A DNA stretch of 36,231 nucleotides from Acidobacteriota bacterium (GTDB lineage: Bacteria; Acidobacteriota; Thermoanaerobaculia; Thermoanaerobaculales; Sulfomarinibacteraceae). Under the pieces are notes generated by a model. That model was not told the origin of the DNA. It ran no database searches and saw nothing but the letters and a program-made list of their open reading frames with translations. The stretch covers positions 1 to 36,231 of the forward strand of contig JAHECW010000037.1 in assembly GCA_024641545.1 (NCBI GenBank). Reading direction: 5' to 3'. Below, piece after piece: positions 1 through 36,231 of the stretch. Made by a program: the position numbers and the translations under genes. Position 1 is the stretch's first letter. The number at the start of each line of letters is the position of its first letter.

Positions 1-1107
1 CTCGGGTCGAACGGGGTAGGCGAAACCGACGTCGTCGAACTCGATCCTGCCGGACACGGTTTCGATGGTCTCGCCGGCCCCGAGATCCACCGGCGGCTCG
101 CGATCGAGGAGCTCAAAGATCCGTTCCGACGCCCCGCGGGCGCGGGCGAAATCGGACCACAGATCGGCCAGCGCCGACAGCGCCATGGCGACGATGAGGG
201 TGTAGAGGATGAAAGAGGTGAGCTCGCCCACCGAGAGCTCGCCGGTCATGACCATACGGCCGCCGAACCACAGCACCGCCGCCACCGAGCCGAAGGCCGC
301 CATGGTCATGACGCCGACAAAGGCCGCCATGAGGCGGATGCGCTTGCGCGAGACCTGGAAGGACTCCCAGACCCGTTCGGAGTAGCGCCCGGTCTCGGCT
401 TCCTCGCGGGAGAAGCTGCGCACCGTTCGGATCCCGGCGATGACCTCCTCGGCGGCCTCGTTGGCGCGGGCGAGGGCGTCCTGCGCCTCGCGGGCGATCT
501 TGGACATCCGGCGGCCGACCACGACCGCGCCCACCGCGACCGGCGGCACGAGGGCGAGCATGAGCAGGGTCAGCCGCGGCGACGAGGCCACCAGCAACGT
601 GAGCCCGCCCACCAGCATCACCAGATTGCGCAGCCCCATGGAAAGATTGACGCTCACCGTGTTCTGGACGACGGTGGCGTCGCTGGTCAGCCGGCTGGTG
701 AGCTCGCCGGTCTTGCGGAGATCGAAAAAACCGATCTCCTGCTCGACGATGGCAGCGAAGACCGACTCGCGGAGCCGGGTGACGATGCGCTCACCGGCGA
801 CCGAGAAGAGGTAGTAGCGAAAGGCCACCGCGACGCCCTGGACCGCGAAGATCGCCGCCATGGCGAGCACGGCGTTGTTAAGCGTCTCCTGCCCACCGGC
901 GACGGCGGCGTCGATGAGCACGCGCACCACCTGAGGCCAGGCGAGTCCCGCCGCGCCGCCGACGATGAGAAAGGCCGTCGCCGCCGCCAGCCGCCGCCCC
1001 TCGGGCACGGCCAGTGACAACAACCGGCTGACCGGCACCTTCGGCGGCGCCGGGCCGCTCTCCACCGGATCGGCCGCGGCCGATCTCCCCCGCCCCATCC
1101 CTCGCAT
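1..1107 (-). CDS. ABC exporter, fused permease-ATPase (C-terminus outside window)
   Basis: The first 369 residues of an MsbA/HlyB-type half-transporter (ABC subfamily B) are present; the reading frame runs off the window start. The membrane domain spans roughly residues 30-320. It includes the coupling-region text IGFFDLRKTGELTSRL and the loop SFSREEAETGRYSE, both typical of type I exporters. The nucleotide-binding domain has just begun (GRIEFDDVGFAYP, with the A-loop Tyr), so Walker A, the signature motif and Walker B lie outside the window. The start ATG at 1107 follows GGAGG by six bases. It lies 44 bases downstream of the peroxiredoxin-like gene on the same strand, so co-transcription is likely. 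Proteins of this type export lipids, peptides or drugs; the substrate cannot be told from this part. Confidence 0.93.
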   Translation of the reverse strand, partial: MRGMGRGRSAAADPVESGPAPPKVPVSRLLSLAVPEGRRLAAATAFLIVGGAAGLAWPQVVRVLIDAAVAGGQETLNNAVLAMAAIFAVQGVAVAFRYYLFSVAGERIVTRLRESVFAAIVEQEIGFFDLRKTGELTSRLTSDATVVQNTVSVNLSMGLRNLVMLVGGLTLLVASSPRLTLLMLALVPPVAVGAVVVGRRMSKIAREAQDALARANEAAEEVIAGIRTVRSFSREEAETGRYSERVWESFQVSRKRIRLMAAFVGVMTMAAFGSVAAVLWFGGRMVMTGELSVGELTSFILYTLIVAMALSALADLWSDFARARGASERIFELLDREPPVDLGAGETIETVSGRIEFDDVGFAYPVRPE

Positions 1108-1151
1108 CACGGGCCTCCGAATCAGTCAGCCGGGTAGATCTTCGCCCAGTC

Positions 1152-1748
1152 CTACTTCTTGTACTTCACCGAGCAACCGTACGGCTTGGTTTCCGGCGTC
1201 GACACCGCCTGGCCGGCGGCAAGCTCGTTGAGGGTCTGCGACACATAGTTGGTCCGCGCGCCCGCCTCCATGTTGCCCCGCGGGTCGTCGTCGATGGCGC
1301 CCTCGTAGACCACGATCCCGTTGGCGTCGATGATGAACATGTGGGGCGTGGTGGCTGCACCGTAGGCGTGACCGACCGCTCCGTCCTGGTCGACGAGAAT
1401 GGGCCAGCCAATGCCCTCCTTCTTGGCGAAAGCGGCGTTGGCCGATGCGTCCATGTAGTTGGTCGAGTTGACGGTCAACCAGACCACCCCACGTTCGGAG
1501 TAGGTCGAACTGAGGTGCTTCATGGTGCCTTCCTGGTAGTGGCGCTTGACAAAGGGGCAGTCGGGGTTGGTCCATTCGAGGACCACCACCTTGCCCTTGA
1601 AGTCGGCGAGACTCACCGCGCTGCCCGCGCTGTCGGTGAGGGTGAAACCGGGAGCCTGCTCGCCCACCGCAACACCCGGTCCGGCTGCCGCGCCCGAGGC
1701 GACGGCGAGAATGGCCATCAGAGTCATGGTTTTCATCGTCTTGTTCAT
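1152..1748 (-). CDS. Secreted peroxiredoxin-like (redoxin) protein
   Basis: This is a 198-residue thioredoxin-fold protein with a signal peptide (about residues 1-22), so it is probably periplasmic. The fold starts at VGEQAPGFTLTDSAG. The active-site region reads WTNPDCPFVKRHY, with Cys64 but no second Cys at the CxxC position. A further Cys192 occurs in the tail GCSVKYKK. The NxxCPFV site plus a C-terminal GCxxKxK tail is the pattern of the PRX-like1 group of redoxins; reactions of that group are poorly defined. AAAGGAAC stands upstream of the start ATG. The gene lies 38 bases after the DsbD-alpha-like gene and just before the ABC exporter, suggesting a periplasmic redox role. It could instead act as a thiol-dependent peroxidase. 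Family call firm, reaction uncertain. Confidence 0.88.
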   Translation of the reverse strand: MNKTMKTMTLMAILAVASGAAAGPGVAVGEQAPGFTLTDSAGSAVSLADFKGKVVVLEWTNPDCPFVKRHYQEGTMKHLSSTYSERGVVWLTVNSTNYMDASANAAFAKKEGIGWPILVDQDGAVGHAYGAATTPHMFIIDANGIVVYEGAIDDDPRGNMEAGARTNYVSQTLNELAAGQAVSTPETKPYGCSVKYKK

Positions 1749-1786
1749 GGTTCGTTCCTTTCCATGGGCCGCCGTAAGCGACCCGG

Positions 1787-2623
1787 TCAGTCGATGTCGA
1801 TGTCGGCGATCCCGGCGGATCGCTTGCCACGTTCATCTTCAATCACGATGAGCGACCGCAGCGATTCCGCCGGAGCGCCCGAGGTCTTCATGCGGGAGAT
1901 CGTGAAGTCGATCCGGGTGAGCGTTCCGCGTGTCCGGGTGCGGACGCCTCCGACCTTGAGACCGGGCCCCGGATCGGGGAAGAACTCGACCCTGCCCGGC
2001 TCCGCTTTCCAGTTCAGCCACGCGACCATCTCGACGGCGCCGGCCGAGGGGACCGGCCCGCCGGTGACCGAAAGGTCGAGCAGACCGGGGTCGAGCGCAA
2101 TCGGAACGACCTCGAGCCACCTCTCGAGGGCCATCTTCGAAGCCGCGAGTTCGGCGCCCTTCAGCGGCAGCTCGGCCTCGAGTTTCGCCGAACCGAGAAC
2201 GCAGACATCCTTGCAGGCGAGCCAGGAGGCGGTGACCGTGACGGGAACCGGAGCACCCACACTTTCGGGGGTGGTCACGGCCGCAGCCAGCACCACCGGT
2301 TCCTCGTAGCCGTAACCGATGATCCCGCCGGGTTGTTCGAACTCCACCGGAGTCGGCCACTGCAGCTCGCCCGCCGAAAAACCGTCGGGCAGGTCGAAGA
2401 CGAGATCGGTGGCAAGCCCCGCTTCGCCGGGATTGCGCCAGTAGACGTGCCAGCCCGGCTCGGGTTCGAGGAGCACTCCGAGGTGGAAGCTCCCCCCGGC
2501 CTGCAACCGGTCGGCATCAGCCACCAGCCGCGCCCGGACGTGACTCTCCTCGGCCGCCACAGCCACCGCCATTACCAGGGCAAGGGCGCCGCCGATCCAC
2601 CCGAAATGTGGTTTCCCAATCAC
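1787..2623 (-). CDS. Stand-alone DsbD alpha-domain-like periplasmic protein
   Basis: The body matches the N-terminal (alpha) domain of the thiol:disulfide interchange protein DsbD. It has EPGWHVYWRNPGEAGLAT near the start and the paired-Cys segment SWLACKDVCVLG (about Cys137 and Cys141 with this start). In DsbD this domain receives electrons from the membrane domain and passes them to periplasmic partners. Here the eight-helix membrane domain and the thioredoxin domain are absent; the protein ends after the immunoglobulin-like part. The GTG at 2623 is chosen because a signal peptide (GWIGGALALVMAVAVAAEE) follows directly. In-frame ATGs at 2713 and 2725 would give an unlikely long polar leader, and no ribosome-binding site settles the choice. 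The peroxiredoxin-like gene follows 38 bases downstream, which suggests a shared thiol role. Domain confident, start uncertain. Confidence 0.8.
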   Translation of the reverse strand: MIGKPHFGWIGGALALVMAVAVAAEESHVRARLVADADRLQAGGSFHLGVLLEPEPGWHVYWRNPGEAGLATDLVFDLPDGFSAGELQWPTPVEFEQPGGIIGYGYEEPVVLAAAVTTPESVGAPVPVTVTASWLACKDVCVLGSAKLEAELPLKGAELAASKMALERWLEVVPIALDPGLLDLSVTGGPVPSAGAVEMVAWLNWKAEPGRVEFFPDPGPGLKVGGVRTRTRGTLTRIDFTISRMKTSGAPAESLRSLIVIEDERGKRSAGIADIDID

Positions 2624-2802
2624 AACCTTGGGAAGCCTGACGGCGAAGGAGTTATTCCCCGGACCCGACTCCGCATCCTGGAACGTGGGATCGCAGGGTG
2701 GGCGTGAGCCCATCTTCAGGGTCATTCACGATCCGATGCCATTTCACGCCAGTCCGCGGTCGGGGTCTTCGGGTCGTCTGACTTCGGGCGATGCCCAAAC
2801 CG

Positions 2803-2901
2803 ACCTCGAGGACTCTGAAGGTGGGCCAAGGCCCACCCTACGTCGGTTCTTCCAGCACCTCGAAGGCTCTGAAGGTGGGCCCAGGCCCACCCTAGGTCGG
2901 T
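2803..2901. repeat. Two tandem 54-bp units, each with a GGTGGGCC palindrome
   Basis: Two copies of a unit starting ACCTCGA lie 54 bases apart. Each contains CTCTGAAGGTGGGCC, a 2-base spacer and GGCCCACCCTA. The hairpins are at 2820-2837 and 2874-2891, with 8-bp arms. The copies differ at a few positions, so they are diverged rather than a fresh duplication. They sit between the histidine phosphatase gene and the DsbD-like gene. No run of T follows, so they are not typical terminators. Confidence 0.85.
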
Positions 2902-2908
2902 CGAACAA

Positions 2909-3454
2909 TCACTCGGACTCGTTGACGAAGAGGAGTTTCCGATTCGTCCAATCGACGCCGACCACCGAACCGGTGGGGACGAAACGGTCGACCCCGAGAT
3001 CCTGGGTCAGGATCCGGATGACGCCGCCGTGGACGAAGAGGAGGTGGCGCCCGGGAGGAAGCTCATTCACGAAACCCCCGATCCGCTGCAGGAACGACTC
3101 GTGCGAATCCCCCTCCGGCATGGCGAAATCGCGGAACCCGAGGAAGACCCTCGCGTCGGCGGCATTCACTTCGTGAAATGGGAGCCCCTCGTAGGTCCCA
3201 AAGTTGCACTCGCGAAGACGGGGATCGGGGACCGCCGTGCCCCAGGCGAGCCGCGACGTGACCACCGCCCGCTGGAGATCGGAGGACCACACCGAGGCGA
3301 ACTCGGTACCGTCGAGCTTCGCTCGGACCGCCGCCGCCTGCTCACGACCGAGCTCGGTCAGAGGCGGGTCGCACCAGCCGGCGATCCGCCGCGCGGCGTT
3401 GTAGGTGGTTTCACCATGGCGCACCAGCCAAAGCTCGACGACATCGTTGTCCAT
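2909..3454 (-). CDS. Histidine phosphatase family protein
   Basis: This 181-residue protein is of the phosphoglycerate-mutase-like (histidine phosphatase) superfamily. The nucleophile motif LVRHGET is at residues 10-16 (His13). The conserved NxxxRxxGWxDPPLTELG text follows, the acid-base region reads RECNFGTYEG, and the second catalytic His is in LLFVHGGVIR. Size fits the CobC/GpmB-like branch, which act as broad phosphatases or remove the 5'-phosphate of alpha-ribazole. No cobalamin genes are nearby, so the substrate stays open. The start at 3454 is chosen because the fold begins right after it (MDNDVVELWLVRHGET); an upstream extension would overlap the control region. It is divergent from the FAD oxidoreductase, with 58 bases between starts. 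Confidence 0.9.
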   Translation of the reverse strand: MDNDVVELWLVRHGETTYNAARRIAGWCDPPLTELGREQAAAVRAKLDGTEFASVWSSDLQRAVVTSRLAWGTAVPDPRLRECNFGTYEGLPFHEVNAADARVFLGFRDFAMPEGDSHESFLQRIGGFVNELPPGRHLLFVHGGVIRILTQDLGVDRFVPTGSVVGVDWTNRKLLFVNESE

Positions 3455-3512
3455 GGCGATGGAGTGTAGCCGATACGCTATTCTCCGAGGCACCACGAAT
3501 CGAGGTGAGACC

Positions 3513-5093
3513 ATGGCCGTGTTCGGGACCCCCTACCGCAGCTGGCAACCGGAACGCGATTTCGACGCGATCGTCATCGGGTCGGGTATCGGCGGTCTCG
3601 GGGTTGCCGCACTGCTCGCCAAGCACGGGAACAAGCGGGTGCTGGTCCTCGAGCGCTACGCCAAGGCCGGGGGGTTCACCCACATCTTCAAGCGCAAGAG
3701 CTGGGACTGGGACGTGGGTCTGCACTATATCGGCGAGGTCCACCGACCCGACTCGACCCTGCGCACGCTCTTCGACGAGATCACCGGCGGCAGGCTCGAG
3801 TGGCAACCCATGGGCGAGGTCTACGACACCGTCATTGTCGGCGGCCAGCGATTCGAGTACGTCGCCGGCCGGGAGAACTGGCGGCAGCGGATGCACGAGT
3901 ACTTCCCGGAGGAAAGTGGGGCCATCGATCGCTATCTCGAACTCGTGACCGAGGCCGTCCGCGGCGCGCGATCGTACTTTGGCGCCAAGGCGCTGCCGGG
4001 TCCCATCGCCGCCGTCGCGGGCCCGTTCATGCGCCGGAAGTTCCTCCGCCACGCCTCGAGGACCGTCGCCGAGGTGCTTGATGGGATCACCGACAACGAG
4101 CTGCTCAAGACCGTTCTCACCACCCAGTACGGTGATTACGGATTGACGCCGAAACGGGCGAGCTTCGGCATCCACGCCATGGTCGCCAACCACTATCTCC
4201 GCGGCGCCGGCTATCCGGTCGGTGGGTCGTCCCGGATCGCGGCCGAGATCATCCCCGAGATCGAGGCCGCCGGCGGCGCGGTCGTCGTCGGCGCCGAGGT
4301 CGCTGAGATCCTGATGGAGCGGGGCCGCGCCGTGGGCGTTCGAATGGTCGACGGCAAAGAGTTCCGTGCACCGTTCGTCGTCAGCGACGCCGGCATACCC
4401 AACACCGTCCACAAGCTCCTGCCCACCGACGCCCCCGGGCGGTTGGCCCTGGCATCGGTGCTCAAGCGCGTGACCCCCTCGACCTCGCACATCTGTCTCT
4501 ATGTCGGGCTCGACGCGAGCGACTCCGAGCTCGGGCTCGGCACCTCGAACCTCTGGGTCTTTCCGGGTCCGGATCATGACGTCAACGTCGATCGCTATCT
4601 CGCGGATCCTACCGCCCCGATCCCGCTGACCTACATCTCATTCCCGTCGGCCAAGGACCCGGATTTCAGCAGCCGCCACCCCGGCAAGGCCACCGTCGAG
4701 GTCGTCAGCATGGCGCCGTATGAGTGGTTCGCGGCCTGGGAGGACACCGCCTGGCAAAAACGCGGCGCCGACTACGAGGCGTTCAAACAGCGGCTCACCG
4801 ACCGCCTGCTCGAAATCCTCGTCCGCGAGGTGCCGCAGCTCGCCGGCCACATCGACTACCACGAGCTCTCGACCCCGCTGTCGACCCGCCACTTCGGCGA
4901 CTATGACAGCGGCGAGATCTACGGCCTCGAGCACACCCCCGAGCGGTTCAAGACCGCGGGGTTCCGACCCAAGACACCCGTCCCCGGTCTCTGGCTCACC
5001 GGCCAGGACGTCTGCACCGCCGGGATCGCGGGCGCGCTCTATGGCGCGGTGCTCTGCGCGTCGGCGATTCTGGGGAAGAACCTATTGAAGTGA
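3513..5093 (+). CDS. RetSat/CrtI-like FAD-dependent oxidoreductase
   Basis: This is a 526-residue flavoprotein. The dinucleotide-binding motif GSGIGG is at residues 23-28 (DAIVIGSGIGGLGVAALLAK), followed by the FAD-ribose acidic region VLERYAKAGG. DVGLHYIGEV resembles the GxHYIG signature of all-trans-retinol 13,14-reductase and the phytoene desaturase/CrtI relatives. The C-terminus has the second FAD-contact region PVPGLWLTGQDVCTAGIAGAL. Relatives reduce or desaturate polyene or isoprenoid chains; in bacteria many have unknown substrates. GAGGTGAG stands just before the ATG at 3513, and a longer upstream frame would run back through the divergent gene's start. No carotenoid synthesis genes are nearby, so a carotenoid role is not supported by context. 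Family confident, substrate unknown. Confidence 0.9.
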   Translation: MAVFGTPYRSWQPERDFDAIVIGSGIGGLGVAALLAKHGNKRVLVLERYAKAGGFTHIFKRKSWDWDVGLHYIGEVHRPDSTLRTLFDEITGGRLEWQPMGEVYDTVIVGGQRFEYVAGRENWRQRMHEYFPEESGAIDRYLELVTEAVRGARSYFGAKALPGPIAAVAGPFMRRKFLRHASRTVAEVLDGITDNELLKTVLTTQYGDYGLTPKRASFGIHAMVANHYLRGAGYPVGGSSRIAAEIIPEIEAAGGAVVVGAEVAEILMERGRAVGVRMVDGKEFRAPFVVSDAGIPNTVHKLLPTDAPGRLALASVLKRVTPSTSHICLYVGLDASDSELGLGTSNLWVFPGPDHDVNVDRYLADPTAPIPLTYISFPSAKDPDFSSRHPGKATVEVVSMAPYEWFAAWEDTAWQKRGADYEAFKQRLTDRLLEILVREVPQLAGHIDYHELSTPLSTRHFGDYDSGEIYGLEHTPERFKTAGFRPKTPVPGLWLTGQDVCTAGIAGALYGAVLCASAILGKNLLK

Positions 5094-5503
5094 AGCATCT
5101 GCACCGAGCACCGCCGGGCCCGGCTCCGCCGGACCGGGCGGCACTCGCTGCAACCGATGTGCGCTGCACATCGGCGTGGAATTGGTCTCGCGTCCGTGCT
5201 GTCACCGCGAAACCCCTCGCATGGGTGCCAGGTCCGCAGTTCCGCATTTTCGACTTCACAACTACGGAACTGCGGAACTGGCACCTATGCTTCGACTCGC
5301 TTCGCTCGCTCAGGGCTTGAGGGGGCACTCTCGGCCACCCGCGATGGGAGCATCAATCTCTGAGGCGCGCAACCGGGTTGCAGGCTGATGATCAGGCCGA
5401 GATATCAGCGCGACCAAGCCGATACCCAACTTCCTAATGCCTGGCACCGCTAGGCACCGCTAGTAAACTTTGTTTCTCCTGGCACCGATGCCGATTGTCG
5501 TTC
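5094..5503. other. Gene-free stretch with hairpins and GGCACC repeats
   Basis: No convincing coding frame is present between the convergent ends of the FAD oxidoreductase and the HAF protein. From left to right it holds a GC-rich inverted repeat near 5112-5142, a perfect 9-bp hairpin (CCGATGTGC, loop GCT, GCACATCGG) at 5154-5174, and the long hairpin at 5224-5285 listed separately. It also holds the purine/pyrimidine phrase CTTCGCTCGCTCAGG near 5300 and a perfect 10-bp tandem duplication GGCACCGCTA at 5443-5462, with further CTGGCACC words at 5441 and 5480. None has the U-tract of a classic terminator. Confidence 0.7.
5224..5285. repeat. Long imperfect palindrome ending in GGTGCCAG
   Basis: The left arm 5224-5246 (GGTGCCAGGTCCGCAG, then TTCCGCA) pairs with 5263-5285. 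About 21 of 23 positions match, around a 16-base loop. Inside each arm TCCGCAGTTCCG repeats. The outermost bases GGTGCCAG recur at the ends of the larger palindrome at 8433-8564. This resembles REP-type palindromes moved by REP-associated tyrosine transposases, but no such gene is in the window. Confidence 0.85.
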
Positions 5504-6574
5504 TCAGGGCACCGAGCTCGACCAGCGGTTCGTGTCGCCGGTCTCGAAGCCGTCGGCGAAGAGCGCGCCGCCGTCGAGCGGCGTCATCAGGATGGCGCCG
5601 ATGGGTCCCGAGAGCCCCTGACGCGCGGCCGCGACGATCTGCCGGGCGTTGTTGATGCCGTTCGCGCCACCGGGCTGGACGTACCACTCCCCCTGCGACG
5701 GGTCGACGAGAGCGCCCAGGGCGTAGTAGCCCTCGTCCACGAAGTGCACCCCGGAGGTCGTCGAGTAGTAGTAGAGGAGAGCGTCGCCGCGGTCGTTGAT
5801 CGCGGTGGCGCTGGTCGTCGTCGCGCACCCGCCCAGGTACTCCCAGCCGGCGGCCTGTCGGTAACGCATGGGGAAGGTGCTGCACCCGGAGTAACCCAGG
5901 ATGTAGCCGCCGAATTCGTTGGCGCTGTTGAGGGCGGCGCCGATGAACCCCTGCCAGTTCCCCGGCGGCAGGGCAACCTCGGTGACCTGGCCCGTGTCCA
6001 GGTCCAGCAGCCGCGACCCCGTCAGCACAACCCGCTCGTCGTTGACGTCCACGCCCATCATCCCCTCAGGGAGGGGGGTCGGACCGCCCGCGGCGAACAG
6101 CACGCCGGTGGACAGGTTCCACCCCCAGAAGCCCGAGCCGCCGACGATGTCGCCCAGGTCGTTGACCGCGTAGGCGGCGCTGTAGGGGTCGCCGGGCAGA
6201 CCGCCCAGCACCTCGACCTCGTAGCCGCCCGCCGCTGGTCTCCAGACTGCGGCTATCGGCTGGGTGGTGACGTATCCGGTGGGGCAGACCGAGCCGACGA
6301 TCACGCCGGCGTCGTTGATGTCGTGCGCCCGCGAGCTCTGCATCCCCGGCGGCAGGGGCAGGAGCTCGAACGGTTGACCCCCGTGCGAGACGGCGGCGAG
6401 CAGGTCCGCCACGGGGGTTCCGACGGCGACCGAGCCGCACACGACGCCGTGCTCGTTCAGGCCAGTCGCGTTGAAGTCGGTTCCCAGGTACTGCACTGCG
6501 TAACCGGGAACATCCGCGTGAACGGGCAGCACGACGCATGCCGCCGCGACGATCGCCAGTGTGAATGACCTCAT
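5504..6574 (-). CDS. Secreted HAF-repeat protein with C-terminal DGFE.GD tag
   Basis: This 356-residue secreted protein has a signal peptide (MRSFTLAIVAAACVVLPVHA). The body has about seven short repeats of the form xxINDxGxIVG: ATGLNEHGVVCGS, AHDINDAGVIVGS, AYAVNDLGDIVGG, ATAINDRGDALLY and NGINNARQIVA. This is the pattern of the HAF extracellular-repeat family, whose function is unknown. It ends LFADGFETGDTNRWSSSVP directly before the stop, a tail that also occurs in frame +1 at the end of the upstream kelch gene. AAGGAG stands nine bases upstream of the ATG at 6574. It starts 60 bases after the intended stop of the kelch gene, so the two are probably co-transcribed. Secretion and repeat family are clear; role unknown. 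Confidence 0.88.
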   Translation of the reverse strand: MRSFTLAIVAAACVVLPVHADVPGYAVQYLGTDFNATGLNEHGVVCGSVAVGTPVADLLAAVSHGGQPFELLPLPPGMQSSRAHDINDAGVIVGSVCPTGYVTTQPIAAVWRPAAGGYEVEVLGGLPGDPYSAAYAVNDLGDIVGGSGFWGWNLSTGVLFAAGGPTPLPEGMMGVDVNDERVVLTGSRLLDLDTGQVTEVALPPGNWQGFIGAALNSANEFGGYILGYSGCSTFPMRYRQAAGWEYLGGCATTTSATAINDRGDALLYYYSTTSGVHFVDEGYYALGALVDPSQGEWYVQPGGANGINNARQIVAAARQGLSGPIGAILMTPLDGGALFADGFETGDTNRWSSSVP

Positions 6575-6587
6575 GGTTGGCTCCTTG

Positions 6588-8300
6588 TCACATTCCTTGC
6601 CGAGGCTGTTGAGAATACGTGGCACCGTGCGGCCTCAGGGAACGAACAGCGACCAGGCCGAGGCGTCGCCGCTCTCGAAGCCGTCGGAGAAGATCCCGTT
6701 CGCCCGCGCCGCGCAGTAGCGGCTGCCCTGCTGGGTCTCGATGATGCCCCCCCAGATGATCATCTCGGAGCCGGTCCAGACCGTGGACCAGCGCCCAGCG
6801 GGCGCGTACGTGCGGCGCGTCGATCAGCGTCGTCGGACGCCAGGAGTCGGTCGCCGGGTCGTAGCGACCGCCGCTGGAGTCGTTCGCGCCGCCCCAGATG
6901 ATCATCTCGGTGCCGGTCCAGACGGCCGTGTGAGAGCAGCGAGCGTCGGGAGCGCCGGCGGCGGCAACCGGCGACCACGAGTCGGTGGCGGGGCTGTAGC
7001 GCGCACCGTCCCCGTAGAGCTGCCCGATGTGGACGTTGTACCCGTCCCAGATGATCATCTGGGAACCGGTCCACACGGCCGAGTGATAGGCCCGTGGCGC
7101 GAGCGGTGCGGTCGCCATGGGCGTCCAAGTGTCGCTGGCCGAATTGTAGCGGCCGCCGCTGTTGAGGAGACCCGCTGCGCCCTCGCCTCCCCAAACCAGC
7201 ATCTCGGTGCCGGTCCACCCCACGCTGGCATTCACGCGACCGGCGGGAGCACCGGCGGCGGAGGTGGGCTCCCAGGTGTCGGTGACGGGGTCGTAGCGGC
7301 CGCCGCCGGTGTCGGCCCGGCCGCCCCAGACCACCATCTTGGTGCCGGTCCACACCGCAGTGTGCCAGTAACGAGGGTCGAGGAGCTGCAGGGTCGGGGT
7401 CCAGGTGTCGTCGATGCAGTTGGCGCCGGCGACTTTCGGGAGCCGGAACTCGAAGGCTGTGCCTCCTGGCTCCGGCGCCAGGGTCCCGCGTGTCTCGCTC
7501 CACCACTCGTCGAACGATCGCTTCGGCCACTCGATGGTCGAGACCTCCACCTGCTGGTCATCCAGCGCGTGGACGACGATCGCGTAGGAGCGGGTCTCGT
7601 CTTCGCGGAGCGGGCTCACCTGGTCGAGGACGATGTCGCCAGTCGCCCCACCCATCGTCAATCTCAGCTCGCGGACACGAGCGTCGAAGTCGTCCTGCTC
7701 CAGCTCGAGGACGCCTGGAATCCGATGCCCACCAAGGCCTCGCCGCCACTCCACCGTGCTGATCACTCGGGTGGTCCGCTCCCGGGCAGGCGCCGAGCCG
7801 ATCTCGCCGATTTCACGCTCTGCGCGGGCTCGAGTGTCTTCATGTAAGAGCCGGTCGTGTGCATAGTAGGTCCTGAGGAGGCGGTCGGCGAGCAGGGGAC
7901 GCGCGAGGCCCTCGGCGGCCTTCAACGGATCATTGCCGAGGGCAGCGAACAGCTCGCGCAGCCGCGCCGGCGACTTCGAGTGGGCCGCCATCCGATCGAG
8001 CTCTGCCTGCAGCTGCTCCGGCGTGATCTCCACCCGCCAGAACCTCCGCAGCGCCGACGTCTTCAGCACGGCGTCCTCGGCCTTGCGCGCCAAGACGGTC
8101 TCCGGCACGGCCTGCTCGAACGAGCTGTCACCACCTCCCGAGCGATGGCTCCAGTAGACCTGCTCGATGGCCTTCTGGGAGCGGATCCTCTCGGACGGAG
8201 TCAGGGCGGCGGACGTCGCGGCGGGCGCGGCGGCCGCGGCGCCGATGAGGAGCGTGCTGATGAGCACCGCAGCGCGATGCATCGTGATCCGTCGGTTCAT
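6588..8300 (-). CDS. Secreted kelch-repeat protein with frameshifted C-terminus
   Basis: The start ATG at 8300 follows a strong AGGGGGAG. A signal peptide (about residues 1-30) leads into a helical region (about 35-260). Text such as ITPEQLQAELDRMAAHSKSP recalls SurA/parvulin-type chaperone N-termini; that resemblance is an inference. From about residue 305 there are kelch-like blade repeats built on HTAVWTGTEMIIWGG and GGRYDPATDSW, probably a beta-propeller. After codon 501 (around 6791-6800) the kelch pattern stops in this frame and reads unrelated Arg/Leu-rich sequence to 6588. In the +1 frame the text resumes as WSTVWTGSEMIIWGG and ends at a TGA at 6635-6637 with the same tail as the HAF protein. 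One extra base (or two lost) explains this, by mutation or sequencing error. The role is unknown. Confidence 0.82.
   Translation of the reverse strand: MNRRITMHRAAVLISTLLIGAAAAAPAATSAALTPSERIRSQKAIEQVYWSHRSGGGDSSFEQAVPETVLARKAEDAVLKTSALRRFWRVEITPEQLQAELDRMAAHSKSPARLRELFAALGNDPLKAAEGLARPLLADRLLRTYYAHDRLLHEDTRARAEREIGEIGSAPARERTTRVISTVEWRRGLGGHRIPGVLELEQDDFDARVRELRLTMGGATGDIVLDQVSPLREDETRSYAIVVHALDDQQVEVSTIEWPKRSFDEWWSETRGTLAPEPGGTAFEFRLPKVAGANCIDDTWTPTLQLLDPRYWHTAVWTGTKMVVWGGRADTGGGRYDPVTDTWEPTSAAGAPAGRVNASVGWTGTEMLVWGGEGAAGLLNSGGRYNSASDTWTPMATAPLAPRAYHSAVWTGSQMIIWDGYNVHIGQLYGDGARYSPATDSWSPVAAAGAPDARCSHTAVWTGTEMIIWGGANDSSGGRYDPATDSWRPTTLIDAPHVRARWALVHGLDRLRDDHLGGHHRDPAGQPLLRGAGERDLLRRLRERRRLGLVAVRSLRPHGATYSQQPRQGM
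6635..6790 (-). other. Out-of-frame C-terminus of the kelch protein
   Basis: Read from 6790 downward in the frame one base off the main frame, this gives WSTVWTGSEMIIWGG, about 20 further residues, then IFSDGFESGDASAWSLFVP and a stop. It continues the kelch repeat and closely matches the C-terminus of the neighbouring HAF protein. It is therefore the original end of the kelch gene rather than a separate ORF; it has no start codon or ribosome-binding site of its own. Confidence 0.88.
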
Positions 8301-8688
8301 GCTCTCCCCCTTGCGCGACGACAACAGCGGTCACTAGTAAGTGATTCCACTTCTCAATTCGAGACAGTCCAGGTTGGCCACCGACAAGAGCGGCGCGCGA
8401 ACCGGAGCTGTCCGCCGCAGGCAGTTTCGATCGGGTGCCAGGACCAACGAAACCGTGAATTCGATGCGCCGGCGGCGGGTTCGAAACGGCGTCGCGAACA
8501 GGACAGCACGTCAGGTCCCGCTTCGAGCGGCGGCGCAATCACGATTTCGTTGGGCCTGGCACCCAAAGCGTTGAAAGCGTTGGGCCTGGCACCCAAAGTA
8601 TTGAAGTCCCGCGAGCCCGAAAAACCCTGTCAGAGGGAGAAGGAGAGGATCTACTCCCGCAGGGGTATCCTGTTGCCGGGAGGCACCC
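8301..8688. other. Intergenic region between kelch and UPF0045 genes
   Basis: These 388 bases separate two divergent genes. The centre is taken up by the large palindrome at 8433-8594. The left part should hold the kelch promoter and the right part the UPF0045 promoter, but no clear -35/-10 pair was identified. No coding frame with a plausible start or family pattern is visible. Confidence 0.6.
8433..8594. repeat. Large palindrome with GGGTGCCAGG ends and a duplicated right end
   Basis: The left arm 8433-8474 begins GGGTGCCAGGACCAACGAAA and continues CCGTGA, then TGCGCCG. The right arm, about 8527-8564, is its inverted complement with a few mismatches and a short indel, leaving a loop of about 50 bases. 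The right terminal segment GTTGGGCCTGGCACCCAAAG occurs a second time 30 bases on (8549 and 8579). The terminal GGTGCCAGG matches the smaller hairpin at 5224-5285, while the inner arm sequence is different. Confidence 0.85.
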
Positions 8689-8997
8689 ATGCACGCCATC
8701 GCCGACATCGCCATCATCCCCCTCGGAGTGGGCCTCTCGCTCTCACCCTATGTCGCCGCCTGCGAGCGGGTGCTGACGGAGGCAGGGCTCGAGCCGCAGC
8801 TGCACGCCAACGGCACCAACGTCGAGGGCGAGTGGGACGTGGTCATGACCGCGCTCAAGCGCTGCCACGAGGTGCTGCACGAGATGGGCGCGCCGAGGGT
8901 CGCCACCAACATGCGCCTGGGCACGAGGATCGACAAGAAGCAGACGCGCGACGACAAGATTGCGAGCGTCGAACGAAAGCTCGACGCTCAATTATGA
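8689..8997 (+). CDS. MTH1187/UPF0045 family thiamine-binding protein
   Basis: This 102-residue protein belongs to the MTH1187/YqgV (UPF0045, DUF77) family. It starts MHAIADIAIIPLGVGLSLSPYVA. The second half has the family's ANGTNVEGEWDVVMTALKRCHE segment and the basic tail TRIDKKQTRDDKIASVERKL. Family members have a ferredoxin-like fold, form tetramers and have been reported to bind thiamine or related molecules; their cellular role is not settled. GGGAGG lies six bases before the ATG. The last codons and TGA fall inside an AT-rich repeat (8987-9101), so the C-terminal AQL may have been set by the repeat. It converges on the nucleoside phosphorylase gene. Confidence 0.9.
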   Translation: MHAIADIAIIPLGVGLSLSPYVAACERVLTEAGLEPQLHANGTNVEGEWDVVMTALKRCHEVLHEMGAPRVATNMRLGTRIDKKQTRDDKIASVERKLDAQL

Positions 8998-9101
8998 ATT
9001 CTCAATTATGAATTTTGAATTGACATCGCACACATTTCAGCTGCGTGAAGGTTGGGCGTCTGCGATGAAATTCATAATTCATCATTCATAATTCAAAATT
9101 G
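8987..9101. repeat. AT-arm/GC-core inverted repeat, copy A
   Basis: The left arm (8987 to about 9021) repeats CTCAATTATGAATT twice and ends TTTTGAATTG. The core, about 45 bases, is bounded by CATCGCA and TGCGATG. The right arm (9069-9101) reads roughly the inverse of the left (CATAATTC, ATTCATAATTCAAAATTGG). The arms are almost pure A/T in otherwise GC-rich DNA. The stop codons of both flanking convergent genes lie in the arms. A related copy is at 26321-26430. Confidence 0.88.
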
Positions 9102-9817
9102 GTGAGCGTCGTGATCACCGCCGCGGCGCCGGCCTCGAAGCCCTTCCGTGTTGCCGGGTTGCGGAGACCGCCGTAGAGCTGATCCCCGGTCTTGGGCAGG
9201 GTGATGTTGTCGCTGCAGAAGAGCAGCGCGCCCATCTCGAGACCGAGACGTGCGCCGACAACCGCGGCGGCGGCGCACTCGGACTCGACCGCAATGACCA
9301 GGCCCTTGAACGCCTCGTAGATCTCCGGGCCCTGGCGGTAGCCGGCGTCGGTTGTGTAGACGACCCCGAGATGGTTGCCGGTCTCGGCCCGACCGGCGGC
9401 CTCCTGGAGCCTGGCGGTGAGCAGCGGATCGAAGGCGGCTGGAAACTCCATGGGCGCGTAGTAGCGCGAGGTGCCCTCGCCGCGGACGGCGCCGCTGACG
9501 ACCACGAGATCGCCGACCGCCACCCGCGGATCGGTGCCGCCGCAGGCGCCGAAGACCACCACCCGGCGACCGCCGTTGCCCTTGATCATCTCGAGCGCAT
9601 TGGCGGCCGCCGGACCGCCCATCCCCGAGTACACGAGGGTCAACGTTCCGAGCCGGTAGACGATCCGGTCGGTGGTCTCGTCCAACTCCACCGCGACGCC
9701 GTCATAGGCAGCGACCAGCGCCTCGAGGTAGCTCCGGCGACCGAACGGCAGCAGGATTACGTTCTCCGCGCAGTCGAAGTCGGGGTTGTTGGCGTGGCTG
9801 AAGTCGCGTCGGCTCAT
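9086..9817 (-). CDS. Nucleoside phosphorylase family protein
   Basis: This 243-residue protein is of the PNP/UDP phosphorylase family 1 (uridine/purine nucleoside phosphorylases and MTA/SAH nucleosidases). The phosphate/ribose-binding region reads YSGMGGPAAANALEMI, followed by the family motif VVVFGACGGTDPRVAVGDLVV. A base/ribose-contact region reads AVESECAAAAVVGARLG, where ESE replaces the more common EME. The ATG at 9817 is chosen because the fold begins there; longer frames run back through the divergent small gene. The last four residues NFEL and the TGA come from the AT-rich repeat, so its original end may have differed. It is cytoplasmic and probably in nucleoside salvage; the exact base preference cannot be told. 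Confidence 0.88.
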   Translation of the reverse strand: MSRRDFSHANNPDFDCAENVILLPFGRRSYLEALVAAYDGVAVELDETTDRIVYRLGTLTLVYSGMGGPAAANALEMIKGNGGRRVVVFGACGGTDPRVAVGDLVVVSGAVRGEGTSRYYAPMEFPAAFDPLLTARLQEAAGRAETGNHLGVVYTTDAGYRQGPEIYEAFKGLVIAVESECAAAAVVGARLGLEMGALLFCSDNITLPKTGDQLYGGLRNPATRKGFEAGAAAVITTLTNFEL

Positions 9818-9856
9818 CTCGCCCCCAAAGCTGTTGGTTGAGTCAGAATAGCAGTC

Positions 9857-10018
9857 ATGACCACCAACGAACGCGTTCTTCTCGCCATCGCCGTCGTGCT
9901 GATCGATCTCACGCTCTTCGTGCTGCCGCTCACGGGGCTGTTCGCGGCCTACGTCCTTCTCGCCCGGCCGCCCTGGTTTTTTGCCTGGGTGAAGCAACTC
10001 TACGAGGGACAGTCCTGA
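9857..10018 (+). CDS. Small membrane protein, 53 residues
   Basis: An ATG at 9857 opens a frame of 53 residues, beginning MTTNERVLLAIAVVLIDLTL and ending AWVKQLYEGQS before a TGA. It has a charged N-terminus and one long or two short hydrophobic segments (about residues 7-38) containing an LPLTG stretch. An aromatic ARPPWFFAW turn and an amphipathic tail follow. That layout looks like a real inner-membrane miniprotein rather than chance. It is divergent from the nucleoside phosphorylase (39 bases between starts) and ends 32 bases before the C69 peptidase gene, so it may share that transcript. No function is assigned. Confidence 0.65.
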   Translation: MTTNERVLLAIAVVLIDLTLFVLPLTGLFAAYVLLARPPWFFAWVKQLYEGQS

Positions 10019-10050
10019 TACCATCCCCGATCGGGAATGGAGGCGCGCTC

Positions 10051-11700
10051 ATGGGATCCCACCGCATCTTCTCGTCCATCGCCATCATGATCCTCGCCGC
10101 GGGAACCGGTGTCCTTTCGACGCCGTCCGCCGAGGCCTGCACCAACATCCTGGTCACAAAGGGTGCCTCGGCCGACGGCTCGACCATGATCACCTACGCC
10201 TGCGACGGCCGCTTCCACCCGCGGCTCAACCACAGCAAGCCGGCCGACCACGAGCCGGGCGCGGAATATGAGATCCGCGAGTGGACGGGCGAGCTCCGCG
10301 GGGTGATCCCGCAGGCGGGCCACACCCACGGGGTGATCGGGCTCATGAACGACCACCAGCTCGCGATCTCGGAGACCACCACCACCGGCCGCGAGGAGCT
10401 CGAGAACCCCGACGGGCTCATCCACTACTGGACCTTGATGAAGCTCACGCTCGAGCGCGCCGCCACCGCCCGCGAGGCGATCGCGGTCATGGCCTCGCTG
10501 GTCGAGGAGCACGGTTACCGCTCGACCGCCGAGAGCTTCTCCATCGCCGATCCCAACGAGGTCTGGCTGATGGAGATGATCGGCACCGGTCCCGGCGGCA
10601 AGGGCGCGGTCTGGGTCGCCATGCGGATTCCGGACGGCTCCATCGCAGCCTACGCCAACGGCATGCGGATCCGGACCTTTCCCCTCGACGACCCCGACAC
10701 CTGTCTGTATTCGAAGAACGTCATCTCCTTCGCCGCCGACCGCGGCTATTACCACCCCGAGTCGGGCGAGCCCTTCGATTTCGCCGCGGCCTACGATGTG
10801 CCGACCCAACAGTCACGCCGCTACACCGCGACCCGGGTGTGGAGCGTCTTCCGCCGCGCCGCGCCGTCGCTCGAGCTCGACCCGGCCTACCACCGCGGCG
10901 CCCCGTTTGCCGAGCCCTACCCGTTGTGGATCAAGCCTGAGAGCAAGCTCTCGGTCGCCGATGTCATGGCGCTCATGCGCGATCACTACGAGGGCACCGA
11001 CTACGACATGACCCGCGGAGTCGACGCCGGTCCCTACGCCACCCCCAACCGCTGGCGACCCATGAGCTGGACGGTGGACGGCGCCGAGTACACCTGGGAA
11101 CGGCCGATCTCAACCCAACAGACCGGCTTCTCCTTTGTCTCCCAGTCGCGGTCGTGGCTGCCCGACGCCGTCGGCGGGGTCTACTGGTACGGTCTCGACG
11201 ACACCTTCACTTCGGTCTACATCCCGCTCTACGCCGGAATCACCCGGATCCCCGAGTCGTTCACCGTGGGCCGCCTCGACCGCTTTTCGTGGGACTCGGC
11301 TTGGTGGGTCTTCAACTTCGTCGCCAACATCGCCAACCTCAAGTACTCATTCATGATCGAGGACATCCGGGCGGTCCAAACCGAGCTCGAAGACCGCTTC
11401 CTCACCATGCAGCCGGTCATCGAGCAGACCGCTGTGGCCCTGGCAGAGACCGATCCCGCGCTCATGCGCGAGTTCCTCACCCAGTACTCGGTGGGCCAGG
11501 CCGAGGAGGTCGTCCGGCGCTGGAAGGAGCTCGGCGAGCTCCTCCTGACCAAGTACAACGACGGCTATGTCGCCGGCGAAGGCGACGAGGATGTCGAGCG
11601 CGGCTACCCCGAGAGGTGGCTCCGCGAGGTCATCCGGGCGCGGCCCGACCAGTTCCTCCTCGACCAGGCCGAAACCCCGGAGAACGCACTCCCGTACTGA
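10051..11700 (+). CDS. Secreted C69-family dipeptidase (PepD-like)
   Basis: This 549-residue protein is of peptidase family C69, an N-terminal-nucleophile hydrolase family whose best-known members are dipeptidases. The signal peptide (residues 1-29) ends PSAEA and is followed directly by Cys30 (CTNILVTKGASADGSTM). Signal cleavage would expose Cys30 as the N-terminal nucleophile. Family text follows: MNDHQLAISETTTTGREEL, then SIADPNEVWLMEMIGTGPGG and SKNVISFAADRGYYHPE. GGAGG stands seven bases before the ATG at 10051; a longer in-frame extension lacks a signal peptide and overlaps the 53-residue gene. Length fits family members of about 500-570 residues. It probably acts in the periplasm or outside the cell on peptides. 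Confidence in family is high; substrate inferred. Confidence 0.93.
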   Translation: MGSHRIFSSIAIMILAAGTGVLSTPSAEACTNILVTKGASADGSTMITYACDGRFHPRLNHSKPADHEPGAEYEIREWTGELRGVIPQAGHTHGVIGLMNDHQLAISETTTTGREELENPDGLIHYWTLMKLTLERAATAREAIAVMASLVEEHGYRSTAESFSIADPNEVWLMEMIGTGPGGKGAVWVAMRIPDGSIAAYANGMRIRTFPLDDPDTCLYSKNVISFAADRGYYHPESGEPFDFAAAYDVPTQQSRRYTATRVWSVFRRAAPSLELDPAYHRGAPFAEPYPLWIKPESKLSVADVMALMRDHYEGTDYDMTRGVDAGPYATPNRWRPMSWTVDGAEYTWERPISTQQTGFSFVSQSRSWLPDAVGGVYWYGLDDTFTSVYIPLYAGITRIPESFTVGRLDRFSWDSAWWVFNFVANIANLKYSFMIEDIRAVQTELEDRFLTMQPVIEQTAVALAETDPALMREFLTQYSVGQAEEVVRRWKELGELLLTKYNDGYVAGEGDEDVERGYPERWLREVIRARPDQFLLDQAETPENALPY

Positions 11701-11731
11701 TCAGGAAGTGGATACCGCAGCAACCGATCCC

Positions 11732-12595
11732 ATGGTCTTCCGCCCGCCGCAACTGCGGCGCGGCTGGCAGCTGGTCATCGGCCTGCCGCTCTCGGCCTTG
11801 GTTCTGCTGCCGACCCTCTTTGCCGTGTGGCTGGTCTGGACGCCGCAGGTGGTCGAGCTTTCAATCGACGAGGGATGGCTCCAGGTCAGAACCGCGCCCG
11901 CTCCGATCAGCCGTCACCACAGCTTTGATCTCGCGACTGTGATCTCCGTCGAAGAAACCCGCCTCGGCCGCGGCCGACGGACGGCCGGCACCGCCCTGCC
12001 CGGCTACTGCGTCGGCAACTTCAGCTACGACGGGCTCGGCAGCGTCTGGCAGGCGACCGACTGCTCGCGCGATGTGCTCGTGCTCCGGCGTAGCGACGAC
12101 AAGCCCGTCGTCCTGACGCCGCCCGATCGGGAACGCTTCCGCGCCGCCGTCGCGGCCGGCCGCGGTTATGACGAGCGCCAGCCGCCACCGGACGCCGGGA
12201 AGGGATGGAGCTTCGTCAAGCTGATCACCCTTCTGGCGCCGCTCGCCGGACTCGTGGTTCCGGTGGTCTTTCTCGTCGCGCCGGGGCGTCTGCGCTACCG
12301 GGTCATCTCGGGCGGACTCGAGATCATGACGATGCTCGGCACCAGGCGCTTCGCCACCGCGGGCTGCACCGCCCGGCATCACCAACCACGGGTCGGGCTC
12401 AGGCTGTGGGGGACCGGCGCGCCCGGCTACTACACGGGGACCTTTCGCGTCGACGGGAGCAACACCAAACTCTACACCACATCCGTCGAGGAGGGCGTGC
12501 TCGTCGAAGGGCCGGGGGTGCGGGTCTTCGTCAACCCCGAGAACGAGGCCGCCTTTCTCCACGCCATGCACACCTTCGGCGGCGCTACCGGGTAA
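11732..12595 (+). CDS. Membrane protein with two PH-like (bPH_5) domains
   Basis: This protein of about 287 residues has hydrophobic segments near residues 12-36 and 165-185, each followed by a similar soluble half. Half one contains LPGYCVGNFSYDGLGSVWQA and ends LTPPDRERFRAAV. Half two contains APGYYTGTFRVDGSNTKLYT and ends VNPENEAAFLHAM. The match indicates an internal duplication of a bacterial PH-like domain (bPH_5 pattern: GYxxGxFxxDG, then a Thr and a P.D/E..xF end). Function is unknown; such domains are often membrane-linked sensors or scaffolds. The start is uncertain: ATG 11732 has no clear ribosome-binding site, and GTG 11708 just after the C69 stop is the alternative. It probably shares the C69 transcript. 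Confidence 0.75.
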   Translation: MVFRPPQLRRGWQLVIGLPLSALVLLPTLFAVWLVWTPQVVELSIDEGWLQVRTAPAPISRHHSFDLATVISVEETRLGRGRRTAGTALPGYCVGNFSYDGLGSVWQATDCSRDVLVLRRSDDKPVVLTPPDRERFRAAVAAGRGYDERQPPPDAGKGWSFVKLITLLAPLAGLVVPVVFLVAPGRLRYRVISGGLEIMTMLGTRRFATAGCTARHHQPRVGLRLWGTGAPGYYTGTFRVDGSNTKLYTTSVEEGVLVEGPGVRVFVNPENEAAFLHAMHTFGGATG

Positions 12596-12743
12596 ACCGT
12601 GTAAGGCGTGAGGAGTGAGGGGTAAAGGGTGGCTCGGCGGAACCGGAGCCCCCCGTGATTTCGTGGGTTTTTGTGCCCTTTGTGTTTCAAAAACGACGTC
12701 GAAACCACCACAGTCAATCCACGAGGTCGAGAGACGCTCCAGT

Positions 12744-12770
12744 CACACGGACGTGTGCTCAGTTGAGCAC
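12744..12770. promoter_or_regulatory. Two overlapping palindromes, possible operator
   Basis: CACACG GA CGTGTG (12744-12757) overlaps GTGCTCA GT TGAGCAC (12755-12770). Both have perfect arms. They lie about 115 bases upstream of the propeller gene start, with a possible extended -10 (TGCTAATCT) downstream near 12798. A dimeric regulator could bind here; this is inferred from symmetry only. Confidence 0.4.
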
Positions 12771-12883
12771 TGCCGAACCCTCGGGGTCGGCCTCTCGTGC
12801 TAATCTTCACGACGCTGCCGCGCCTTAATCGGACCGGAAGCCTGATCGGCGCCCAGCCAACGCCATTCCCTGGAGGAACACCC

Positions 12884-15800
12884 ATGCGCCGAATCCTCGT
12901 TCTGGCCCTTGCCGTCCTCGTCATCCTGCCGGCCGTCGACGCCTTTGCAAAGAAAGCGAAAGACGAAGCAGCCGACGAACCCAAAGCCCTGATGTCGGAC
13001 GCGACCCTCGCGGGTCTCGAGTTCCGTCTCATCGGACCGGCCTACAACTCGGGCCGGGTCACGGATTTCGCCGTCCAACCCGACAAGACGCAGGTCATCT
13101 ACGTCGCAACAGCATCGGGCGGCGTTTGGAAAACCGTCAACAATGGCACCACCTGGTCACCCATCTTCGACTCCGAGGGCTCGTACTCGATCGGCTGCCT
13201 CGCCCTGGATCCCGGCAACTACAACACCATCTGGGTCGGCACCGGTGAGAACAACAGCCAGCGCTCGGTGGCCTTCGGCGACGGCGTCTACCGTTCCGAC
13301 GACGGCGGCGCGAGCTGGACCAACCTCGGCCTCAAGGAATCCGAACACATCGGCGATATCGTCATCGACCCGCGCGACACCAGGGTCGTCTATGTCGCGG
13401 CGCAGGGGCCGTTGTGGAAGGCCGGCGGCGACCGCGGTCTCTACAAGACGACCGACGGCGGCGCGACCTGGAAGCGAATCCTCCACATCTCCGACGACAC
13501 CGGTGTCAACGAGGTCGTGATGGACCCGCGCAATCCGGACGTGCTCTACGCCTCGGCCTACCAGCGCCGGCGCCACGTCTGGACCCTCATCAACGGCGGA
13601 CCCGAGTCGGGGATCTACAAATCCACCGACGCCGGCGCCACCTGGACCGAGCTCGAGTCGGGGCTGCCCGAGGTCGACATGGGCAAGATCGGCATGGCGA
13701 TCTCACCCGCCGACCCCGATGTCATCTACGCCATCATCGAGGCCCAGCGCGACGAGGGCGGGGTGTTCAAAAGCACCGATCGCGGCGCGAGCTGGAAAAA
13801 GGTCTCCGACTACACGTCGGTGAGCTCGCAGTACTACAACGAGCTCGTGGCCGACCCGGTGGATGTCGATACCGTCTACTCCATGGACACCTGGCTCCAC
13901 CGCACCGTCGACGGCGGCAAGACCTGGTCGAAGGTCGGTGAGAAGAACAAACACGTCGACAACCACGCGATGTGGATCAACCCCGCCGACACCGACCATT
14001 TCGTGGTCGGGTGCGACGGCGGCGCCTATCTCAGCTATGACCGCGGCGCGACCTGGGAGTTCATCGCCAATCTACCCATCACCCAGTTCTACCGGGTCTC
14101 GGTCGACACCTCGAAACCCTTCTACTACGTCTATGGCGGAACCCAGGACAACAACTCGCTGGGCGGTCCGTCGCGCACCCTGGACTCGTCGGGAATCTCC
14201 AACGAGGACTGGTTCGTCACCGTCGGCGGCGACGGCTACGAGACCGTGGTCGACCCGACCAACCCCGACATCGTCTACGCCCAATGGCAGTACGGCGGCC
14301 TGGTGCGTTACGACCGGGCGACCGGCGAGCAGATGGACATCCAGCCCCAGGAAGCGCCCGGTGAGAACGCCCACCGCTGGAACTGGGATTCGCCGGTGAT
14401 CATCAGCCCGCACTCCCCGACCCGGCTCTACTACGCCTGCCAGCGACTGTATCGCTCGGACGACCGAGGCGATTCATGGACCGCCGTCAGCGCCGATCTG
14501 AGCCAGGCCATCGACCGCGACACCCTGCCGGTGATGGGCAAGATCTGGTCGATCGACGCGGTGGCGAAGAACCAGTCCACCTCACACTACGGCAACATCG
14601 TCTCGCTCACCGAGTCGCCGCTGGTCGAGGGTCTGATCTATGTCGGCACCGATGACGGACAGATCCAGGTGACCGAGGACGGCGGCGCCAACTGGCGCGC
14701 CGTGAACTCCTTCCCCGGCGTGCCCGCCAAGACCTACGCCGGCCGGGTCGAGGCGTCGCTGCACGACGCCGACACCGTCTACGCCGTCTTCAACAACAAG
14801 AAGATGGGCGATTTCAAACCCTATGTCCTGGCCAGCCGCGACCGCGGCCGAAGCTGGAGCTCGATCTCGGGCGATCTGCCCGACCGCGAGATCGTCTACT
14901 CGCTGATCCAGGACCACGTGAACCCCAAACTCCTCTTCGCCGGCACCGAGTTCGGCGTCTATGTCACCATCAACGAGGGCTCGAGCTGGGTCCGTCTCAA
15001 GGGCGGTCTGCCGACCATCCAGGTCCGCGACATGGACATCCACCGCGGCGAGAACGACCTCGTGCTGGGAACCTTCGGCCGCGGTTTCTACGTCCTCGAC
15101 GACTACACCGCGCTTCGTCAGATCAACGAAGAGGCTCTCGCTCAGGACGTCATTCTCTTCCCGGTGAAGGATGCCCTGCGCTACATCGAGAAAACCTCCC
15201 GCATCGACTCTCGCGGCGACAGCTTCTACGCCGCCGAAAACCCGCCGTTCGGCGCAACGATCACCTACTACCTCAAGGATGAATTCAAGAGCAGGACCGA
15301 CCGGCGGGTCAAGGTCGAAGAGGACGCCGCCAAGGCCAAAACCGACCCCGTCATCCCGTCCTTCGACGAGCTCCGCGCCGAAGACGAGGAGCTCGACCCC
15401 ACCGTCGTTCTCACCATCCGCGACGCATCCGGCGCCGTTGTCCGCCGCTTTGACGGGCCCAACAAGAAGGGCATCCAGCGCGCGGCCTGGGACCTGCGCT
15501 ATCCCAGTGCGCAACCCACCGACATCTCACCACCCAAGGACCGGGCGCCCTGGGAGCGGGAGCCGGTCGGCCCCCTCGTGGTTCCGGGCAGCTACACCGT
15601 CACCCTGTCAAAGACGATCGACGGCGTGATGACCGAGCTCACCGCGCCGCAATCGTTCCAGGTGGTCGGCCTCGACCTCGCCTCGCTGCCCGGCGCCACG
15701 CCCGCCGAGTCACTGGAATTCGAGCATCAGGTCGCCGGCCTCCAACGCGCCGTGGGCGGCTCGATCAAGGTCGCGAAGGAGGTGGAGAACCGCCTCGCGC

Positions 15801-16171
15801 ACCTGCGCCGGGCGATCCTCGACACCCCGGCCGCCGACGCCGACCGGCTGGCAGCCGCACGGGCGCTCCAAACAAGGGTGGACGACATCCAGATCGCCCT
15901 CGCCGGCGACCCCACCAAAGAGGAACGCAACGTCTTCACTCCGCCGTCGATCGGTGAACGGGTCTCCCGCATCGTCGGCAGCCAGTGGACAACCACCCAG
16001 GGCCCGACCCAAACCCAGCGTGACGCCTATCGCTGGGCCGGTGAGGCCTTCACCACTGAGCTTGAACGACTGGCTTCGCTGGTCGCGGATCTCGAGGCGT
16101 TCGAGGCCGAACTCGAGCTCGCGGGCGCACCCTGGACCCCGGGCCGGGTCCCGACCTGGACCATGGATTGA
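12884..16171 (+). CDS. Large secreted BNR/VPS10-like beta-propeller protein
   Basis: This 1095-residue protein has a signal peptide (MRRILVLALAVLVILPAVDA) and a long series of BNR/sortilin-type repeats. Each repeat carries an Asp-box such as SDDGGASW, TTDGGATW, STDAGATW, STDRGASW, TVDGGKTW and SYDRGATW, plus a blade strand such as DPRNPDVLYAS. These run to about residue 735 and probably form one or two beta-propellers. About residues 740-930 read as a beta-rich domain (DPTVVLTIRDASGAVVRRF, then GSYTVTL). The C-terminal 130 residues are helical. Databases often call such proteins glycosyl hydrolases, but no sialidase active site is obvious, so binding or scaffolding is equally likely. GGAGG precedes the ATG at 12884, and a strong terminator follows the gene, so it looks monocistronic. 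Confidence 0.9.
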   Translation: MRRILVLALAVLVILPAVDAFAKKAKDEAADEPKALMSDATLAGLEFRLIGPAYNSGRVTDFAVQPDKTQVIYVATASGGVWKTVNNGTTWSPIFDSEGSYSIGCLALDPGNYNTIWVGTGENNSQRSVAFGDGVYRSDDGGASWTNLGLKESEHIGDIVIDPRDTRVVYVAAQGPLWKAGGDRGLYKTTDGGATWKRILHISDDTGVNEVVMDPRNPDVLYASAYQRRRHVWTLINGGPESGIYKSTDAGATWTELESGLPEVDMGKIGMAISPADPDVIYAIIEAQRDEGGVFKSTDRGASWKKVSDYTSVSSQYYNELVADPVDVDTVYSMDTWLHRTVDGGKTWSKVGEKNKHVDNHAMWINPADTDHFVVGCDGGAYLSYDRGATWEFIANLPITQFYRVSVDTSKPFYYVYGGTQDNNSLGGPSRTLDSSGISNEDWFVTVGGDGYETVVDPTNPDIVYAQWQYGGLVRYDRATGEQMDIQPQEAPGENAHRWNWDSPVIISPHSPTRLYYACQRLYRSDDRGDSWTAVSADLSQAIDRDTLPVMGKIWSIDAVAKNQSTSHYGNIVSLTESPLVEGLIYVGTDDGQIQVTEDGGANWRAVNSFPGVPAKTYAGRVEASLHDADTVYAVFNNKKMGDFKPYVLASRDRGRSWSSISGDLPDREIVYSLIQDHVNPKLLFAGTEFGVYVTINEGSSWVRLKGGLPTIQVRDMDIHRGENDLVLGTFGRGFYVLDDYTALRQINEEALAQDVILFPVKDALRYIEKTSRIDSRGDSFYAAENPPFGATITYYLKDEFKSRTDRRVKVEEDAAKAKTDPVIPSFDELRAEDEELDPTVVLTIRDASGAVVRRFDGPNKKGIQRAAWDLRYPSAQPTDISPPKDRAPWEREPVGPLVVPGSYTVTLSKTIDGVMTELTAPQSFQVVGLDLASLPGATPAESLEFEHQVAGLQRAVGGSIKVAKEVENRLAHLRRAILDTPAADADRLAAARALQTRVDDIQIALAGDPTKEERNVFTPPSIGERVSRIVGSQWTTTQGPTQTQRDAYRWAGEAFTTELERLASLVADLEAFEAELELAGAPWTPGRVPTWTMD

Positions 16172-16190
16172 TCGTCGGAGAATTCAAGAT

Positions 16191-16225
16191 AATATTAAAA
16201 CGTAGGCTACACTACAGTTAATATT
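16191..16225. repeat. AT-rich inverted repeat after the propeller gene
   Basis: AATATTAA at 16191-16198 is exactly inverted as TTAATATT at 16218-16225. Between them, GTAGGCTACACTAC contains a smaller GTAG/CTAC symmetry. It lies between two convergent gene ends, directly before the terminator. Its role is unclear; it could belong to the 3' end structure of the propeller mRNA. Confidence 0.5.
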
Positions 16226-16230
16226 TCCAA

Positions 16231-16261
16231 ACCCGCGGGGCCAAGGCCCCGCGGGTTTTTT
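16231..16261 (+). terminator. Intrinsic terminator of the propeller gene
   Basis: A perfect 12-bp stem, ACCCGCGGGGCC paired with GGCCCCGCGGGT around an AA loop, is followed by a run of T to 16261. It is 59 bases after the stop of the propeller gene. On the opposite strand only three Ts follow the stem, so it should act mainly on plus-strand transcripts. Confidence 0.93.
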
Positions 16262-16262
16262 C

Positions 16263-16538
16263 TCACCCGGTCGCGCTCCATCGGATCGTTCGGCAGTGCG
16301 GATGCTCGGCATCGGTGACGTACTCTCCGGCGACCACTCCTCGATGCTCGAGCGAACGGCATGCGCGGACCACCGTGAACATCTGTTGCTTTCTCGGGGC
16401 GGAGGCGCCCACCAGGTCTCTTTCGAGGAGCTCTTCGAGGAGCTCCGCGGTGTCGCAGCCCATTTCGAGGTTCTCGTAGACGATGCCTTCGTCGCTGCCG
16501 TCGAGCAAGCCCAAAATGACTCGCTGGGTCCGACTCAT
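16263..16538 (-). CDS. Small winged-helix-like protein
   Basis: A frame of 91 residues begins [20 protein letters not shown]. It has helix-rich text ([16 protein letters not shown]) and then [18 protein letters not shown], which resembles the recognition helix and wing entry of winged helix-turn-helix proteins (compare xxRALRxLExRGLV). No named family is recognised. GGAAG lies just upstream of the ATG at 16538; an in-frame ATG at 16550 is possible. The longer frame reaching back to 17117 is antisense to msrA and is not credible. A symmetric CCATA-ACTG-TATGG at 16547-16560 overlaps the upstream start and could be an operator, though this is speculative. It is divergent from msrA with about 156 bases between starts, so it may regulate that gene or itself. 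Confidence 0.65.
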
Positions 16539-16617
16539 GCCTCTTCCCATAACTGTATGGTACGCTACTTTAAGATCAAGACCAAAACTCACGATGCCAA
16601 GGGTCTCTTCAATTTCA

Positions 16618-16658
16618 ATTCTGCCTTCCTGTCGGTTCGACCGGCGGGAAGGCAGAAT
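16618..16658 (+). promoter_or_regulatory. Hairpin in the leader of msrA
   Basis: ATTCTGCCTTCC (16618-16629) pairs perfectly with GGAAGGCAGAAT (16647-16658). The loop has an inner CGGT/ACCG symmetry. It ends 36 bases before the msrA start and leaves the AGGAGG free. It may fold in the msrA leader RNA or be a binding site between the divergent genes; no known riboswitch class is recognised. Confidence 0.45.
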
Positions 16659-16694
16659 CGAACGAGCGGGTTCTCCAAGCAGGAGGACAAACCC

Positions 16695-17165
16695 ATGAAA
16701 GCGACTTTTGGAGCAGGCTGTTTCTGGGGAGTGGAGATGAGCTTTCGTCGACTCGACGGAGTGATCGACGCTGCCGTCGGTTATGCCGGCGGTCACACAG
16801 ACAACCCCACCTATCGTGATGTCTGCGCTCACGGCACCGGCCACGCCGAAGTGGTCGAGGTCGACTTCGACCCGGCGCGGATCAGCTACGAGGATCTCCT
16901 CGGGGCGTTCTTCGAGATGCACGACCCGACGCAGCTCAACCGCCAGGGCCCGGATGTCGGCGATCAGTACCGGTCGGTGATCTTCTTCCACACCCCGGAA
17001 CAACACAGGGCTGCCGAGCAGGCCAAGGACAGGCTCGACTCGTCCGGGCGCTTTGCTCGACCCATCGCCACCGTCATCGAGCCCGCGCCCACCTTCTGGC
17101 GGGCCGAGGAGTACCACCAGCGATACATCGAGAAGCGCGGCACCACCGGTTGCGCAGTCAGGTAG
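16695..17165 (+). CDS. msrA: Peptide methionine sulfoxide reductase MsrA
   Basis: This 156-residue enzyme reduces the S form of methionine sulfoxide in proteins, using thioredoxin or similar donors. The catalytic motif GCFWG holds Cys9. The family regions [40 protein letters not shown] and [20 protein letters not shown] follow in order. The tail GCAVR has Cys153, a possible resolving Cys. The protein has no signal peptide, so it is cytoplasmic, and it is compact compared with some MsrAs of about 200 residues. A perfect AGGAGG stands eight bases before the ATG at 16695; the long in-frame extension upstream covers the divergent gene and is rejected. Identification is secure. Confidence 0.97.
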
Positions 17166-17306
17166 CTCCCGACCGATCTCATCGTTGAGAATTAGAACAG
17201 GTATCTTTTCTCGAAATCAGGCATTTCATGACCATCTATACTGGATTCGGTGGTCGATCAAACCAACGTTGTGATCGACCGCCCGGTCCACGGGGAGGTC
17301 ATACCC

Positions 17307-19253
17307 ATGCTTCGATACTGGATTGTCATTGGCTCGGTCATCGTCTGTCTTTTCTCGACCGCCGCCCCGGCCGACGGTTTCGACTGGCCTGAGATCCCGG
17401 CAGCCGAGAAGGCGCTCACCCAGGTTCCCGGGCAGCCCAACGCGCCGGCAGTGATTCTGGCAAGGGAGGGCTTCGTCGATCTCTCCGAAGATCGCAAGTC
17501 GTCCTACATAGAGGTTTACGCAAGGATCAAGATCCTCAACGAGGAGGGCGTCGTGTTCGGCTCGGTCGAGCTCGAATCGAGCGATTATCTTCGAACCAAG
17601 AACATTGCCGGCCGCACTCATCTGCCCGATGGACGCATCGCTGTCCTCGGCGAAGATGCAATCTTCGAACGCGAGTTCTCCGACTACTACAACTCCGTTG
17701 TCGTCTCGACCGCCCTACCGGAGGTCGTACCCGGAGCCATCATCGAGTACAGCTACCGAACCTATTTCGACTCGATCTTCTTCCCACAGGAGTGGTACTT
17801 CCAGTCCGCCATCCCAACGCTGAGCAGCCGGGTCACCTTTGAAATGCCCAAGACCGTCAGCTTCTACCCGATCGAGTTCAATCGACTCAACCAGGACAGA
17901 ATCCCGCGAACCATCGACGAGAACGTCGCGGGGGGACGGGTGAGTTATGCGCTCGAGAACATCCGGCCCGTCGCCGACGAACCCTACAGCTTCCCCTTCG
18001 ATGATCTTGTCACCAAGGTCTTGCTTCTTCCCGGCGCCGATCACTCGACCTCGATACCGGCGCCACTCTTCGACTCGTGGGAGTCCATTCTCAATCACTA
18101 CTACGGTGTCGGCGACTTTGACTACAACGGCTTCAAGAGCAGCGCCGGCTCGGCCAAGAAACAGGCCAAGCTCCTGGCCAAATCCGCCCCGGGACCGAGA
18201 CAGCAGGCAACGGCGATCTACGACTGGGTTCGGGACGAGATCGACGTCGAACCCTATGTCGGCCTATTTGTCGGTGAGCCCCGCGCTGACGATGTCTTCA
18301 AGAACCGGAAGGGAAGCCACGGCGAGAAGGCGACCCTGCTCAAGATCATGCTCGAGGCCGCCGGCATCGACGCCCGGGTGGCGTGGGCGAATCCACGAAA
18401 CGAGGGCAGAACGGCGGCCAATGTCCCCAACCCGATGCAGTTCAACGAGGTGATCGTCGTCGCCGATTTCGGCGGCGAGCAGGTCTTTTTGGATCCGAGC
18501 CAGCGCAGAAACGCCTTCGGGGTCCTGTCGCCGACCCTTCGCGGAACCCAGTGTTTTGTGATAGGCCCCAAAAAGAAGTTCGAGTGGGTCACGATCCCAG
18601 CCCTCGCACCCGAGGACTCGGGCCGCGTCGCGACTCTCGATTACACGCTGGATTCCGAAGGATCACTGAGTGCGACCGGCCGCCTCGAACTGACCGGCGG
18701 CCGCGCGTGGCACCGCCTGCAGTGGAAGGACTCGATCGAGGAGACATCCACTGCATGGAAAGCCGACCTCGAATCGGCTTTCGCCGGCTTCGATATCGAC
18801 GGTGTGGAGGTCACCGAGCTCGCCGCCGACCCTTCAGTGACCGTCGTGTGGAAGATGAATCAGCGAGAGGAGGAAGTCCTGGGCGAAGAGTCGAGCATTG
18901 GACTCGCCTCCCCCATCGGTCTCTTGTCCAACCCGTTCACGCTGACATCGAATCAACGGACGACTCCGGTTCAATTCGAGTACCCACAGATCGAACGGGT
19001 GGTGACCACGATCACGTGGCCCGAGGGCTGGACGGTCGCAGGCGCACCGGACCTCAAGGTCTACGACAGCTCGGCCGGTCACCTCAAGACCTCGTCGGAA
19101 ATCAACCATGATGCCCGGCGTGCGGTCTTTGAGCGGGAGTTCGCCATCTCCCAGATGGAGATCATGTCCAGCCTCGACTACACCAGGCTGCGCGCGCTCT
19201 ACTCGACCACCGTGAGCAGCGACAGCAGCGGTCTCCTCATGATTGCCGAATGA
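17307..19253 (+). CDS. DUF3857/transglutaminase-like protein lacking catalytic Cys and His
   Basis: This 648-residue secreted protein has a signal peptide (about residues 1-24, ending AAPADG) and an N-terminal DUF3857 domain (about 40-220: YIEVYARIKILNEEGVVFGS, ending VVPGAIIEYSYR). A transglutaminase-like core follows at about 300-410. In active relatives the core reads GDCKDK. Here the same place is GSHGEK, with His338 where Cys belongs. The catalytic His is replaced by Glu381 (FNEVIVV), while the Asp396 site (LDPS) is kept. The core should therefore be inactive as a transglutaminase or protease. A beta-rich C-terminal region follows. GGGGAGG precedes the ATG at 17307. Its stop overlaps the next gene's start (ATGA), so the two are translationally coupled. 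Confidence 0.9.
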   Translation: MLRYWIVIGSVIVCLFSTAAPADGFDWPEIPAAEKALTQVPGQPNAPAVILAREGFVDLSEDRKSSYIEVYARIKILNEEGVVFGSVELESSDYLRTKNIAGRTHLPDGRIAVLGEDAIFEREFSDYYNSVVVSTALPEVVPGAIIEYSYRTYFDSIFFPQEWYFQSAIPTLSSRVTFEMPKTVSFYPIEFNRLNQDRIPRTIDENVAGGRVSYALENIRPVADEPYSFPFDDLVTKVLLLPGADHSTSIPAPLFDSWESILNHYYGVGDFDYNGFKSSAGSAKKQAKLLAKSAPGPRQQATAIYDWVRDEIDVEPYVGLFVGEPRADDVFKNRKGSHGEKATLLKIMLEAAGIDARVAWANPRNEGRTAANVPNPMQFNEVIVVADFGGEQVFLDPSQRRNAFGVLSPTLRGTQCFVIGPKKKFEWVTIPALAPEDSGRVATLDYTLDSEGSLSATGRLELTGGRAWHRLQWKDSIEETSTAWKADLESAFAGFDIDGVEVTELAADPSVTVVWKMNQREEEVLGEESSIGLASPIGLLSNPFTLTSNQRTTPVQFEYPQIERVVTTITWPEGWTVAGAPDLKVYDSSAGHLKTSSEINHDARRAVFEREFAISQMEIMSSLDYTRLRALYSTTVSSDSSGLLMIAE

Positions 19254-21103
19254 TCCGACTTTCGAGGCTCGTTCTGGTCCTCGCCTTCGCCGCCACGGTG
19301 GACGCCGAGACCATCACGAACCGCCGTGTGACGATCGAGATCGAAGACGGTTCTTTCAGCGAGCGTGTCCAGCTCGAGGTGCTGCTCGAGGGCGCCTTGG
19401 ACCTCGAACGATGGTCGTCGTACCCGATCTTTCTTGATGACGACGTTGAACTCGATGCATTCGCCGCTGAGGTGCGCGGGGCCGACGGCTCGCTCGAGAA
19501 AGTCCCAAGACGCAAGCTGAAGAGGCAGACATCGGTCGGTTTCGGGCTCTATTCGTCCGCCTACGCCGAGATCGTCGATCTTCCGAAGCTTCAACCCGGC
19601 GACACCATCCGGATCGACATCACGCGACGATTCCGACCGTCCTTCCCCGCCCACCGGATTCCCGTCGCCATGAACGCGGATCAACGGCGTTTGACAATCA
19701 GCATTCGCGGGGCCGGAGACCGCCTGCGTTGGACCCTCAGCGGCTGGCACGACACGCTCGAGATCGACGAACTCCCCGGTGTTCTCTCAGTTTCCGGAGA
19801 CGATCTCGAGGCACTTCGCCCTCGAGCCTACGAACCCGATGACACCGCCTGGCAACCCGCCCTTCTGCTCGCCTGGGACGATACCGGTACCTGGCAGGGT
19901 GTCGGCGATTGGTACACCGGATTGATGGACCAGGTCCCCGTGGATAGGTTCCAGGTCGCCGCGCTGGCGGCAAAGCTGACAGCGGGTCTCGAGAACCGCC
20001 GCGATCGGCTGGTCGCCATCACTTCCCATGTCAAGACGATGATCCGCTACGAGGCCGTCGAGATCGGCGTCGGAGGATTCATCCCATCGTCCTCCGCGGA
20101 GGTCATCACTCGTGGTTGGGGTGACTGCAAAGACAAAGCCAACCTTCTGATTGAGCTGCTCGCCGCGGTCGATATCAACGCTGACATGGTGCTGATTCGA
20201 TCCGGCCACGATGCCCGCATCGATCCCGAGTTCCCCACGACCATCGGCTTCAACCACGCCATTGTCGCGGTTCCAGCGGTCGATCTCGACACCGCCGATG
20301 ACGATTCCGTGGTCGACGGGTTCTTCTTCATCGACCCCACCATGGATCGAGGACCCGCACTCTGGTTGAGTCCCTTCAACCAGGGAACTGCGGCGCTGGT
20401 CATCGCCGAACCCGAGTCGCGCCTGATCGAGATTCCGGTCATGCCTTCACTCGAAATCTCCGACCTCGAGATCGCCGGCCGCGTCGATACGATGGGAGTG
20501 TTCACCGGCGAGGCGGCCCTTCGGCTCACCGGGGAACGGGCCCTCCCCTGGGTCCGTGGGTTCGACAGCCTCGACCCGGCTCGCCTCGACCAGATCACCA
20601 GGGAGTCGTTCCAGCGTCTGCTTCCGGGCGTCAAACTCGTCGGTTCCACGTGTGAAGAGCGCGCCACCGGTGTTCCCGCCGTCACCCTCCGATCGGATAT
20701 CAGGATTCCCGGTTTCGTCAACCGATCGACATCATTCGATCGGTTCCGACCAGCCACGGTCCCCTCCCTCCCGGATACCCGCGCCCTCGACGGCCGGGTC
20801 AGGCCGATCGTGCTCGAGTCGGGCACGATCAGGACACGGTGGGAGATCTCCTTCCCCGAATCGTGGTGTCCGGTTGTGCCCATCGACACTACCGTCGCCA
20901 ACAGCGCCGGGAGGTTCAGCTATCGGGTTCGAACCCTCCCCGAAGGCCCGGTGGAGATCGAGTCGACGGTCATCCTCGACCGGTGGTGGTTTCCCGTCGA
21001 GCTGGCCGATGATCTGCGCGAACTGAGCATCGCCGAAAATCGAGCAACCCGAAAAACCCACCGGCTCCGGTGTGACCGGAATCCTGCACACTCCGGCGGC
21101 TGA
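19250..21103 (+). CDS. DUF3857/transglutaminase-like protein with intact catalytic triad
   Basis: This 617-residue protein begins with a short signal peptide (MIRLSRLVLVLAFAATVDAE). A DUF3857-type domain (about 25-215) and a transglutaminase-like core (about 240-370) follow. The core keeps Cys293 in GDCKDKANLLIELLAAV, His336 in FNHAIVAV and Asp362 in FFIDPTMD, the expected triad of the papain-like transglutaminase fold. The C-terminal part is beta-rich. The start ATG overlaps the upstream stop as ATGA. The upstream protein has the same architecture without the triad, so the two probably form a complex or an active/inactive pair in the periplasm. The substrate is unknown; cleavage or cross-linking of peptides is only a family-based possibility. 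Confidence 0.9.
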   Translation: MIRLSRLVLVLAFAATVDAETITNRRVTIEIEDGSFSERVQLEVLLEGALDLERWSSYPIFLDDDVELDAFAAEVRGADGSLEKVPRRKLKRQTSVGFGLYSSAYAEIVDLPKLQPGDTIRIDITRRFRPSFPAHRIPVAMNADQRRLTISIRGAGDRLRWTLSGWHDTLEIDELPGVLSVSGDDLEALRPRAYEPDDTAWQPALLLAWDDTGTWQGVGDWYTGLMDQVPVDRFQVAALAAKLTAGLENRRDRLVAITSHVKTMIRYEAVEIGVGGFIPSSSAEVITRGWGDCKDKANLLIELLAAVDINADMVLIRSGHDARIDPEFPTTIGFNHAIVAVPAVDLDTADDDSVVDGFFFIDPTMDRGPALWLSPFNQGTAALVIAEPESRLIEIPVMPSLEISDLEIAGRVDTMGVFTGEAALRLTGERALPWVRGFDSLDPARLDQITRESFQRLLPGVKLVGSTCEERATGVPAVTLRSDIRIPGFVNRSTSFDRFRPATVPSLPDTRALDGRVRPIVLESGTIRTRWEISFPESWCPVVPIDTTVANSAGRFSYRVRTLPEGPVEIESTVILDRWWFPVELADDLRELSIAENRATRKTHRLRCDRNPAHSGG

Positions 21104-21138
21104 CGACATCTCCAAGCCGACAGGGCACGGGTTCTCAC

Positions 21139-21513
21139 TCAGTCGATCTCCGAGCGCGCTGCCCTAAATTCGGGTTCGGCGAGGATGGTGAAGATCACCG
21201 CGGCGATCCCCACCGGGAAGAAGCCGAAGATGGCGGCGACGGCGCCGGCCACGGTGAGGCCCCAGCGCCGGCGGTTGAGTGCGGCGAGCCCACCGACGAT
21301 CGCGACCACGCCGGCCAGGAAGCCGAAAATCGCGAGCGGGAGGAAAAGGGCCAAGGGGAGAATGGCGAGGCGGTTCGCTTCGGGTTCGGGGATCATCCCG
21401 AGAACCGCCGCTCCACCGAAAGCCATGACCAGAAGAGGGATCCCACCCAGGATTCCGATGATCCCTGCCGTGATGTCCAGGATTCCCGCGACCGTTGCTT
21501 TGTTCGACTCCAT
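21139..21513 (-). CDS. Small four-helix membrane protein
   Basis: This 124-residue protein starts MESNKATVAGILDITAGIIG. It has four hydrophobic segments at about residues 8-45, 48-73, 76-90 and 93-115, and a short charged tail (EPEFRAARSEID). The Gly/Ala-rich helices and the NRRRWGLTVAGAVAAI turn resemble DUF4064-type small membrane proteins, but the match is by appearance only. The start at 21513 is preceded by GGAAGG at a loose spacing; an upstream in-frame ATG would add a polar leader. It converges on the transglutaminase gene and is divergent from the MATE gene. Function unknown. Confidence 0.75.
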   Translation of the reverse strand: MESNKATVAGILDITAGIIGILGGIPLLVMAFGGAAVLGMIPEPEANRLAILPLALFLPLAIFGFLAGVVAIVGGLAALNRRRWGLTVAGAVAAIFGFFPVGIAAVIFTILAEPEFRAARSEID

Positions 21514-21656
21514 CTCGTCCGCCTTCCCGCCGCATCGGGTGTTCGATCCCGATCCCGTTCCCGAATGGAACGACGGCTCTGACAAGAACTACGAAATCCC
21601 CCACCCCCCAGTTCTCGCCAAACAACCCGCCCCCGGCTCGCGTATGGTGTGCGGAT

Positions 21657-23093
21657 ATGGCACGGGAACCCATCCCTGCTGCGGCCGAGCCCGCGGACCC
21701 GCACGCCGACCTCGGCGTCCGGGCCACCGTCCGGCTCGCCCTCACCGGCCGTGACCTCGACTTCACCTCGGGGCCGATCGGCCGCGCCATCATCCTGCTC
21801 GCCATCCCCATGGTCCTCGAGATGGTCATGGAGTCGGTCTTCGCCCTCACCGACGCCTTCTTCGTTTCCCGTCTCGGCACCGACGCCGTGGCCACGGTTG
21901 GGCTCACCGAGGCCATCATCACCATCCTCTTCGCGGTGGCCGGAGGCACGGGAATCGCGACCACCGCCATGGTGGCGCGGAGGATCGGTGAGAAGGACGT
22001 TTCAGGCGCCCGGGTCGCGGCGGCCCAGTCCATCCTGCTCGGCCTCGGGCTCACCGTGCTCATCGCCGTCCCCGGGGTCCTCCAATCCGACGCGATGCTG
22101 CGCTTCATGGGCGGCTCACCGGAGCTCATCACGTCGGGCCGCGGCTACACCCAGGTGCTCTTCGCCGGCTCGGCCACGATCACGCTTCTCTTCCTGCTCA
22201 ACGCCGTCTTTCGCGGCGCGGGCGACGCGGCCATCGCCATGCGGGTGCTGTGGATCGCCAACGCCGTCAACATCGGCCTCGACCCGTGCCTGATCTTCGG
22301 GCTCGGCCCCTTCCCGGAGATGGGGGTCACCGGCGCCGCGGTGGCGACAACCATCGGCCGGGGAGTCGGTGTTCTCCTCCAACTCTGGGTTCTGTTCCGC
22401 GGCGGCAGTCGAATTCGGGTCTCCGCGTCCGATCTCAGGCCCCGGATCAGGATCATCCTCCGGCTCTTCCGGCTCTCTCTCGGCGGCATCCTCCAGTTCC
22501 TCATCGGCACCTCGAGCTGGGTCTTCCTGGTCTGGATCGTCGGCCACTTCGGCGCCGCCGCGGTCGCCGGCTACACCATCGCCATCCGGCTCATCGTCTT
22601 CGCCATCCTGCCGTCCTGGGGACTCGCCAACGCCGCGGCCACCCTGGTCGGCCAGAATCTCGGCGCCGGGAAACCCGAGCGCGCCGAGACCTCGGCCTGG
22701 CGGGCCGGGGCCTACAACACCGTCTTCCTGCTCGCCGTCGCGGTGGTCTTCGTCGCCGCCGCCGACCCGATGATCCGGCTCTTCACCAGCGATGCCGCAG
22801 TGATCGCCCACGGCGTCGCCTGTCTTCGTTGGGTCTCCTACGGCTATCCGTTCTACGCCTGGGGAATGGTCATGGTCCAGAGCTTCAACGGCGCCGGCGA
22901 CACCTACACCCCCACCGTCATCAACTTCTTCTGCTACTGGCTCTTCCAGCTGCCGCTGGCCTACTTCCTCGCCCACGGCGGCGGGTTCGGCGCCACCGGC
23001 GCCTTCATGGCCATCACCATCGCCGAAGCCCTGATCGCCGTCGTCGGGATCCTGGTCTTCCGACGAGGCGGGTGGAAGGCGCGACTGGTTTGA
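21657..23093 (+). CDS. MATE family efflux transporter
   Basis: This 478-residue inner-membrane transporter belongs to the MATE family (multidrug and toxin extrusion, driven by Na+ or H+). There are about 12 membrane helices in two homologous halves. Half one has IPMVLEMVMESVFALTDAFF and later NAVFRGAGDAAIAM. Half two has GYTIAIRLIVFAILPSWGLA, then AAATLVGQNLGAGKPERAE and QSFNGAGDTYTPT. The paired FRGAGD and FNGAGDTYTPT motifs are typical of the prokaryotic NorM/DinF-type branches. The ATG at 21657 is chosen because the earlier frame overlaps the divergent gene; no good ribosome-binding site is seen, so a leaderless transcript is possible. The substrate is not evident. Confidence 0.93.
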   Translation: MAREPIPAAAEPADPHADLGVRATVRLALTGRDLDFTSGPIGRAIILLAIPMVLEMVMESVFALTDAFFVSRLGTDAVATVGLTEAIITILFAVAGGTGIATTAMVARRIGEKDVSGARVAAAQSILLGLGLTVLIAVPGVLQSDAMLRFMGGSPELITSGRGYTQVLFAGSATITLLFLLNAVFRGAGDAAIAMRVLWIANAVNIGLDPCLIFGLGPFPEMGVTGAAVATTIGRGVGVLLQLWVLFRGGSRIRVSASDLRPRIRIILRLFRLSLGGILQFLIGTSSWVFLVWIVGHFGAAAVAGYTIAIRLIVFAILPSWGLANAAATLVGQNLGAGKPERAETSAWRAGAYNTVFLLAVAVVFVAAADPMIRLFTSDAAVIAHGVACLRWVSYGYPFYAWGMVMVQSFNGAGDTYTPTVINFFCYWLFQLPLAYFLAHGGGFGATGAFMAITIAEALIAVVGILVFRRGGWKARLV

Positions 23094-23100
23094 ATTGCCC

Positions 23101-23129
23101 TTGACAGTCGAATTCAGACCGCCTATCGT
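23101..23129 (+). promoter_or_regulatory. Sigma-70-type promoter of the efflux operon
   Basis: A perfect -35 box TTGACA (23101-23106) is followed after 17 bases by TATCGT (23124-23129), which matches the -10 consensus at four of six positions. It lies directly after the MATE gene. The expected start of transcription, around 23136, is just upstream of the 16-bp operator, so a bound repressor would block it. Confidence 0.75.
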
Positions 23130-23145
23130 CTTGTCCGTCGAAACC

Positions 23146-23161
23146 GACCGACCGGTCGGTC
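23146..23161. promoter_or_regulatory. Palindromic TetR-type operator
   Basis: GACCGACCGGTCGGTC is a perfect 16-bp palindrome placed between the promoter and the TetR gene start. TetR regulators usually bind such sites upstream of their own gene, so autorepression of the whole efflux operon is expected. Confidence 0.8.
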
Positions 23162-23177
23162 AGAACAGGAATGAGTC

Positions 23178-23792
23178 ATGAAATCAGCACCGACCACTGC
23201 CCGGCGCGAAAAACGACCGCTCATCCTCCGTGCCGCCACCGAGGTCTTCGCGGAGCAGGGCTTCAATTCGGTGACGGTGGCGGCCATCGCCGACCGCGCC
23301 GGAATCGGCAAGGGCACGGTCTACGAGTACTTCTCGTCCAAGGACGAGCTGCTCTTCGCCGTCTTCGAGTGGATGAACGAGGGGATCTTCGAGCGGATTC
23401 ACATCCTGCTCGAGGATGGAGGAACCACCCACGACCGGCTCCTGATGCTGCTCGATCTCGGTGCCCGAATCACCCGTGAACAACGGGACATGCAGGCAGT
23501 GGTGCTCGACTTCTGGTCGGCGTCCCGCGGCACCAAGGTGGAGGAACGCTACAACAAGGCGTGTCTCACGACCTTCCGCGCCTATCGTCGGCTCGTCGCC
23601 GATGTCATCCGTGAGGGTCAGACCGCGGGTGCCATTCGATCCACCGTCGATGCCGAGGCGGTGGCGGCCATGGTGGTCGCCGCCATGGACGGGCTCGGGG
23701 TCCAGATCTTCTTCGATCGTGAGCTCGATCCCGACGCCACCGTCGCCGGTTTCGGCGAGGTCCTCCTCGCCGGTCTCGAGGTGCACCCATGA
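23178..23792 (+). CDS. TetR family repressor of the efflux operon
   Basis: This 204-residue regulator has the TetR DNA-binding domain at about residues 12-62: ILRAATEVFAEQGFNSVTVA, then IADRAGIGKGTVYEYFSSKD with the recognition helix in GKGTVYEYF. The C-terminal two thirds is helical and variable, as expected for a ligand-binding and dimerisation domain. AGGA stands seven bases before the ATG at 23178. It is the first gene of an operon with a TolC-type channel, an adaptor and an RND pump, and an operator palindrome lies in front of it. It most likely senses a pump substrate and derepresses the operon. The stop overlaps an ATG as ATGA, but the next gene probably starts further down. Confidence 0.95.
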   Translation: MKSAPTTARREKRPLILRAATEVFAEQGFNSVTVAAIADRAGIGKGTVYEYFSSKDELLFAVFEWMNEGIFERIHILLEDGGTTHDRLLMLLDLGARITREQRDMQAVVLDFWSASRGTKVEERYNKACLTTFRAYRRLVADVIREGQTAGAIRSTVDAEAVAAMVVAAMDGLGVQIFFDRELDPDATVAGFGEVLLAGLEVHP

Positions 23793-23851
23793 CCATCGTC
23801 AAGAACCTACCCGCGCCGGACTCCGTAGGAGTCGCAGACAGGAGGGCGCAG

Positions 23852-25192
23852 ATGAACCGTTTTCCCGCACGGACATTGTCCGTCACCTTGATCCTCGTCC
23901 TGGCGGCCGGCGCGGCCGCCGCACAGGAGACAACCGGGCCGAAGACCACCCTCAAAGAGCTCGTGATCTCGGCGCTCGACACCCACGAACGGGTCGAGGT
24001 CGCCGACAGCGAGATCCGGCGGGCCCAGGCCGACAAGAAGCTCGCCCGGTCCGCCATCATGCCGCGGTTCGACGTCAACGGCGCCTACACCTTCTACGGC
24101 AAAGAGGTCGCCATCGAGCTGTCGCCCGGCGAGAGCTTTGTCATTCAACCCTCGCAGGACTGGTCGTGGAGCGCGGATCTGCGCCAGACGCTGTTCTACG
24201 GTCTCCGCCCCTGGCGTGCCAAGAACATCGCCAAGCTCAACTACGACATCGCACAGCTCGACCGACAAACCGTCATCAACAATCTCACCCTCGAGGTCGC
24301 CGCCGCCTTTCTCTCCACCCGCGCCGCCGAGGACGGGGTCGAGGTCCGCAGGGTCGCCCTCGAGGAGATCGAGAAACAGCTCCATGTCGCCGAGCGGCGG
24401 TACGAGGTGGGCGAGGCGACGATCGCCGATGTCGCCCGCTGGCGGGCCGAGGTCGCCGGCGCCAAACAGGCCTATGTCGTCGCCCTCGGCGATGCCACGT
24501 TCGCACGCAAGAGTCTCGGCCGGTTGACCGGCGCGGAAGAAATCGGCACTCTCGAGCAGCTCGGCCCGGTGCCGATCCCGGCGGGCGACTCAGAGACCTT
24601 GATCGCAACGGCGTACGAGGATCGCCTGGAGATGAAAACCCTGGCCAACCAGCTCGAGGCCGCGGGGCTCTGGGTCAAGCTCGAAAAGGGCGCCTGGTTG
24701 CCCGAGCTCGATGCTTCGGCGCAGTACTTCCAGCAGAAAGCGGCCTTCCCGTCTCAGGGCTGGGCTTCGCTCGTGTTCAGGCTCAAGGTGCCGATCTACG
24801 ACGGCGGCGTCACCGCCGCCAACGTCGCCAAGGCCAAAGAGGACGTCCGGCAGGTCGAGCTCCTCGACCAGACGCTGCGCCGGACCATCGCCGATCAGGT
24901 GGACTCGGCCTCGATCGGCTATCAGGCGGCCGACGCCGCCCTCGACGCCGCCCGCGAACGATCCAACGCGGCCAGGGAGGCCTACCGCCAGGTGGAACGC
25001 GCTTTCCGGGTCGGGGAGGCCTCATCGGTGGACCTGCTCGACGCCACAACCGAAGCCACCGACGCCGAAACGACCCACATCATTGCGCGGGCGCAGCGCG
25101 AGTTTCAGGCGATCTCGCTGCGCCACGCCATCGGCCGGTTTCCCCTGCCGGATCTCGACTACGCCGACTTCGACGCAAGAACCGAGGAGTGA
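23852..25192 (+). CDS. TolC family outer-membrane efflux channel
   Basis: This 446-residue protein has a signal peptide (MNRFPARTLSVTLILVLAAG, cleaved near AAAAQE). Two outer-membrane efflux protein (OEP) repeats of long helices and a beta-barrel portion follow. Typical text includes SEIRRAQADKKLARSAIMPR, VAERRYEVGEATIADVARWR and, in the second repeat, VERAFRVGEASSVDLLDATT. It forms the trimeric exit duct for the adaptor and RND pump encoded downstream. The ATG at 23852 follows CAGGAGG and directly precedes the signal peptide. An in-frame ATG at 23789, overlapping the TetR stop, would add 21 polar residues and spoil the signal. Its stop is five bases from the adaptor start, indicating tight coupling. 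Confidence 0.94.
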   Translation: MNRFPARTLSVTLILVLAAGAAAAQETTGPKTTLKELVISALDTHERVEVADSEIRRAQADKKLARSAIMPRFDVNGAYTFYGKEVAIELSPGESFVIQPSQDWSWSADLRQTLFYGLRPWRAKNIAKLNYDIAQLDRQTVINNLTLEVAAAFLSTRAAEDGVEVRRVALEEIEKQLHVAERRYEVGEATIADVARWRAEVAGAKQAYVVALGDATFARKSLGRLTGAEEIGTLEQLGPVPIPAGDSETLIATAYEDRLEMKTLANQLEAAGLWVKLEKGAWLPELDASAQYFQQKAAFPSQGWASLVFRLKVPIYDGGVTAANVAKAKEDVRQVELLDQTLRRTIADQVDSASIGYQAADAALDAARERSNAAREAYRQVERAFRVGEASSVDLLDATTEATDAETTHIIARAQREFQAISLRHAIGRFPLPDLDYADFDARTEE

Positions 25193-25197
25193 CAACC

Positions 25198-26307
25198 ATG
25201 AAACCCGAACGACTCCGTCTCGTCTCCGCCTTCACCATCGTCGCCCTCGCCCTCGTACTCGGCGCCTGCCACAACTCGGATGACGACGGCTCCGCCGAAG
25301 GCATCGAAAACGCCGCCGAGGCCCTCGATCGTGCGCTGGCGCCGCGCGAGGTCGAGCTCATCACTCCCGAGATCCGGAGCGAAAACCCCTCCGTCCAACT
25401 GGTCGGCGACATCCGGGCCTTCGACACCGTGACCATCTCATCGGAGATCGGCGGCAGGGTCGACCGCGTTCTCGTCGAAGTCGGCGATCAGGTCGCCAAG
25501 GACGCTGCGCTCGTCGAGATTGACCGCGAGACCTTCGCCATCTACCTCGCCCAGGCGGCGGCCAACGTGCAGGCCGCCCAGGCCGATCTCGCGCTCGCCG
25601 AGAAAGACCTCGAACGCAAGCGAGACCTGCGCTCGGATGAGACCATCCCGCAGGCGACCCTCGACCAGGCCCAAGCGGGCTTCGATCTTGCCAAGGCCCG
25701 GCTCGCGGCCGCCGAGGCGTCCCTCAGCCTCGCCCAACGCAACTACGATCGAAGCGTCATTCGCGCGCCCGCCGCCGGCGCGATTACCGAGCGCATGGCC
25801 GCCGCAGGTCAATTCGCCGATGTCGGCGCCGGTCTGCTCGAGCTCGCCCTCGGCGGCAAGGTCAAGGTTGCCGCACGGGTGCCGGAGAGCTGGGTCGGGC
25901 GCTTTGTCGGGCTCGAGACCTTCGACTTCACCGTCGGCGCCGGATCGACGGTTCACACCGCGAAGATCTACAGCCTGCAACCCGTGGTCCGCGAGGCCAG
26001 CCGGTCGTTCGAGATCGTCGGAACCGCACCCGCCGACAGCACCATGCGGCCCGGCATGTTCGCCACTGTGACCCTGACCTCGCCCGAGTCCAAGAGCACC
26101 CTGTGGCTGCCGGCCTCCGCCGTGGCGACGTCGGATCTCCCTCAGGTGCTCATGGTCGAGAACGACACGATCGTCTACCGAAAAATCCAGATCGGCCGCC
26201 GCGACAACGGCACCATCGAGATCGTCGACGGCCTCGATGAAGGCGAACAGGTCATCCTCGACGTGAGCGGACTGACCCGAGGCCTGCCGGTCAAGATCGT
26301 GGGCTGA
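25198..26307 (+). CDS. RND efflux adaptor (membrane fusion) lipoprotein
   Basis: This 369-residue periplasmic adaptor of the RND/HlyD type has a lipoprotein signal peptide with lipobox LGAC (Cys24), so it is anchored by lipid in the inner membrane. Domains in order are a lipoyl half (about 65-100: SSEIGGRVDRVLVEVGDQVA), a coiled-coil hairpin (about 105-180: AQAAANVQAAQADLALAEKD, then AAEASLSLAQRNYDRS), the second lipoyl half (VIRAPAAGAITERMAAAGQF), a beta-barrel domain and a membrane-proximal domain ending VSGLTRGLPVKIVG. It links the RND pump to the TolC-type channel. GAGGAG precedes the ATG. The gap after it holds an AT-rich repeat before the pump gene. Confidence 0.95.
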   Translation: MKPERLRLVSAFTIVALALVLGACHNSDDDGSAEGIENAAEALDRALAPREVELITPEIRSENPSVQLVGDIRAFDTVTISSEIGGRVDRVLVEVGDQVAKDAALVEIDRETFAIYLAQAAANVQAAQADLALAEKDLERKRDLRSDETIPQATLDQAQAGFDLAKARLAAAEASLSLAQRNYDRSVIRAPAAGAITERMAAAGQFADVGAGLLELALGGKVKVAARVPESWVGRFVGLETFDFTVGAGSTVHTAKIYSLQPVVREASRSFEIVGTAPADSTMRPGMFATVTLTSPESKSTLWLPASAVATSDLPQVLMVENDTIVYRKIQIGRRDNGTIEIVDGLDEGEQVILDVSGLTRGLPVKIVG

Positions 26308-26320
26308 GGAAGCAGGTATG

Positions 26321-26430
26321 CAATTCTCAATTCTCAATTCTCAATTCTTAATTGCGGCCACAACAGCTCGCATCGCCACCCGGCACGGCTGCGATGTCAT
26401 TAAGAATTCAAAATTCAAAATTAAGAATTC
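26321..26430. repeat. AT-arm/GC-core inverted repeat, copy B, inside the efflux operon
   Basis: The left arm (26321-26354) is CAATTCT repeated four times, then TAATTG. The GC-rich core (26355-26397) holds CATCGC and GCGATG. The right arm (26398-26430) repeats ATTCAAAA and ends TTAAGAATTC, which is the approximate inverse of the left. TGCGATGTCA at the core border is shared with copy A at 8987-9101 read in reverse. It fills the space between the adaptor stop and the pump start. Confidence 0.88.
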
Positions 26431-26448
26431 TCCGCGATTGGATTCACG

Positions 26449-29400
26449 ATGAATCTCTACGATGTAGCAATTCGCCGCCCCGTCTTCACCGCGATGATGA
26501 TGATCGCCCTGGTTGTCTTCGGCATCCTCGGCTATCAGACCCTGCCCATCAACCTGCTGCCGTCCCTCGACATCCCCATCGTGTCGGTGATCACGCTCCT
26601 TCCGGGCGCGTCGCCCGAGGTCATGGAGTCCGACGTCACCGATGTCCTCGAGTCCGCGGTCAACACCATCGAGGGCATCAAGCAGATCACGTCGTACTCC
26701 GGCCAGGGGGTGTCGCAGGTGACGGTCACCTTCACCCTCGAACGCGACATCGACATCGCCGCCCAGGACGTGCGCGACAAGGTATCGGGCGCCCTCGGTC
26801 GGCTGCCGTTGGATGCCGAGCCGCCCATCGTCCAGAAGTTCGATGTCAACTCGCAACCGATGCTGTGGATGGCGCTCGCCGGTCTCGACGCCCGCGAGCT
26901 TTCGGACTACGCCGATCAGGTCGTCAAACCGCAGCTCCAGGCGGTCCCGGGTGTCGGCAACATCCTCGTCCCGGGTTTCCGCGAACCCATGATGCGGATC
27001 TGGATCGACCGCGACAAGCTCGCCGCGCACCGGCTGACGGTCAACGATGTGATCATGGCCCTCGGACGCGAGAACCTCGAGCTTCCCGGCGGTTTCATCG
27101 AAGGCCCCTTGACCGAGCTCGCTGTCCGTAACCTCGGGCTCTTCGAAACCGTCGACGATTTCGACGCCATGATCGTCGCCACCGTCGACGGCCGCCCGAT
27201 CCGGCTTTCCGACGTCGGTTTCACCCAGCTCGGCGTCGCCGATGAACGCGGCGGCGCCCGCTACAACATGACCCCGACCCTCGGGATCGGGGTCGCCCCC
27301 CGCTCCGGCGCCAATCTGGTCGATGTCAACCGCGCCGCCCGACAGCGGATGGACGAGCTCTCCAAGGACTTTCCGCCCGGACTCTTCTACGACGTGGCCT
27401 TCGACGGCGCCGAGTACGTCGAGAAGTCCATCGAGAACGTCCAGGTCGACATCGTCTACGGCGCCATCCTTGCGATCCTGGTGGTCTTTGTCTTCCTCAG
27501 ATCCTGGCGCTCGACCTTCATCGTCTCGCTCGCCATCCCGACCTCGCTCATCGCCACCTTCGGTTTCATGCGGATCTTCGGTTTTTCGCTCAACAACCTC
27601 ACCACCCTGGCGCTCGCCCTCTCGGTCGGCGTCGTGATCGACGACGCCATCGTCGTGCTCGAGAACATCTACCGCCACCAGGAGAACGGCGAGAGCCGCA
27701 TCACCGCCGCCTTCAGCGGGACCCGGGAGATCGCATTGGCGGCCATGGCCGCCACCTTCGCCATCGCGGCGGTCTTCATCCCGGTGGCCTACATGAAGGG
27801 GATGATCGGCCAGTTTCTCTTCGAGTTCGGAATCTCGGTGGCGGCCGCCATCCTGATCTCGCTCTTTGTCGCCCTGACCCTGACCCCCATGCTGTGCTCG
27901 CGGATCCTCAGCGTGAAGCCCAAGCACGGCCGGCTCTATGACGCCCTCGAGAACGCCTTCAAGGGTCTCGAGCGCGGCTATTCGGCGCTCCTCGATGTGG
28001 TCCTGCGGCACAAGATCATCACGCTGGCGACCGCGACTCTCGTCCTCGCCGCGAGCTTTCTCCTGGTCCCGTATATCGGCGCCGAGTTCGCCCCGGCCGA
28101 AGACATGTCGTCGTTCATGCTCACTACCAAGGCGCCGGTCGGCACCTCGCTCGAGAACATGGACCGGATGATGCAGGAGGTCGAGCGCGTCGTGCTCGGC
28201 CAACCCGAGGTGCGGGCCGGATTCATGGCCATCGACATGGAGGAGCGCGGTCAGGTCAACACCGGGATCATGTTCATGCGGATGTACAAGCCCGACCAAC
28301 GCGAAACCACCCAGCAGGAAGTGGTCCAGCGGCTCCGTCGCGAGCTCGCCAAGATCGAAGGCCTCCAGGCCTTCGTCATCGAGTTCAGCTTCTACAACGT
28401 CTCCGGCGAGGGCGGCGAGAAGGCCCTCGCCTATTCCATCCGCGGTCCCAAGCTCACCGAGCTCCAGCGCATCGGCGACCGGGTCATCGAAAGGCTCTCC
28501 ACGGAGCCCGGCTTCGTCGACCTCGACCACAACCTGCAGCTCGAGCAGCCGCAGCTCTTTGTCAAGGTCAACCGCGAACGGGCGCACGATCTCGGGCTCG
28601 ACGCGGCCGCGGTCTTCGAAACCGTGTACGCCCTCGTTGCCGGGCGTGAGGTGGGCTCCTACACCACCGAGGGGAAACGTTACGACGTCCGGATCAAGGT
28701 CCGGCCGAGCCAGGCGCTGCAACCCGAGGACATCGGCGCCCTCCAGATCCGAACGCCGTCGGGCGACATGGTGCGGCTCGACTCGGTGGTCGAAATCAGC
28801 CACGGCGTCGGCCCCATCAACATCAACCGCACCGACCGCGAACGCAGCGTCCTGCTCACCGCCAACCTCGAAGGGCTGCCGCTCAACAAGGCGCTGGAAA
28901 AAGTCGATGCGGTGCTCGCCGAAGAGCTCCCCGACGGCTACCACGCCAAGGCCACAGGCCAGGCCGAGGAGTTCGCCGAGTCGATGAACTCCTTGCTCTT
29001 CGCCCTCGGTCTCGCGGTGCTCATCGTCTACATGCTGCTGGCGAGCCAGTTCGACTCGCTCATCCACCCGTTCACCATCATGTTTGCGCTGCCGCCGGCC
29101 CTGGTCGGCGCACTCGTCGCGCTCTTCATCACCGGCTACACCATCAACATCATGTCGGTCATCGGCATCATCCTGCTCTTCGGACTGGTGACCAAGAACT
29201 CGATCCTGCTCGTCGATCTGACGATCCAAAAGCAGGAAGCGGGGCTCGACCGCGAGGCCGCCCTGCGCGAGGCCTGCCCGATCCGGCTCCGACCCATTCT
29301 CATGACCGCGGTGTCGATGATCTTCGGCGTCCTGCCGGTGGCTCTCGCCCTCGGTGAGGGTGGTGAGGCGCGCGCTCCCATGGCCGTGGCCACCGCCGGC

Positions 29401-29559
29401 GGAATGACCACCTCGACCCTGCTGACCCTCTTCATCGTGCCGGTGGTCTACGCCTACATGGACCAGCTCGCCACCAAGCTGCGCGGCCACGAGTCGCGCT
29501 CGCGACAGGCGATCGACGGCGAGGAGGCGCTCGAGCTCGCCGACGAGCTGACCGAGTAG
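26449..29559 (+). CDS. RND multidrug-type efflux permease (HAE1/AcrB family)
   Basis: This 1036-residue inner-membrane pump is the usual length for AcrB/MdtC-type RND proteins that expel hydrophobic compounds with proton import. It starts MNLYDVAIRRPVFTAMMMIA, the conserved N-terminal helix. Proton-relay residues are visible: Asp398 and Asp399 in GVVIDDAIVVLENIYRHQE (helix 4) and Lys916 in GLVTKNSILLVDL (helix 10). The porter region has VTVTFTLERDIDIAAQDVRD, as in the family. GEGGEARAPMAVATAGG near the end is also typical. It is the last pump component of the TetR-led operon. No strong ribosome-binding site is seen before the ATG, where the AT-rich repeat ends 18 bases upstream. The substrate is unknown. 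Confidence 0.96.
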   Translation: MNLYDVAIRRPVFTAMMMIALVVFGILGYQTLPINLLPSLDIPIVSVITLLPGASPEVMESDVTDVLESAVNTIEGIKQITSYSGQGVSQVTVTFTLERDIDIAAQDVRDKVSGALGRLPLDAEPPIVQKFDVNSQPMLWMALAGLDARELSDYADQVVKPQLQAVPGVGNILVPGFREPMMRIWIDRDKLAAHRLTVNDVIMALGRENLELPGGFIEGPLTELAVRNLGLFETVDDFDAMIVATVDGRPIRLSDVGFTQLGVADERGGARYNMTPTLGIGVAPRSGANLVDVNRAARQRMDELSKDFPPGLFYDVAFDGAEYVEKSIENVQVDIVYGAILAILVVFVFLRSWRSTFIVSLAIPTSLIATFGFMRIFGFSLNNLTTLALALSVGVVIDDAIVVLENIYRHQENGESRITAAFSGTREIALAAMAATFAIAAVFIPVAYMKGMIGQFLFEFGISVAAAILISLFVALTLTPMLCSRILSVKPKHGRLYDALENAFKGLERGYSALLDVVLRHKIITLATATLVLAASFLLVPYIGAEFAPAEDMSSFMLTTKAPVGTSLENMDRMMQEVERVVLGQPEVRAGFMAIDMEERGQVNTGIMFMRMYKPDQRETTQQEVVQRLRRELAKIEGLQAFVIEFSFYNVSGEGGEKALAYSIRGPKLTELQRIGDRVIERLSTEPGFVDLDHNLQLEQPQLFVKVNRERAHDLGLDAAAVFETVYALVAGREVGSYTTEGKRYDVRIKVRPSQALQPEDIGALQIRTPSGDMVRLDSVVEISHGVGPININRTDRERSVLLTANLEGLPLNKALEKVDAVLAEELPDGYHAKATGQAEEFAESMNSLLFALGLAVLIVYMLLASQFDSLIHPFTIMFALPPALVGALVALFITGYTINIMSVIGIILLFGLVTKNSILLVDLTIQKQEAGLDREAALREACPIRLRPILMTAVSMIFGVLPVALALGEGGEARAPMAVATAGGMTTSTLLTLFIVPVVYAYMDQLATKLRGHESRSRQAIDGEEALELADELTE

Positions 29560-29632
29560 AGCCGGAGCTTGCTTCTCGCGCCGTCCGGACCCACATTGGG
29601 GGGGGACGAACAACCCACGACGGGAGGTGACC

Positions 29633-29827
29633 ATGGCCACTGAACTCGAGTGCATCATCGTCATGTGCCCCAGGTGTGGTGAAGAGTATTCGACCTGGCA
29701 GGGAATCGGCCTCGAATACCTCGGGCCGGACCCGTGCCCCCAGTGCGGGTTCACCCCGGAAGAAGACCCGCGGCTCTACCAGGACGGTCCGGTCGAGCCG
29801 CTCGATGAGGATGAGGCACGGGTCTAG
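29633..29827 (+). CDS. Small zinc-ribbon protein, 64 residues
   Basis: A small acidic protein starts MATELECIIVMCPRCGEEYS and contains two CPxC knuckles, Cys12/Cys15 and Cys35/Cys38, in the order CPRCGEEY and CPQCGFTPEED. Four Cys in two CxxC pairs about 20 residues apart is the layout of a zinc ribbon. The tail is strongly acidic (EPLDEDEARV). GGGAGG stands six bases before the ATG at 29633; the GTG at 29627 is part of that site. It follows the RND gene after 73 bases that include a run of eight G. No named family is recognised and the role is unknown. It may be co-transcribed with the efflux operon. Confidence 0.8.
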   Translation: MATELECIIVMCPRCGEEYSTWQGIGLEYLGPDPCPQCGFTPEEDPRLYQDGPVEPLDEDEARV

Positions 29828-29874
29828 CCCCGACTATTCGCGAACGCTGAGCTGCGGCCGACGCTGGATCCGTC

Positions 29875-30300
29875 TCAGTCGACCGGTTCCGTGCCTGAGG
29901 GGCCTCCGAGTCTCTTGAGGTCGTCGCCGAGCACGACCCAGTCGACGTGCGTGTCATAGAACACGTGGACCGCCGGCTCGCGATCGATGGGGCCGTCCAT
30001 GTGGGCCAGCGCGATGTGGGTTTCCCCGGGCCAGCGCTCGCTGGTGAAGAAGAGGGGGCTGCCGCAGGAACGACAGAATCCGCGCCGGGCCGCCGGCGTC
30101 GACGAGTACCAGCTCACGTCGTTCTCGCCCGCAGTGAAGCGGAACTGCTCGTCGGCCACCCCGAACCAGGTCACAAAGGCGGCGCCGTGCGCCCGCCGAC
30201 ACAGGCTGCAGTGGCAGTGGGCGCACCATTTCGTGGGCGCCGTGACTTCGAAGCGGACCGCGCCGCAGAGACAGCCGCCGGTGAGGATGTTGTTGACCAT
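29875..30300 (-). CDS. GFA family zinc protein (CENP-V/GFA domain)
   Basis: This 141-residue protein is of the glutathione-dependent formaldehyde-activating (GFA) family. Zinc-binding Cys groups appear in the expected order: GGCLCGAVRFE (Cys10, Cys12), then WCAHCHCSLCRRAHG, then GFCRSCGSPLFF. The WFGVADEQFRFTAG strand between them is also typical. The founding member (Gfa) was linked to formaldehyde-glutathione adduct formation, but most members have unknown roles, so no reaction is assigned. The ATG at 30300 is where the domain begins. It is divergent from the aldolase-like gene, with about 100 bases between starts containing a short tandem repeat. Confidence 0.92.
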   Translation of the reverse strand: MVNNILTGGCLCGAVRFEVTAPTKWCAHCHCSLCRRAHGAAFVTWFGVADEQFRFTAGENDVSWYSSTPAARRGFCRSCGSPLFFTSERWPGETHIALAHMDGPIDREPAVHVFYDTHVDWVVLGDDLKRLGGPSGTEPVD

Positions 30301-30338
30301 GGGTCGATTGTAGCTCGTGCCGGATGCCGGAAGCCGGC

Positions 30339-30361
30339 ACCGATTACCGATCACCGATCAC
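30339..30361. repeat. Heptamer tandem repeat ACCGAT(T/C)
   Basis: Three units, ACCGATT, ACCGATC and ACCGATC, followed by AC, lie between the divergent GFA and aldolase-like genes. The copies are nearly perfect. It could affect the spacing of the promoters in this short shared control region. Confidence 0.7.
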
Positions 30362-30400
30362 AATGGTGACTCGGCCCCATGCTCATGCGATGATCGTCCG

Positions 30401-31204
30401 ATGCCGGGGACGATTCCACGACCGCTCGAGCCGATCCTCCGCGAGTTCGCCGACGTCGCCGGTTGCCTCTGGGACCTCGGTTGGGCCGAGGCGAGCGCCG
30501 GCAACATTTCCGCCGATGTCACCTCGTTGATCAAGGTCCCCCTCACGAGAGGCCGGACCGGGCAGGAACTCCCGGTGCCGCTGCCGGCCATCGCCGGCCG
30601 CAGGTATCTCGTCACCGCCACGGGATCTCGATTCCGCGACTTCCGCAGTTCGCCGGAAGACAAAGTCTGTCTCGTCGAGGTCTCCGCCGGCGGCAATCGC
30701 ATCAGCTGGAACTCTCTGGTCTTCACCGCCCGCGGCCTCAACCCGACCTCCGAGCTCCCGAGCCACCTCGAGATCCACGCGATCCTGCGCGCTCTCGGGT
30801 CCGCCAGCCGCGCCGTCCTCCACACCCACCCGACCCACCTCGCAACGATCAGCCATCTCAGACGGTGCGCGGACCCCGACGAACTCAACCGTCTGCTCTG
30901 GATGACCCACCCCGAGGCCAAGATCTTCGCGCCCCGGGGCGCCGCCCTCGTGCCCTACCTCCTTCCGGGCTCGAACGAGCTCGGCGCAGCCACGGCACGG
31001 GCGGTGCGCAACGGCGCCGACACCATCTTGTGGCGCTACCACGGTTGCATCGCCCACGCACCCGACCCATCCACCGCACTCGACCGGATCCACGTTCTCG
31101 ACAAGGCGGCGAAGATGGTGCTCATGTGTCTCGCTGCCGGAGAACCCTGGGAGGGACTCGATGCAGCCGAGCTCGCCGAGCTCTTCGCCAAGTTCGGAAA
31201 GTGA
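30401..31204 (+). CDS. Rhamnulose-1-phosphate aldolase-like class II aldolase
   Basis: This 267-residue cytoplasmic protein is of the class II aldolase/adducin family, closest in layout to RhaD, which splits L-rhamnulose 1-phosphate into dihydroxyacetone phosphate and lactaldehyde. The zinc ligands are His141 and His143 (HTHPTHLA) and His214 (RYHGCIA). The catalytic base candidate is Glu118 in NPTSELPSHLE. These places agree closely with E117, H141, H143 and H212 of E. coli RhaD as I recall them. The segment LVPYLLPGSNELGAATARAV also fits RhaD. The ATG at 30401 has no clear ribosome-binding site. No rhamnose isomerase or kinase gene is near, so the substrate may be a different sugar phosphate. 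Symbol withheld for that reason. Confidence 0.85.
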   Translation: MPGTIPRPLEPILREFADVAGCLWDLGWAEASAGNISADVTSLIKVPLTRGRTGQELPVPLPAIAGRRYLVTATGSRFRDFRSSPEDKVCLVEVSAGGNRISWNSLVFTARGLNPTSELPSHLEIHAILRALGSASRAVLHTHPTHLATISHLRRCADPDELNRLLWMTHPEAKIFAPRGAALVPYLLPGSNELGAATARAVRNGADTILWRYHGCIAHAPDPSTALDRIHVLDKAAKMVLMCLAAGEPWEGLDAAELAELFAKFGK

Positions 31205-31613
31205 ACCGCCGGGGCGCCGGGAACGCCAGGGCATCGCATTCGCAAGCCATCGCAGATCAGAGTGGATGGCACCGCCTGGTGAGATCTCCGGCCTCACAGT
31301 GAGATTCGAGCCTGTTCAAGGCCTCTGGAGGGCAGGCAGGATGCCCGCCCCTACAACCATCACAAGCCGGTACCCTCCGTTGACGCATTGGAGGGGCGAG
31401 CTTCCAACTTGCCCTTCAGACACGCTCCCGCCGAGAAAACTTCACCACGGAGTCAGGCAACCCTCACGCAACGCATGACCAGCTCTCCATTGCGATGGCT
31501 TTGCGCGTCTTTGCGATGGATGCACTTGGCGGTCTTTGCGTTTCAACCCTGCGACGCTGCGATGAGATCCGGGGCCATCTGCGCCATCTGCGGTCTTTCA
31601 GAACGGGGGCGCC
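31205..31613. other. Gene-free stretch with dispersed-type repeat phrases
   Basis: These 409 bases separate the convergent aldolase-like and ABC ATPase genes. No frame has a plausible start or family pattern. The text is patchy: GGCAGGCAGGATGCCCGCCC (31331-31350), then GGAGGGGCGAGCTTCCAACTTGCCC around 31390. From about 31490 there is a run of near-repeats of TTTGCGTCTTTGCG type (CTTTGCGCGTCTTTGCGATG, then GGTCTTTGCGTTTCAA). A phrase of similar kind (CCCTTTGTGTTTCAAAAA) is at 12674-12691. No terminator with a T-run was seen. Confidence 0.65.
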
Positions 31614-32348
31614 TCAGGCCACTGCGCGCCGGTCGGTAACGACGAGCCCATCGCGGATCTCGACGATGCGACCCGCCCTCTTGGCGAGGGTCTGGTCATG
31701 GGTGACGACAACGAGCGTCCTGCCCTGCCCCCAGAGCTCCGACAAGAGGCTCATGACATCGGACCCCGAGCCGGTGTCGAGGTTGCCGGTGGGCTCGTCG
31801 GCGAGGACGATGTCGGGCTCCATGGCGAGCGCCCGCGCGATGGCCACCCGCTGCATCTGTCCGCCCGAGAGCTCGGTGGGCCGGTGCTCGACCCGATCGC
31901 CGAGGCGGACCCGTTCGAGGTGCTCCACGGCCCGGCGCCGCCGTTCCCGGCGGCCGACGCCGCCGAAGAGCATGGGCAGCTCCACGTTCTCCAATGCCGT
32001 CAGCTGAGGGAGGAGATTGAAGTTCTGGAAGACGAAACCGACCCGGCGGTTGCGGACATCGGCGAGGGCGTCGCGATCGAGCCCGGCGACGGCCTCACCG
32101 CCGATCATGTAGCTCCCGCCGGTGGGCGTGTCGAGACAGCCGATGAGGTTGAGCAGGGTCGATTTTCCCGAACCCGACGGACCGACCACGGCGACGAACT
32201 CGCCCTTGTCGACCACGAGCTCGATCCCCTTGAGGGCCTCGACCTTGATCTTGCCGGTGTTGTAGACCTTGGTGATCCCGAGCATCTCGATGATGTGCCC
32301 GTTGGAGGTCCCGTCGCCGTTCGTCTTCTTCTTCAATGGCCAGTTCAT
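31614..32348 (-). CDS. MacB/LolD-type ABC transporter ATPase
   Basis: This 244-residue stand-alone ATPase has Walker A GPSGSGKST at residues 56-64, the signature LSGGQ at 160-164, Walker B IVLADEPTGNLD at 180-191 and the switch His in VVVTHD. The GNLD ending and the size are typical of the MacB/LolD/FtsE branch, which powers mechanotransmission-type ABC systems rather than classic import. It is the last gene of a four-gene operon, after two FtsX/MacB-type permeases and an adaptor, and must energise them. The ATG at 32348 follows GGAAGC, which is the last unit of a hexamer tandem repeat (32353-32394), so the repeat supplies the ribosome-binding site. It has a longer N-terminal leader (about 18 polar residues) than usual. 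Confidence 0.95.
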   Translation of the reverse strand: MNWPLKKKTNGDGTSNGHIIEMLGITKVYNTGKIKVEALKGIELVVDKGEFVAVVGPSGSGKSTLLNLIGCLDTPTGGSYMIGGEAVAGLDRDALADVRNRRVGFVFQNFNLLPQLTALENVELPMLFGGVGRRERRRRAVEHLERVRLGDRVEHRPTELSGGQMQRVAIARALAMEPDIVLADEPTGNLDTGSGSDVMSLLSELWGQGRTLVVVTHDQTLAKRAGRIVEIRDGLVVTDRRAVA

Positions 32349-32352
32349 GTCT

Positions 32353-32394
32353 GCTTCCGTTTCCGCGTCCGCGCCCGCGTCCGTGCCCGCGTCC
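32353..32394 (-). repeat. Hexamer GGNNNC tandem array that forms the ATPase ribosome-binding site
   Basis: On the minus strand seven units follow each other: GGACGC, GGGCAC, GGACGC, GGGCGC, GGACGC, GGAAAC and GGAAGC. The last ends four bases before the ATPase ATG. The units drift toward purine-rich, ribosome-binding-like sequence at the start codon. Confidence 0.85.
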
Positions 32395-32402
32395 GAGGTC
32401 GC

Positions 32403-33659
32403 CTACTCATAGCGCAAGGTCTCCGCCGGGTCGACGCTCGCCGCGCGCCGCGCCGGGAAATAGCCCGCGATGATCCCGATGAATCCCAACAGCGCCGCCG
32501 TCGCCACCGCGATTTCGACGCTCAAGGTCGGTTTGCCGAGAAACTCGAGGGCCTGGTTGCCCTCCACCGGGACCAGCCGGACGAGCATGATCAGGATGAC
32601 CGCGATGAGAAGACCGAAGGCGCCGCCGAGCAGGGTGTAGGTCATCCCCTGCAGGACAAAGGGCCCGGTGATCCAGCCCCGGTGAGCCCCGACAGCCATC
32701 TGAACGCCGATCTCGCGGGTCTTCTCCTTGACCACCGCGTACATAATGTTGGCCACCCCGATGCCGCCGACGAGGAGGGTCAGCCCGCCGATGATGCCGA
32801 GGAATGCCTGCAGGCCGATCATGATCTTGGCCATGACCTTGCCGAACTCGACGGTGTCCCACAACCCGGTGACCTGCTCGTCCGTCGGATCAAAACGGTA
32901 CTTGGCGGCGAGCGCCTCGTTGAACTGCTGCCGCGCCAGCGGCATGTCCTCTGCGGTCCTCGCCTTGAAAACGATGTTGTTGAGCCTCTGGGTGCCGAAC
33001 TGCGCGGAAAACGTCGTGATGGGGATCACCGAGCCGTTGGCATCGGGCCCTTTGTAGGTACCCATCTGCATCTTGTGCTCGAGCACCCCGATGACCAGGT
33101 AGGGGATGCGATCAACGAACATCGTCTCCCCGACCGGGTCCGCTTCGCCGAAGGTGTCCTTTGCGAGCTCGTCGCCGAGAAAGATCACCCGCCGCTTTTC
33201 GCGCTCGTCGTTGGCGTTGAAAAATCTGCCGCCGGCCTGCGCAAAGTGGTGGCGCATCTCGCCGTACTCCCAATTGGCGCCGGTCACCCGGCCGGTGATG
33301 GTGGTGGTTCCCCAGCTCAGCGAACTCGACCAGCTGGTCAGCTCGCCAATGACGCCAGAGGCCGCAGTGATGCGCCCGCGGAGATAGCCGATGTCGTCGA
33401 GGATCGGGCGGACCGGCCGACCCTCGGGAAGACCCTCCCACACCTTCGATGTCTCGCCGGGCCACCACACGGCGATGTTCTCCCCCATCCCCCGCTGCCC
33501 CTTCATGAGCTGGTGCCTGAGGCCTTCGCCGAAGGCCAGCAGCATGACGATGGCGACCGTCCCCCAGGCGATGGCCGCAACTGTGAGCATCGCCCGCTTG
33601 CGCTGGAGCGACGACGCCTTGAGGAAGAGCGTCGCAATGACTGCGAGATCACGACCCAT
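32403..33659 (-). CDS. MacB-type ABC permease (second of two)
   Basis: This 418-residue inner-membrane protein has a MacB periplasmic core domain and an FtsX-like C-terminus. The first helix (about 25-48) is in RAMLTVAAIAWGTVAIVMLL. A large periplasmic part (about 50-280) contains GDELAKDTFGEADPVGETMF. Three C-terminal helices (about 285-400) include LTLLVGGIGVANIMYAVVKE and the motif KTREIGVQMAVGA, the usual contact to the ATPase. It ends IIAGYFPARRAASVDPAETL, typical of the family. GAGGAGGA precedes the ATG. It starts 18 bases after the first permease gene; the two are paralogues and probably form a heterodimer. There is no fused ATPase domain, unlike MacB itself. Confidence 0.94.
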   Translation of the reverse strand: MGRDLAVIATLFLKASSLQRKRAMLTVAAIAWGTVAIVMLLAFGEGLRHQLMKGQRGMGENIAVWWPGETSKVWEGLPEGRPVRPILDDIGYLRGRITAASGVIGELTSWSSSLSWGTTTITGRVTGANWEYGEMRHHFAQAGGRFFNANDEREKRRVIFLGDELAKDTFGEADPVGETMFVDRIPYLVIGVLEHKMQMGTYKGPDANGSVIPITTFSAQFGTQRLNNIVFKARTAEDMPLARQQFNEALAAKYRFDPTDEQVTGLWDTVEFGKVMAKIMIGLQAFLGIIGGLTLLVGGIGVANIMYAVVKEKTREIGVQMAVGAHRGWITGPFVLQGMTYTLLGGAFGLLIAVILIMLVRLVPVEGNQALEFLGKPTLSVEIAVATAALLGFIGIIAGYFPARRAASVDPAETLRYE

Positions 33660-33677
33660 GGCTCGTCCTCCTCGAGA

Positions 33678-34907
33678 TCACAGCTTCATCGCCACGACGG
33701 GGTCGAGGCGCGCCGCGTCGCGCGCCGGGAAATAGCCCGCTACGAGGCCCACCAACCCGAGGACCGAGGCGGTCAACAGGGCGAGACCCGGAGACAGGTT
33801 CGGGAGGCCGACGTACTCCTCGAGATTGGTCGGAAAGATGCTGCAGATCGCAAACGAGATGGCGAGCCCGACGCCGCCACCGACCGCGGTCAGGATCATG
33901 GTCTCGAGCATGAACTGGCCGAGGATCGCGCGGCCGCGGGCGCCGAGGGCGATCTTGATGCCGATCTCGCGGGTCCGCTCCTCGACGACCACGTTCATGA
34001 TGTTGGACACGCCGATGCCACCCACCACCAGGGTGAGCACCCCCATGATGCCGAGGAACACCGTGAAGCCGAGCATGAACGCGTCCATGAAGACGAACAT
34101 CTCGGACGTGTCCCACACCTGAATCGCCTGGTCGTCGTCCGGATGAAAGCGCAACCGGCTGCTCAGTGCCACCCTCACCTGCTCGTTCAGCGCCTTGTTG
34201 AGGTCCGGCGTGGGCGCCTTGTAAATGAAGTTGTTGACGTACTTCTGGCCGGTGAGGGCGCGGAAGGTCGACTCCGGGATGATCATCTTGGAGTGGTCGC
34301 GGCCCGAGTAGGACGAGTCCTGTTCCTTCGGCTGGAGCACGCCGACGACGAGAAACGGCGAGCCGTGGATCATCACCGTCTCGCCGACTGCGTCCAGGGT
34401 GCCAAAAAGATCCTCGGCCAACTCGTTGCCCACAAAAACGACGCGACGCCGCTGCCCGACGTCCAACTGATCGATGAAACGACCGCCGACGGCCGGCACC
34501 ATGTTTCGCATGGGGCCGTAGGCCGGAGACACGCCGGACACCTCCACCGATCGCTGGCGATCGCCGAAGCGGGCGATCAGATTCTCGGAGTACTCGCCCG
34601 AGATGCCGGCAATGAGCGGCACCTGAGCCTTGAGGTACTCGATGTCCTCCTCCGTCATCCTCATCCGGCGACCCTTGCCGAGTCCCTCGAAGATCATCGA
34701 CGTGCGCATCGTCCAGGCGATGACAATTCGGTCACCGAGCCCGGCGGTGGTCTTGATCATGTGCCGGTGCAGCCCGTTGCCGAAGGCAAGCAGCAGGCTG
34801 ACCGCCACGGTGCCCCAGATGATGCCGAAGGCGGTCAGGAACGTACGCAGCTTCTGGCTCCACAAGTCGCGGCCGAGCTGCCGGAGAAAAGACCCGAAGC
34901 TGGTCAC
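33678..34907 (-). CDS. MacB-type ABC permease (first of two)
   Basis: This 409-residue paralogue of the next gene has the same layout: an N-terminal helix (RTFLTAFGIIWGTVAVSLLL), a MacB-type periplasmic core with GNELAEDLFGTLDAVGETVM, then three C-terminal helices with LTLVVGGIGVSNIMNVVVEE and TREIGIKIALGARGRAI. It ends LVAGYFPARDAARLDPVVAM. The start is GTG at 34907 with only a weak ribosome-binding site. It lies 37 bases after the adaptor gene and before the second permease and the ATPase. MacB-type systems move substrates from the periplasm across the outer membrane or work in lipid or peptide export; the substrate here is unknown. Confidence 0.94.
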   Translation of the reverse strand: MTSFGSFLRQLGRDLWSQKLRTFLTAFGIIWGTVAVSLLLAFGNGLHRHMIKTTAGLGDRIVIAWTMRTSMIFEGLGKGRRMRMTEEDIEYLKAQVPLIAGISGEYSENLIARFGDRQRSVEVSGVSPAYGPMRNMVPAVGGRFIDQLDVGQRRRVVFVGNELAEDLFGTLDAVGETVMIHGSPFLVVGVLQPKEQDSSYSGRDHSKMIIPESTFRALTGQKYVNNFIYKAPTPDLNKALNEQVRVALSSRLRFHPDDDQAIQVWDTSEMFVFMDAFMLGFTVFLGIMGVLTLVVGGIGVSNIMNVVVEERTREIGIKIALGARGRAILGQFMLETMILTAVGGGVGLAISFAICSIFPTNLEEYVGLPNLSPGLALLTASVLGLVGLVAGYFPARDAARLDPVVAMKL

Positions 34908-34944
34908 ACGACCAACCCACCGCGATTCGCGTCCGCGAGTCGCA

Positions 34945-36045
34945 TCAGCTGATTTCCTTGGGCGGCCTCTGAACCACCTCGTCGCCCTCGGCGAGGCCGG
35001 ACGTGATCTCCACGTTGAGGCCGTCCGAGAGCCCGAGCTCGACCGCGACCTTGCGCGGTTCGGCCTCCGGGCCGGGGTCCGGGATCTCGACGAAGGTCGC
35101 GTCGTTCTCGAACAGCACCAGCCGCTCGGGAATGAGCAGGATGCCGGTTTTCTCGCGAATCACGACGTCGGAGTTGGCCGAGTATCCGGCGCGCAGCAAC
35201 ACCCCCTGGTCGGGATCGAGCTCGATCTCGACGTCGAACAGAGTGGCTCCCTCGCTCTTCTGTGCCTGCGGCGAGATCCGAGACAGCCGTCCGGTCACCG
35301 GCCGGTCGGGCAGTGCGCCGACTTTGATCCGGCACGGCATGCCGACCGTGATCTTGCCGACGTCGATCTCGTCCACCGTGCCCTTGAAGATCAGGTCTGA
35401 CATGTCGGCTACGGACGCCAACTCGGTGCCCGGCTGGTAGGAGGTCAACGGCACCACGGGGTCGCCGACGTTGACGGCGCGGCTGAGCACCGTGCCGCTG
35501 GCGGGGGTGCGGATGATGGCCTCGACTTCGGTATCGCCACCGCTCACCCGACCGCTGCGGGTCAGTTGGCGGTTGTCGGTGGCCTGCTGGCGGGCGATCC
35601 TCGCCAGCTCGTAGGTCTCGCGCAGCGCATCGAGGTCTCCCTTCGACATCAGGCCGTCGTCGAAGAGTTCCTGGCCGCGCTTGAAGTCGCCTTCGGCCTT
35701 GAGGAAGCTGGCTTCCGACGAGCGCACGCCGTGGTCGACGTTGAGCAGTTCCTGCGGTGTCGGGTCCGGCGCGACCTCGAAGAGCGGGTCCCCGGCCCGG
35801 ACGGTGTCGCCGACCTCGACGAAACAGCGGGCGACGATCCCGGAGATCTTCGACTTGACCTGGAAGCGTTCGCGGGGTTCGATCTGACCCACGGCGAGGG
35901 CCTTCTCGGTGATGTCGCCGAGTTCGGCCTCGATCAGGGTGAGGCCGTTTTCCTCACCGCCGCTCTTCCCGACAAAGGCGTAGATGGCGCCGCCCGCGGC
36001 ACCCACAAAGATCAAGACCAGCAGCAACCGCAACAGTTTGCCCAT
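34945..36045 (-). CDS. MacA-like periplasmic adaptor protein
   Basis: This 366-residue HlyD/MacA-type adaptor has one N-terminal membrane helix (MGKLLRLLLVLIFVGAAGGA), uncleaved or a signal anchor. The lipoyl domain text is VKSKISGIVARCFVEVGDTV. A coiled-coil hairpin (about 100-160: VRSSEASFLKAEGDFKRGQE, then LRETYELARIARQQATD) follows. The second lipoyl half (IIRTPASGTVLSRAVNVGDP) comes next, then beta-barrel and membrane-proximal domains (ending GLAEGDEVVQRPPKEIS). It would link the two permeases to an outer-membrane channel; the nearest TolC-type gene in the window is at 23.9 kb. GAGGGAGAG is upstream of the ATG at 36045. It is the first gene of its operon, and the leader contains a 12-bp tandem repeat. 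Confidence 0.93.
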   Translation of the reverse strand: MGKLLRLLLVLIFVGAAGGAIYAFVGKSGGEENGLTLIEAELGDITEKALAVGQIEPRERFQVKSKISGIVARCFVEVGDTVRAGDPLFEVAPDPTPQELLNVDHGVRSSEASFLKAEGDFKRGQELFDDGLMSKGDLDALRETYELARIARQQATDNRQLTRSGRVSGGDTEVEAIIRTPASGTVLSRAVNVGDPVVPLTSYQPGTELASVADMSDLIFKGTVDEIDVGKITVGMPCRIKVGALPDRPVTGRLSRISPQAQKSEGATLFDVEIELDPDQGVLLRAGYSANSDVVIREKTGILLIPERLVLFENDATFVEIPDPGPEAEPRKVAVELGLSDGLNVEITSGLAEGDEVVQRPPKEIS

Positions 36046-36146
36046 GGCGACTCTCTCCCTCGCATTGGTCTACGTAAACCCACGCGCTTCGGTTCGCGCT
36101 TCTGATCTTTGATGTCACCGGCGGGCCGGAAGTTTGAATCGCGCCC

Positions 36147-36206
36147 AGCGACCGGGGCAGCGACCGGGGCAGCGACCGGGGCAGCGACCGGGGCAGCGGC
36201 AGAGGC
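36147..36206. repeat. 12-bp tandem array AGCGACCGGGGC
   Basis: Four perfect copies of AGCGACCGGGGC (36147-36194) are followed by a degenerate fifth (AGCGGCAGAGGC). It lies about 100-160 bases upstream of the adaptor gene start, where the operon promoter is expected, and near the window end. Copy number could vary by slippage. Confidence 0.9.
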
Positions 36207-36231
36207 AGCGCTCCGAGCACTCGGGAACAAA

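Follow-up and report, generated by a model that had tools for sequence, protein, structure and literature searches.

The tail that ends two neighbouring genes in the stretch of DNA analysed here (36,231 nucleotides, hereafter the window) acts like a C-terminal sorting tag, but it fits into no known family against which it was tested. This short tail, LF.DGFESGDTSAWS..VP, closes more than 100 unrelated exported proteins of the same genome. These many carriers, together with an all-or-none spread of the tag among relatives, make a dedicated, hitherto undescribed system for delivery to, or anchoring at, the cell surface very likely. We propose, with a probability of roughly 0.6, that the tail represents a new type of C-terminal sorting signal ("DGFE-CTERM") served by dedicated surface machinery. 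We are less confident that this machinery reads the tail by means of a peptidase of the C25 (gingipain/PorU) family. The tail is recognised by no Pfam or NCBIfam model, and no description of it was found in the literature searched.

Two tagged genes in the window

A sequence-only reading of this DNA had noted DGFE tails at the ends of two genes, and both were confirmed, on the minus strand. The features concerned are as follows:

5504..6574, minus strand: open reading frame of a secreted HAF-like protein, 357 codons including the stop, from the ATG at 6574
5507..5563, minus strand: C-terminal tag LFADGFETGDTNRWSSSVP of the HAF-like protein, stop codon at 5504-5506 (profile score 53.2 bits, E 1.4e-13)
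6588..8300, minus strand: open reading frame of a secreted kelch-propeller protein, from the ATG at 8300 (Pfam Kelch_KLHDC2, 3e-27)
6638..6694, minus strand: C-terminal tag IFSDGFESGDASAWSLFVP in the frame that follows the break in the kelch gene, stop codon at 6635-6637 (profile score 51.2 bits, E 6e-13)

Both proteins begin with a signal peptide, MRSFTLAIVAAACVVLPVHA followed by D in the HAF-like protein (by sequence and by scan) and MNRRITMHRAAVLISTLLIGAAAAAPAATSA in the kelch protein. The bodies had been described as HAF repeats and a kelch propeller. The second label is solid, with the Pfam kelch match extending to about residue 499 (about position 6828), while the first is weak, as NCBIfam HAF_rpt scored 8 bits against a cut-off of 22.65. 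The kelch gene is frame-broken in this assembly: tag IFSDGFESGDASAWSLFVP is out of frame with the kelch open reading frame (6588-8324), which leaves the kelch frame past the break and ends at 6588, and the open frame that carries the tag spans 6638-6823. These boundaries place the change of frame roughly at 6788-6828, in agreement with the earlier suggestion that the kelch tail is reached after a frameshift.

Several other features of the window were observed. REP-like palindromes built on GGTGCCAG...CTGGCACC occupy intergenic positions 5219-5290, 8433-8564 and 8548-8605, flanking both tagged genes, and are possibly a genome-wide repeat. At 23178-29559, open reading frames named by eye comprise a TetR regulator with TolC-, HlyD- and AcrB-like efflux genes, and at 31614-36045 a second HlyD is followed by two FtsX-like permeases and an ATPase in a MacAB-like set, also named by eye.

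Number, consensus and position of the tag

The genome that contains the window is from an uncultured Acidobacteriota bacterium (5.38 Mb in 310 contigs, 99% complete). A degenerate DNA pattern for DGFExGD gave 57 exact matches in it and none for the reversed control pattern, which excludes chance. A search with a profile built from 35 tails found 129 places at E up to 1; about 110 of these were read, and the stop codon was in the DNA read for 105. The tag was within 15 residues of the stop in 102 of those 105, and in related genomes it was no more than 20 amino acids from the stop in 98 of 105. The motif therefore extends far beyond the two genes of the window.

The consensus is [LIV]-F-x-D-G-F-E-[ST]-G-[DN]-T-[STG]-[AG]-W, after which most tails have four more residues, a proline and the stop codon. 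Near-invariant residues in the C-terminal tags are the F two before D, then D, G, F, E, G and W. Proline is the last residue in 75 of 99 C-terminal tags, and exactly five residues come after the tryptophan in 78, so that W-x4-P-stop is the usual ending. The last few residues vary and are sometimes missing, and in several proteins the tryptophan is thus the true end of the conserved part.

As the sequence-only reading had observed for the first two tails, the tails do not resemble LPXTG or PEP-CTERM signals: in 102 of 105 cases the protein stops 0-15 residues after the tryptophan without a hydrophobic helix or a basic cluster. Only the protein of locus L009 has a hydrophobic stretch further downstream, along with a basic end. 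The best reading is a new C-terminal sorting signal that has no membrane anchor.

The tag is not always C-terminal. In one protein (L031, 4263-5159 on contig C170 of the same genome), DGFESGD is at the mature N-terminus, directly after the signal peptide and ahead of a glycosidase-like domain resembling GH114, and in three others (L012, L098 and L120) the tag is internal. These positions are odd for an end signal that is cleaved. Other C-terminal tags reportedly function inside proteins too (PMC11980579).

Tagged proteins and their export

The proteins that carry the tag include M28 and M14 peptidases, a trypsin-like protein, DUF1028 and LVIVD proteins, and NHL and kelch propellers, as well as FG-GAP, beta-helix, LamG and Omp28-like proteins. 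A signal-peptide-like start was found in 68 of 83 tagged open reading frames (82%), compared to 27 of 135 untagged ones from the same DNA (20%; p ~8e-20), as judged by a home-made rule, not SignalP, that was applied alike to both sets. The tag is therefore enriched among proteins with an export signal. The C-terminal position and this enrichment reject the idea that the motif occurs equally in cytoplasmic proteins or inside domains. Overall, the genome-wide occurrence of the tag at the C-termini of exported proteins of unrelated folds supports the sorting part of the earlier proposal of a sorting or processing signal for surface display. We infer the surface location of the tagged proteins, their processing and the partner involved.

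In several proteins an NCBIfam choice-of-anchor Q or J domain directly precedes the tag. Choice-of-anchor domains owe their name to the differing sorting tags that come after them. What comes after the Q domain in tag-negative relatives is an IPTL/PEP-CTERM-like membrane tail, another domain or nothing. Q proteins with such membrane tails were found at L189, L192 and L193 (tag-negative genomes G278, G230 and G316), which suggests that one type of tag has been swapped for another.

The commonest untagged neighbours of tagged genes were Ser/Thr kinases with TPRs (25 of the 160 loci used, e.g., L147 and L137), and an ECF sigma factor family was also among the commonest. No processing enzyme was found among the recurrent neighbours at these 160 loci.

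Distribution of the tag among genomes

Across the phylum (297 genomes), more than a handful of matches were found only in the source genome and three others of its class. Within the class Thermoanaerobaculia (148 genomes), counts of profile matches, for which the highest values mean at least 55 per genome, showed at least 20 tags in 38 genomes, none or one in 92, and intermediate numbers in 18. Even the family of the source genome is split, with the tag present in genera g1, g171, g172 and g173 and not in g2, g4, g169 and g170. A similar pattern, many copies in scattered genomes where most have none, was the argument from which PEP-CTERM and its enzyme were recognised (PMC1569441).

Public records with many copies of the tag are labelled Thermoanaerobaculia, Holophagae, Acidobacteriota or unclassified, with one labelled Deltaproteobacteria. 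The latter, JAHZIX01 ("Deltaproteobacteria" P_S1_bin.14; L087, L090 and L148), has 97 tag matches; its label is probably a naming error for an Acidobacteriota genome. Genomes of other phyla had one to six matches each, and those that were read are the starts of LamG/jelly-roll-like domains or single proteins.

A PorU-like C25 peptidase as candidate partner

A membrane enzyme co-occurring with the tag had been anticipated. Exosortase was considered and rejected: no PF09721 match was present in five tag-positive genomes (the source genome G000, G351, G361, G362 and G369), exosortase-like matches were present in tag-negative genomes, and weak ones occurred in tag-positive and tag-negative genomes alike.

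The best candidate so far is one subtype of C25 peptidase, which was present in all 14 tag-positive genomes first tested. When six candidates per genome were scored throughout the class, the top match to the subtype reached at least 660 bits in 27 of the 38 tag-positive genomes and in 5 of the 92 tag-negative ones (p 2e-14, a value inflated by shared ancestry), or by genus in 16 of 22 and 5 of 41 (p 2e-6, ancestry not corrected for). All other matches to the subtype profile in the class scored no more than 183 bits. The association is strong and imperfect. Eleven tag-positive genomes had no strong match among the six candidates scored for each, among them three g194 genomes that carry 34 to 54 tags and are 90-97% complete, and tag-negative G176 and G368 have the C25 gene together with an FN3-like neighbour. 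Because there are exceptions in both directions, tag without a strong C25 match and C25 without tag, we regard the reading of the tag by a PorU-like C25 enzyme as a strong lead and not as a result.

The C25 protein of the source genome (contig C85) is 932 amino acids long, has a signal peptide, is untagged and matches the C25 domain of Pfam (PF01364, 3.5e-78). Its catalytic His and Cys, in motifs GHGG and TC/SC, are invariant in 14 C25 sequences. Among solved chains its best sequence relative is Porphyromonas PorU (E 1.5e-14), which is also the best full-length structural match of the predicted model (Foldseek 6za2, E 1e-30; model pLDDT 76, pTM 0.75). The model aligned with PorU over 641 residues (VIA Z 20.5, rmsd 8.8) and with gingipain R alone over 315 (VIA Z 36.9). 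The NCBIfam cut-off for PorU itself (NF033707, 420 bits) was not reached, as the C25 proteins of three tag-positive genomes scored 210-216 bits.

The gene has a conserved neighbourhood in which a PMT-like membrane glycosyltransferase, the C25 peptidase and a small FN3-like exported protein follow one another (L247 1-4466, L248-L260). The FN3-like protein is lipoprotein-like in some genomes. A different C25 peptidase of the source genome (L265, 1580-4849 on contig C66) ends in a variant tag, LFSDNFETGDCGMWSLAVGEN, which indicates that some C25 proteins are cargo, whereas the C25 protein of the operon is untagged.

Proposed mechanism and alternative explanations

We hypothesize that cargo proteins would be exported by Sec, with removal of the N-terminal signal peptide, after which one dedicated machinery would read the soluble tail in the periplasm or at the outer membrane and would move the cargo to the cell surface or hold it there. 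With less confidence, the reader and processor may be the untagged PorU-like C25 peptidase encoded with the PMT-like glycosyltransferase and the FN3-like protein. It could act as a transpeptidase, cutting at or before the tail and, in the manner of PorU, transferring the cargo to an acceptor on the surface, and such a route would run without the canonical type IX translocon. That all of this forms a new surface-sorting pathway of the Thermoanaerobaculia, with a soluble signal of 14-19 residues on more than 100 proteins per genome, a reader of C25 peptidase and glycosyltransferase, and no T9SS translocon, is a tentative suggestion only.

The main rival is that the tail is never cut and is instead a non-covalent docking tag, comparable in use to dockerin, that would bind a putative outer-membrane or surface-layer receptor as an added beta-strand or a peptide ligand. 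We consider this possible, albeit somewhat improbable. Docking would suit a tail without transmembrane or basic parts, the toleration of the tag at an N-terminus (L031) and inside a few proteins, and the tag-positive genomes that are without the C25 subtype. The motif also looks like the beginning of LamG/jelly-roll-like domains from other phyla, although the search pattern itself selected for this likeness, and in a predicted jelly-roll model with a good core the motif was disordered (pLDDT <50). Docking would not by itself explain why the tag so strongly prefers the extreme C-terminus, nor why the W-x4-P-stop spacing is so common.

It is unlikely that the tail is a structural cap, which folds back to stabilise the protein body and has spread by gene fusion without any role in sorting. 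Hydrophobic and aromatic positions (F, F and W) are indeed among the conserved ones, but propellers, beta-helices, peptidases and repeat proteins, which have no surface in common, all close with this one peptide, and neither the all-or-nothing spread across related genomes nor the enrichment in exported proteins favours a cap.

We find it very unlikely that the tag belongs to a genuine type IX system whose C-terminal domain has been shortened, despite the association with a PorU-like C25 sortase and a tagged protein of the Omp28 family. The SprA/Sov translocon was matched in none of 30 genomes, in a search whose control genomes gave no match either and that thus had no positive control. PorV/PorQ shuttle matches above the 90-bit cut-off were likewise found in none of 30, with the weak, mostly N-terminal matches occurring equally in tag-positive and tag-negative genomes. 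No TIGR04183-type NCBIfam domain was found in the HAF-like protein of the window or in nine further tagged proteins, and in a published survey T9SS was found only in Bacteroidetes (PMC4793230).

The codons of the tag indicate that the peptide, and not the DNA, is conserved. Pairwise codon identity was 0.64 and 0.62 at the two Asp positions (0.62 expected from genome usage), 0.33 and 0.50 at the Gly positions (0.36 expected) and 0.66 at the Glu position (0.65 expected), so synonymous codons are used as in the genome at large. Only the Phe codon of DGFE was uniform, being TTC in 53 of 53 exact C-terminal tags where usage in the same genes predicts ~14% TTT. A DNA-level artefact, in which a repeat or local gene conversion copies the 3' ends of genes, is rejected: the two tags of the window are 74% identical over 65 nt, but 42 of 53 core 21-mers are distinct, the matches are scattered over tens of contigs, and the tags keep the reading frame and sit at the stop codon.

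Comparison with known sorting systems

Confirmation of the partner would make a new pathway possible, and there is now a concrete candidate. By means of the tag, what is probably a large share of the surface or secreted proteins in this widespread and mostly uncultured lineage can be named and detected; until now the tagged proteins could be annotated only as hypothetical or by their bodies.

The resemblance to LamG/jelly-roll domains concerns DGFESGD...W at the N-terminal edge of complete domains (in Acanthopleuribacter, Armatimonadetes, Actinomycetota and Haloarcula loci), whereas the tag is the strip alone, at the protein end, with no domain after it. As the tail has neither a membrane helix nor a basic end, it is not a PEP-, GlyGly- or MYXO-CTERM or an LPXTG signal. 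LPXTG/sortase substrates have an LPXTG-like motif, a helix and a basic tail, which DGFE tails do not. GlyGly-CTERM with rhombosortase and MYXO-CTERM with myxosortase are systems in which one enzyme serves many tagged surface proteins (PMC3237569, PMC11980579). Their tags are tripartite, with a hydrophobic helix and a basic end. A Gly-rich motif precedes these in GlyGly-CTERM, a combination not found in DGFE tails, and MYXO-CTERM has an invariant Cys and a transmembrane helix, while the DGFE tail has no conserved Cys and no helix.

With PEP-CTERM/exosortase (EpsH), the DGFE tag shares the design of a short module at the C-terminus of numerous exported proteins with varied functions, as well as many copies in sporadic genomes against none in the background (PMC1569441). 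It differs in having no PEP motif, transmembrane helix or basic tail, and exosortase-like matches do not track it. The type IX system likewise relies on a C-terminal signal that is soluble and has no membrane helix, borne by proteins that start with a Sec signal peptide, and the candidate partner of the DGFE tag is a relative of its sortase, PorU. The T9SS signal, however, is a beta-sandwich domain (PMC4804311), compared to 14-19 residues for the DGFE tail, which would extend C-terminal sorting signals that have no membrane helix beyond the bacteria known for type IX secretion.
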